NCBI GenBank assembly: GCA_016179225.1
Contig: JACORV010000012.1
Coordinates: 1-48,969 of the forward strand
Reading direction: 5' to 3'
Source of the DNA: Gemmatimonadota bacterium
Lineage (GTDB): Bacteria > Gemmatimonadota > Gemmatimonadetes > Gemmatimonadales > JACORV01
Length of the DNA stretch: 48,969 nt
Part shown: positions 1 to 48,969 of the stretch, in pieces
Numbering within the stretch: position 1 is the first letter of the stretch
How the letters are laid out: each line of letters opens with the position of its first letter
Made by a program: the position numbers and the translations under genes
The notes under the pieces: generated by a model
What the model saw: the letters and a program-made list of their open reading frames with translations, nothing else
Databases searched by the model: none
What the model was told of the DNA's origin: nothing

Positions 1-1007
1 GCGATGCCCACGTTCTTCTGCGTCTCGACCGTCGAGGTGTCCGTCGCGAAGACGGGCTGGTCGCGGTCTTGCCGGTCCACCGTGAGGAAGAAATGGAGAC
101 GGTCCCGGATGATGGGGCCGGAGAGCGAAAAGCCGAACTGGTTGGAGGTGAAGTCGGTCGGCTCACGGCCGAGAAAATCGCTTTTCGTGAAACTGGCGCT
201 CCGGCGGTAGCCCCAAACGGCTCCGCGGAACTGGTTGCTGCCGGACTTGGTGACCGCGTTGACCAGTCCACCCGTGTAGTTGCCGCGGGTGACGTCGTAC
301 GCGTTGGTCTCGACCTGGAACTCCCGGACGGCCTCGATCGAGTAGGCGAACGGGATCCGGTCCGACCCGCGCGCCTCACCACCGAAGAAGGTGCCGTTGG
401 CGCCCACGCCGTCGATCAGGATGTTGTTCGCGCCCCGGCGGCCTCCGCCGATGGAGAGGGTGCCGCCCGACCCGTCGCCCACAGCGGTGTTCACCTGCGG
501 CGAGAGCGCGATGAAATCCGAGAAGTTGCGGCCGTTGGTCGGCAGGCTCTGGATCTGCTCGAGCCCCACGCGGTCCACCCGGCCCGCCTGCTGCGCGTCC
601 ACGACTGGCACCGCCTCGGCGGTCACGGAGACCTCCGACACTTCCACCGGCGCGCTCTCCAGCGCGAAGTCCACCTGGACCACGTCGCCAAGGGCGAGCT
701 CGTAGCCCGCCTTCTCCTGCGGCCGGTATCCGATGGCCTGCGCCCGGACCGTGTACGGTCCGCCGACCTGGAGCCCGAACAGGGCGTATCGCCCGTCGTC
801 GCCCGCGATCGTCCGCCGGACGACGCCCGTTTGCGTGTTGGTCACCGCCACGGCGCCCGCGACCGGATTGCCGTCCGGCCCCCTCAGGCGCCCACGGATG
901 GTCGCGGTCGTCGTTCCCTGCGCGTGGAGCGGCGCCGCCGCCCCCACCACAAGGAGCAACGCTGCCGCCGTGCGGGTAAGGACCGTCCGCACTGACGTTG
1001 GTCTCAT
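1..1007 (-). CDS. TonB-dependent receptor / carboxypeptidase-regulatory-like N-terminal part (truncated by window edge)
   Basis: Minus-strand reading from ATG at 1007: MRPTSVRTVLTRTAAALLLVVGAAAPLHAQGTTTATIRGRLRGPDGNPVAGAV... signal peptide, carboxypeptidase-regulatory-like domain, then plug-like GGGRRGANNILIDGVGANG. Open to the window edge, so absent from the ORF track. Confidence 0.8.
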   Translation of the reverse strand, partial: MRPTSVRTVLTRTAAALLLVVGAAAPLHAQGTTTATIRGRLRGPDGNPVAGAVAVTNTQTGVVRRTIAGDDGRYALFGLQVGGPYTVRAQAIGYRPQEKAGYELALGDVVQVDFALESAPVEVSEVSVTAEAVPVVDAQQAGRVDRVGLEQIQSLPTNGRNFSDFIALSPQVNTAVGDGSGGTLSIGGGRRGANNILIDGVGANGTFFGGEARGSDRIPFAYSIEAVREFQVETNAYDVTRGNYTGGLVNAVTKSGSNQFRGAVWGYRRSASFTKSDFLGREPTDFTSNQFGFSLSGPIIRDRLHFFLTVDRQDRDQPVFATDTSTVETQKNVGI

Positions 1008-1105
1008 AGGCGACTCCTGCAGTTGTGCTGGTTGTACCGCAGACGTACGGCTCACGACCGGGCAAGATAGAGCGGCGCCGGAGCCGCCGTCAAGCGAAGG
1101 GGAGG

Positions 1106-2470
1106 CTACCCGGCCCGGCCCCGGAGCCGCACCCAAAGCCAGTAGGCCGGAAAGCCCGAAAGGATGACGCCGAAGGCGATCGCGGGGTCTCTCGGGCTCG
1201 TAATCAGCGCATTCCCGAGGATCATGGCGCCTGACAGGATGAAGAGCAGGGGCACCAACGGATACCCGAACGTCCGGACCGGCCTTTCCAGCTCCGGGCG
1301 TCTGTGCCGCAGCACCAACACCGTGGCCGCCGCCAGGGCATAAAAAGGCCAAATCGCGAGGACGAAGGTGTCCGCAAGGCGCTCGAAGCCCAGGAAGAGC
1401 ACGAAGACGACCGCCAGGAGGCCGATGAGCGCGATGGACCGCGACGGCGTCTGGAAGCGCGGATGCACCCGTGCCAGGCCCCGGAAGAACAGGTCGTCGT
1501 CGGCCATGGCGTAGATGATCCGCGGGCCGGTGAGCATCGAGCCCATGAGCGTGCCGAACGTCGAGACCATCACCACCACCGAGACCAGCCCCACACCCAC
1601 CCGGCCCACGAGCAGCTGCGCCGCGTCCGCAGCGACCAGCGGCGAATGCCGGACGCTCGCGATCGGCAACAGATAGAGGTACGCGAGATTCACGGCGAGA
1701 TAGATGGCGATGACCGCCACGGTGCCGATGACCAGCGCGCGCGGCAGGTTCCGCTGCGGGTCCTTCACCTCGCCGCTCACGAACGAGACGTCCGCCCACC
1801 CGTCGTAGGCCCACAGCACCGAGACCAGCGAGAGTCCGAAGAGCCGCGCCTGGACGGCGCCGTCGCTGGCGGCATAGTGACCCATCTCGCCCTGTCCCAG
1901 GACGAACGCCAGCAGGAACAGCAGGGTGAGGGCCAGGTACTTGGCGCCGGTCGTGAGGTTGAGCAGGATCGCGCTCCACCGGACGCCCACGTAGTTGAAG
2001 ACCGCGGTGACGACGATCGCCCCCGCCGCCACGTAGTGGACCAGGCCGGCGGCGGGATCGTAGCCGAGCGAGCGCAGGAGGTACTCGGCGAAGACCGTGG
2101 CGATGGCGCCGAGCGCCGTGGCACGGATGACGAGCAGCTCGGTCCAGCCAAACAGAAACGCGGGGAGCCGGCCGAACCCCTCGCGCACGTAGACGTATAC
2201 GCCCCCCGAGCGGGGGAACAAGGCCGCCAGCTCCGCGAACGTGAGCGCCCCGCACAGCACCAGGAGACCGCCCAGCCCCCAGACGCCCAGCATGGGGAGC
2301 GGCGATGGTACGAGGTCCGCGATGCGCGCGGGGGTGCGGAAGATCCCGCTGCCGATCGTGGAGCCGACGAGCACCGCGATGGCCGACAGGAGTCCGAGGC
2401 GGCGCGGGAGCCGCTCGCCCCATGCGTCGCGTTGGCTGTCCGCTTCGCGCGGACGGTCGCCGTAAGGCAC
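1106..2470 (-). CDS. APC-family amino acid permease
   Basis: ORF 1106..2539; multiple TM segments, motif LVGSTIGSGIFRTPARIA and FAELAALFPRSGGVYVYVREGFG typical of APC transporters; probable GTG start near 2470. Confidence 0.85.
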   Translation of the reverse strand: MPYGDRPREADSQRDAWGERLPRRLGLLSAIAVLVGSTIGSGIFRTPARIADLVPSPLPMLGVWGLGGLLVLCGALTFAELAALFPRSGGVYVYVREGFGRLPAFLFGWTELLVIRATALGAIATVFAEYLLRSLGYDPAAGLVHYVAAGAIVVTAVFNYVGVRWSAILLNLTTGAKYLALTLLFLLAFVLGQGEMGHYAASDGAVQARLFGLSLVSVLWAYDGWADVSFVSGEVKDPQRNLPRALVIGTVAVIAIYLAVNLAYLYLLPIASVRHSPLVAADAAQLLVGRVGVGLVSVVVMVSTFGTLMGSMLTGPRIIYAMADDDLFFRGLARVHPRFQTPSRSIALIGLLAVVFVLFLGFERLADTFVLAIWPFYALAAATVLVLRHRRPELERPVRTFGYPLVPLLFILSGAMILGNALITSPRDPAIAFGVILSGFPAYWLWVRLRGRAG

Positions 2471-2537
2471 GCGCCAAGATACCGTATTGTTACGGGATTG
2501 ACACTCCTTCCTGGGGCGGTGAAGCTTGGCGTGATCC

Positions 2538-3824
2538 ATGCGCGTCGTCGCCGTCGGTGTCAGTCATCCTTCCGCGCCGCTCGCCATCCGCGAGCGACTC
2601 GCCCTCACGGCCGAGGCGGGCGCGACGCTGCTCGCGCGCGCGCGCGAGGCCGGCGCGGAGGAAGTGGCCGTGCTGGCGACCTGCGGACGCACTGAGCTCT
2701 ACGCCGCCGGCCGCGACGTCCCTCCCGACGCCGACGCGCTCGCCACCCTCCTCGCCGAGGCGGGCGACGCGCCGCTCGCCGATCTCCAGCCGTACCTCGA
2801 GCGGCGGCACGGCCGCTACGCGATCGTGCATCTGTTGCGCGTGGCGAGCGGGGTGGATTCGCTGGTCGTCGGCGAATCGGAGATCCTCGGCCAGGTGGCG
2901 CGGGCCGGCGAGCGTGCGGAGCGCGCGGGCGCGAGCGGCCCGGTCCTGGCTCGCGTGTTCGGCGCCGCGGTGCGCGCGGGGCGGCGCGCCCGCGCCGAGA
3001 CTGCCATCGGGGCGAAGGCGACGAGCGTCCCGGCCGTCGCCGTTGAAGAGGCTCAGCGCGTCCTCGGAACCCTCGCGGGACGCGTCGTGCTGGTGCTCGG
3101 CGCGGGAGAGACCAGCCAGCTCGCGGTGCGGGCGCTGATGGCGCGGGGCGCGGCGCCCCCCCTCATCATGAACCGCACCCTCGCGCACGCCGAGGCACTG
3201 GCCGCCGCGTTCGCGGCGAGGGTGGCCCCGCTGGACCGGCTCACCGCGGCGCTCGAGTCGGCGGACGTCGTGGTAGCGTCCACCGGCGCCCCGCAAGCGC
3301 TGCTCGCGGCCGACGACGTCCGCCGCGCCATGCGGGGCCGGCGCGACCGGCCGCTCGCGATCGTGGACATGGCGGTCCCGCGTGACGTGGACCCCGCGGT
3401 GCGAGACCTGCCGGGCGTGCATTACTTCGATCTCGACGACCTGGCGCGCGCGGCGGAGGAGAACCTGAACGGTCGCCGCGCCGAAGTGCCGCGCGTCGAA
3501 GCCATCGTTGCCGAAGAAACGGAGCGGGTCCTCGACTGGATGCGGACCGCGTCGGTGACGCCGGCGATCGCGAGCCTGCGCAGCCGCGCCGAAGCGATCC
3601 GCGAGGCGGAGGTCGTGCGCGCGCTGCGCCGGCTGCCGCGGCTCTCCGAGCGCGAGCGCCGCGCGCTCGAGGCGTTCAGCAAGAGCCTCGTCAAGAAGCT
3701 TCTCCACGATCCGACGAGCGTGCTGAAGGCGGAGGCCGGCAATGGCCGCGCGGCCGAGCTGACTGCGGCGCTGCGGCGTCTCTTCGCGCTTGACGCGGGG
3801 GATCCGGACCGGCGGGAGCCGTGA
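2538..3824 (+). CDS. hemA: Glutamyl-tRNA reductase
   Basis: MRVVAVGVSHPSAPLAIRERLAL...LATCGRTELYA...GVDSLVVGESEILGQ...; characteristic HemA motifs. Confidence 0.95.
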   Translation: MRVVAVGVSHPSAPLAIRERLALTAEAGATLLARAREAGAEEVAVLATCGRTELYAAGRDVPPDADALATLLAEAGDAPLADLQPYLERRHGRYAIVHLLRVASGVDSLVVGESEILGQVARAGERAERAGASGPVLARVFGAAVRAGRRARAETAIGAKATSVPAVAVEEAQRVLGTLAGRVVLVLGAGETSQLAVRALMARGAAPPLIMNRTLAHAEALAAAFAARVAPLDRLTAALESADVVVASTGAPQALLAADDVRRAMRGRRDRPLAIVDMAVPRDVDPAVRDLPGVHYFDLDDLARAAEENLNGRRAEVPRVEAIVAEETERVLDWMRTASVTPAIASLRSRAEAIREAEVVRALRRLPRLSERERRALEAFSKSLVKKLLHDPTSVLKAEAGNGRAAELTAALRRLFALDAGDPDRREP

Positions 3825-4762
3825 AGGCGACGGCCAGGGCGGTGGTGCGCGTCGGTACGCGCGCCAGCGCGCTCGCCCGCCGGCAGGCGGAGTTGGTCGT
3901 CGCGGCCCTGTGCGCCGCCCACCCCGACCTCGCTTGCGAGATCGCGACCGTCACCACGCGCGGCGACCGCGACCTCGAGTCTCCCCTTCCCGCCATCGGT
4001 GGCAAAGGCGTCTTCACGGCCGAGCTCGAGGAGGCGCTCCGCCGCGGCACGGTCACCATCGCGGTCCACAGCCTGAAAGACCTTCCGACCGAAGAGCCGC
4101 CGGGCTTGGTCGTCGCCGCGGTGCTCGAACGAGCCGACCCCCGCGACGTGCTGGTCTCGCGCTCGCGAGGTACGCTGGCGGAGCTCCCGACTGCGCCGGC
4201 CGTCGGAACCAGCAGCCTGCGGCGCGCGGCGCAGGTGCTGGCGCTCAGGCCGGACGCGAGGCTGCTCCCGCTGCGCGGCAACGTGGAGACGCGGGTGCGC
4301 AAGGCCATGGACGGCCTAGGCCCGTACGACGCGATCGTGCTCGCCGCGGCGGGGCTCGAGCGGCTCGGCCTCGCGGACGTCGCCGCCGAGCGCTTCGCGC
4401 CCGATCGCTTCCTTCCCGCGCCTGGCCAGGGCGCGGTCGCGATCGAGTGCCGCCGCACCGAGCCGTTGCTCGATTTGCTCCGGGCCGTGAGCCACCCGCC
4501 GACCTGGTCCGCAGTCACCGCGGAGCGCGCGTTCCTCTCCGGTCTCGGCGCCGGTTGCACCGCGCCGGTCGCCGCGTTCGGCCGGGAGGAAAGCGGCCGC
4601 CTAATCCTCGACGGGCTGGTGGCTTCGCAGGACGGCAGACGCGTCGTGCGGGTGCGGGCCCAGGGTGACCCGTCCGAGCCGGCCGTCCTCGGCGCGCGCC
4701 TCGCGGCGGACGCGCGCGAGGCTGGGGCCGAAGCGCTGCTCGCGGCGGGAGGCGGCTCGTGA
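3821..4762 (+). CDS. hemC: Porphobilinogen deaminase (hydroxymethylbilane synthase)
   Basis: VRVGTRASALARRQAELV...IAVHSLKDLPTE...GNVETRVRKAMDG...GAGCTAPVAAFG cofactor Cys loop; 4-nt GTGA overlap with hemA. Confidence 0.95.
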   Translation: MKATARAVVRVGTRASALARRQAELVVAALCAAHPDLACEIATVTTRGDRDLESPLPAIGGKGVFTAELEEALRRGTVTIAVHSLKDLPTEEPPGLVVAAVLERADPRDVLVSRSRGTLAELPTAPAVGTSSLRRAAQVLALRPDARLLPLRGNVETRVRKAMDGLGPYDAIVLAAAGLERLGLADVAAERFAPDRFLPAPGQGAVAIECRRTEPLLDLLRAVSHPPTWSAVTAERAFLSGLGAGCTAPVAAFGREESGRLILDGLVASQDGRRVVRVRAQGDPSEPAVLGARLAADAREAGAEALLAAGGGS

Positions 4763-5826
4763 CCGGCGCGCCGCGCGAACGGCGCCAGCTCGTCCGCTTC
4801 GCTTTCTACCGGCTCGATCCCGTTTTCCGGCGCCTGCCCGCCGCCGAGCAGCGGCAGCACAAGGAGGAGTTCGCCGCCACCATCTCCGCCTTCGCCGAGC
4901 GCGTGCTGTTGCGGTCGTACAGCCTGGTGGGCGTGCGCGGCGACGCCGACTTCATGCTCTGGCAGGTCGCCGAGGAGCTGGACACGCTGCAGGCCCTCCA
5001 GACGGCGCTCAACCGGACGCGACTCGGCGCCTACCTCGCCGTGCCGTACAGCTACCTGGCCATGACGCGCCGCTCCATCTACGAGATCCGGGACGCGGAG
5101 CCGGGACACACGGGGCTGGTGATCCGGCCGAGCCAGGCGCGCTACCTGTTCGTCTATCCCTTCGTGAAGACGCGCGAGTGGTACGCGCTGCCGATGGGCG
5201 AGCGCCAGGCGATGATGGAGGAGCACATCGCGGTCGGCCGGCGCTTCCCCAGCATTCGGCTCAACACGACGTACTCGTACGGACTCGACGACCAGGAGTT
5301 CGTCGTGGCGTTCGAGGGCGACGACCCCGCGGAGTTCCTGGACCTCGTGATGGCGCTGCGCGAGAGCCAGGCCTCGCGCTACACGCTCCGGGACACCCCG
5401 ACGTTCAGCTGCATCCAGATGCCCATCGCCGACATGCTGGACGCGTTGGGGGGCGAGGCGATGGGCGCCGATGCCGCGCCCGCGCCCCGGGCCGACGGCT
5501 TGGTCGCGGCCTGCGCGCTCCGGGACCTGCCGCCGGGGGCGAGCCGTCGCGTGGTCGCGCGGGGCGAGGTGGTGGCGGTCTTCAACGTCGGCGGCCGCGT
5601 CTTCGCGATCGGCAACCGATGCACCCACGCCCGCGCGTCGCTCGCCGACGGGACCGTGGACGCGGCGACCGCCGTAGTGACGTGCCCCTGGCATGCCGGT
5701 CGCTTCGAGCTCGCGACCGGCCGGGCGATCGACGGCCCTCCCAAGGCGGCGGTGCCGGTCTACCCCGTGCGGATCGAGGACGGCACGGTGCTGCTCGGTG
5801 TGCCAGAGATGACCGTTGCGGACTGA
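4759..5826 (+). CDS. hemQ: HemQ-type chlorite-dismutase-like coproheme decarboxylase fused to C-terminal Rieske [2Fe-2S] domain
   Basis: N-terminal Cld/HemQ-like region with VYPFVKTREWYALP and YGLDDQEFVVAFEGDDP; C-terminal CTHARASLADG...CPWHAGRFELATGRAIDGP (CxH...CxxH Rieske ligands). Position between hemC and hemH. Confidence 0.88.
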   Translation: MTGAPRERRQLVRFAFYRLDPVFRRLPAAEQRQHKEEFAATISAFAERVLLRSYSLVGVRGDADFMLWQVAEELDTLQALQTALNRTRLGAYLAVPYSYLAMTRRSIYEIRDAEPGHTGLVIRPSQARYLFVYPFVKTREWYALPMGERQAMMEEHIAVGRRFPSIRLNTTYSYGLDDQEFVVAFEGDDPAEFLDLVMALRESQASRYTLRDTPTFSCIQMPIADMLDALGGEAMGADAAPAPRADGLVAACALRDLPPGASRRVVARGEVVAVFNVGGRVFAIGNRCTHARASLADGTVDAATAVVTCPWHAGRFELATGRAIDGPPKAAVPVYPVRIEDGTVLLGVPEMTVAD

Positions 5827-6742
5827 CACCACGGCCGTGCTCCTCATGGCGTACGGCGGCCCCGACTCGCTCGACGACGTGGCCCCCTACCTCGCCGACG
5901 TGCGCGGCGGCCGCCCGACGCCGCAGCGCTTGGTCGAAGAAGTCCGCTCGCGCTACGCCGCGATCGGCGGCCGTTCGCCGCTGCTCGCCCGGACCCGCGA
6001 GCAGGCCGCCGCGCTCGCCACGAGGCTCGGCCCCGCTTGGCGCACCGCGGTCGGCATGCGGCACTGGAAGCCGTACATCGCTGAGGCGCTGGACGCACTC
6101 GCAGCGGAAGGCGTGCGGCGCGTGATCGCCTTGCCGATGGCGCCGCACTTTTCCGACCTGAGCGGCGGGGCGTATCGTCGCGCCTGCGAGACCGCGCCGG
6201 CGGTGCGGCGGGGAGACGTGCAGCTGGCGTTCGTGCCCGGATGGAGCGCGCACCCGGGATTCATCGACGCGGTGGCGGAGCGAGCGGGCGCCGCCCTGGA
6301 CGCGCTCGGGGACCGCCGCGCCACCACCCTGGTCGTCTTCTCTGCCCACAGCCTCCCGGAACGGATCATCGATTCCGGCGACCCGTACGCTGAGAACTTC
6401 GCCACCAGTGTCGCCCGCGTGGCCGAGCGGCTCTGCCTCGCCGGCTTCCGCCTCGCGTTTCAGAGCGCCGGTGCCACGCGCGACCGCTGGCTCGGTCCCG
6501 ACGTGGCCGTGGTCATGGGCGACGCGTCGGCGGCGGGCTACGAAGGGGTGCTCGTCGTTCCGATCGGGTTCGTGTGCGACAACGTCGAGATCCTCTACGA
6601 CGTGGACGTGGCCTATCGCGGGCACGCCGTGCGCCTGGGACTCGACTTTTCCCGATCGGAATCCTTGAACGCGAGCCCGCGGCTCGTCGCAACGCTCGCG
6701 GACCTGACGCACGTGGCCGCTCGCGAGGCCGGCTGGTCGTGA
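5816..6742 (+). CDS. hemH: Ferrochelatase (coproporphyrin-type by context)
   Basis: AVLLMAYGGPDSLDDVAPYLADVRGGR...; VVFSAHSLPERIIDSGDPY...; VVPIGFVCDNVEILYDVD are ferrochelatase signatures. Confidence 0.93.
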   Translation: MRTDTTAVLLMAYGGPDSLDDVAPYLADVRGGRPTPQRLVEEVRSRYAAIGGRSPLLARTREQAAALATRLGPAWRTAVGMRHWKPYIAEALDALAAEGVRRVIALPMAPHFSDLSGGAYRRACETAPAVRRGDVQLAFVPGWSAHPGFIDAVAERAGAALDALGDRRATTLVVFSAHSLPERIIDSGDPYAENFATSVARVAERLCLAGFRLAFQSAGATRDRWLGPDVAVVMGDASAAGYEGVLVVPIGFVCDNVEILYDVDVAYRGHAVRLGLDFSRSESLNASPRLVATLADLTHVAAREAGWS

Positions 6743-7824
6743 GTGCGGTCCTCGTGGTGGGCGGCGGCATCACCGGTCTCGTCGCGGCGCACGCCGCGAC
6801 GCGTGACGGTCACGACGTGACGCTGCTCGAGGCGAGCTCGCGACTCGGCGGGCTGATCCTCACCGAGCGCGTGGACGGGTTCCTCGTCGAAGCAGGCCCC
6901 GACGCCTTTCTCGCCGGCCGGCCCGAGATCCCGGCGCTGGTGGGCGAGCTCGGGCTCGCCGGTGACCTCCTCGCGCAGCGGGTCCGCACGATTCTCCTGG
7001 GCGATGGTGGCGAGTTGGTTCCTCTGGCGCCGGGCGCGGCGGCGGCGGTGCTCGAGCTCGCTACGAGCGAGCGCGAGGCGGCCGCCGGGTTCACGACCCT
7101 GCGCGGCGGGCTGGGCTCGTTGATCGCCGCGCTCGCCGCGCGACTCGGCGATCGCGTCCGGCTTGGAGCGCGGGCTCGCGCGGTGGTGCGCGACGGGGCT
7201 CAACTCTTGGTGGACGTCGAAGGTAGTCCGGGCCTCGTCGCCGACGCAGTCGTCCTCGCCCTGCCCGGCCATGCCGCCGCGCCGCTGCTCCGGGAGATGG
7301 ACCCGCTTCTCGCCACGATGCTCGGCGCGCTCGAGTACCGCTCATCGAACACCGTCGCCCTCGCCTACGATGCCAGGGACGTGGGACACGCGCTGGACGC
7401 CTCCGGCATGGTGGTGCCGCGCGAGGCGGCGCGGGCGGTCGTGGCGTGCACCTTCGCCTCGTCGAAGTTCGAGGGCCGCGCGCCGCAGGGCGGGGTGCTG
7501 CTGCGCGCGTTCGTGGGGCGCTGCGGCGCCCGAGAAGTGGAGGAGGAAAGCGACGAACGGATCGTGGATGTGGCGCGCGCGGACCTCGAGCCGCTGTTGC
7601 GCATCACGCGCGCGCCGCGTTGGTCGCGCGTGTACCGCTGGCCCCGCGCGCTCCCCCGGCCCGACGCGCGGGACGGCGAGCCGCGCCACCTGATCCGCGA
7701 GCGCGCGCTCAGGGCCGGCGTCGTGCTGGCCGGATCGGCGGAGGGCGGAGCCGGGCTCTCCGACGGCGTGGCGAGCGGCCGGCGCGCCGCGACCGCCATT
7801 CGCGAGGTAGCGGTCGCGTCGTGA
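6739..7824 (+). CDS. hemY: FAD-dependent protoporphyrinogen/coproporphyrinogen oxidase
   Basis: GTG start VSAVLVVGGGITGLVAAHAATRDGHDVTLLEASSRLGGLI...; PPO/amine-oxidase family; 4-nt overlap with hemH. Confidence 0.88.
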   Translation: MSAVLVVGGGITGLVAAHAATRDGHDVTLLEASSRLGGLILTERVDGFLVEAGPDAFLAGRPEIPALVGELGLAGDLLAQRVRTILLGDGGELVPLAPGAAAAVLELATSEREAAAGFTTLRGGLGSLIAALAARLGDRVRLGARARAVVRDGAQLLVDVEGSPGLVADAVVLALPGHAAAPLLREMDPLLATMLGALEYRSSNTVALAYDARDVGHALDASGMVVPREAARAVVACTFASSKFEGRAPQGGVLLRAFVGRCGAREVEEESDERIVDVARADLEPLLRITRAPRWSRVYRWPRALPRPDARDGEPRHLIRERALRAGVVLAGSAEGGAGLSDGVASGRRAATAIREVAVAS

Positions 7825-8696
7825 CCAGGCGTATCCGCACCTACCGCGAGCTTTCGGGCGAGGACCGCTCCGGCATCGTGGCCCAGGTGGTCGCGCAGCA
7901 GGACCGGGTCCGCGAACGTCTCCGCGCGGTACGGCACACCGTCGCCGTCATGAGCGGCAAGGGGGGCGTGGGCAAGAGCTTCGTCACCGCGCTCCTCGCG
8001 GCGGCGCTGGCGGAGGCCGGCAAGCGTGTGGGCGTGCTGGATGCCGATCTTCAAGGTCCGACGGCGGCGAGAATGCTGGGCGTCGGGCGGGAGCCGCTCG
8101 CGGTGCGCGACGACGACGTCGTGCCCCCCGAAGGCGCGCGGGGCGTGCGCGTGATCTCCAGCGACCTCCTCCTAGCCGAGGGCGCGCCGCTCAAGTGGAA
8201 GGAGCCGGGCGAGGCGCGGTTCGTCTGGCGCGGCACACTCGAGGCGGGGATGCTGCGCGAGTTCCTGGCCGACGTGGCCTGGGGCGAGCTCGACCTCCTG
8301 CTGGTGGACCTCCCGCCGGGGACCGACCGCCTCACCACCCTGATGGAGCTTCTTCCCGGGCTCACCGGCGTGCTGGCCGTAACCATCCCGTCCGACGCCT
8401 CGCTGCGGGCCGTGGCCCGCTCGCTCCAGCTGGCGCGCGAGGGCCGCATCCGCATTCTCGGCATCGTGGAGAACATGGCCAACTACCGCTGCGCGCACTG
8501 CGGCGCTCAGGGCCCGCTCATGACCGGCGACGCCGCCGATAGGCTCGCCGCCGAGGCCGCGGCCCCGGTGCTCGCGCGCCTCCCGTTCGATCCGGCGGTG
8601 CAGGCGGCCGTGGACGGGGGCCGGATCGGCGAGCCGGCCGACCCGGCCTTCGCAGCGCTCGCCGCGGCCCTGCTCGCTCGGGTGGAGGGCGCATGA
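7821..8696 (+). CDS. Mrp/ApbC-family P-loop ATPase (Fe-S carrier)
   Basis: VAVMSGKGGVGKSFVTALLAAALAEAGKRVGVLDADLQGPTAARMLG; LLVDLPPGTDRLTT; CAHC motif. Confidence 0.88.
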   Translation: MTRRIRTYRELSGEDRSGIVAQVVAQQDRVRERLRAVRHTVAVMSGKGGVGKSFVTALLAAALAEAGKRVGVLDADLQGPTAARMLGVGREPLAVRDDDVVPPEGARGVRVISSDLLLAEGAPLKWKEPGEARFVWRGTLEAGMLREFLADVAWGELDLLLVDLPPGTDRLTTLMELLPGLTGVLAVTIPSDASLRAVARSLQLAREGRIRILGIVENMANYRCAHCGAQGPLMTGDAADRLAAEAAAPVLARLPFDPAVQAAVDGGRIGEPADPAFAALAAALLARVEGA

Positions 8697-9166
8697 AGTT
8701 CCTCTGCGTCGACTGCGATCAGCGCATGGTCTTCGAGGAGCGGCAGCTCCCGGGCGATGGCACACTGGCGGTCGCGTTTCGGTGCCCGGCCTGCGGGCGC
8801 ACCGTTGCCCTGTTGACGAATCCCTGGGAGACGCAGCTCGTCTCGTCGCTGGGCGTGATCATCGGCGGCCGCACGGTGCCGGAGCAGCCGATGGAGCTGA
8901 CCCGCACCACCACCGAAGGAGGGCGCGAGGGCGCCTTCGCCGACGCCGAGCCCGGTGAGGAGCGGCGCGATTCCACGCCCGGCGGCGCGCCAGCCCGTGT
9001 CACCTGGGACGACCGGGCGACGCAGCGCCTCGCGAACGTGCCGTCGTTCGTGCGCGGGATGGTGAAGCGCATCTACGCCGACTACGCGCTCGAGCGCGGT
9101 ATCGCGGTCATCACGCCCGAGGTGATGGACGCCGCCCGCAGCGACCTCGGCCTCGAGGGGATGTAA
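8693..9166 (+). CDS. Zinc-ribbon-like plus PCP_red-like (BchB/ChlB C-terminal-like) domain protein
   Basis: N-term CVDC...CPAC pair; C-term TWDDRATQRLANVPSFVRGMVKRIYADYALERGIAVITPEVMDAARSDLG resembles the C-terminal domain of light-independent protochlorophyllide reductase subunit B. Confidence 0.75.
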   Translation: MKFLCVDCDQRMVFEERQLPGDGTLAVAFRCPACGRTVALLTNPWETQLVSSLGVIIGGRTVPEQPMELTRTTTEGGREGAFADAEPGEERRDSTPGGAPARVTWDDRATQRLANVPSFVRGMVKRIYADYALERGIAVITPEVMDAARSDLGLEGM

Positions 9167-9169
9167 TCG

Positions 9170-9505
9170 GTGGCCGACGTCGAGCGGCGGCAGGAGCCGG
9201 AGACCGCGGGCGCCTCCGCCGGACACCGGGACGGCACGCCTCCCGCGGAGCCCTCGACGCGGACGGCCGAATTCGAGGAGCGCCAGGTCGGCGACCTCCG
9301 GATCCGCATCGACCGGACGCTGTGCGTCGGCTTCGCCGACTGCGTGAAGGCCGCGCCCGACGGCTTCGTGGTCGCCGAGGACGGCATCACGGTCTTCGTG
9401 AACCCGGAGCGCGTCGATCGCGCGACGCTCGTCGAAGCGTGCGACGTCTGCCCCGTGGACGCGATCACGGTGTGGGATCACGCCGGCAATCAGATCGTGC
9501 CCTGA
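9170..9505 (+). CDS. Single-cluster ferredoxin
   Basis: IRIDRTLCVGFADCVKAAPDGFVV...EACDVCPVDAITVWD; Cys pattern of [3Fe-4S]/[4Fe-4S] ferredoxins. Confidence 0.8.
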   Translation: MADVERRQEPETAGASAGHRDGTPPAEPSTRTAEFEERQVGDLRIRIDRTLCVGFADCVKAAPDGFVVAEDGITVFVNPERVDRATLVEACDVCPVDAITVWDHAGNQIVP

Positions 9506-9512
9506 CCAAGAC

Positions 9513-10280
9513 GTGCGCCCGCTTTCCGGCCGCCGCATCGTGGTGACCCGCCCTGCCGATCGGGCCGCGCGCCTGATCGAGCGCCTGCGCGCCCGCGGCG
9601 CGGAGCCGATCCCGTTCCCCACCATCCGCTTGACGCCCGCCGATCCCGCGCCCCTCGACGCGGCGATCGCCGCACTCGACACGTTCGACTGGGTGATTTT
9701 CACCAGTCGGGAGGGCGTCGACGCGTTCTTCCGGCGGCTGGATGCGCGCGGCGGGATGCCCGCCGCGCTAGCAGGCTCCGGAGGACGGGCATCGTCGGCG
9801 GGCGTGGGGAGGCTCGGCATCGCGGCGATCGGCCCGGCGACCGCCCAGGCGCTCCGCGACCATCGCGTCGAGCCCGCCCTCGTCCCGCGCGAATACGTCG
9901 CCGAGGCCCTCCTCGAAGCGCTCGGCGACGTGCGTGGGCTGCGGATGCTCCTCCCGCGCGCCGACATCGCCCGCAAGGCGCTGGCCGACGGCCTGCGCGC
10001 GCGGGGCGCCGAGGTCGTCGAGGTCGCCGCCTACCGCACCGTGGCGAGCGGCGCGCCGCCCCCCGCGCTGGAGGGCGTGGACGCGATTACCTTCACCAGC
10101 TCCTCGACGGTGCGGCACTTCGTGGAGAGCGGCGCGGACTTTGGCCGCGCCAAGATCGTGTGCATCGGCCCGGTCACCGCGGCCACGGCGCGCGAGCTCG
10201 GCCTGCCCGTTCACGCCGTGGCCAGCGAGTACACTGAAGACGGCCTCATCGAGGCGCTGGAAGGAGTGTTCACCGCGTGA
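9513..10280 (+). CDS. hemD: Uroporphyrinogen-III synthase
   Basis: [37 protein letters not shown]...[16 protein letters not shown]...[14 protein letters not shown]; HemD fold motifs and position. Confidence 0.9.
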
Positions 10281-11260
10281 GCAGGTTCCCCGCGACCCGT
10301 CTCCGCCGCTGGCGCCGCACCCCCGCCCTGCGCGCGATGACGCGCGAGGCGACGGTGGCCGCGAGCGACTTCGTCTATCCCCTCTTCGTCACCGCCGGCG
10401 CGACCGTCCGTCGGGAGGTGCCCAGCATGCCCGGCGTGCACCAGCTTTCCGCGGACGGCGAGCTGGAGCGCGAGATCGCGGAGGTCGCCGACCTCGGGAT
10501 CGGCGCCGTCATCCTCTTCGGCCTTCCGGCCACCAAGGACGGCCAGGCCACCCAGGCTTACGCCGCGGGCGCGCCGGTCCAGCGCGCCATCGGTCTCATC
10601 AAGAAGGCGGCGCCGGAGCTGGTGGTCATCACCGACGTCTGCCTCTGCGAGTACACCGACCACGGCCACTGCGGCATCATCAGGGAAGGTGTGGTCGACA
10701 ACGACTCCACCCTCGACCTCCTCGGCAAGGTGGCCGTGAGCCACGTCGCAGCCGGCGCGGACGTCGTGGCGCCCAGCGGGATGATGGACGGGATGGTGGG
10801 CGCGATCCGTGCCGCCCTCGACGCGGCGGGCCACGCCGACACCGCGATCCTGAGCTACGCGGTGAAATACGCCAGCGCCTTCTATGGCCCCTTTCGCGAC
10901 GCCGCCCAGAGTCCGCCCGCCTTCGGCGACCGGAAGAGCCACCAGATGGATCCCGCGAACGTGCGTGAAGCGCTGCGCGAGTGCGAGCTCGACGTCGGCG
11001 AAGGCGCGGACGCGCTGATGGTGAAGCCGGCCCTGCCCTACCTCGACGTCGTGCGCGCGGTGCGCGAGAGGTTCCCGCTCCCGCTCGCCGCGTACAACGT
11101 GAGCGGCGAGTACGCGATGGTGAAGGCGGCGGCCGCGAAAGGCTGGCTCGACGAGCGCGCGTGCGTGCTCGAGCTGCTCACCGGCATCCGGCGCGCCGGC
11201 GCGGACCTGATTCTGACGTACCACGCCAAAGACGCCGCGCGCTGGCTGCGGGAAGCGTGA
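10277..11260 (+). CDS. hemB: Delta-aminolevulinic acid dehydratase (porphobilinogen synthase)
   Basis: [11 protein letters not shown]...SMPGVHQLS...[16 protein letters not shown]...[14 protein letters not shown]...[18 protein letters not shown]...[10 protein letters not shown]...[13 protein letters not shown]. Confidence 0.97.
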
Positions 11261-11268
11261 CGCCGGCC
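11221..11268 (+). repeat. 48-bp direct repeat, left copy (hemB 3' end plus vestigial hemE start)
   Basis: ccacgccaaagacgccgcgcgctggctgcgggaagcgtgacgccggcc, identical to 14282..14329. Confidence 0.97.
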
Positions 11269-11326
11269 AGGCCGCGCCAGGTCGCGCACGCCGCCGCGCG
11301 CCGCAGTTCCGCTCGGGGCTCAAGCC

Positions 11327-14263
11327 ATGGCTGAGCTTCTGGATCAGGTCCGAGCCGTGCTCGCCGACCGTTACGCGGTCGAGCGAGAGCTGGGGCAGGG
11401 CGGCATGGCCACCGTCTACCTGGCCGCCGATCGCAAGCACCACCGCTCAGTCGCCATCAAGGTCCTGAATCCGGAGCTGGGCACGATCCTGGGCCCCGAG
11501 CGGTTCCTGCGCGAGATCGAGATCGCCGCCGGGCTCACCCATCCGCACATCCTGCCTCTGCTCGATTCCGGGGAGTCCGGGGGCTTGCTTTACTACGTGA
11601 TGCCCTTCGTCGAAGGGGAATCGCTGCGGGATCGGCTGAGTCGCGAGAAACAGCTCCCCGTGGCCGAGAGTGTGCGGATCGCGCGGGAGGTCGCGGCCGC
11701 GCTCGCGTACGCGCACAGCCGCGACGTCGTGCATCGCGACATCAAGCCGGAAAACGTGCTCCTCTCGGGCGGGGAGGCCGTGGTGGCGGATTTCGGGATC
11801 GCCCGTGCGGTGACCGCGGCCGGCGGTCAACGGCTGACCGATACCGGCGTCGTCATCGGGACGCCGGCATACATGAGCCCGGAGCAAGCGACGGCCGAAC
11901 GCCAGCTCGACGGACGCAGCGACACCTACAGCCTGGGCTGCGTGTTGTACGAGATGTTGGCCGGCCAGCCACCGTTCACCGGCCCCACGGTGGAGAGCGT
12001 CGTGCACCAGCACCTGGCCGCCGACGCGCCGGCGGTCACGGCCATACGCTCGACGGTGCCGGCCGCCGTCGCGGCGGCCATTGGGCGGGCGCTGGCCAAG
12101 GCGCCGGCGGACCGATTCGCAACCGCCGCCCAGTTCGCCGAGGCGCTCGCGTCGGCTGCTGAGGGGACCGTCCCGCCGTTGGTGGTGCGGCCACGCCGCG
12201 CCAGGTGGTTGAAGCTCGGGGCCGGCCTGGGGCTGGCGGCCGCCGCCGCCGTTGCGGTGCTGCTGGGGCGGAATCGGTCCCCCGTCATCGCGGCGGCGTC
12301 GGTGGTCGCGGTCGTGCCGTTCGCTCCCACAACGCCCGACACCGGCCTCACGCGCCTCGGTCGCGATCTCGTCGTCACGCTCAGTGCCAACCTCGACGGC
12401 GTCGGCGAGATCCGCACCGTAGATGCCCTGACGATCCTCGCGCACACGGGGGATCCGAACCAGAGCTTCACGCGAGATGACGCCGCTGCGCTGGCGCGGC
12501 GGCTCGGGGCGAGCAGTGTGGTTCAGGGCAGCCTGCTCCGCGCCGGCGCGGCGGTCCGCCTGGAGCTCGGCCTGTTTCAGACGGATCGCGATGCCGAGGT
12601 GGCGCATGCGTCCGTGGTGGCGTCGCCTGGCGACTTTAACGCCCTGACGGATTCGGTCACCTGGGCGCTGCTCCGGCAGATCTGGCGCGCACGTGAGCCG
12701 CCGACACCGAGCCTGAGCGCCGTGACGACCCGCTCGCTGACGTCGCTGCGGGCGTTCCTCGAGGGCGAGCGGGCCAGCGTGGATGGACGCTGGCCCGAGG
12801 CCGAAGCGGCCTTCGCCCGTGCCATCGAGGCGGATTCCGCCTTCTGGCTCGCCTACTGGCGATATGCTTACGCGCGCAACTGGAATCTCCTGGAACCGGA
12901 CACCGCGATCGTCAGCGCCTACCGACGGCATCGCGACGCGCTGCCCGAACGTGAGCGTCTGCTCGTGGAAGCGGAGCTGGCCGACAGCGCCAGCGCCCGC
13001 CTGGGGCTTCTCGAGGAAGTCACGCGTCGTTTCCCGGACTATTGGCCGGGGTGGATGGAGTACGCCGACTGGCTGGTGCACTTCGCGCCCCTGCTGGAGC
13101 CGGTGAGCGAGAGGGCCCGCGCGGCGCTGGAGCGAACCATCGCCCTGAACCCCCGCTTGGTGCCCGCATGGACGCACCTGGCCTGGATGGCGGTGATGGA
13201 GGGCGACAGCGTTGCGCTGTCACGGGCCGTCACAACCCTCCAGCGGCTCGGTGCGCCGACGACTGGTCACACGCTTGCTCAATACGAAAGTCCCCGCGTT
13301 TTCCGCGTGCTGGACCGACTGCTGCGCAACGGCGGCGCCGCCGACCCTTCCCTGGTGGATTCCGCCGTCGCCGCGATGACCGCGAACGACGCCCTATGGC
13401 TCTGGTTCGGGTTCCCCGCAGCCCAGATCAAAGTGAGTCGCCAGGTGCAGCGCCGCGGCGTCCCGGCGCCCGAGTCGGCGTTCCAACTGTGGTTGATCGC
13501 GATGTCGTGGGCGGCCCGGGGCGCGTGGGACTCTGCGGCGGTCGCGCTGGACGACTACGTCCGCGCCGACCCCGGGGGGCGGGCTGCGCTCCGCGCGTAC
13601 GGTCTCGCCGTGGCCGGCGTGTGGCTCGGCGCGCTGAACGAAGCCGCGGCGGTGCACTTCCGGAGCGCGGCCGTGCGAGACACCGCGCACGAGAGCCCCG
13701 CCGCGCACTCCGAGCGCGCCTGGCTGGACGGGTTCATGGCCGCCACCCGCGGCGATCCGGCACGGGTCGCCGCCGCGCGGGCAGCGCTCCGCCGATCCAC
13801 GGACTCGGCCGCGGCCCTGCTCGAGGGCTCGCTGAGCACATTCGAGACGACGATGTCCGGCGCGCCAGCCGCTGCGGGCCGGGCGCTCGCCGCCCTGGAG
13901 CGCGAACGGGCAGAGCGCACACTGGCGCTCACCGATCCCGACGGGCTGGGCGACAACCATCCCTTCGTGAGGGCGCTCGATCGCCTGGCCGCAAGCCGCT
14001 GGCTCCTGGCGGCGGGCGACACCGCCACGGCGCTCGCGCTGCTGGCGTGGCACGACGAGGTGCGTATCCCCATGGCCGCCTTTGTGAGCAAGGTGCTCTC
14101 GGGGCTCGTGCATCTCGAGCTGGCGCGCATCGAGGCCGCACGCGGTCGCGTCGCAGCGGCGAGGGTCCACTACGAACAGTTTCTTCGGCGCTACGACATG
14201 CCGGTTGCCGCGCACCGGCATCTGGTGACCGACGCGCGCCGCGCGCTCGGCGAGATGCGGTGA
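11327..14263 (+). CDS. Transmembrane Ser/Thr protein kinase with C-terminal TPR-like region
   Basis: YAVERELGQGGMATVYLA...VAIKVLN...VVHRDIKPENVLL...VADFGIARAV; TM segment LGAGLGLAAAAAVAVLLG; long alpha-helical C-terminal half. Confidence 0.93.
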   Translation: MAELLDQVRAVLADRYAVERELGQGGMATVYLAADRKHHRSVAIKVLNPELGTILGPERFLREIEIAAGLTHPHILPLLDSGESGGLLYYVMPFVEGESLRDRLSREKQLPVAESVRIAREVAAALAYAHSRDVVHRDIKPENVLLSGGEAVVADFGIARAVTAAGGQRLTDTGVVIGTPAYMSPEQATAERQLDGRSDTYSLGCVLYEMLAGQPPFTGPTVESVVHQHLAADAPAVTAIRSTVPAAVAAAIGRALAKAPADRFATAAQFAEALASAAEGTVPPLVVRPRRARWLKLGAGLGLAAAAAVAVLLGRNRSPVIAAASVVAVVPFAPTTPDTGLTRLGRDLVVTLSANLDGVGEIRTVDALTILAHTGDPNQSFTRDDAAALARRLGASSVVQGSLLRAGAAVRLELGLFQTDRDAEVAHASVVASPGDFNALTDSVTWALLRQIWRAREPPTPSLSAVTTRSLTSLRAFLEGERASVDGRWPEAEAAFARAIEADSAFWLAYWRYAYARNWNLLEPDTAIVSAYRRHRDALPERERLLVEAELADSASARLGLLEEVTRRFPDYWPGWMEYADWLVHFAPLLEPVSERARAALERTIALNPRLVPAWTHLAWMAVMEGDSVALSRAVTTLQRLGAPTTGHTLAQYESPRVFRVLDRLLRNGGAADPSLVDSAVAAMTANDALWLWFGFPAAQIKVSRQVQRRGVPAPESAFQLWLIAMSWAARGAWDSAAVALDDYVRADPGGRAALRAYGLAVAGVWLGALNEAAAVHFRSAAVRDTAHESPAAHSERAWLDGFMAATRGDPARVAAARAALRRSTDSAAALLEGSLSTFETTMSGAPAAAGRALAALERERAERTLALTDPDGLGDNHPFVRALDRLAASRWLLAAGDTATALALLAWHDEVRIPMAAFVSKVLSGLVHLELARIEAARGRVAAARVHYEQFLRRYDMPVAAHRHLVTDARRALGEMR

Positions 14264-14281
14264 ATCGGTGTTGACAGCTTG

Positions 14282-14329
14282 CCACGCCAAAGACGCCGCG
14301 CGCTGGCTGCGGGAAGCGTGACGCCGGCC
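14282..14329 (+). repeat. 48-bp direct repeat, right copy (vestigial hemB 3' end plus functional hemE start)
   Basis: Identical to 11221..11268; contains the GTG start of hemE at 14318. Confidence 0.97.
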
Positions 14330-15355
14330 GAACCGCGCCTGCTCGCGGCCTGCCGCCGCCGGCCCGTAGACAGGATTCCCGTCTGGTTCATGCGCCAGGC
14401 AGGGCGGTACCTCGCCGAGTACCGCGCGGTGCGCGCCAAGCACTCGATCCTCGAGATCTGCCACACGCCCGAGCTCGCGGCCGAAGTCACGCTGCAACCC
14501 GTCGAGCACCTGGGCGTAGACGCCGCGATCCTCTTCGCCGACATTCTGCTCCCCGTCGAGCCCCTCGGCCTCGGTCTCTCGTTCTCGGAAGGCGCCGGCC
14601 CCCTGATCGAGCGGCCCATCCGCGCGCCCGAGGACGTGGCCGCGCTTCCCGACGTGGACCCGCCGCGCGATCTCGGCTTCGTGGTCGAGGCCGTCGCCGC
14701 CTGCAAGCACGCGCTCGCCCAGCGCGCGCCCGGCACACCGCTCATCGGGTTCGCGGGCGCTCCGTTCACGCTCGCCAGCTACGTCATCGAAGGCGGCAGC
14801 TCGCGCAACTTCACCCTGACGAAGCGGTTCATGTACCAGCACCCCGAGGCCTGGCACGAACTGCTCCGCCGGCTCGCCGACCTGGTGGGCGGACTCCTCG
14901 GCGCACAGGCGCGGGCCGGCGCCGACGTCGTGCAGCTGTTCGACTCGTGGGTCGGATGCCTGGCGCCGGAGGACTACCGGCGCTTCGTGCTCCCGCACAG
15001 CCGCCGCGCCATCGAGCTCGCGCAGGCGGCCGGCGTGCCGGTCATCCACTTCGGCACGGATACGGCCACGCTGCTCGAGCTCCTGGTCGAGGCCGGCGGC
15101 GAGGTGATGGGCGTGGACTGGCGCATCCCGATCGACCAAGCGTGGGCGCGCACCGGCGACCGCGCCGTGCAAGGCAACCTGGACCCCGCTGCGCTCTTCG
15201 CGCCCCGCCCCGAGCTCGAGACCCGCGTCCGCGACATCCTCCAGCGGGTGGGGGGGCGCCCGGGCTTCATCTTCAACCTCGGCCACGGCATCCTGCCGGG
15301 CACGCCCGTCGACAACGTCCGCGCGGTCGTTGACCTGGTGCACGCCTTCGCGTGA
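14318..15355 (+). CDS. hemE: Uroporphyrinogen decarboxylase
   Basis: GTG start: [39 protein letters not shown]...[16 protein letters not shown]...[24 protein letters not shown]. Confidence 0.96.
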
Positions 15356-16641
15356 GCACCGAGCGCTCCGCGGCCCTGTTCAGAGAAGCGCTGGCGCTCC
15401 TGCCCGGCGGGGTGGACAGCCCCGTCCGCGCGTTCAAGAGCGTCGGCGGGACGCCACGCTTCATCGAGCGGGGCGAGGGCGCCTGGCTCGTGGACGCGGA
15501 CGGCAACCGCTACGTGGACTACGTCCTCGCGTGGGGGCCGCTCATCCTCGGCCACGCGCCGCCCGCTGTGGTAGAGGCGGTGGAGCGGGTCCTGCGGCGC
15601 GGCACGGCGTTCGGCGCGCCCACCGCGCTCGAGACTGAGCTCGCGAGCCGCATCGTCGCGACGTTTCCGTCCATTCAGATGGTGCGGTTCGTGAATTCGG
15701 GCACCGAAGCCGCCATGAGCGCCTTGCGTCTTGCCCGCGCGTTCACCGGTCGCGCGAAAGTGATCAAGTTCGAGGGATGCTACCACGGCCACGCCGATGC
15801 CTTCCTCGTCCAGGCCGGCTCGGGTGTCGCGACCCTCGGCTTTCCCGACTCCCCGGGCGTGCCTCCAGCCACGGCCGCCGACACCCTCGTCGCCCCGTTC
15901 AACGACCTCGTCGCCGCGCGACGGCTCTTCGAACAGCATCCGAACCAGATCGCCGCGATCATCCTAGAGCCCGTGGTGGGCAACATGGGCGTGGTGCCGC
16001 CGGCGGACGGCTTCCTGGCCGGCCTGCGCGACCTCACCACCACTGCGGGCGCGCTCCTCGTCTTCGACGAGGTGATGACCGGCTGGCGCGTTCACCCCGG
16101 GGGCGCGCAGGGCCTCTACGGCGTCGCGCCCGACCTCACCTGCCTCGGCAAGGTCATCGGGGGCGGGCTCCCGGTCGGCGCGTACGGCGGGCGACGCGAC
16201 ATCATGGAGATGGTCGCGCCCGCCGGACCCGTGTACCAGGCGGGCACGCTGTCCGGCAATCCGCTCGCGATGGCCGCCGGCATCGCCACCCTCGACGCCC
16301 TCGCCACGCCGGGGGTGTGGGAGCGCGCCGAGCAAGCCGCCTCAGCCGCCGAGACCACCCTGCGCGAAACCGCACAGCGCGACGGAGCCGCGCTCATGGT
16401 GCAACGTGTCGGCACCATGTTCACCCCATTCTTCACGGATCGTCCGGTGAGTGACTTCGCCGCCGCGAAAACCGCCGACCGCGAGCGCTATGCCGTGTTC
16501 TTCCACCGGATGCTTGAGGCCGGCGTCTATCTGCCGCCCTCGCCGTTCGAGGCCGCCTTCGCGTCGACCGTTCACGGCGAGACCGAAATCGCGGCCTTCG
16601 CCGAAGCCGCTCGGCGCGCCCTGTCAGGGCTAGGGCACTGA
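15352..16641 (+). CDS. hemL: Glutamate-1-semialdehyde 2,1-aminomutase
   Basis: [54 protein letters not shown]...[18 protein letters not shown]...[11 protein letters not shown]...[17 protein letters not shown]. Confidence 0.97.
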
Positions 16642-16674
16642 GCCGGCGCGCGTCCTCACCTCCTCACTTCCTCG

Positions 16675-16700
16675 CCACATCACCACATCACCACATCACC
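16675..16700 (+). repeat. Short tandem repeat, (ccacatca)x3.25
   Basis: Direct reading: ccacatca ccacatca ccacatca cc between hemL and the USP-type gene. Confidence 0.85.
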
Positions 16701-16713
16701 GTCCTTCGAGGTG

Positions 16714-16743
16714 TTGACACCGTTCGCTTGCGAACCCTATACT
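16714..16743 (+). promoter_or_regulatory. Sigma70-like promoter with palindromic spacer (candidate operator)
   Basis: TTGACA (16714-16719), 18-bp spacer containing TTCGC-TT-GCGAA (16723-16734), TATACT (16738-16743), upstream of the CDS at 16793. Confidence 0.65.
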
Positions 16744-16792
16744 CGACTTTGATTCTCCCGTACATAATCGAAACACCTGACGCGGGCGTGCG

Positions 16793-18781
16793 ATGTATCA
16801 CGAGATCTTCGTACCCGTCGATAATTCCCAGCCTTCGGACTGGGCGGTTGATCGTGCGATCGAGCTGTGTCGGCGCTCGGGAGGCCGTATCACCGGGAAT
16901 CACGTGTATGCCGCCCGCTTGCACGACGTGCGGTTCCGGCAGCTCGAGACCGGCTTGCCCGCCCGATTCCAGACCCCCGAGGAGATCAGGAAGCAGCGCA
17001 AGATCCACGACAAGCTCATCGAGAAAGGCCTCCAGCTCATCGCCGACAGCTTCCTCGACCAGCTCGGGAAGAGGTGCGAAGCCGCGGGCGTGAAGCTCGC
17101 GCGGCAGCTCCTCGAGGGGATCAACTACGAAGAGATCGTGAACGAGGTGAACCGCGGCCAGGGCCGGCTTCCGGGGCTGATCGGCTTCGATCCCAACCGT
17201 GCGGCGGGTTACGACGGCGGGGAGAAAGTCCGCAGCGACGTGAGGCTCGGCGAGGACGGCCGCATCGTGGCGGAGGACGAGGACCAGGCCGCGCGGCTGG
17301 TCGGGACGTCGCGACGGATATACGACCTCGTCGCGATCGGCGCGCACGGGCTGGGGCGCCAGGCGTACTCCCAGCTGGGCGGTGTGGTCGCCCGGGCGCT
17401 GCGCGGCGTCGAGAAGGACATGCTGATCGTGCGCGACGACCGCCCGTTCGAGGGCGGCCGGTTCATGGTCTGCGTGGACGGCTCGTCGTACGGCTACCAG
17501 GCGATGCGCGCGGCGCTCGAGCTCGCCGACGCCTTCGGCGGATCCCTGTACGTGTGCAGCGCCTTCGACGTGGAGTACCACCACGTCGTCTTCCACAACA
17601 TCAAGGACGTGCTCTCCGTCCAGGCCTCGAAGGTCTTCAAGTTCGAGGAACAGGAGGAGCTGCACAACAACATCATCGACAAGGGGCTCCTGAAGCTCTG
17701 CCAGGCCAACATCAAGCGGGCCGAGGCCATGGCGCAGCAGTTCCCGGACGTCCCGGTCAAGACGCAGATCCTCATCGGCAAGCCGTTCCAGGTGATCATG
17801 CAGTGGGCCGCGGAGATCGAGCCGTCGCTGCTGGTCATCGCGCGGCACGGGGCGCACCGCATCGAGGGCACGGACCTGGGCTCGCAGGCCGAGAACCTGG
17901 TCCGCATCGCCCCCTGCAATACGCTGCTGGTCGGCACGACGGGGATCCGGCCCGAGGACATCCCGTGGATCGAGGAGGACGGTCAGGCGGGGTTGCCGTG
18001 GGCGCCGGAGGCCGAGGTCCGGATTCTGCGCGTGCCACCCTTTGCCCAGGGGATCGCGCGTCGCGCGGTGGAGGAGTACGTCCTGGAGCGCACCAACGGC
18101 GAGCCGCAGACGGTCACGAACCGGTGGCTGGACGAGGCGATCCGGAAGCTCCTTCCCACGCACATGCAGCTCATCATGGGCATCGGCACGGCCGAGGAGA
18201 TCGCGCTCGCCGAAGTGAAGGCCACCGAGCAGATGACGAAGACGCTGGTGCTCGGCAGCGACGCGGACGTCGAGCCCGCCGGAGCCACGATCGAGACGAA
18301 GTGCCCGGTACCGCCGTATCACACCGCGACGCGACCGCGGACGGCCGCCGACCCGATCGTGTGGACCGAGGAGGCGTGGCAGCGGCTTCAGCTCGTGCCG
18401 CTCATCGCACGGCCGCTGGCCCGGAACACCGTCGAGCGCTTCGCGCGCCACCACGATATCTGGCGCGTGACGACCGGCGTGATGGACGACAACAAGCAGG
18501 CCATGATCGAAGCCGACGAGTTCGACATCGACACGATGATGGTCATGTTCACGGAGCTCCGTGCCAAGCAGATCCGCGCCGAGGCCGAAGGCCCCGACGC
18601 GCTCTCGCCCGAGATGCGCCGCTTCATCGAGGAGGCGAAGGCCCAGGGGATCACCCGCTGCCCCATCCGGGACATCGAGGAGCAGCTGGGGAAGTGCCCG
18701 GTGGACTTCAAGACGGTGAAGCCGGAGGACGCGAAGAAAGCGGTGGAGAAGTTGCTGGAAAGCATGCCCGGGGACGACTAG
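16793..18781 (+). CDS. Large universal-stress-protein-type protein with two C-terminal PCP_red-like segments
   Basis: N-term MYHEIFVPVDNSQPSDWAVDRAIELCRRSGGRITGNHVYA and ARALRGVEKDMLIVRDD; second USP-like repeat FMVCVDGSSYGYQAMRAALELADAFGGSLYVCSAFDVEY...LLVIARHGAHRIEGTDLGSQAENLVRIAPCNTLLV; C-term WAPEAEVRILRVPPFAQGIARRAVEEYV and WTEEAWQRLQLVPLIARPLARNTVERFARHH. Confidence 0.78.
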   Translation: MYHEIFVPVDNSQPSDWAVDRAIELCRRSGGRITGNHVYAARLHDVRFRQLETGLPARFQTPEEIRKQRKIHDKLIEKGLQLIADSFLDQLGKRCEAAGVKLARQLLEGINYEEIVNEVNRGQGRLPGLIGFDPNRAAGYDGGEKVRSDVRLGEDGRIVAEDEDQAARLVGTSRRIYDLVAIGAHGLGRQAYSQLGGVVARALRGVEKDMLIVRDDRPFEGGRFMVCVDGSSYGYQAMRAALELADAFGGSLYVCSAFDVEYHHVVFHNIKDVLSVQASKVFKFEEQEELHNNIIDKGLLKLCQANIKRAEAMAQQFPDVPVKTQILIGKPFQVIMQWAAEIEPSLLVIARHGAHRIEGTDLGSQAENLVRIAPCNTLLVGTTGIRPEDIPWIEEDGQAGLPWAPEAEVRILRVPPFAQGIARRAVEEYVLERTNGEPQTVTNRWLDEAIRKLLPTHMQLIMGIGTAEEIALAEVKATEQMTKTLVLGSDADVEPAGATIETKCPVPPYHTATRPRTAADPIVWTEEAWQRLQLVPLIARPLARNTVERFARHHDIWRVTTGVMDDNKQAMIEADEFDIDTMMVMFTELRAKQIRAEAEGPDALSPEMRRFIEEAKAQGITRCPIRDIEEQLGKCPVDFKTVKPEDAKKAVEKLLESMPGDD

Positions 18782-18787
18782 CTACTC

Positions 18788-20113
18788 ATGGCGGAGATGG
18801 CGACGAGCGTACTTCTCGCCGCGGAGCGGGAAGCGCCCGCGGGGGAGTGTCTCCCGCACGTTGTCGCGTGGAACCTCACGCGGCGCTGCAATCTCCGCTG
18901 CTCCCATTGCTACATCTCCGCCGGCCCGTCCGAGTCCGCGGCCGGCGAGCTCGACACGGCGGCGTGCCGCCGCGTCATCGAGCAGCTGCTGGCGGTGAAC
19001 CCAGCCCCGATGCTGATCCTGTCGGGCGGCGAGCCGCTGCTCAGGGATGACCTCCCCGCGATTGCGTCGTACGCCGCCCGGCGCGGCGCCACCGTCGTGG
19101 TGGGCACCAACGGGACGCTCCTCACCGAGGAGCGCATCGTCGGGCTCATGGAGGCGGGCGTCACCGGGGTGGCGGTGAGTGTGGACTCGCTGCGGCCCCG
19201 CTATCACGACAGTTTCCGCCGCAAGACCGACGCGCTGGCCGACACGATGGGCGCGATCGAGCGGCTCCGGACCCGCCGGCTCGACTTCATCGTGCAGACG
19301 ACCGCCACCCGCGGGAACAAGAGCGAGGTGCCGGCGCTGATCGAGTGGGCCGCCGCACAGGGCGCCGTGGCGTTCAACCTCTACTTCCTGGTGCCGACGG
19401 GGCGCGGCGGCCAGCTCACGGATCTGACGGCGTCCGAGTACGAGGCGCTCCTGGGCGTGCTCGCCGATTACGAGCGCCGGTACCGCGGTGCCATGATGGT
19501 GCGCGCCAAGTGCGCGCCGCACTTCATCCGGCGCGTGTACGAGGAGTCCCCGGGCTCGCCCGTCCTCAACTACCAGACCCGCTGCCCCTGCGGGATCCAG
19601 TACTGCCGGATCACGCCCGAGGGCGCGATCACCCCCTGCCCCTACCTGCCCACGATCGCAGGAGACCTGCGCACCCAGACCTTCGGCGAGATCTGGAATG
19701 GCTCGCCGGTCTTCGCCGACCTCAGGCGGCGGGAGCTGGGCGGCAAGTGCGGGCGCTGCGAGTACCGCCTCATCTGCGGGGGATGCCGGGCGCGCGCCTT
19801 CGCCTCAACCGGCGATTACCTCGCGGCCGACCCGTCGTGCGTCTACGAGCCCCCGGGCGACCGGCCGCTGATCGAGCGGCCCGCGGTGGCGTACGGCACG
19901 CCTGTGGCGCCGACGCTGGCCTGGTCGCCCGAAGCGGAAGAGCGCATGCGCCGCATCCCGTCCTTCGTGCGCGGCGTGGTGATGAGGCGCGTGGAGGACT
20001 TCGCGCGCGCCCGCGGTCTCGGCACCGTCACGCCGGAGCTGCTGAGCGAGATCCGCGGCGCCATGCCAATCGACTTCTCCCGGCGCAAACCCTTCTTCGT
20101 GCGCGATGACTGA
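18788..20113 (+). CDS. Radical SAM/SPASM protein (NirJ/AhbD-like) with C-terminal PCP_red-like domain
   Basis: NLTRRCNLRCSHCYISAG (CxxxCxxC), LSGGEPLLRDDL; SPASM-type Cys-rich C-region CPCGIQYCRITPEGAITPCPYLP...CGRCEYRLICGGCRARAFA; C-term WSPEAEERMRRIPSFVRGVVMRRVEDFARARGLGTVTPELLSEIRG. Confidence 0.85.
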   Translation: MAEMATSVLLAAEREAPAGECLPHVVAWNLTRRCNLRCSHCYISAGPSESAAGELDTAACRRVIEQLLAVNPAPMLILSGGEPLLRDDLPAIASYAARRGATVVVGTNGTLLTEERIVGLMEAGVTGVAVSVDSLRPRYHDSFRRKTDALADTMGAIERLRTRRLDFIVQTTATRGNKSEVPALIEWAAAQGAVAFNLYFLVPTGRGGQLTDLTASEYEALLGVLADYERRYRGAMMVRAKCAPHFIRRVYEESPGSPVLNYQTRCPCGIQYCRITPEGAITPCPYLPTIAGDLRTQTFGEIWNGSPVFADLRRRELGGKCGRCEYRLICGGCRARAFASTGDYLAADPSCVYEPPGDRPLIERPAVAYGTPVAPTLAWSPEAEERMRRIPSFVRGVVMRRVEDFARARGLGTVTPELLSEIRGAMPIDFSRRKPFFVRDD

Positions 20114-21851
20114 CCTCTTCCCGTTCCTCCAGGCGGCGGCCGACACAGCCGGGGCCTACCACGCCTTTCCCGTCATCGGAAGCCGCGCCGCCACGTGGAT
20201 CGCGGCCGAAGTCCACCTGATGTTCGCCGCCTTCGTCCTCGGCGTGCCGATGTTCGCCGTCATCACCGAGGCGGTCGGCATCTTCACCAAAGATGAGCGC
20301 TACCGGGAGCGGTACGACCGGCTCTCCAAGGAGTTCACGCGCCTCCTGCTGGTGGCCTACAGCGCCACCGCCATCTGGGGTGCGGTGCTCGTCTTCTTCC
20401 TCACCACGCTCTACCCGCGGTTCTGGAACCACATGACAGAGATCTTCCAGCTGTCGATGTGGATCTACGTCGGGCTGTTCTTCGTCGAGTCGTTCACCCT
20501 GTACCTCTACTACTACGGCTGGGACCGCTGGAACAAGGGCCGGGCAAAGTACTGGCATTGGACGCTGGGCATCCTGCTCAACGTCTGGGGCACCGCCGTC
20601 ATGCTGATCGCCAACGGCTGGCTCACCTACATGATGAGCCCGCCCGCGGGCGTCACCGCGCAGACCCTGCCCTCCGAGGTCGGCCTCTGGAACGCCATCG
20701 CCAACGCTACCTGGATGCCGATCAACATCCACCGCCTCATCGCCAACGCCGTCTTCGGCGGATCGATCGTCGCCGCCTACGCGGCCTACCGCTTCCTCGC
20801 GGCCCGGACCGACGAGGAGCGCGCGCACTACGACTGGATGGGCTACGTCGGCAACTTCGTCGCGATCTCCACCTTCATCGTCCTGCCCTTCGCCGGCTAC
20901 TGGCTGGGCCGCGAGTTTTACGAGTACAACCAGCAGCTCGGCATCACGATGATGGGCGGCTTCATGAGCTGGCTCTGGATCCTCCAGGCGTTCCTGATCG
21001 GCGTCCTGTTTCTGGCCGGCAACTACTACCTCTGGATAGGCATGGGCCGCATCCCAGGGGCCGAGCGTTACCGGCCGTACACCAAGTGGCTGCTCATCAT
21101 CCTGATCCTTGGTGTCATCGTGTGGTCTACCCCACACACCATGATCGCGAGCCGCCAGGAGCTCGAGGCGATGGGTGGATCGCACCACCCCTTCCTCGGC
21201 GTGCTCGGCGTCATGAGCGCCAAGAATACCGCCGTGAACCTGATGATCCTCACCACCTTCCTGTCCTTCCTGTTCTACCGGCGCGCCAACAAGCGGCCCG
21301 TCGCGCCGTGGGCGAAGCAGGGGATGCTCGCCCAGTGGATCATGTTCGCGATCGCCGCGATGGTCGTGCTCTTCTTCGGCGTGTACGGTTACTTCGTGTC
21401 CGCCATCGTGCGCATCGGCTTCAGCGTGTACCAGGTGCTCGCCGTGCTCACCACCATCGTGGTGGTCACGACGCTGGACATCTTCCTGCTGCGCGGCGCG
21501 GAATCCAGGGGGGAGATCCGCTGGGGCCAGATGCCCGAACGCTCCCAGTACGCCCTGTTCATCCTGGCCGTGACGTTCACGTGGCTGATGGGGCTCATGG
21601 GCTTCGCGCGCAGCGGCATCCGCCAGCACTGGCACGTCTTCGAGGTCATGCGCGACACCAGCCCGGACGCGGTGACCCCCGCCCTGGGCTACGCCTCGAT
21701 CATGATCAGCGTCTGCGTGCTCATCTTCCTGGGGCTGGTCTCGTTCATCTTCTGGCTCTCCGAGCTGGGCACCAAGCCGGCGGAGGCGCACGCCCCCGCG
21801 GCGCCCGCCCCCGGCGCGGGGCCGGCGACCGCTCCCGCGCCCGGGGACTGA
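20106..21851 (+). CDS. Cytochrome bd-type oxidase subunit I-like protein (divergent; no CydB neighbour)
   Basis: CydA-like features: AAEVHLMFAAFVLGVPMFAVITEAVG (H19-like), YVGLFFVESFTLYLYYYGWDRWNKG, VMLIANGWLTYMMSP, NIHRLIANAVFGGSIVAAY; multi-TM. Confidence 0.8.
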   Translation: MTDLFPFLQAAADTAGAYHAFPVIGSRAATWIAAEVHLMFAAFVLGVPMFAVITEAVGIFTKDERYRERYDRLSKEFTRLLLVAYSATAIWGAVLVFFLTTLYPRFWNHMTEIFQLSMWIYVGLFFVESFTLYLYYYGWDRWNKGRAKYWHWTLGILLNVWGTAVMLIANGWLTYMMSPPAGVTAQTLPSEVGLWNAIANATWMPINIHRLIANAVFGGSIVAAYAAYRFLAARTDEERAHYDWMGYVGNFVAISTFIVLPFAGYWLGREFYEYNQQLGITMMGGFMSWLWILQAFLIGVLFLAGNYYLWIGMGRIPGAERYRPYTKWLLIILILGVIVWSTPHTMIASRQELEAMGGSHHPFLGVLGVMSAKNTAVNLMILTTFLSFLFYRRANKRPVAPWAKQGMLAQWIMFAIAAMVVLFFGVYGYFVSAIVRIGFSVYQVLAVLTTIVVVTTLDIFLLRGAESRGEIRWGQMPERSQYALFILAVTFTWLMGLMGFARSGIRQHWHVFEVMRDTSPDAVTPALGYASIMISVCVLIFLGLVSFIFWLSELGTKPAEAHAPAAPAPGAGPATAPAPGD

Positions 21852-21858
21852 GGCAACC

Positions 21859-22647
21859 ATGTGGCGCACCAACCTCAAGATCGTTGGCCTGGTCGTAGCG
21901 GTGCTGGGGCTCTACACCCTGGTGGCCAATAGCATCCCGCAGCTCCAGTCGGAACTCCCGCAGGCCGTCGAGCTCTCGGGCGACGTCACTCCGGAACAGC
22001 TGGTCGCGGCCGGCGAGCGCATCTACAACGGCGCCGGCGGCTGCACCGCCTGCCACGGCCTGGGCACCCGCGCGCCCAACTTGCTCACCGACGAGGGCGG
22101 CACGGGCACCATCGGCGCGCGCTGCGGAAGCCGCGTGGCCGGGATGAGCTGTAAGGATTACCTCTACCAGTCGCTGACCGAGCCGGCCGTTCACGTCGTC
22201 GAAGGCTACCAGCCCATCATGCAGGACATGCGCCGCACCCTGCCCGCCGACCAGATCTGGGCGGTCATCGCGTTCCTGGAGAGCCAGGGCGGTACGATCG
22301 ACGTGACGGCCGACGACGTGCGCTCCGCGCAGCAGCCCTCCGGAGGTGGAGGCGCCGCACCGCCGGCCGGCGCGACCGCCAGCCTCGATCCCCGCGAGAT
22401 CATGACCGCCAACGGCTGCCTGGGCTGCCACAAGCTCGGTGACCAGGGTGCGGCCGTCGGCCCGCCGTTCGACGGCATGGGCGGCCGCCTCACGTCCGAC
22501 TTCATCCGCACGTCCATCCTGAACCCTGGCGCCGCGATCGCGCGCGGCTACGAGGCCATGGCCGGCGTGATGCCCCCGACCTTCGGGCAGCAGCTCACCG
22601 CGGGGCAGCTCGAGGCTGTGGTGAGCTTCCTCTCGAGCCAGAGGTGA
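21859..22647 (+). CDS. Membrane-anchored dihaem cytochrome c
   Basis: N-terminal TM; two haem c motifs CTACH (GAGGCTACHGLG) and CLGCH (NGCLGCHKLGDQGAAVGPPFDGMG). Confidence 0.88.
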   Translation: MWRTNLKIVGLVVAVLGLYTLVANSIPQLQSELPQAVELSGDVTPEQLVAAGERIYNGAGGCTACHGLGTRAPNLLTDEGGTGTIGARCGSRVAGMSCKDYLYQSLTEPAVHVVEGYQPIMQDMRRTLPADQIWAVIAFLESQGGTIDVTADDVRSAQQPSGGGGAAPPAGATASLDPREIMTANGCLGCHKLGDQGAAVGPPFDGMGGRLTSDFIRTSILNPGAAIARGYEAMAGVMPPTFGQQLTAGQLEAVVSFLSSQR

Positions 22648-22651
22648 GCCC

Positions 22652-23509
22652 ATGAGCGAGCCCACCCCCGGCGCCCGCGTCCGGTTTCCCCGCCTGTCGC
22701 CGGCCGAGCTGCGCGCCGCGCTCCGCCATCCGTTCTGGCAGGCGGTCGCGCTCCTCGTCGGCTCATACGTCCTCTTCAAATTCGGGGTCCGGTACCTGCC
22801 GCCGCTCCTCGGGATGAAGAGCGCCCCCGTACCGGCGAGCGTGCTCACGCAGTTCATGGTCACGGCCCTCGTCGGGATCCTGATCTACGTCAGCGACAGC
22901 GAGGACCGGTGGCGCCATTTCAAGGAGCCGATCCACGCCGGGCTCGTGGACGCCGACAAGAAGTGGATCCGTGGGACGCTACTGGTGCTGGTGCCTCTGA
23001 CTGTGGCGTTCATGACGTACGAACGGGTGCGACCCAGCCTGGAGGCGGGCGCGCAGCTCCGCTCGATCCATCCCGCGCCACCCGGCACGATAACCTTCCG
23101 CGGCAAGACGATGGCCCTGGCGGGGCTGGAGAACCCGCTGCGCCAGCAGGGCAATCTAGCCGACCAGTTGGTCGAGGGGCGGCGGGTCTACTACGAGAAC
23201 TGCGTCTTCTGCCATGGCGACCGGTTCGACGGCCTGGGCCACTACGGCCACGCCTTCAACCCCGCGCCGCTCTCCTTCACGGACCCCGGCACGATCGCCC
23301 AGCTCACCGAGAGCTTCGTGTTTTGGCGCATCGCCAAGGGCGGGCGCGGCCTGCCGAGCGAGGGCACGCCCTGGAACTCCGCCATGCCCGCCTGGGAGGA
23401 CTTCCTGACGGAGGACGAGATCTGGTCGGTCATCATCTTCCTCTATGAACAGACCGGCTGGCACCCGCGCACGTGGGGGGAAGAGGGAGGCGCCGATGCG
23501 CAGCCGTAG
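22652..23509 (+). CDS. Membrane-anchored cytochrome c
   Basis: TM segments, haem c motif CVFCH (YYENCVFCHGDRFDGLGHYGHAFNPAPLSF). Confidence 0.85.
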   Translation: MSEPTPGARVRFPRLSPAELRAALRHPFWQAVALLVGSYVLFKFGVRYLPPLLGMKSAPVPASVLTQFMVTALVGILIYVSDSEDRWRHFKEPIHAGLVDADKKWIRGTLLVLVPLTVAFMTYERVRPSLEAGAQLRSIHPAPPGTITFRGKTMALAGLENPLRQQGNLADQLVEGRRVYYENCVFCHGDRFDGLGHYGHAFNPAPLSFTDPGTIAQLTESFVFWRIAKGGRGLPSEGTPWNSAMPAWEDFLTEDEIWSVIIFLYEQTGWHPRTWGEEGGADAQP

Positions 23510-25112
23510 GGCGCTGGCGGGAGCCGCGGCCGGCCTCGCCGCGGGTCTGGCCTTGCTCGCCGCGGCCGCCGCGCCGCGGCACCAGCAGCCCGCCACCCAG
23601 GCCGACGACGAGGGGCGCCGCGTTTACGACAAGTGGTGCGCGGGGTGCCACGGCGAGGATGGCCGGGGGGACGGCCCAGGGGCCGGACCCGTGCTCCCCA
23701 AGCCGCGCGACTTCACCCGCGCCCTCTACCAGGTCCGCACCACGGCGACCGGCGAGATCCCCACCGACGCCGACATCCGCCACGTCGTGGACGAGGGGAT
23801 GCCCGGCACCAGCATGCCGGCCTGGAAGACCACCCTGTCGGGCGGCGAACGCGAGGCGGTCGTGCGGTACCTGAAGAGCTTCTCATCCGCCTTCGCGACC
23901 GCTCCGACGGCGCTCCGATTCGGACGGAATCCCGGCGGCGGCCGCGCGGCGGTGGACTCCGGAGGCGCGCTCTACCGCCGCATCGAGTGCTGGAAGTGCC
24001 ACGGCGAGGCCGGGCGCGGCGACGGCAGATCCGCCCCGACCCTGAAGGACGACTTCGGCAACCCGATCCGCGCCACGGACCTCACGCAGAACTGGACGTT
24101 CAACGGCGGCGCTTCGGTGGAGGACATCTACCGAGTCCTCCGGACCGGGCTCGACGGCACGCCCATGCCCTCGTTCAGCGACCTCATCGAGGGCAACATC
24201 ATCACCGACGACGACCTCTGGCGGGTCGCGACCTATGTCCGCAGCCTCTCGCCCGAAGAGCCTCCGCGCGTGCGCGACGTGGTGAGCGCGGCGCGGATCG
24301 AGGGCTCCCTCCCCGCCGGCCCGGACGACAGCGCCTGGGCGCGAGCGGACGGGTACTACTTCCCGCTGGTCGGCCAGGTGATCGTTAAGCCCCGCTGGTT
24401 CGCGCCCACGGTGAGCGGCGTCTGGGTGCAGGCGCTGCACAACGGGCAGGCACTGGCCCTGCGGGTCACCTGGCACGACCCGTCCCAGAGCCCGGACACG
24501 TCCTGGAACGTCTGGCGCGGTCGGATCACCCGCTCCATGACCTCCGACGACTCGGTGCCGGCGGACACCACTTCGCCCCTTCCCGACCGCCTGGCCGTGC
24601 AGTTCCCTGCCCGCGTTCCGAGGGGGATGGAGCGCCCTTACTTCCTCATGGGCAGCGCCGAACAACCGGTGTATCTTTGGCAGTGGGAAAGCGAGCCGAG
24701 GGCGGCCGCGGAGGGCCTGGCGAGGGGTGTGGGACAGTTCGAGCCGCTCGCGGGCGCCGCGGATACGTTGGCATCGGCCGCGGTCTACGATCATGGCGAA
24801 TGGCGCGTCCAGTTGGTGCGGGCGCTGGCCACCGCCGACTCGGCCAACCAGTTGCAGTTCGTGCCCGGTCGCGCCATCCCCATGGCGATCTTCGCCTGGG
24901 ACGGCTCGAACGGCGAGACGGGTACGCGGATGTCGGTCGGTTCCTGGGTTGCCATTTACCTGGGCGAGCCCGCGCGCGCGGGCACGTACCTGTGGCCGCT
25001 CTTGGCGATGCTCTCGACCGGCGGCCTGGGACTGGTGGTCATCGTGCGGGCGCAGCGGTCGGCAGGATCTTCGAAGCAACCTTCAGACACAGCGGATTCG
25101 GAGGCGGTATGA
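23496..25112 (+). CDS. Dihaem cytochrome c fused to ethylbenzene-dehydrogenase-like haem-binding domain, C-terminal TM
   Basis: CAGCH and CWKCH motifs; later region VTWHDPSQSPDTSWNVWRG...DRLAVQFPARVPRGMERPYFLMGSAEQPVYLWQWES resembles EB_dh haem-binding domains; C-term TM LLAMLSTGGLGLVVIV. Likely ATG at 23496. Confidence 0.8.
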   Translation: MRSRRALAGAAAGLAAGLALLAAAAAPRHQQPATQADDEGRRVYDKWCAGCHGEDGRGDGPGAGPVLPKPRDFTRALYQVRTTATGEIPTDADIRHVVDEGMPGTSMPAWKTTLSGGEREAVVRYLKSFSSAFATAPTALRFGRNPGGGRAAVDSGGALYRRIECWKCHGEAGRGDGRSAPTLKDDFGNPIRATDLTQNWTFNGGASVEDIYRVLRTGLDGTPMPSFSDLIEGNIITDDDLWRVATYVRSLSPEEPPRVRDVVSAARIEGSLPAGPDDSAWARADGYYFPLVGQVIVKPRWFAPTVSGVWVQALHNGQALALRVTWHDPSQSPDTSWNVWRGRITRSMTSDDSVPADTTSPLPDRLAVQFPARVPRGMERPYFLMGSAEQPVYLWQWESEPRAAAEGLARGVGQFEPLAGAADTLASAAVYDHGEWRVQLVRALATADSANQLQFVPGRAIPMAIFAWDGSNGETGTRMSVGSWVAIYLGEPARAGTYLWPLLAMLSTGGLGLVVIVRAQRSAGSSKQPSDTADSEAV

Positions 25113-25891
25113 GCGGATGGCGCAGGGCGTCGGCGAAGATCGCGTTCGGGGCGTGGGTGGTGGCTGCCGGGTGCGGTAAGGGCGGGGAAAGCGGCGGTGC
25201 GGAGGGCGGTGCGGCGGCGGCCGCCACAGCGTTCCCGGTGGACACTACCACTGCTGCTACGATCACCGGCCGCATCGCCTTCACCGGGACCAAGCCCGCG
25301 ATGCAGCGGATCGACATGAGCGAGGAGGCGACCTGCGCCCAGAAGCACCCCGATGGCGCCTTCACCGAGTCGGTTGTCGTCAACGACGACGGCACGCTGC
25401 GGAACGTCTTCATCTACGTGAAGAGCGGTCTCCCCGCGAACCTCACCTTCCCGGTGCCGAGCGCGCCGGTCGAGATCGACCAAGACGGCTGCGTGTACCT
25501 GCCGCACGTCTTCGGCATTCAGGTGGGCCAGACGCTCAGCATCAGGAACAGTGACGGCCTGCTGCACAACATCAAGGCCGTGCCCACGACCAACCGGCCC
25601 TTCAACATCAGCCAGCCGATGAACATGACCACGGCGCGCACCTTCGCGAGCTCCGAGATCATGGTGCCGCTGCAGTGCAACGTGCACAGCTGGATGAGCG
25701 CTTTCGTCGGCGTGCTGCCGCACCCGTACTTCTCAGTCTCCGGCGCCGACGGCGCGTTCCGGATCGGCCGCCTCCCGCCGGGAACGTACGAGATCGAGGC
25801 CTGGCATGAGCGCCTTGGCCCGCAGACCCAGACGGTGACGGTCGGGGCGAGCGAGACCAAGGACGTCGCGTTCACCTTCCGCGGCTCCTGA
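25109..25891 (+). CDS. Cupredoxin-like / carboxypeptidase-regulatory-like lipoprotein
   Basis: Lipobox-like VVAAGCGKG; NSDGLLHNIKAV...PLQCNVHSWMSAFVGVLPHPYFSVSGADGAFRIGRLPPGTYEIEAWHERLG with His/Cys/His/Met type-1 Cu ligand spacing. Confidence 0.72.
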   Translation: MSGWRRASAKIAFGAWVVAAGCGKGGESGGAEGGAAAAATAFPVDTTTAATITGRIAFTGTKPAMQRIDMSEEATCAQKHPDGAFTESVVVNDDGTLRNVFIYVKSGLPANLTFPVPSAPVEIDQDGCVYLPHVFGIQVGQTLSIRNSDGLLHNIKAVPTTNRPFNISQPMNMTTARTFASSEIMVPLQCNVHSWMSAFVGVLPHPYFSVSGADGAFRIGRLPPGTYEIEAWHERLGPQTQTVTVGASETKDVAFTFRGS

Positions 25892-25922
25892 GGCCGCGGG
25901 CTCTTCGGCGCGGAGAAGCCTC

Positions 25923-26639
25923 ATGCAGCATTGGTGGTTCCCGACCAGCGCCTCCAGCTACGGCGCGGAGCTGGACAATCTCTTCGTCCTGATCCTCTAC
26001 ATCACGGGGGCGGTGTTCGTCATCGTGGAGGTGGGCCTGCTGGTCTTCCTCGTCAAGTACCGGAAGCGCGAGGGCCGGAAGGCGGAATACATTGAGGGGA
26101 ACACCACCGCCGAGATCGTCTGGACGACGATTCCCGCGGTCGTGTGCGTCTTCCTGGGCCTCTTCAGCCAGCCGCTCTGGTCGCGCATAAAGGACCCGGC
26201 GCGCATCCCGGCCGACGCCATCCCGCTCGAGGTCACAGCCAAGCAGTTCGAGTGGCACTTCGGCTATCCCGGCCCCGACGGGCAGCAGGGCACCGCCGAC
26301 GATTACGGGAAGCGGAACGAGCTGCACGTCGTGGTGAACCAGAATTACCGGGTCCGGCTCCAGGCCGAGGACGTTATCCACAGCTTCTTCATCCCGGTCT
26401 TCCGCCTCAAGCAGGATGCGGTGCCGGGGATGCAGATCATGGCCTGGTTCAGGCCCACGCGGACCGGCCAGTTCGAACTGGCCTGCGCCGAGCTCTGCGG
26501 CCTCGGTCATTACCGCATGCGCGCGCGCGTCTTCGTGCACACCCCGGAGGAGTTCGCGGCCTGGCAGGCCAGCCAGATCGCGCCCACCACTCCGGCCGCC
26601 TCCGACACCACAGCGAGCAGCGGGAGGACCGCTAGATGA
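25923..26639 (+). CDS. coxB: Cytochrome c oxidase subunit II
   Basis: Two N-term TM; CuA motif CAELCGLGHYRMRARV. Confidence 0.95.
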   Translation: MQHWWFPTSASSYGAELDNLFVLILYITGAVFVIVEVGLLVFLVKYRKREGRKAEYIEGNTTAEIVWTTIPAVVCVFLGLFSQPLWSRIKDPARIPADAIPLEVTAKQFEWHFGYPGPDGQQGTADDYGKRNELHVVVNQNYRVRLQAEDVIHSFFIPVFRLKQDAVPGMQIMAWFRPTRTGQFELACAELCGLGHYRMRARVFVHTPEEFAAWQASQIAPTTPAASDTTASSGRTAR

Positions 26640-28387
26640 CCACCGCAGGTGTGGCCGCCGAGCACCTGGAGCACGCGCTCCACGATGACCGGCCGTTCAT
26701 CCGGAAGTACGTCTTCTCGACCGATCACAAGATCATCGGCATCCAGTTCCTCTTCCTGAGCCTGTTCTTCCTGCTGGTGGGCGGCGTCCTCGCGATGGTG
26801 ATCCGCTGGCAGCTCGGGTTCCCGGGCAAGGCGATGCCGCTCCCCGGCGCGTGGCCAAGCACCATGGCGCCCGACGGCGTGGTGCTCCCCGAGTTCTACA
26901 CCGCGCTGGTGACCATGCACGGCACGTTCATGGTTTTCTTCGCCATCATGCCGCTCTTGGTGGGGGTGTTCGCGAACTACCTGATCCCGCTCAAGATCGG
27001 GGCGCCGGACATGGCTTTCCCCAGGCTCAACATGTGGTCGTTCTGGTTGATGATCCCGGCCGGGGCGCTCATGGTGGCCGGTTTCTTCGTGGAGGGCGGC
27101 GCGGCGTCCTCCGGCTGGACCGGCTACGCGCCGCTCTCGGCCAACCCGGAGTACACCGGCGCCACGTACGGCCAGCAGCTCTGGTGCCTCAGCCTCATCG
27201 TCTTCGCGCTCTCTTCGCTGCTGGGCTCCGTCAACTACATCACCACGGTCGTGAACCTGCGCGCCCCGGGGATGACGTGGTTCCGGCTGCCGCTCTCGAT
27301 CTGGGCGCTGTTCATCACCGCGATCCTCGCGCTCCTGGCGGTGCCGATCCTCGCCGGCGCCCTCATCATGCTCCTCTTCGATGTCGTCCTGCACACCAAC
27401 TTCTTCCTGCCGGCCGGCGGCGGGCAGCCCCTGATGTGGCAGCACCTCTTCTGGTTCTTCGGCCACCCGGAGGTGTACATCCTGATCCTGCCGGCCATGG
27501 GTATCGCCTCCGACCTCATCGCCAACGGGTCGCGCAAGCCCATCTTCGGCTACCACTCGATGGTCTACGCGATCTGCGGCATCGCCTTCCTCGGCTGGGT
27601 GGTGTGGGGCCACCACATGTTCCAGAGCGGCATGAACCCGCGGCTCGGAACCACCTTCATGGTCTCGACGATGTTCATCGCCGTGCCGTCGGCCATCAAG
27701 GTGTTCAACTGGATGGGCACGATGTGGCGTGGGAATATCCACTTCACCACGCCGATGCTGAACGGAATCGCCTTCGTCGCGATGTTCACCATCGGCGGGC
27801 TCAGCGGCATCTTCATGGCCGCCACGCCGGCGGACATGTACATCCACGACACGTACTACATCGTGGCGCACATCCACTACGTCCTGTTCGGCGGCAGCCT
27901 CTTCGCGATCTTCGGCGGCATCTACTTCTGGTTCCCGAAGATGTTCGGGAAGATGATGAGCGAAAGGCTGGGCAAGATCCACTTCGCGCTCACGTTCGTC
28001 GCCTACAACCTGACGTTCTTCCCGATGCACATCCTAGGCATCGGCGGCCACATGCGGCGCATCTACGACCCGTCGCAGTACGAGTTCCTGCGCCCGCTCC
28101 AGCCGATGAACGAGTTCATCTCCTTGAGCGCGTTCGCGCTGTTCATCAGCCAGCTGCCGTTCATCTGGAACTTCTTCCACAGCCTCTTCTGGGGGAAGAA
28201 GGCCGACATCAATCCGTGGCACGACAACGGCCTCGAGTGGACGGCTCCTTCGCCCCCGCCGCACGGCAACTTCGAGACGACGCCGACCGTGTACCACGGC
28301 CCGTACGAGTTCAGCCGGCCCGACATGGAGCAGGACTACCTGCCCCAGAACCAGCCCCTCCCGGCCCCGCAGCCGGTCGCCCACTGA
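26636..28387 (+). CDS. coxA: Cytochrome c oxidase subunit I (A-type)
   Basis: KYVFSTDHKIIGIQFLF...MHGTFMVFFAIMPLLVGVFANYLIPL...WFFGHPEVYILILPAMG...WGHHMFQSGMNP...HDTYYIVAHIHYVLFGG. Confidence 0.97.
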   Translation: MTTAGVAAEHLEHALHDDRPFIRKYVFSTDHKIIGIQFLFLSLFFLLVGGVLAMVIRWQLGFPGKAMPLPGAWPSTMAPDGVVLPEFYTALVTMHGTFMVFFAIMPLLVGVFANYLIPLKIGAPDMAFPRLNMWSFWLMIPAGALMVAGFFVEGGAASSGWTGYAPLSANPEYTGATYGQQLWCLSLIVFALSSLLGSVNYITTVVNLRAPGMTWFRLPLSIWALFITAILALLAVPILAGALIMLLFDVVLHTNFFLPAGGGQPLMWQHLFWFFGHPEVYILILPAMGIASDLIANGSRKPIFGYHSMVYAICGIAFLGWVVWGHHMFQSGMNPRLGTTFMVSTMFIAVPSAIKVFNWMGTMWRGNIHFTTPMLNGIAFVAMFTIGGLSGIFMAATPADMYIHDTYYIVAHIHYVLFGGSLFAIFGGIYFWFPKMFGKMMSERLGKIHFALTFVAYNLTFFPMHILGIGGHMRRIYDPSQYEFLRPLQPMNEFISLSAFALFISQLPFIWNFFHSLFWGKKADINPWHDNGLEWTAPSPPPHGNFETTPTVYHGPYEFSRPDMEQDYLPQNQPLPAPQPVAH

Positions 28388-28402
28388 GGAGAACGACGCG
28401 CG

Positions 28403-28999
28403 ATGTCGCACGCCGCCACGCACACCATTGAGCACGCCGAAGAAGGCCTGGGCGTCTACACCCAGAAGCTGGGGATGTGGGTCTTCCTCTGCTCCGAGGT
28501 GATGTTCTTCACGGCCCTCATCGGCTCGTACATCATCCTCCGCTGGGGCAGTGCGGAGAGCTGGCCGGTGCCGGCGGAGACGCTCAACATCCCCGTCACG
28601 GCCCTCAACACTTTCATTCTCATCTGCTCTTCGGTTTCGATGGTGAAGGCGTACGCGGCCGCCGTCCACGACGACCAACGCGGCCTCAAGCGCTGGCTGC
28701 TCACCACCGTGTTGGGCGGCGCCACGTTCGTCGGGGTCCAGGCCTACGAGTACATCCACCTGATCGGGAAGGGCTTCCTGCCGAGCTCGGGCCTCTTCGG
28801 GTCCACCTTCTACACGATGACCGGCTTCCACGGCTTCCACGTCACCTGCGGCGTGATCTCGATGGCCTACTGCACGCTGCGGGCCTTTCGCGGGAAGTAC
28901 GCCGGCGGCAACTTCCACGGCATCGAGACCGTCGGCCTGTACTGGCACTTCGTGGACCTGGTCTGGATCATCCTGTTCACCATCGTCTATCTGTTCTAG
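28403..28999 (+). CDS. coxC: Cytochrome c oxidase subunit III
   Basis: KLGMWVFLCSEVMFFTALIGSYIILRW...FHGFHVTCGVISMAYC...GLYWHFVDLVWIILFTIVYLF. Confidence 0.94.
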   Translation: MSHAATHTIEHAEEGLGVYTQKLGMWVFLCSEVMFFTALIGSYIILRWGSAESWPVPAETLNIPVTALNTFILICSSVSMVKAYAAAVHDDQRGLKRWLLTTVLGGATFVGVQAYEYIHLIGKGFLPSSGLFGSTFYTMTGFHGFHVTCGVISMAYCTLRAFRGKYAGGNFHGIETVGLYWHFVDLVWIILFTIVYLF

Positions 29000-29012
29000 G
29001 AGCCGCCGCGCC

Positions 29013-29291
29013 ATGGCGACCGCCGAGCACAAGCATCCGAACTACATCGCCATCTGGATCTACCTGGCCGTGCTCACGGGGGTGGAGCTCGTAGTGGCGC
29101 TGCTCCACTTCCTGCCGCGCCAAATGCTGATCGGGGCGCTGATCTTCCTCGCCATCTGGAAGGCGCTGCTGGTGGCGCTCTACTTCATGCACCTCAGGTT
29201 CGAGCCCAAGCGGCTCGTCGTCATGGTCCTCGCGCCGCTGCCGCTCGCCGTCATTCTCGTGCTGTTCGTCATGACGGAGTTCGGCAAGTGA
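29013..29291 (+). CDS. Cytochrome c oxidase subunit IV-family small membrane protein
   Basis: HPNYIAIWIYLAVLTGVELVVALLHFLPRQMLIGALIFLAIWKALLVALYFMHLRFEPKRL. Confidence 0.85.
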   Translation: MATAEHKHPNYIAIWIYLAVLTGVELVVALLHFLPRQMLIGALIFLAIWKALLVALYFMHLRFEPKRLVVMVLAPLPLAVILVLFVMTEFGK

Positions 29292-29476
29292 TCGCCTTCC
29301 ACCGTCTCCTCATCGGTACGGCGATCGTGTTCTGCGCCGGCTTCGCCGTGTGGGGGTGGCGGGAGTACCAGGCCGCCGGCACCACGTGGGCGCTCGCGTC
29401 GTCGCTCGCCTTCGGGGTCTTCGCGGTCGGGCTCGCCGTCTACCTCGCCATGTTGAAGCGGTTCCTCGGCCAATGA
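29288..29476 (+). CDS. Small two-TM protein in the oxidase operon
   Basis: 62-aa hydrophobic ORF with 4-nt overlaps to both neighbours. Confidence 0.6.
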   Translation: MIAFHRLLIGTAIVFCAGFAVWGWREYQAAGTTWALASSLAFGVFAVGLAVYLAMLKRFLGQ

Positions 29477-30432
29477 CCGCTTCGCAGGACCACAACCGCT
29501 CCCTGCACCGCTACGCCGTCGCCGTCGCATGCGCCACCTTCGTCCTGGTCGTTGCGGGCGGCCTGGTGACGAGCACCGGCTCGGGCCTCTCCGTCCCCGA
29601 CTGGCCGCTTTCCTTCGGGACGCTCTTCCCGACGATGGAGGGCGGCGTCCGCTTCGAGCACACCCATCGGCTCATCGCCGCGACCGTGGGGGCGCTGACG
29701 GTGGTCCTCGCCCTCTGGTTGGCCCGCCGCGAGCCCCGGGGCTGGGTTCGCGGGCTCGGCTTCGCCGCCGTGGGCGCCGTCATCGTCCAGGGCGTCCTCG
29801 GCGGGCTCACCGTGCTGTTCAAGCTGCCGGCGCCGATCTCGGTCGCCCACGCGAGCCTGGCGGTGGTCTTCTTCGGCCTCACCGCATCGCTGGCGCTCGT
29901 CACCTCGCCGAGCTGGCTCGCCCCGCCGCACCCCGAGTCCGACGCGGGCAGCCCGTCCACCCGGATCCTCGCCCTCACGACCGCGGCCGCGATCTATTTC
30001 CAGATCCTCCTGGGGGCGCTGGTGCGCCACACCGGCGCCGCCCTCGCGATTCCGGACTTTCCGCTCGCCTTTGGACGGCTCCTCCCGCCGATCACCTCGT
30101 CGCTGGTCGCCTACCAGCTCGCGCACCGCGCCGGCGCCGCCGTGGTCGGCCTCCTGGTGCTCTGGACCGCGATCCGGGTGCTGAGACGCCATGGCGCCCA
30201 GCCCCTGCTCCGCCGGCCGGCGCTCGCCCTGGTCGCCCTCCTCGGCTTCCAGATCTTACTCGGCGGACTGACGATCTGGACGCGGAAGGCGGTCATTCCC
30301 ACCACCGCGCACGTGGCGACCGGAGCGCTGCTGCTCGTAACGTCGGTGATGCTCGCCCTGCGCGCCCAGCACCTCCTGTTGGCCCCGACGGGCGCGCACC
30401 AGGCGCTCGCCCCCCAGGGCGCGACCACATGA
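29473..30432 (+). CDS. ctaA: Haem A synthase (COX15/CtaA family)
   Basis: CATFVLVVAGGLVTSTGSGLSVPDWPLSFGTLFPTMEGGVRFEHTHRLIAATVG...LGALVRHTGAALAIPDFPLAFG...QLAHRAGAAVVG. Confidence 0.92.
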   Translation: MTASQDHNRSLHRYAVAVACATFVLVVAGGLVTSTGSGLSVPDWPLSFGTLFPTMEGGVRFEHTHRLIAATVGALTVVLALWLARREPRGWVRGLGFAAVGAVIVQGVLGGLTVLFKLPAPISVAHASLAVVFFGLTASLALVTSPSWLAPPHPESDAGSPSTRILALTTAAAIYFQILLGALVRHTGAALAIPDFPLAFGRLLPPITSSLVAYQLAHRAGAAVVGLLVLWTAIRVLRRHGAQPLLRRPALALVALLGFQILLGGLTIWTRKAVIPTTAHVATGALLLVTSVMLALRAQHLLLAPTGAHQALAPQGATT

Positions 30433-31319
30433 GCGCGTCGGTCGGGCTGCCGGCCCACCCGCTCGCCCGCGCGCGGCTCGCGGACTTTCTTGCCCTGACC
30501 AAGCCGCGGATCACGCTGCTGGTGGTCCTCACGACATCCGTCGGCTTCCTCGCGGCCGCGGGCAGCTCCGCCGATTTGGTGCTGCTCGTCCACACCCTCG
30601 CCGGCACGGCGCTAGTCGCCGCCGCCGCCAGCGCGCTCAACCAGGTCGCCGAGCGGGAAGCGGACGCCGAGATGCGCCGCACCGCGCGCCGCCCCCTGCC
30701 CGCCGGCCGGCTCGCGACCGGTGAAGCCGCCGTCTTCGGCGCGGCCCTGGCCCTTTCGGGCGCCCTGTACCTCGCGGCCGCGGTGAACCCGCTGGCCAGC
30801 GCCCTCGCGGTGCTGACCGCGGCGAGTTATCTGCTGCTCTACACGCCGCTCAAGAAGGTCACGTCCCTCGCCACCGTGGTCGGCGCCGTGCCCGGCGCCA
30901 TGCCGCCCATGATCGGCTGGGCGGCGGCGCGCGGGACCCTCGGAGTGGAGGCGTGGATCCTCTTCGCGATCGTCTTCTTCTGGCAGATGCCGCACTTCCT
31001 GGCCATCGCGGCGATCTACCGCCACGACTACCAGCGCGCCGGTTTCCGGGTGCTTCCCGTCGTGGACCCCGCGGGCGCGAGCACCGGCCGGCAGTCCGCA
31101 CTCTACGGCCTGGCCCTCATCCCGATCAGTCTGCTCCCCTCCTTCGTGGGCCTGGCGGGGCCAGGCTATTTCTTCGCGGCCCTCCTCCTCGGCATCGGGT
31201 TCGTGCTGCTCAGCGTCAGGCTCGCGCTCGATCCCTCGAGCCTTGGAAAAGCCCGCAGCCTGTTCAGGTTCTCCCTGATCTATCTGCCGCTCCTCTGGAC
31301 GGCGCTGCTGGTCGGCTAG
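30429..31319 (+). CDS. ctaB: Protohaem IX farnesyltransferase (haem O synthase)
   Basis: In-frame ATG at 30429; FLALTKPRITLLVVLTTSVGFL...ALNQVAEREADAEMRRTARRPLPAGRL...LYTPLKKVTSLATVVGAVPGAMPPMIGWAA. Confidence 0.94.
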   Translation: MSASVGLPAHPLARARLADFLALTKPRITLLVVLTTSVGFLAAAGSSADLVLLVHTLAGTALVAAAASALNQVAEREADAEMRRTARRPLPAGRLATGEAAVFGAALALSGALYLAAAVNPLASALAVLTAASYLLLYTPLKKVTSLATVVGAVPGAMPPMIGWAAARGTLGVEAWILFAIVFFWQMPHFLAIAAIYRHDYQRAGFRVLPVVDPAGASTGRQSALYGLALIPISLLPSFVGLAGPGYFFAALLLGIGFVLLSVRLALDPSSLGKARSLFRFSLIYLPLLWTALLVG

Positions 31320-31468
31320 TGCCGCTACAACTGTTCGGCTGCGGTCAGTCGAGGGCTGAAGCCCTCGCTCGGCGTTGGCGCGTCCTGAAGGACGCCGCCT
31401 CGGGCACGCTTCAGCGTGCGCCGGAGGCCGAGCGAGCCCTTCAGGGCTCGACTGCCTCGGGTCACTAG
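31316..31468. mobile_element. MITE-like element 1 with four internal hairpins
   Basis: CTAGTG...CACTAG termini; left end CTAGTGCCGCTACAACT resembles the terminus of element 2; hairpins GAGGGC-TGAA-GCCCTC (31351-31366), GCGTCC-TGAA-GGACGC (31380-31395), GCACGC-TTCA-GCGTGC (31404-31419), GAGCCC-TTCA-GGGCTC (31434-31449). Confidence 0.7.
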
Positions 31469-31479
31469 CCCTCCCCCCC

Positions 31480-31899
31480 GTGCCGCTCGACCTCCTGCCG
31501 GCCGTCAACGCCACGTTGAACGGCGTCACCGCGATGCTGCTCGTCACCGGCTGGACCCTGATCAGGCGCCGGCGCATCTTGGCCCACCGCGCCTGCATGA
31601 TCGCCGCCTTCTCGGTGTCGGTGCTGTTCCTCACGTCCTACCTGTACTACCACGCTCACATCGGCTCGAAGCCCTTTCCCGGCCGGGGCTGGATTCGACC
31701 GGTCTACTTCGCTATCCTGATTTCTCACACGGTGCTGGCGGCCGCAATCGTGCCGCTGGCCCTGACGACCCTGTACCGCGGCTTGGCCGCTCAATATCCG
31801 AAGCACAAGCGCATCGCGCGCTGGACGCTGCCCTTATGGCTCTACGTCTCGGTGACCGGCGTCGTCGTCTATCTGCTGCTCTATCGCCTGTACTCCTAG
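31480..31899 (+). CDS. DUF420-family small membrane protein
   Basis: GTG start; 139 aa: LPAVNATLNGVTAMLLVTGWTLIRRRRILAHRACMIAAFSVSVLFLTSYLYYHAHIGSKPFPGRGWIRPVYFAILISHTVLAAAIVPLALTTLYRGL...; matches the DUF420 pattern. Confidence 0.82.
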   Translation: MPLDLLPAVNATLNGVTAMLLVTGWTLIRRRRILAHRACMIAAFSVSVLFLTSYLYYHAHIGSKPFPGRGWIRPVYFAILISHTVLAAAIVPLALTTLYRGLAAQYPKHKRIARWTLPLWLYVSVTGVVVYLLLYRLYS

Positions 31900-31992
31900 T
31901 GCCGTTCCAACTTGTTTCGCTAAGAGGCGTGTCTGAGTGCGCTACCCGACAGCTTGCCAAGATTCGGGGCAACATAGTTGGAACGGCACTAG
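31896..31992. mobile_element. MITE-like element 2 with 17-bp perfect terminal inverted repeats
   Basis: Left end CTAGTGCCGTTCCAACT; right end AGTTGGAACGGCACTAG (exact reverse complement); 97 bp, non-coding. Confidence 0.8.
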
Positions 31993-32018
31993 CGGCCGCC
32001 GCGCCCCTGGATGGGCAG

Positions 32019-32165
32019 ATGGGCGCCCACGACCGCCTCGACGCGACGATGTTCTGGACCGGCGCCCTCCTCGCCTTCACGCCTGTCATCATCGGACTGA
32101 TCGTCGTGGGGGTGATCGTGTACCACCGCAGGAAGCGGGCGGGGCAGGCTCGTGACGGCGGCTGA
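32019..32165 (+). CDS. Small single-TM protein (48 aa)
   Basis: MGAHDRLDATMFWTGALLAFTPVIIGLIVVGVIVYHRRKRAGQARDGG; 14-nt overlap with the following response-regulator gene. Confidence 0.5.
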   Translation: MGAHDRLDATMFWTGALLAFTPVIIGLIVVGVIVYHRRKRAGQARDGG

Positions 32166-32550
32166 CCGCACGCCGAACGCCGCCGAGGCCGCCAGACCGG
32201 TCGTCCTGCTCGTGGATGACGACGACGACGTCGCCCGGGTCTTCGCGCGGGCGCTCGAGCAACAGGAAATGGTGGTCCAACGCGCCCGCGGCGGCACCGA
32301 GGCCGTCGCGATGATCCAAGGCACGCAACGGTTCGCCGCGGCCATCGTGGACCTGATCCTGCCCGGGACCGGCGGCCTCGAGGTCGTGAGGGCGCTGCGC
32401 GCCCGCCATCCGGACTGCCGCATCGTGGCCGTTACGGGGCTGGACGAGCCGGCCGTGCGCGCAGCCTTCGCCGGAGCCGGCGCGGACGCGTTCCTGGCCA
32501 AGCCGGTGGACCTGGACGCGATGATGAAAGCCATCGGCGTGGCTGGCTGA
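32152..32550 (+). CDS. Single-domain response regulator (receiver)
   Basis: PVVLLVDDDDDVARVFARALEQQ...AAIVDLILPGTGGLEVVRALRARHPDCRIVAVTG...FLAKPVDLDAMM. Confidence 0.9.
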   Translation: MTAADRTPNAAEAARPVVLLVDDDDDVARVFARALEQQEMVVQRARGGTEAVAMIQGTQRFAAAIVDLILPGTGGLEVVRALRARHPDCRIVAVTGLDEPAVRAAFAGAGADAFLAKPVDLDAMMKAIGVAG

Positions 32551-32628
32551 CCTCCGTCGTCCGTTCCACCGGGGAGGGCGCGCGTTCGCATTGACCGCCG
32601 ACGATCGTTGAGCTCCGGCCAAAAGGCG

Positions 32629-32658
32629 CGACGCCCCAGCCGACCGGCCGGGGCGTCG
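32629..32658 (-). terminator. Intrinsic-terminator-like hairpin (minus-strand orientation)
   Basis: CGACGCCCC (32629-32637) / GGGGCGTCG (32650-32658) perfect 9-bp stem; on the minus strand followed by CGCCTTTTGG; lies just downstream of the minus-strand cluster. Confidence 0.65.
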
Positions 32659-32686
32659 TGTAGCTGCTGGTGTCAGTCCGCGATCG

Positions 32687-34612
32687 CTAGAACACGCTCA
32701 GCTTGTACCCGACGGTCTTGCTGGCCGAGTCCCAGCCATTCACGTAGATGTTGTACGTGCCCGCCGGCATGTTGTTGATCGTGTGGTTCTCCGGATTCCC
32801 CGCGGTCGCGCCGGCGAAGCCGAAGGGGAAGGCTGAGCAGCTCGCGTTGCACACCAGCAGGTCAACGTCGGGATTCGTGGCCCCGCCGGCGCCGGTGCCG
32901 CCCATATCGAGCCGGATCGTCACGGTGACCGCGGTGGCCAGCGTGAAGGCGAAAAAGTCGTCGGCGTCGGTGCCCACACCCTGGCCGTTGCCGTCAACGG
33001 TGCCGTAGATCACGAGCGGGTTGGCCGAGGTCGCGCCGGCAAGACTGATCGCCACCGCGCCGGGAGCGTCGTTCGCAGGCTCATTCCCCTCGGTGGTCGT
33101 GGTGCCGACCGTGATCGTGCCGGCCGTGGACATGGTCGAGACCGTTGCCCCGCTCACCACCACGTTGGTTACCTGAACGGCCGACGTGCCGGAGAGGTTC
33201 GTGAGCAGGTACAGCGTGTCCGAGGCGCGGCGAAGGACGAACGCCTGGCCGCTGTTGATCGTCACGTTGGACGCGTTGGCGCCGCTGGTCGTAAAGTCCG
33301 CGCTCGCCCCACCGATGACCAGGACCGTGTCCAGGAGCCCGGCGGCCCCTAGCTGCACGACCGTGCCGGGGAAGGGCGCCGCGTTGATCGTGCTGCTGCC
33401 GGTGGTCCGCAAGGAGTCAACCACGCTGCCCGTAGCCGTCACGTTGAGGTTGGTGACCTTGACCGTCCCGGCGTAGGCGTTGGTCGAGATGACCACGATC
33501 GAGTCGGCCGTGTTGACCAGCTTCGTGCCGTTCGCGGTCCCAAGCACCACGTTCGAGGAGGTTGTGCTGAAGGTCATGCCTGCGAGCGGCGTCGCTTTGA
33601 TCTCCGTGCTAGCCCCCAGCGGGCCGCTACGAACCACGACTTGCGCATCCGGCAGCGCGGCGGCGTTGACGGTGCTGCTGCCGGACGTGCGGAGCGAATC
33701 GATCGTCGCGCTGGTGGCCGTCACGACCAACGGTCTGACCATCACGGTGCCGGTATACGGCGTGGTCCGAATCGCCACGAGCGAGTCCGCCGAGCGGAAG
33801 ACCAGCGGAGCGTTCACGCCGGCGAGCACGACGTTGGACGCGGCCGCGTCGAACGTCATCCCGGTCGGCGGCGTGACCTTGAGGAGCGTGCCGGCACCGA
33901 ACGTGGCGCTCGTGTTCACCGCCACGTTGGCGGCCGGCAGGGTGGCCTGGGCCACTGTGACGTTCTCCGCGGTGGGGAGCGACGCCAGCGGGACCGCGTT
34001 GGCGCCCGAGCCGCCGCTGAAGAACAGGTTGGTCACCGTTGCCACACCCGTGTAGGGCGCGCGCGCGAGCACCTTGAGAGAAGCGGCGCTCCGCGAGAGC
34101 AGATACGAGGTATTGCCCCCGAGGAGAATGGTCGAGGCCGTCGGATCCCACGCGTAGCCTGCGGGCGCGTTCAGGCTGACCGTATCGCCGGCGACGCTCG
34201 CGGCGCCGGCGGGCACCGTGGTGTTGGGCACCTGGGTCACCCGGACGGAATCGCTCACGCCCCTCGCGGCGACGCGCACCGTCGTGACGGCGCCGTTGTC
34301 CGTGGCGGCGATGATGTAAACTCTGGACGAGCCGTCGTTCGGCAGCTGCTGGGCCGCGACGTGCACGTCCGCGACCGCCGCGTTGTCGGTGGACCAGGAC
34401 GCTCCGGTGATCGGGAGGATGCTTCCCTGGTCGTCAAGGAGGCGCGCCTCGACCAGGACGCTGTCTCCGCTCTTGGCCAAGTACACAGCCGACCTGGACA
34501 GCGAGATCGCCGCCGGGCCGTTGCGCAGCGAGCTCGTCGGGTCGTCGAAGCACCCCGCGATGCCGGCGGTGACCAAGGCAGCCGTGATGAGTCGCACACT
34601 CTGACGCTTCAT
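32687..34612 (-). CDS. Ig-like-repeat lipoprotein with C-terminal PPC-like domain
   Basis: MKRQSVRLITAALVTAGIAGCFDDP lipobox; repeated units like KVTNLNVTATGSVVDSLRTTGSSTINAA / MVRPLVVTATSATIDSLRTSGSSTVNAA; C-term NPDVDLLVCNASC...NMPAGTYNIYVNGWDSASKTVGYKLSVF. Confidence 0.75.
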   Translation of the reverse strand: MKRQSVRLITAALVTAGIAGCFDDPTSSLRNGPAAISLSRSAVYLAKSGDSVLVEARLLDDQGSILPITGASWSTDNAAVADVHVAAQQLPNDGSSRVYIIAATDNGAVTTVRVAARGVSDSVRVTQVPNTTVPAGAASVAGDTVSLNAPAGYAWDPTASTILLGGNTSYLLSRSAASLKVLARAPYTGVATVTNLFFSGGSGANAVPLASLPTAENVTVAQATLPAANVAVNTSATFGAGTLLKVTPPTGMTFDAAASNVVLAGVNAPLVFRSADSLVAIRTTPYTGTVMVRPLVVTATSATIDSLRTSGSSTVNAAALPDAQVVVRSGPLGASTEIKATPLAGMTFSTTSSNVVLGTANGTKLVNTADSIVVISTNAYAGTVKVTNLNVTATGSVVDSLRTTGSSTINAAPFPGTVVQLGAAGLLDTVLVIGGASADFTTSGANASNVTINSGQAFVLRRASDTLYLLTNLSGTSAVQVTNVVVSGATVSTMSTAGTITVGTTTTEGNEPANDAPGAVAISLAGATSANPLVIYGTVDGNGQGVGTDADDFFAFTLATAVTVTIRLDMGGTGAGGATNPDVDLLVCNASCSAFPFGFAGATAGNPENHTINNMPAGTYNIYVNGWDSASKTVGYKLSVF

Positions 34613-34648
34613 GTTTTTCCTCGCTGGTAAGTATGTCAGGCGCGCCTG

Positions 34649-36064
34649 TTACCGCTGAATGAAGTGCATCACTTCCGCGATCAGCTGGCTGTCCGTCGTG
34701 AGGCCCCTAATCCAATTGAAGGGGACGTTGTGGTCGTACGCGTTCTCTACCACGTCGTTCGTGCCGGCCAGTACGTAGTGCCCGAAGCTCGTCGCGTCAT
34801 AGAACGCGTAGTACCGTCCCCGGCCGCCGTGCGTGTACAGCCACACCTCGAAAGCCCGCGGATGCGCCTGGGGGCGGCGGAACACCTCCGTCGGCTCCCC
34901 GTACTTCAGGTAGACTCGGCCCCGGTCCGTCCGCCATCCCGGGATCTGCGCCCCGCCACCCTCGCGGTACGCCTGGTTCGCGTGCCGCACGCCGCGGTAG
35001 AACGCCTCCTGCAGCGGATTGTCGGGCGTCGCGGGTGTCGGGTCGCGGTGCCGCCAGAACTCCGCGAGGAAGCGGCGCTTGCCGGCCACTTCCAGGTTCT
35101 CGTAGACGCCGCGCTCGTTGGGTTCCAGCAAGTACGCGAGCGGGGAATACAACGAGTCCAGCGTCTCCTCGCTCAGATCATTGAACGAGCCGGCCGCGGC
35201 CGCCGGTGCGGGGCCCAGGGCCACCGTCGGCCGGTCCGGCCCCATTGAGAACGCGCTTTCGACGGCGGCGGCGGTGTCCTGAAGGACGACCGTCGCGCGC
35301 ACCCGGTAGCTGCCTTCCGGCAGTCCCGCCAGGTCCATCGTGCCGCGCGCCACGCCCCCCGTCGCCCCGACACGCAACTGCTGCGGCGCCGCCCGCACCA
35401 GCGTCCGACCCGCGTCGGTCACCACCTCCAGGTTCAGCTGCGCCGTGCCCCCCGCGAACCCCGGCCACGGGTAGATCTCCGTGTAGTACGTCAGGGCCGC
35501 GGCGCCGAACGTCAGATGGGGTACCGGCCCGGTGCGCAGCACCCACCGACCCCGGCGGATCTCGCCGGGCAGAGGGCTCGCGCTGTCGGCCGCCTCGCGG
35601 GCCGCCGTCGCCAGGAGCAGGTCCGAGACAAGCGGACGCGCCGCGAAGGCGCCGATGTCCGTCACCCGCTCGAGCGCCGCCCCGCCGTCACTGGACGCGC
35701 GCACCGTGATCCGATAGCGGCCTGGAGCCGCGGCGAAGTGGAACGACTCCATCGCCGTGGCGCCCGCAGCGCGAGCGGCGACCGTCGGCAGCTCGCGCGT
35801 CCAATCGTTCCGCACCAACTCCAGGCCGCTGCTGTCGGCGATCACGATCTCCACCCGATACCTGGTCGTCGGGGCGGAGGCCGGGGCGAGCCCAATGAGC
35901 CGGATCTCGCTCGTGCCCTCGATGACGGTAACGCCCGTGCCCGGACTGAAGAAGCGCACCGGCCGCACTGTCACCGCGGAGTCCCCTCCGCCCTGCCAGG
36001 CGGCCACTCTGAGGAGCGCGGCCGCGATCCCCCATGCCACCACTGTCGTCATCATGTCAAACAT
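34649..36064 (-). CDS. GWxTD-domain protein
   Basis: FLAEFWRHRDPTPATPDNPLQEAFYRGVRHANQAYREGGGAQIPGWRTDRGRVYLKYGEP contains the GWxTD signature. Confidence 0.85.
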   Translation of the reverse strand: MFDMMTTVVAWGIAAALLRVAAWQGGGDSAVTVRPVRFFSPGTGVTVIEGTSEIRLIGLAPASAPTTRYRVEIVIADSSGLELVRNDWTRELPTVAARAAGATAMESFHFAAAPGRYRITVRASSDGGAALERVTDIGAFAARPLVSDLLLATAAREAADSASPLPGEIRRGRWVLRTGPVPHLTFGAAALTYYTEIYPWPGFAGGTAQLNLEVVTDAGRTLVRAAPQQLRVGATGGVARGTMDLAGLPEGSYRVRATVVLQDTAAAVESAFSMGPDRPTVALGPAPAAAAGSFNDLSEETLDSLYSPLAYLLEPNERGVYENLEVAGKRRFLAEFWRHRDPTPATPDNPLQEAFYRGVRHANQAYREGGGAQIPGWRTDRGRVYLKYGEPTEVFRRPQAHPRAFEVWLYTHGGRGRYYAFYDATSFGHYVLAGTNDVVENAYDHNVPFNWIRGLTTDSQLIAEVMHFIQR

Positions 36065-36121
36065 CGTGTCCCGCCGGCCCGGCGGGGCCCGGAGGCGCCC
36101 GCCGGCCCGGCGACATCAGCA

Positions 36122-37279
36122 TTACCAGCTGAGGCTGACCGTGATCATGTTCGCGTTGCCCAGCAGGCCAAGGTTCCGGTAGGCATAGTCGAAACCGACG
36201 CCCAGGCCGCGCGGATTCCGCTGCCAGCGCAGGCCGCCGCCGGCCGACAGCCCATCGCTGCCGGGTGTCACATTCGAATCGAAGCCGGCGTAAGAGGCCT
36301 GGCTCGCCCCGGGCGGATCCAGGTTGTTGTCCGGCGAAGAGGTGTAGCCCACCCGGCCGGCCACTGAGAAGCCGCTGCTGCCGAGCCCGAGGTTGTACTC
36401 GCCGGCGAAGTTGAACCCGGGGTCGGTGTTGTTGGGCTGCGTGAACTCGCCCAGCATGGTGAGCCGACTCGCCGCGGTGGTGAACACATCGTACGACAGG
36501 CCCACCCGGAAGATCACCGGCAAGCTCCACGACTTCGACTGCAGGCGCGCCGGCTGCGCCTCCTGCGCTTCGTTGCCGACCTCCGATGGGGGCGTCCGGA
36601 TCACCGTGGCGTCGAGAGCGTTGCCGGTGTGCTGGATCGTCGTCCCCAGGTGCTGGATGACGAAGCTCGCGCGCAGCGCGCGGCCGCCGACCAAGGCGTG
36701 GAAGTTCGTGCCGAAATCCAGCGCGAACGCCCGGCCCGTCGTCTTCCCCAGGGCGTCGTTGATGTACTTCGCGTTGATGCCGGCCGCGAAGCGGTCGGAG
36801 AACTGCTGGGCGTAGGTGAAGCCGAGGGCGGTCTCGCTGACGGAGTAGACCTCGCCCGTCGTCCCTTCGGGATCGTCCACGGTGTACACCGGCTGGTCGC
36901 TGAACCCGAAGGTGGTGATCTGGAAGCCGAGCGCCCTGGAGCCCCCGAACGGGATGGCGAAGCCCACCCAACTAAGCCTGGTATCGGCGATGTACGACAT
37001 CGAGGAACCCACGAGGCCCGGCCGGGCCAACTGGGCGAGCCCTGCGGGGTTGTAATACATGGCCGACACATCGGTGGTCAGGGCGGCGAACGAGGCACCC
37101 AGAGCCGCGCCACGCGCCGTCGGAGCCATCAGCAGGAACTCGGCCGCCGTAGTGCCGTAGGGCGTGTTGTCCTGACGGATCGTCGTCTGTTGCGCCGTAG
37201 CCCTTCCGGGAGCGAGGCCCGTCACCAGGACGGCGGCGCCAATTCCGAGAATGATCTTGCGCATCGTGTGCCTCCACAC
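36122..37279 (-). CDS. PorV/PorQ-like outer-membrane beta-barrel protein
   Basis: Signal peptide; AAEFLLMAPTARGAALGASFAALTTDVSAMYYNPAGLAQL; C-term LGVGFDYAYRNLGLLGNANMITVSLSW. Confidence 0.8.
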   Translation of the reverse strand: MWRHTMRKIILGIGAAVLVTGLAPGRATAQQTTIRQDNTPYGTTAAEFLLMAPTARGAALGASFAALTTDVSAMYYNPAGLAQLARPGLVGSSMSYIADTRLSWVGFAIPFGGSRALGFQITTFGFSDQPVYTVDDPEGTTGEVYSVSETALGFTYAQQFSDRFAAGINAKYINDALGKTTGRAFALDFGTNFHALVGGRALRASFVIQHLGTTIQHTGNALDATVIRTPPSEVGNEAQEAQPARLQSKSWSLPVIFRVGLSYDVFTTAASRLTMLGEFTQPNNTDPGFNFAGEYNLGLGSSGFSVAGRVGYTSSPDNNLDPPGASQASYAGFDSNVTPGSDGLSAGGGLRWQRNPRGLGVGFDYAYRNLGLLGNANMITVSLSW

Positions 37280-37307
37280 GGGCCAGGGCCTTTCGCCCCG
37301 GCCCGTG
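37277..37307. other. Intergenic RNA hairpin
   Basis: CACGGGCC (37277-37284) / GGCCCGTG (37300-37307) with nested GGGC/GCCC; between two minus-strand genes. Confidence 0.6.
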
Positions 37308-37316
37308 CCGGTTGGG

Positions 37317-40300
37317 TTACTGGGCGAAGTTGACGACCGTAAAGCGGCCGATCCTGGTCCGGCCGTCCGGCGACTCGACGTGATAGAAGTACACGCCGCT
37401 GGCCACGAACTGGTTGTTCCGGTTGCGCAGATCCCAGACCTGCTCGCCGCTACCGGTCGGATCGTTGTGCGTCACGACGTTCACCAGGATCCCGCTGACG
37501 CTATAGATCCGGATGATCGACTGCGCGGGCAGGTTCACGAACCGCAGCACCTTCGAGTTCGGCGTGATCTCGCTGTTGTTCGTCACGTAGTACGGATCGG
37601 GAACCGTGTGGATCCGCCGCATCATCGAATCCGACGTGACCGTCGGCGTGAACGACGTGCCCTCGTACGCGATCCGCACGTGCATCCCGGGGACGGCCGG
37701 CGGGCGCTCAGCAGCCCGGTAGCTGTACGTCCCGCCCGACTGCGAGCTGGTCCGCACCGCGCCGGTGTAATACCGGACGTTCCAGACCGTGCCCGCCGCC
37801 GGAAGGGCCGTCATCTCCATGATGAAGGTGTGGCCGGCCAGGTACATGATGAATCCGTTGCCCGTCGCGGCCGCGGTGGCCAATGAAGCGGCGCTCCCAC
37901 CAACCGTAGCGATGGGGCTGAGCGTGGCCGTGTTCTGGAGCGGAGCGGTCGAGCCGCCGCACTCGCCGATAAGCGCCGGGGCCGGCTCGATGCAGTAGAT
38001 GTCGCCCCAGGTCAGGACATTATTGCGGCCGTCACGGGTGTTGGCCGCCGGCACAGCCGCGAACGACGCGTCCGTGAGGAAGCCCCACGACCCGCGGATC
38101 ATCGGATGGAACGGCACCTGGACGCCGTGGGTGATGTCCACGATCGAGTCCACCGTGCCGCCGGCGCCCCAGTACATCTGGAAGTCGGCCGCCCGCTTGG
38201 TGTAGGCCGTGATGGCTTCGAAATTCCGGCCCGGGACGCTGCTCGTGGTGTTGTACGACTGGAGCGTCATCACCGCTGTTACGCCGGGCAGCGAGCCCGC
38301 CGTGCGGTTCGGATTGCTCACCACCGGGGAGCCGCCGCACGCCCCGAAATAGCACATGCCCAGGTTGGGGTCGGGCGTGTTCTCGTTGGGCGTTCCGGCC
38401 CACCAGCGCGGCCCGTTGTACGCCGACCGCGTGGGGTCTCCATTGGCATCGCCGCGGGCCTGGTTGGTCAGGCGCCAGACGCCGGGCACGGTGAATTCCA
38501 GGCTGCCGAACAACGAGAAGTTCGAACCCGCGCCGAAGCGGGCGTTTTGCGCCGGGTCCACCGGCGCCGCCTCGAACGCGGTGATGAAGCTAAAGTCCGA
38601 GCTGAACGCGTCTATGCTGACCGGGATCTCCAGCGTGTCCGTCCCGGCGGCCCCAGCGACGCGCAGGTAGTATGCGCCGTCAATGCCGTTTAGCGACGCG
38701 CCGGGAACCACCGAGTCGAAGAACAGCTCCAGATTGCCCGAGCCGCTGATGATCTGCGGCACGAAGGCGGCGAAGCCCAACGCCATGTCGGTCGGCGGGA
38801 ACGGTCCGGAGAAGATGCCCGTCACCGGATCGATGGTGGGCACCGGGATGTCGGGAACGACGCTGCCGTCGGCGCGGATGAACTGCGGCGCGCCGAGGCT
38901 GCCTGCGGTCTCCTGGCCTGACGCCGACCGCGGGGTGATCGACTTGGTCACCAGCGGCGAGGACAGGCTCGAGGGGCCCGAGGCCAGGCTGTTCACGTCG
39001 AACGCAGTCACGGCGTAGAAGTAGCGGTAGCCGTTCCTCACCGAGTTGTCCTCGTACGCGAACGGCACGCCGGTGTCCTGGAGGCCGGGGAAGCCGGAGC
39101 CACCACCGGTTACGGCCGTGTCGGCCACGGTGATAAGCACGGTGCCGTTTGCCAGCGCCACGCGGCCCTGGGCGGCGACCTGCACCGCGCCGGGGAACGA
39201 CGGACCGAGGACCGCCAGCGGGATTTCGTGGTAGTTCACATACGGCGGCGCCGTGGCGAACGTCGCGGGGCACGAAGCCGTGATCCCCAGCTCCGGCGCG
39301 CACTGGTTGGCGCCGTCGGCGTTGTTGTAGTCACCGTTGAAGAAGGCGCCCGTGTAGTCGCGGATCGCCGGATGTTCCGCGGTAGTCTTGTAGTCGAACT
39401 GGGCGATCATCTCCATGGTCGCGGGGCTGCGGCCACGCCAGACCCGGTAGCCTTCGACGTCGAACTCACGGAAGTTGGGGTCAAAGAGCTGGCCCGACGC
39501 CGGGTTGCTCGCGACCGCGAAATACGGATCGCCCACTGTTTCCGTGTTCGACGCACGCCACACGACCGTCACCCGGTTGTTCGAAGGGACCAGATAGAAG
39601 TCCGGTGCCTCCGGGGCGAACGGCAGCAGGAACTGGTTGTCGAACACGCCCTGCGCCACCAGCGCCTTGTCCAGCAGCGAGCCCCTGACGACGCTGATCT
39701 CCCTCGGGATGCTGAGCACGGTGACGTCGTTCCGGATGACGGTTCGCGGCTGTTCGATCACGCCGTTGCCGTTCAAGTCGGCGTGACTGACCCATCCCAT
39801 GGTCCGGTCGATCAACCGAAGGGTGTCCAGCCCGGTGACCAGCCGGTCGCCCGCCGGGACGATCCCTGGCAGGAGGTTGGTGTTGCCGATGTACGGCCCG
39901 AGGCTGTAGGTCGGCGCGCCCGGGTTCGTCAACAGGGCGGGTGCCGCCATGTACGCCACCACGACCACCGATGTCTGGCCGGGGGCCAGGCTGAAGGGGC
40001 CGCTCGACTGCATGGTGCGCTGGTCCGAGGGCGCCTGCGTCAGGAAGCACAGGCGGCGCGCCGGAACATACTGGCAACTGTTGTTGTCACCAAAGGTCGG
40101 GCTGGCCGTACCCTGCATGTACCGGTAGCCCTGGGTAATGTTGATTGGGTCAGGGAAGAGCGAGTTGGGCGCCGACGGGTTGGTATAGGTCGAGAAAATG
40201 GTGATGCCGAATTCCTGGTTGGTCGCCGGGTCGATCGGGCTCTTGAGGTACTTCACGCCCACGAAGCCCGGGGCGGAGGCGAACGGCGGGGTGAAGATGT

Positions 40301-41309
40301 TCGGCGGGAACTGCCAGGTCGACTCCCGCCAATCCGACTTCCAGGTGACGCCCAGCGAGAACGGCAGCGCCGCGGAGGCATAGTTGTTGGTCGCGTCGCC
40401 GACGTCCATGTCGGCCGTGAACGCGACGAACATGTTGTCGATGGTGTAGCCGGCGTCGGGGATCGCGACGTTGAACGCCGCCTCGGACTGCGACTGGAAG
40501 AGGTCTCCCAGCGCACCCACCTCGGCGATGTCCGCGGCGGTGTATCCCAGGCTGGACAGGCCGGCGTACGCGCCCGACGAGGCCCTGGCGGTGATGTTGG
40601 TGAACCGGAAGATGAAGTAGATGAGGTCTTCATTGCCGGTGGGGAAGTTCCACGCCAGCGACCGCTGCTCGACCAGCACACCCATCGTGTGGCTGCGGCC
40701 CGTCACGAGGCTCGGGGCGCCGTCCCAGTAGCGCATCCACGTGTCCTGCTGCGAGACGTTCGCGCGGCACTCCGTGAGATCACCCGCGAGGCACTCCGGT
40801 TTAATGAGGGACGGGTGGAAAAGGGAGGTGTCCCGCACGTAGGCCGCCGACGGCCAGTTTGCGACGTCGTCGCTGTTGAGCGAGTTGTAGATCCCGGTCA
40901 GGCCCTGCATGTGCTCGGCCGGGCCCCGGGTATCAATCGCCCAGGCCCCGACGGTGTCGCCCGCCCACGCGAAGCCGGCGTTGGCCGGGATGATGCCGGC
41001 GAGCTGGATGCCGGTGTTGAAGACGTACTGGTCCGGCGTACCGCGCGGCCACGACCCGCCGCCCAGCACCGGGCTGCCGGTCACGTCCGTGCAGACGTTG
41101 CCCGCGTCCGTCAGACCGCAGTAGAAGCGGTTGACCTCGAGGCTCAGGCTGGGCGCCCCGGCGAAGAGCTGGAAGCCGCGCCGGGCCGCTGCGCGCGCCC
41201 GGGGACCCGGGCGCTCAGGGCGAGTGGCCTGCGCGGTGCTAGCGGCGAGCACCGACACTCCGCCCACCAGCACACCGGCCATCGCCAACCGCTGTAGAAC
41301 ATTCGTCAT
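37317..41309 (-). CDS. Very large secreted protein (1330 aa) with FlgD-like/T9SS-like C-terminal domain
   Basis: N-terminal signal region MTNVLQRLAMAGVLVGGVSVLAASTAQA; C-term LPAQSIIRIYSVSGILVNVVTHNDPTGSGEQVWDLRNRNNQFVASGVYFYHVESPDGRTRIGRFTVVNFAQ. Confidence 0.75.
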   Translation of the reverse strand: MTNVLQRLAMAGVLVGGVSVLAASTAQATRPERPGPRARAAARRGFQLFAGAPSLSLEVNRFYCGLTDAGNVCTDVTGSPVLGGGSWPRGTPDQYVFNTGIQLAGIIPANAGFAWAGDTVGAWAIDTRGPAEHMQGLTGIYNSLNSDDVANWPSAAYVRDTSLFHPSLIKPECLAGDLTECRANVSQQDTWMRYWDGAPSLVTGRSHTMGVLVEQRSLAWNFPTGNEDLIYFIFRFTNITARASSGAYAGLSSLGYTAADIAEVGALGDLFQSQSEAAFNVAIPDAGYTIDNMFVAFTADMDVGDATNNYASAALPFSLGVTWKSDWRESTWQFPPNIFTPPFASAPGFVGVKYLKSPIDPATNQEFGITIFSTYTNPSAPNSLFPDPINITQGYRYMQGTASPTFGDNNSCQYVPARRLCFLTQAPSDQRTMQSSGPFSLAPGQTSVVVVAYMAAPALLTNPGAPTYSLGPYIGNTNLLPGIVPAGDRLVTGLDTLRLIDRTMGWVSHADLNGNGVIEQPRTVIRNDVTVLSIPREISVVRGSLLDKALVAQGVFDNQFLLPFAPEAPDFYLVPSNNRVTVVWRASNTETVGDPYFAVASNPASGQLFDPNFREFDVEGYRVWRGRSPATMEMIAQFDYKTTAEHPAIRDYTGAFFNGDYNNADGANQCAPELGITASCPATFATAPPYVNYHEIPLAVLGPSFPGAVQVAAQGRVALANGTVLITVADTAVTGGGSGFPGLQDTGVPFAYEDNSVRNGYRYFYAVTAFDVNSLASGPSSLSSPLVTKSITPRSASGQETAGSLGAPQFIRADGSVVPDIPVPTIDPVTGIFSGPFPPTDMALGFAAFVPQIISGSGNLELFFDSVVPGASLNGIDGAYYLRVAGAAGTDTLEIPVSIDAFSSDFSFITAFEAAPVDPAQNARFGAGSNFSLFGSLEFTVPGVWRLTNQARGDANGDPTRSAYNGPRWWAGTPNENTPDPNLGMCYFGACGGSPVVSNPNRTAGSLPGVTAVMTLQSYNTTSSVPGRNFEAITAYTKRAADFQMYWGAGGTVDSIVDITHGVQVPFHPMIRGSWGFLTDASFAAVPAANTRDGRNNVLTWGDIYCIEPAPALIGECGGSTAPLQNTATLSPIATVGGSAASLATAAATGNGFIMYLAGHTFIMEMTALPAAGTVWNVRYYTGAVRTSSQSGGTYSYRAAERPPAVPGMHVRIAYEGTSFTPTVTSDSMMRRIHTVPDPYYVTNNSEITPNSKVLRFVNLPAQSIIRIYSVSGILVNVVTHNDPTGSGEQVWDLRNRNNQFVASGVYFYHVESPDGRTRIGRFTVVNFAQ

Positions 41310-41384
41310 TATCCGAACTCCTTGCCAGTTGTCCGGCGGCGGCGCCGCGCCCTTGGCGCGCGGCGTCGCCCCCGTTCACGTGCG

Positions 41385-44300
41385 TTAGAAGTGCAGCTCG
41401 AACCCGATGCGCATATTGAAGCCCGGGCCCTTGAAGATCTGCGGCCCGCTCCACCCGTTGTAGTACGCGTCGAACGCCCGTTGCTGCTCGTCCGCGCTGA
41501 AGATGCCGTCCGGGGTGCCCGTAGCGTAGCGCCGCTCGGCGCCGCGCAGCAGCAGGCAATCCGGCACGCCCTTGGACCCGTTCGGCCCGTAGGGGTAGGC
41601 GGAGCAGTCCGTCAGGTCGATGGAGCCGTCCGCTTGCACCAGGCCGCCCGCGTCGTTCCGCAGCGTCGTGAAGATGTCGGTCAGCTGCTCCGTCTGGTAG
41701 CGCTCGTTCCGAACGTCACCCGTCTCGGCGAAGAGCCCGGCGATGTTGGTGAAGTTGAACAGGTTCCGGAAGTCGGCGAAGGCCGTGACGTCACGGTCGC
41801 CGCCGAGGCGGAACCCGCGGGTCACGCGCAGATCCACGTTCTTGATCCACGGCGTGCGCGACGCGTTCAGGGGCTCGGCCGCGAAGCCGCCGAGGCCGAA
41901 GGCGTTACCGGGAGCCTGCTGCCCGTTCCCGTCGTTGATCATCTTGGTGTACGGCAGGCCGCTCGCGAAGCGGAAGGTCGCGAAAAAGCCGAAATCCTGC
42001 AGCAGAGAGCCGTACCAGTCGCCGGACCGCCAGCCGTGCGGAAGGCTCAGCGAGCCGCTGCCCGCGATGGTGTGCGTCCGGTCGTCACGCGTCGGCAGCA
42101 GCGCCTGCGCCGGCGGCGTGCGGTCCTGGGTCACGGTGCTGATTTGCCGCGACGTGGTGCCCAGGTACTCGAACGGATCCGAGCCGGTGCTACCGGCCCG
42201 CTGGAAGGTGTAGGACAGCGAGCCGGCGAATAGCGATCCGGAGCGGGCGTCGAGCTTGATGTCCACGCCGCGCGAGTTCCCGAAATCCTCGTTCGTCATC
42301 ACGTTGTAATTGATGAGCCGGCCCTGGAACACGTCGTTGAAGCCGACGATGCGGGCGGCGAGGTCCGACACCTTGTCCTTATTGTAGGCCGCAATGTCGA
42401 GGACCAGGTCGTCGCTGAACGCGTGCCGGATGCCGAACTCGAACAGGATGGAGCGCCCGTAGCGCAGCGGCGAGCCGTAGGTGGCGTTGGTGTTGTAGTA
42501 CGACGCGTCGCCATTGGCGCGCTGCGCCATGCGGTTGAAGTCCGGCTGCTGCACCTGGTGCGAGTACGACAGGCGGAAGCCCGTCCGGTCGGTCACGGGG
42601 AAGGAGACCCGCAGCGACGGCGAGAGCCGCGAGCGCGTCGGCGCCTCGACCATGTTGCAGGTGGAGAGCGCCACCGAGTCGGCCGCGGTGGCCGTGCCGC
42701 CGCTGACCAGTGTGAACAGCTGGCCGCAACGCTGGCCCATCGCCGTATCGGCGGCGGTGTATGCCACCGACAGGTCACCCTGCCGCAGCGGATCGTTGAA
42801 GGTGCGGGGGAAAGCCCGCGCGAAGAGCAGGTCCGGGTTGAACCGGTCGTACCGCAGACCGACCTCGATCACCAGGTCCCCGAGGTCGAGGCGGTTGTTC
42901 GCGAACAGGCCGAAGCGGCTGGGCGTGTTCCGGTAGGCGTCGAGCCCGAAGAACTCGTTCATATCGCTCGTCCAGGCGTCTTCGGTCGCACGCAGCCAGT
43001 CGCCGCCGAAGCGGACGCGGTTGTAGCGGTCCGCCTGCCAGTCGAGGTTGACGCGTGCGGTCAGCCGCGATTCCCGCGCGAGGACGGGGTTCACGTCGGC
43101 GTAGCCGCGGTCCGTGAAGCCGACGCCGGAGTTCACGCCGTACGGGTTCTGCCGGTAGAGCGCGGTGGTGGCCAACAGGTCCTGCCGGCCCACAAACGGG
43201 ATGCAGGCACCCACGGTGCCGGCGCTGGTCTGCCGCGTGCTCTGGCAGACGGCGCCCCCCAGCCGGACATTTGTGATCAGCTGGTCGTCGATCGGGAAGT
43301 TGTCCCGGTTGACGAGGAACTCCATGGACGACGTGGAGAACCAGCCGAACGGTTCGCGGTTGTCCTCGAACCAGGACGGGTCCAGGGCACCGCTGATGAA
43401 GTCGTCCCGCTGCCAGCTGGCGTTGGCCTCGAGGAAGAGCGCCCGCTCGCTGGAGCGCGCGAGGTTCTGCGTGTAGTTGAGGATCAAGGCCCGCGAGGTC
43501 TGGCGCTGGCCGCTGCGGGCTTGGGGGTTGTACAAGCCGAAGAAGGGCTGAACCAGGCTCTGGTCGCGGCTCGCCAGGTACGTGATAGACGCCCGAGAGC
43601 CCGTACCAAATGAGTACTGCAATTTCCCGTTCATCGTTAGGGCGTCGGACCACGCGTCGGGCCGCCGCGACCCCTGCGAGTAACGCGTAAACGCCGGGAT
43701 GCTCACGACGGCCGAGTCGGAAGCCGGGTTCCCCGGGTCTTTCGGGACCGTCACGGTCCCGTTCGGAGCCTCGGGATTCGACGTGTCGAACCCGTTCTGC
43801 ACGTAAATGGGCACATCCTCGGCGCCCTTGGGCTGCCGGATGTTCTGCTGGCCGGCGAGCGTGGTGCCGAGGAAGAAGGTCAGGTTGCGCGCAATCGGGC
43901 CGCCGATGCTGGCCTCGACGCGGTGCAGCCCCTGACCGTACGTCTCGCCGGAGAGCTCGTCCGTCGAGTAGCTCAGCGTCCCGCGGAAATCCGAGCCTCC
44001 CGCGCGCGTCACCATGGAGATGACGCCCGACTGGGCATCGCCGAACTCCACGCCGATGGCGCCCGTCGTGACCGACGCCTCCTCCAGCGCGTTGGTGCCA
44101 ACGGTGACCGTGCGGGCTTCCGAAACCCCGCCCGCGTTCCCGGTCGAAACGCCGAAGCCGCTGCTCAGGTTGCGGATCTGCACGCCGTCCACGTACACCG
44201 CCGCCTCACCGGGCCGGCCGCCGCGAATCACCAACCCGCGGGTGCCTTCCACCACGCCCGGCTGGAGACGCAGCACCTGGCTGATGTCGTCGGCCGGCAG

Positions 44301-44756
44301 CTGGTCGATCAGGTCGCCCTGCACGATCGGCTTCGAGGTCACCTGGTCCCGCGGCACGATCGGGTTCGCCTCGACCGTGACCGTGATCCCCGTGACCTCC
44401 ACCGCCCGCGCCTCGAGCGTCAGGTTCACCGTCATCGTTTGCTCGGCGAACACCCGGACGTTCCGGACCTCGGCAGGAGCGTACCCGATATACTGCGCCC
44501 GGATCGCCATCACGCCGGCCGGCACGTTGTTGATGAAGTAATACCCCTGCTCGTTCGTGCTCGCGGTAAATGCGGATCCCACGACGAGCACCTGCGCACC
44601 GACGACCGGCGCGCCCGCTTGATCCCTCACCGTGCCTTCGATCTTGCCGGTCGTGCTCTGAGCGGCGAGACGGCCCGCTCCGAGCAGCGCCACGGCCACT
44701 AGGGCCGTCGCCGCGCGAGCGAGGCGAGAGAAGGCCCAGCGACTACGTTGAGTCAT
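41385..44756 (-). CDS. TonB-dependent receptor with carboxypeptidase-regulatory-like N-terminus
   Basis: ORF 41385..44897, probable ATG 44756 (MTQRSRWAFSRLARAATALVAVALLGAGRLAAQSTTGKIEGTVRDQAGAPVVGAQVLVVG); plug region QLPADDISQVLRLQPGVVEGTRGLVIRGGRPGEAAVYVDGVQI; C-terminal MRIGFELHF. Confidence 0.92.
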   Translation of the reverse strand: MTQRSRWAFSRLARAATALVAVALLGAGRLAAQSTTGKIEGTVRDQAGAPVVGAQVLVVGSAFTASTNEQGYYFINNVPAGVMAIRAQYIGYAPAEVRNVRVFAEQTMTVNLTLEARAVEVTGITVTVEANPIVPRDQVTSKPIVQGDLIDQLPADDISQVLRLQPGVVEGTRGLVIRGGRPGEAAVYVDGVQIRNLSSGFGVSTGNAGGVSEARTVTVGTNALEEASVTTGAIGVEFGDAQSGVISMVTRAGGSDFRGTLSYSTDELSGETYGQGLHRVEASIGGPIARNLTFFLGTTLAGQQNIRQPKGAEDVPIYVQNGFDTSNPEAPNGTVTVPKDPGNPASDSAVVSIPAFTRYSQGSRRPDAWSDALTMNGKLQYSFGTGSRASITYLASRDQSLVQPFFGLYNPQARSGQRQTSRALILNYTQNLARSSERALFLEANASWQRDDFISGALDPSWFEDNREPFGWFSTSSMEFLVNRDNFPIDDQLITNVRLGGAVCQSTRQTSAGTVGACIPFVGRQDLLATTALYRQNPYGVNSGVGFTDRGYADVNPVLARESRLTARVNLDWQADRYNRVRFGGDWLRATEDAWTSDMNEFFGLDAYRNTPSRFGLFANNRLDLGDLVIEVGLRYDRFNPDLLFARAFPRTFNDPLRQGDLSVAYTAADTAMGQRCGQLFTLVSGGTATAADSVALSTCNMVEAPTRSRLSPSLRVSFPVTDRTGFRLSYSHQVQQPDFNRMAQRANGDASYYNTNATYGSPLRYGRSILFEFGIRHAFSDDLVLDIAAYNKDKVSDLAARIVGFNDVFQGRLINYNVMTNEDFGNSRGVDIKLDARSGSLFAGSLSYTFQRAGSTGSDPFEYLGTTSRQISTVTQDRTPPAQALLPTRDDRTHTIAGSGSLSLPHGWRSGDWYGSLLQDFGFFATFRFASGLPYTKMINDGNGQQAPGNAFGLGGFAAEPLNASRTPWIKNVDLRVTRGFRLGGDRDVTAFADFRNLFNFTNIAGLFAETGDVRNERYQTEQLTDIFTTLRNDAGGLVQADGSIDLTDCSAYPYGPNGSKGVPDCLLLRGAERRYATGTPDGIFSADEQQRAFDAYYNGWSGPQIFKGPGFNMRIGFELHF

Positions 44757-44954
44757 TGACGACCTCCAAAGGCGTGAACACGCGGGGACACGAAAAACGA
44801 ACCAGGCAGCGACACGCCACCTCCCTTCGTTCGAGCGTCCGGGAAACCCGAAACAGAATTGTGTGTGATCTGCAACGATGCTCCAACTAGCGGCCATGCC
44901 GTTAGCAGCGGCCCTGCCGCGCCCGGGCCGACCGGCCCAAGGTCACTGGCTGCC

Positions 44955-44984
44955 AATATGCCCTGGCCAAACAAACGATGTCAA
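44955..44984 (-). promoter_or_regulatory. Candidate sigma70-like promoter for the receptor operon
   Basis: Minus strand TTGACA (44984-44979), 18-bp spacer, CATATT (44960-44955). Confidence 0.4.
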
Positions 44985-45031
44985 GCGGCCCATTGTACCC
45001 TCGCGGGACAACTGTCCCCGAACGTGGACAT

Positions 45032-45508
45032 CTATCCGGGCCGCCCCGGCTCTTCCGTGGACGCCCCCGAGAACCGCTGGCCCAGCGTTGCCAGCGACGA
45101 CCCGAAATCCGCGACGCTCAGCTTCCGCCGGTCGAGGTCGGCCGCCTTGGCGCGGAGCTCCTCGAGCCCCGCGCGGGTCTCGGCCTGGAGGCTGTCGGCG
45201 CGCCGGGCGAGCTCCGCCATCACCTGGTCGAGGAGCTGGGTGACCCGCTCCGCGTGCGCCTGCTGGCGCCGCGAGAGGTCGTCGAGCTGGGCGGTGACGC
45301 GCTGCGACATCTCGTCAATCTTGCGCTCGATCCGGCGCTCGAGCTCGGCCAGGCTGCGGTCGACCCGCTGCTCCAGCTCGGCCGTCCGCGTCGCCGCCGC
45401 CTGCCGGTCGTTCGTGAGCGCCTGATCGAGACGCGCCATGTCCGCACCGAACAGGATCTGGCGGACGGTGTCGAGCTCGGAAGGCGATGGTCCAGGTGAA
45501 GTCGTCAC
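45032..45508 (-). CDS. Coiled-coil protein of unknown function
   Basis: 158 aa, heptad-rich ALTNDRQAAATRTAELEQRVDRSLAELERRIERKIDEMSQRVTAQLDDLSRRQQ. Confidence 0.6.
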   Translation of the reverse strand: MTTSPGPSPSELDTVRQILFGADMARLDQALTNDRQAAATRTAELEQRVDRSLAELERRIERKIDEMSQRVTAQLDDLSRRQQAHAERVTQLLDQVMAELARRADSLQAETRAGLEELRAKAADLDRRKLSVADFGSSLATLGQRFSGASTEEPGRPG

Positions 45509-45569
45509 GCAGGCCGCTCCGACGAAAAGTGCCCAATGTTAGCGCGGGGCACCCGAGCCCGCCAGGGCT

Positions 45570-46775
45570 TCATCCGGCCCTCACGTCCAGACAGATCAGG
45601 TCCCGCTGGGGCTCCGCCGGTGTGACCTCGGGACCGCGCTCGTGCAGTACGACGTTGATCTCGCTGCGCACGCCGAAGCGGCCGGGGAGATACACGCCCG
45701 GCTCGACGGAGAACCCGACTCCGGGAAGGAGCTTGCGATCGTCGTGGGTCTCGAAGTTGTCGAGGTGCGGGCCCGAGCCGTGCAGCTCGCGGTCGATCGA
45801 GTGCCCGGTGCGGTGCACGAAATACTCCCCGAAGCCCGCGTTGGCGATCACCTTCCGGGCCGCGTCGTCCAGCTCGGCGCCGGTGACCGACCACCCCTCC
45901 CGCCACTTGTCGGCGAGCAGCGCCACCGCGCGGTCGCGTGCGTCGCGCACCACCTCGAAGACGCGCGTCACGTCGGCAGGCGGCGACGTCCCGAGGAAAG
46001 CCATCCAGGTCTGGTCCGCGTACACCGCCTCCAGCGACACGCCCGCCCACAGGTCGAGCAGCAGCACCTCGCCCGGCTGGATGGCCGTGTCGGAGAGGGC
46101 GGTCGGCTCGTGATGGGGATTGGCGGAGTGTTCGCCGGTCGCGACGATCGGGGGGGCGTCGGTGTGCAGCCCCGACCGCTCGAACGCCTCGAGCACCCAG
46201 CGCTGGAGACCCTGCTCCGTCGGCATCATACCTTCGGCGAACCAGTCGCGCACCCGCTCGAATCCGGCCAGAGCGATCTCGCGGATCAGCTCCGCGGCCC
46301 GCCGATGGCCCTCAAGCTCGGCCTCACTCCAGCGCGCCGCGATCGCGGTGACCAGCTCGGAGGAGGTCACCACCTCGGCCCCCGAGGCCCGGACCAGCTC
46401 GACCACGCCCGCCGGCACCCGATCGAGGTAGGGCACGGCGTCCTTCGCCGAGTATTCCATCGCGATGCGCTTGCCCGAGAGTACTGCGCCCAGCTCGCGC
46501 TCCAGCTCCCGCCACGATGCGTAGGTGCGGACGTCGCCCGGGAACCCGTCGACCCGATGGACCTCGATCTTGTGCGCGATCGCCGTCGGCCGCCCCACGG
46601 CCGGGATGAAGACGAACAGGCGCCGGGTCGCCAGCCCGCCGAGCCCGAGCACCCGCGTCGCGACCGGGTTGAGCCCATGGAAGTCGAACAGGAGCCAGCC
46701 GTCACAGCGCAGATCGGGCAGGATCCTGCGGATTTGCACCAGCGTCTCGGGCGTCAGGTGCTCGGTCACACTCAT
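45570..46775 (-). CDS. M24-family peptidase (Xaa-Pro aminopeptidase-like)
   Basis: MSVTEHLTPETLVQIRRILPDLRCDGWLLFDFHGLNP...LLLDLWAGVSLEAVYADQTWMAFLG...HRTGHSIDRELHGSGPHLDNFETHD...FSVEPGVYLPGRFGVRSEINVVL; 4-nt ATGA overlap with upstream CDS. Confidence 0.88.
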   Translation of the reverse strand: MSVTEHLTPETLVQIRRILPDLRCDGWLLFDFHGLNPVATRVLGLGGLATRRLFVFIPAVGRPTAIAHKIEVHRVDGFPGDVRTYASWRELERELGAVLSGKRIAMEYSAKDAVPYLDRVPAGVVELVRASGAEVVTSSELVTAIAARWSEAELEGHRRAAELIREIALAGFERVRDWFAEGMMPTEQGLQRWVLEAFERSGLHTDAPPIVATGEHSANPHHEPTALSDTAIQPGEVLLLDLWAGVSLEAVYADQTWMAFLGTSPPADVTRVFEVVRDARDRAVALLADKWREGWSVTGAELDDAARKVIANAGFGEYFVHRTGHSIDRELHGSGPHLDNFETHDDRKLLPGVGFSVEPGVYLPGRFGVRSEINVVLHERGPEVTPAEPQRDLICLDVRAG

Positions 46776-47431
46776 CGGGTGCCTTGCGCCGAGGGGGTGA
46801 GGGTCGAGCGCCACTCGCAGCGCGCGTCGCCGCGTGCCACGCATCGGCTGTGGGTCATCGCGCCGTCGAACTCCACGAGCTGCCGGAGCAGCTCGGCGAA
46901 GGCGGCTGAAAAGAACGCGCACGCCGCGCCGTCGGGCGTGGCCCGCACCGGCAGCGTGTGGGAGATCAGCGCTACCGTCGCGCCGCCGTCCCGCGCCAGT
47001 GTCGCCGCGAACACCTCGGCGGCGGCGCGGCGCGAGGCCCGGAACCCGACGGCGCGGCGCAGGAAGCGCGGCAGGCGGCGTGCGCTCCAGCGCGTGGTGA
47101 GCGCGAGTCGCCGGACCGCGTGTCGCGCAGCGCGGCGCCCGCCGTCCGCGAACACCAGCGCGGCATCGGTCCGCCGGCTCGCGAGGCGAAGGATCTGCTC
47201 GGCCTCCTCGGCGCGCACCGGCCCGTCGCGCCGCACCACGATCTCGTACCGGCCGATCTGCGCGGCGACCGTCTCGGAAAGGCCCAGTCGCTTCTTGAGC
47301 AGCTCATCCACGTACTCGGCCACCTCTTCGTCGCTGGGAGAGTCGAGGTTCCGCATCGCCTCGAGAACGGCGAGCGGGATGATGCTGTGAGCCTCGAAAA
47401 GGTCGCGTTGCGTCACGGCGTGCGCGCCCAA
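46772..47431 (-). CDS. Conserved-looking protein with possible V4R-like C-terminus
   Basis: 219 aa; C-term EFDGAMTHSRCVARGDARCEWRST resembles the Cys...GxxxC ending of V4R-type domains; translationally coupled to the M24 peptidase. Confidence 0.5.
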   Translation of the reverse strand: MGAHAVTQRDLFEAHSIIPLAVLEAMRNLDSPSDEEVAEYVDELLKKRLGLSETVAAQIGRYEIVVRRDGPVRAEEAEQILRLASRRTDAALVFADGGRRAARHAVRRLALTTRWSARRLPRFLRRAVGFRASRRAAAEVFAATLARDGGATVALISHTLPVRATPDGAACAFFSAAFAELLRQLVEFDGAMTHSRCVARGDARCEWRSTLTPSAQGTR

Positions 47432-47504
47432 GATAGCCCGGGCGCGCGCCGGGAACCAAGGGCGGCGTTGCGGGCGCGGCGCGCGGCGCGCACTCTACGC
47501 CCGC

Positions 47505-48203
47505 ATGAGTGCGTGGCTCTCTCCCCGGGGTACGCTCGCGGCCCTAGCGGTCGGGGCCGCGGTCGCTACCGGCACCGGTTGGCGCGGCCTTGCGGTGCTC
47601 GGCGTGTTCTTCGTCTCCTCGTCGCTGCTCACCCCGGGCGGCGGCCGCCGGGAGCCGATCCAGGTCGCCGCGAACGGGGGCATCGCCGCGGCCGCCGCGC
47701 TCCTCTCCCTGGCGCGCGTCGAGTGGCAGCTGGTCTTCGCCGGCGCGCTGGCCGCCGCCGCCGCCGACACCTGGTCCACCGAGATCGGCGGGCGGAGCGA
47801 CGTCGCTCCGCGGCTCATCACCACCGGCGCCCCCGTCCCACCGGGGACATCCGGCGGCGTGACACTCCTCGGCTCGCTCGCCAGCGTGCTTGGCGCGGCG
47901 CTCGTCGCCACCACGGCCACAGTCCTCGAGATCGCGCCTTTGGGCGCGGCGCCCTGGATCGTGGCCGGCGGCGTCGCCGGTGGCCTGGCCGACTCCGTGC
48001 TGGGCGCCACGCTCCAGGCGCGCTACCGCTGCGCCGCGTGCGGAGCCCTGGGCGAGCGGCCTTCCCACGGGTGCGGAGGAACCGGCGTTCTGGAGGGCGG
48101 TATGAGATGGATCACCAACGACACGGTGAATCTGCTCGCCACGGCCGTCGGCGCCGCCGTAGCGTCCGCACCTGTCGCACTGCAGCGGGCCCCTCTAGGT
48201 TAG
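47505..48203 (+). CDS. DUF92-family membrane protein
   Basis: AADTWSTEIGGRSDVAPRLITTGAPVPPGTSGGVTLLGSLASVLGA...GLADSVLGATLQARYRCAACG...WITNDTVNLLATAVGA; DUF92/TMEM19 signature. Confidence 0.88.
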   Translation: MSAWLSPRGTLAALAVGAAVATGTGWRGLAVLGVFFVSSSLLTPGGGRREPIQVAANGGIAAAAALLSLARVEWQLVFAGALAAAAADTWSTEIGGRSDVAPRLITTGAPVPPGTSGGVTLLGSLASVLGAALVATTATVLEIAPLGAAPWIVAGGVAGGLADSVLGATLQARYRCAACGALGERPSHGCGGTGVLEGGMRWITNDTVNLLATAVGAAVASAPVALQRAPLG

Positions 48204-48250
48204 GCGCTGACCGACCTCGGAGCCGTTACGATCGCCATCCTCATCGCCTC

Positions 48251-48969
48251 GTGAGCGACTACGACGTTTTGGTGGTCGGCGGCGGCCCCGCCGGCGCCGC
48301 CACCGCCACGTACGCGGCGCGCGCCGGCCTGCGCGTGCTGCTGGTCGATCGCGCCGTGTTCCCCCGACACAAGGCGTGCGCCGAATACCTGAGTCCCGAG
48401 GCGTCGCGCGACCTCGAGGCCCTCGGCGTGCTCGAGGAGGTGGAGGCGGCGGGCGCCAAGAAGCTGACCGGGTTTCGGCTGGTCTCGGACGACGGCGCGG
48501 ACGTCGTTGGGCGGTTCGCGGGGAGCCACCGGTTCGTGCCGTTCCGCCCCTACGGTCTCGCCCTCCCGCGTGCCACCCTGGACAGCATCGTGCTGGGCGC
48601 GGCGGCCCGCGCCGGCGCCGACGTGCGCCAGGGGGTCACGGTCGAGCGCTTGCTGGTGGAAGACGGTGTGGTGCGCGGCGCGCTGCTCCGCGAGGGGCGG
48701 CGCCGCCTCGAGCTGCGCGCCCGCGCGGTCGTGGGCGCCGACGGCCTCCGATCGGTCGTGGCGCGCGCGCTCGGGCTCGCCCGCTGGGGATCGCCGCGGC
48801 GACTTTCCCTCGTGGCCCACCTGGCGGATGTGGCCGGCCTGGCCGACTACGGCGAGATGTTCGCCGGGGACGGGCGCTACGTGGGGATCGCCCCCATCGG
48901 CGGCGGCTACGCCAACGTCGCGGCGGTCCTGCCGGACACCGACGCGGCCGCGATCGCGCAAAACCCGAC
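48251..48969 (+). CDS. Geranylgeranyl-reductase-family FAD-dependent oxidoreductase (truncated by window edge)
   Basis: GTG start: MSDYDVLVVGGGPAGAATATYAARAGLRVLLVDRAVFPRHKACAEYLSPEASRDLEALG...VVGADGLRSVVARALGL. Confidence 0.85.
   Translation, partial: MSDYDVLVVGGGPAGAATATYAARAGLRVLLVDRAVFPRHKACAEYLSPEASRDLEALGVLEEVEAAGAKKLTGFRLVSDDGADVVGRFAGSHRFVPFRPYGLALPRATLDSIVLGAAARAGADVRQGVTVERLLVEDGVVRGALLREGRRRLELRARAVVGADGLRSVVARALGLARWGSPRRLSLVAHLADVAGLADYGEMFAGDGRYVGIAPIGGGYANVAAVLPDTDAAAIAQNP

Follow-up and report, generated by a model that had tools for sequence, protein, structure and literature searches.

A REPIN-like four-hairpin array within a MITE of a Gemmatimonadota genome, and related repeats beside IS200-type transposase genes in its relatives

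REPINs and BIMEs are short palindromes that are set as inverted pairs and dispersed through genomes, and in REPtrons related repeats flank a gene for a Y1 HUH transposase (PMC3116915, PMC2817692, PMC6006769). Their stems carry compensated changes; classical REPs number in the hundreds and have a GTAG or GTGG foot, and the transposase belongs to class 2. Three other groups of Y1 transposases bear on the locus described here. TnpA-Y1 subclass 1.2, found mainly in Cyanobacteria and Bacteroidetes, is marked by Y---Q--HH, generally has no terminal secondary structures, and is listed without REPs; class 3 has Y----Q, with four residues between, and a 5′ foot of CnGA (PMC6006769). The accessible part of the report on TIRYTs and TIRtrons (PMC3733652) describes Y1 genes that have long or double palindromes on their flanks, in families of moderate size that include Acidobacteria, the TIRs of which share GGGGWSAS or are mutually unrelated. 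Most TIRYTs are assigned to subclass 2.1, not to class 1 (PMC6006769). Finally, bacterial MITEs have short TIRs and no coding capacity, insert next to genes, and leave empty sites in relatives. Our literature search found no description of REPs for the phylum Gemmatimonadota.

The window, that is, the whole stretch of 48,969 bases that we analyzed, contains a hairpin array between a ctaB-type gene and a DUF420 gene (Table 1). A preliminary description had placed four hairpins with TGAA or TTCA loops at 31350 to 31450, and all four are present there and perfect. The length of 16 bp given for them is right for the inner pair, but the outer hairpins span 18 nt, and the whole element extends past these limits to a CTAG on either side. 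The outer arms (31346 to 31373 and 31427 to 31454) are 28-nt inverted repeats, complementary at 24 of 28 positions (86%). As had been reported, all four mismatches are in stem positions, and each is compensated within its own hairpin (GAGGGC/GCCCTC versus GAGCCC/GGGCTC). The array is a dispersed DNA repeat composed of two mirror-image REP units, which face each other in inverted orientation as they do in REPINs and BIMEs. Unlike the repeats of those systems, each REP here has two hairpins, joined by CTCGGC, and on reading the sequence there is no GT[AG]G foot 5′ of a hairpin; in its place is CAGT or, if the other strand is read, CCGA. Of the ends of the surrounding MITE, the left TIR, CTAGTGCCGCTACAACT, is intact, and the right TIR is eroded to TCACTAG.

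Table 1. Features of the ctaB-DUF420 region (positions in the window)
Feature	Position	Strand	Remarks
ctaB-type UbiA prenyltransferase gene	30429..31319	+	PF01040; TAG stop inside CTAG at the left end of the element
Composite mobile repeat (MITE carrying REPIN)	31316..31468	.	CTAG at 31316-31319 and 31465-31468
REP unit 1 (outer hairpin, linker CTCGGC at 31368-31373, inner hairpin)	31346..31395	+	Order as beside tnpA genes in relatives
Outer hairpin, left (GAGGGC-TGAA-GCCCTC)	31350..31367	+	18 nt; 7-bp stem including an extra C-G pair
Inner hairpin, left (GCGTCC-TGAA-GGACGC)	31380..31395	+	6-bp stem
REP unit 2, inverted (inner hairpin, linker GCCGAG at 31427-31432, outer hairpin)	31404..31454	-	
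Inner hairpin, right (GCACGC-TTCA-GCGTGC)	31404..31419	-	6-bp stem
Outer hairpin, right (GAGCCC-TTCA-GGGCTC)	31433..31450	-	18 nt; 7-bp stem
DUF420 gene (inferred GTG start)	31480..31899	+	PF04238; TAG stop inside CTAG of the second MITE
Second, short MITE, 97 bp	31896..31992	.	CTAGTGCCGTTCCAACT ... AGTTGGAACGGCACTAG, perfect 17-bp arms

These four are the only TGAA/TTCA hairpins with stems of at least 6 bp in the window. Among 100 control sequences generated by an order-1 Markov model, the mean number of such hairpins was 0.05 and the maximum was 1, and none had two within 110 nt. Relative to dinucleotide shuffles, the z-scores of the fold were −3.95 (RNA) and −4.78 (DNA). Both of the alternative folds that had been envisaged are feasible: the long duplex, which is the minimum-energy fold of the RNA (−75.0 kcal/mol), and the four small hairpins alone (−47.1 kcal/mol; the best fold with the pair span limited to 20 nt gave −52.4).

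We gathered 39 distinct arrays from Gemmatimonadota, 34 of which could be parsed at both ends; these 34 have 26 distinct stems. The four loop-adjacent base pairs are Watson-Crick in 96% of cells, a figure inflated by the collection criterion, under which two of three segments had to contain a hairpin with 4 bp or more. Between the two ends of an array, the agreement at those stem positions is 54%. Since the arrays compared are related to one another, it is the contrast between the local and the cross-end values that is informative. Differences between ends were compensated within the hairpin in 59 cases and uncompensated in 26, many of the latter coming from the outermost pairs or from a small number of rows that were misparsed. 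Between relatives, the stems differ while the loops and the linker stay. The stems of the full copies in the genome of the window are nearly invariant; consequently, when copies were checked for covariation, as had been proposed, compensation was found between array ends and between relatives, not among within-genome copies. With respect to the selection for structure suggested earlier, conservation is thus supported for the single local hairpins and not for the long duplex, which has no conservation of its own and arises because the two REP copies stand inverted.

Related hairpin doublets adjoin genes matching Y1_Tnp in sister-family Gemmatimonadota (genomes G060, G042, and G016). The transposase gene has one two-hairpin REP on each side, inverted, in G060, and one full four-hairpin array on each side in G042. 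Of 300 genomes in the phylum, 57 had a match to a 125-residue transposase query, and the named scan gave 24 transposase loci, mostly in Gemmatimonadetes MAGs. At 23 of these loci, TNAA/TTNA-type hairpins numbered 3.7/kb up to 350 nt from the gene and 0.083/kb more than 700 nt away, and at 11 of the 23 such hairpins were on both sides. Looser units of a hairpin plus CTCGGC (3.5/kb versus 0.46/kb) were on both sides at 13 of 23 loci and on at least one side at 18. Five loci (L130, L131, L136, L142, and L143) are without TGAA-type doublets, yet on reading they have the order outer hairpin-CTCGGC-inner hairpin-GCCGAG-outer hairpin. A side observation concerns L130, L131, L136, and L143, where the loops are TGAGA/TGTAA and the outer stems CCCGGGC/CGCGCCC; the CTCGGC and GCCGAG linkers are kept, and the transposase is of the same family. 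The arrangement of REPtrons, with a Y1 transposase gene between related REPs, is seen in the relatives and not in the genome of the window. The latter had no match to Y1_Tnp even at an E value of 10, but in an assembly with a completeness of 72% this absence is weak evidence. The congeneric genomes G001 and G002 likewise gave no Y1_Tnp match, and neither did G003.

The transposase matches PF01797 and, above the cutoff, the NCBIfam IS200/IS605 profile. The HUH histidines and the catalytic Y, as Y-x3-Q-x3-H, are among the residues that do not vary in it, and IS608 TnpA is among its PDB relatives. It therefore combines HUH, Y---Q, and an IS200 profile score above the cutoff, the features of class 1 (IS200/IS605-type Y1); as judged from its sequence, the transposase of the relatives is of the IS200 type and not a canonical RAYT. 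The motif Y---Q--[HRK]H is found in 24 of 30 transposase frames, with the exact HH in about half, and several of the rest are truncated. By motif only, this would place the enzyme near subclass 1.2, which it also resembles in having divergent copies within a genome; unlike in that subclass, hairpin doublets flank the gene and the host is a member of the Gemmatimonadota. Class 3 was considered and rejected. It shares with the present case an IS-like Y motif and the presence of atypical, repeated secondary structures around the gene, and its foot fits on one strand, as the GCCGAG strand puts CCGA ahead of the outer hairpin, but three residues lie between Y and Q here and four there. The double palindromes beside a Y1 gene, in families of moderate size, also recall TIRYTs, but the TIRs described in the accessible part of that report differ from the repeats found here.

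From these findings, we think it probable that the array is a REPIN-like nonautonomous element, linked to Y1 in relatives, that in this genome forms the interior of a MITE and has spread with it. The cognate enzyme would be the IS200-type Y1 HUH transposase of the sister-family Gemmatimonadota. By analogy with the IS608 TnpA and the E. coli TnpA_REP, this enzyme may bind to the hairpins when the DNA is single stranded, with cleavage and rejoining taking place at the feet of the REPs. In the lineage of the window, where no such transposase was detected, the REPIN would have turned into the interior of a MITE with the TIR (CTAG)TGCCGTTCCAACTTG. The copies in this genome would most likely have spread by transposition of that MITE, with a putative enzyme that acts on the TIRs being provided in trans.

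Copies were located by sequence searches of the assembly of this genome. There were 14 matches, several at 88 to 94% identity over the whole element, with complete or partial arrays at about nine sites besides that in the window (∼10 in total). Read with their flanks, most full copies are homologous outward past the hairpins to CTAGTGCCGnTnCAACTTG ends. Both MITE ends are kept in the copies on contigs C81, C153, and C76 and one end in those on C9, C78, C99, and C12; because the copy on C21 has neither, not every copy spread as the interior of a MITE. The inner-hairpin core, CGTCCTNAAGGACG, occurs 10 times in this genome (control, 0), 23 times in G060 (the maximum among 300 genomes), and 20 times in G219, in counts that tally palindromic TTAA loops twice, once per strand. 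In the other family, a genome typically has zero to two such cores, about as many as the control yields there. At 10 cores here and at most 23 in any of the 300 genomes, the repeats are low-copy, unlike classical REPs. A degenerate outer-hairpin pattern with 2 mismatches was also tried and was uninformative, as control matches outnumbered real ones.

The element has the terminal inverted repeats of a MITE (the right one eroded in the window copy) and no coding capacity, and it resembles bacterial MITEs also in its gene-adjacent insertion and in the empty sites in relatives; it differs from them in its REPIN interior and in having longer relatives, bounded by the same TIRs, in which a GIY-YIG ORF stands in place of a known transposase. 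The array might be merely the interior of a TGCCGTTCCAACTTG-ended MITE, its likeness to the transposase-flanking repeats being historical and Y1 having no action in this family. We consider this unlikely. It agrees with the TIRs on most copies in this genome and with the lack of Y1_Tnp here and in G001 to G003, but arrays without TIRs occur both in the same genus, where G001 (98% complete and without Y1_Tnp) has one full array on contig C319, and on C21 of this genome; the REPIN therefore exists apart from the MITE.

The strong fold between two codirectional genes could instead indicate a cis-acting structured RNA or a terminator or attenuator specific to the ctaB-DUF420 junction, and the preliminary description had proposed a stable small RNA there. 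Such a role is very improbable, and the small RNA finds no support. In the congeners G001 and G002, ctaB and DUF420 are a few tens of bases apart and the array is absent from the gap; it recurs elsewhere in the genome of the window, a scan of the window gave no Rfam match, and the variation of the stems among relatives around constant loops and linker also speaks against it. The element may have an effect on the mRNA of ctaB or DUF420. Least credible of all, to the point of being negligible, is a REPIN driven by a canonical RAYT (TnpA_REP class 2, with GTAG-footed REPs), which the REPtron-like layout in the relatives would suit, but which is disfavored by profile score and motif (the RAYT model NF047646 gives 18 to 32 bits against a cutoff of 80, failing by about 50 bits, and Y---NP is in 0 of 30 frames) and disagrees with the feet beside the hairpins.

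The reading of the array as a REPIN carried by a MITE leads to the MITE itself. The short MITE downstream of DUF420 shares its TIR with the REPIN-bearing MITE and has no REP inside. Its empty site is clean in G001, which has CTTCTAGCGGCCGCC, with a single CTAG, versus CTCCTAG-element-CACTAGCGGCCGCC in the window; the orthologous site of the REPIN-bearing MITE is empty in the congeners but has diverged. Both MITEs in the window terminate in CTAG, and the target duplication may be CTAG or TA.

The TIR CTAGTGCCGTTCCAACTTG, with 2 mismatches or fewer, occurs 24 times in the forward and 24 times in the reverse orientation in G028 (control, 0 and 1) and is rare elsewhere. Many of the matches in G028 are pairs about 90 bp apart, and that genome is rich in the short MITE. 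At positions 871 to 1193 of L172 (contig C116 of G028), a GIY-YIG ORF of 93 codons lies between a pair of TIRs, and its last codons and stop are supplied by the TIR itself. The same TIRs surround a GIY-YIG ORF, also of about 93 codons and 60% identical to that of G028, at 1498 to 1822 of L179 (contig C62 of G303), the ends of which read CTCG...CTCG, a direct repeat and possible 4-bp target duplication that would fit a duplication of four bases in the window MITEs as well. A broken GIY-YIG fragment in G028 has one TIR. For GIY-YIG relatives below about 50% identity, the best flanking inverted repeats matched at 13 to 15 of 20 positions, with no long matching ends; only the two close intact ORFs and the one fragment are therefore tied to the TIRs. 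The ORFs that we found inside these TIRs are of the GIY-YIG type, and no autonomous form encoding a known transposase came to light. Titles and the beginnings of abstracts on bacterial GIY-YIG elements with TIRs held nothing relevant.

These data suggest that MITEs of the window type may derive from a GIY-YIG element. One could go further and suppose that the autonomous form of the TIR family has a GIY-YIG nuclease only, makes 4-bp CTAG/CTCG duplications, and mobilizes the REPIN-bearing MITEs, so that a class 1-linked REPIN would have been captured and spread by a nuclease-based element in another family; we offer this as a speculation with little chance of being right.

The array ties two-hairpin REPs to a Y1 transposase that appears to be of the IS200 type and not of the RAYT type, and it offers a case with which to study how IS200 transposases came to process REPs. 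Here, too, one mobile repeat can be read inside another, and members of the same genus supply the empty sites.
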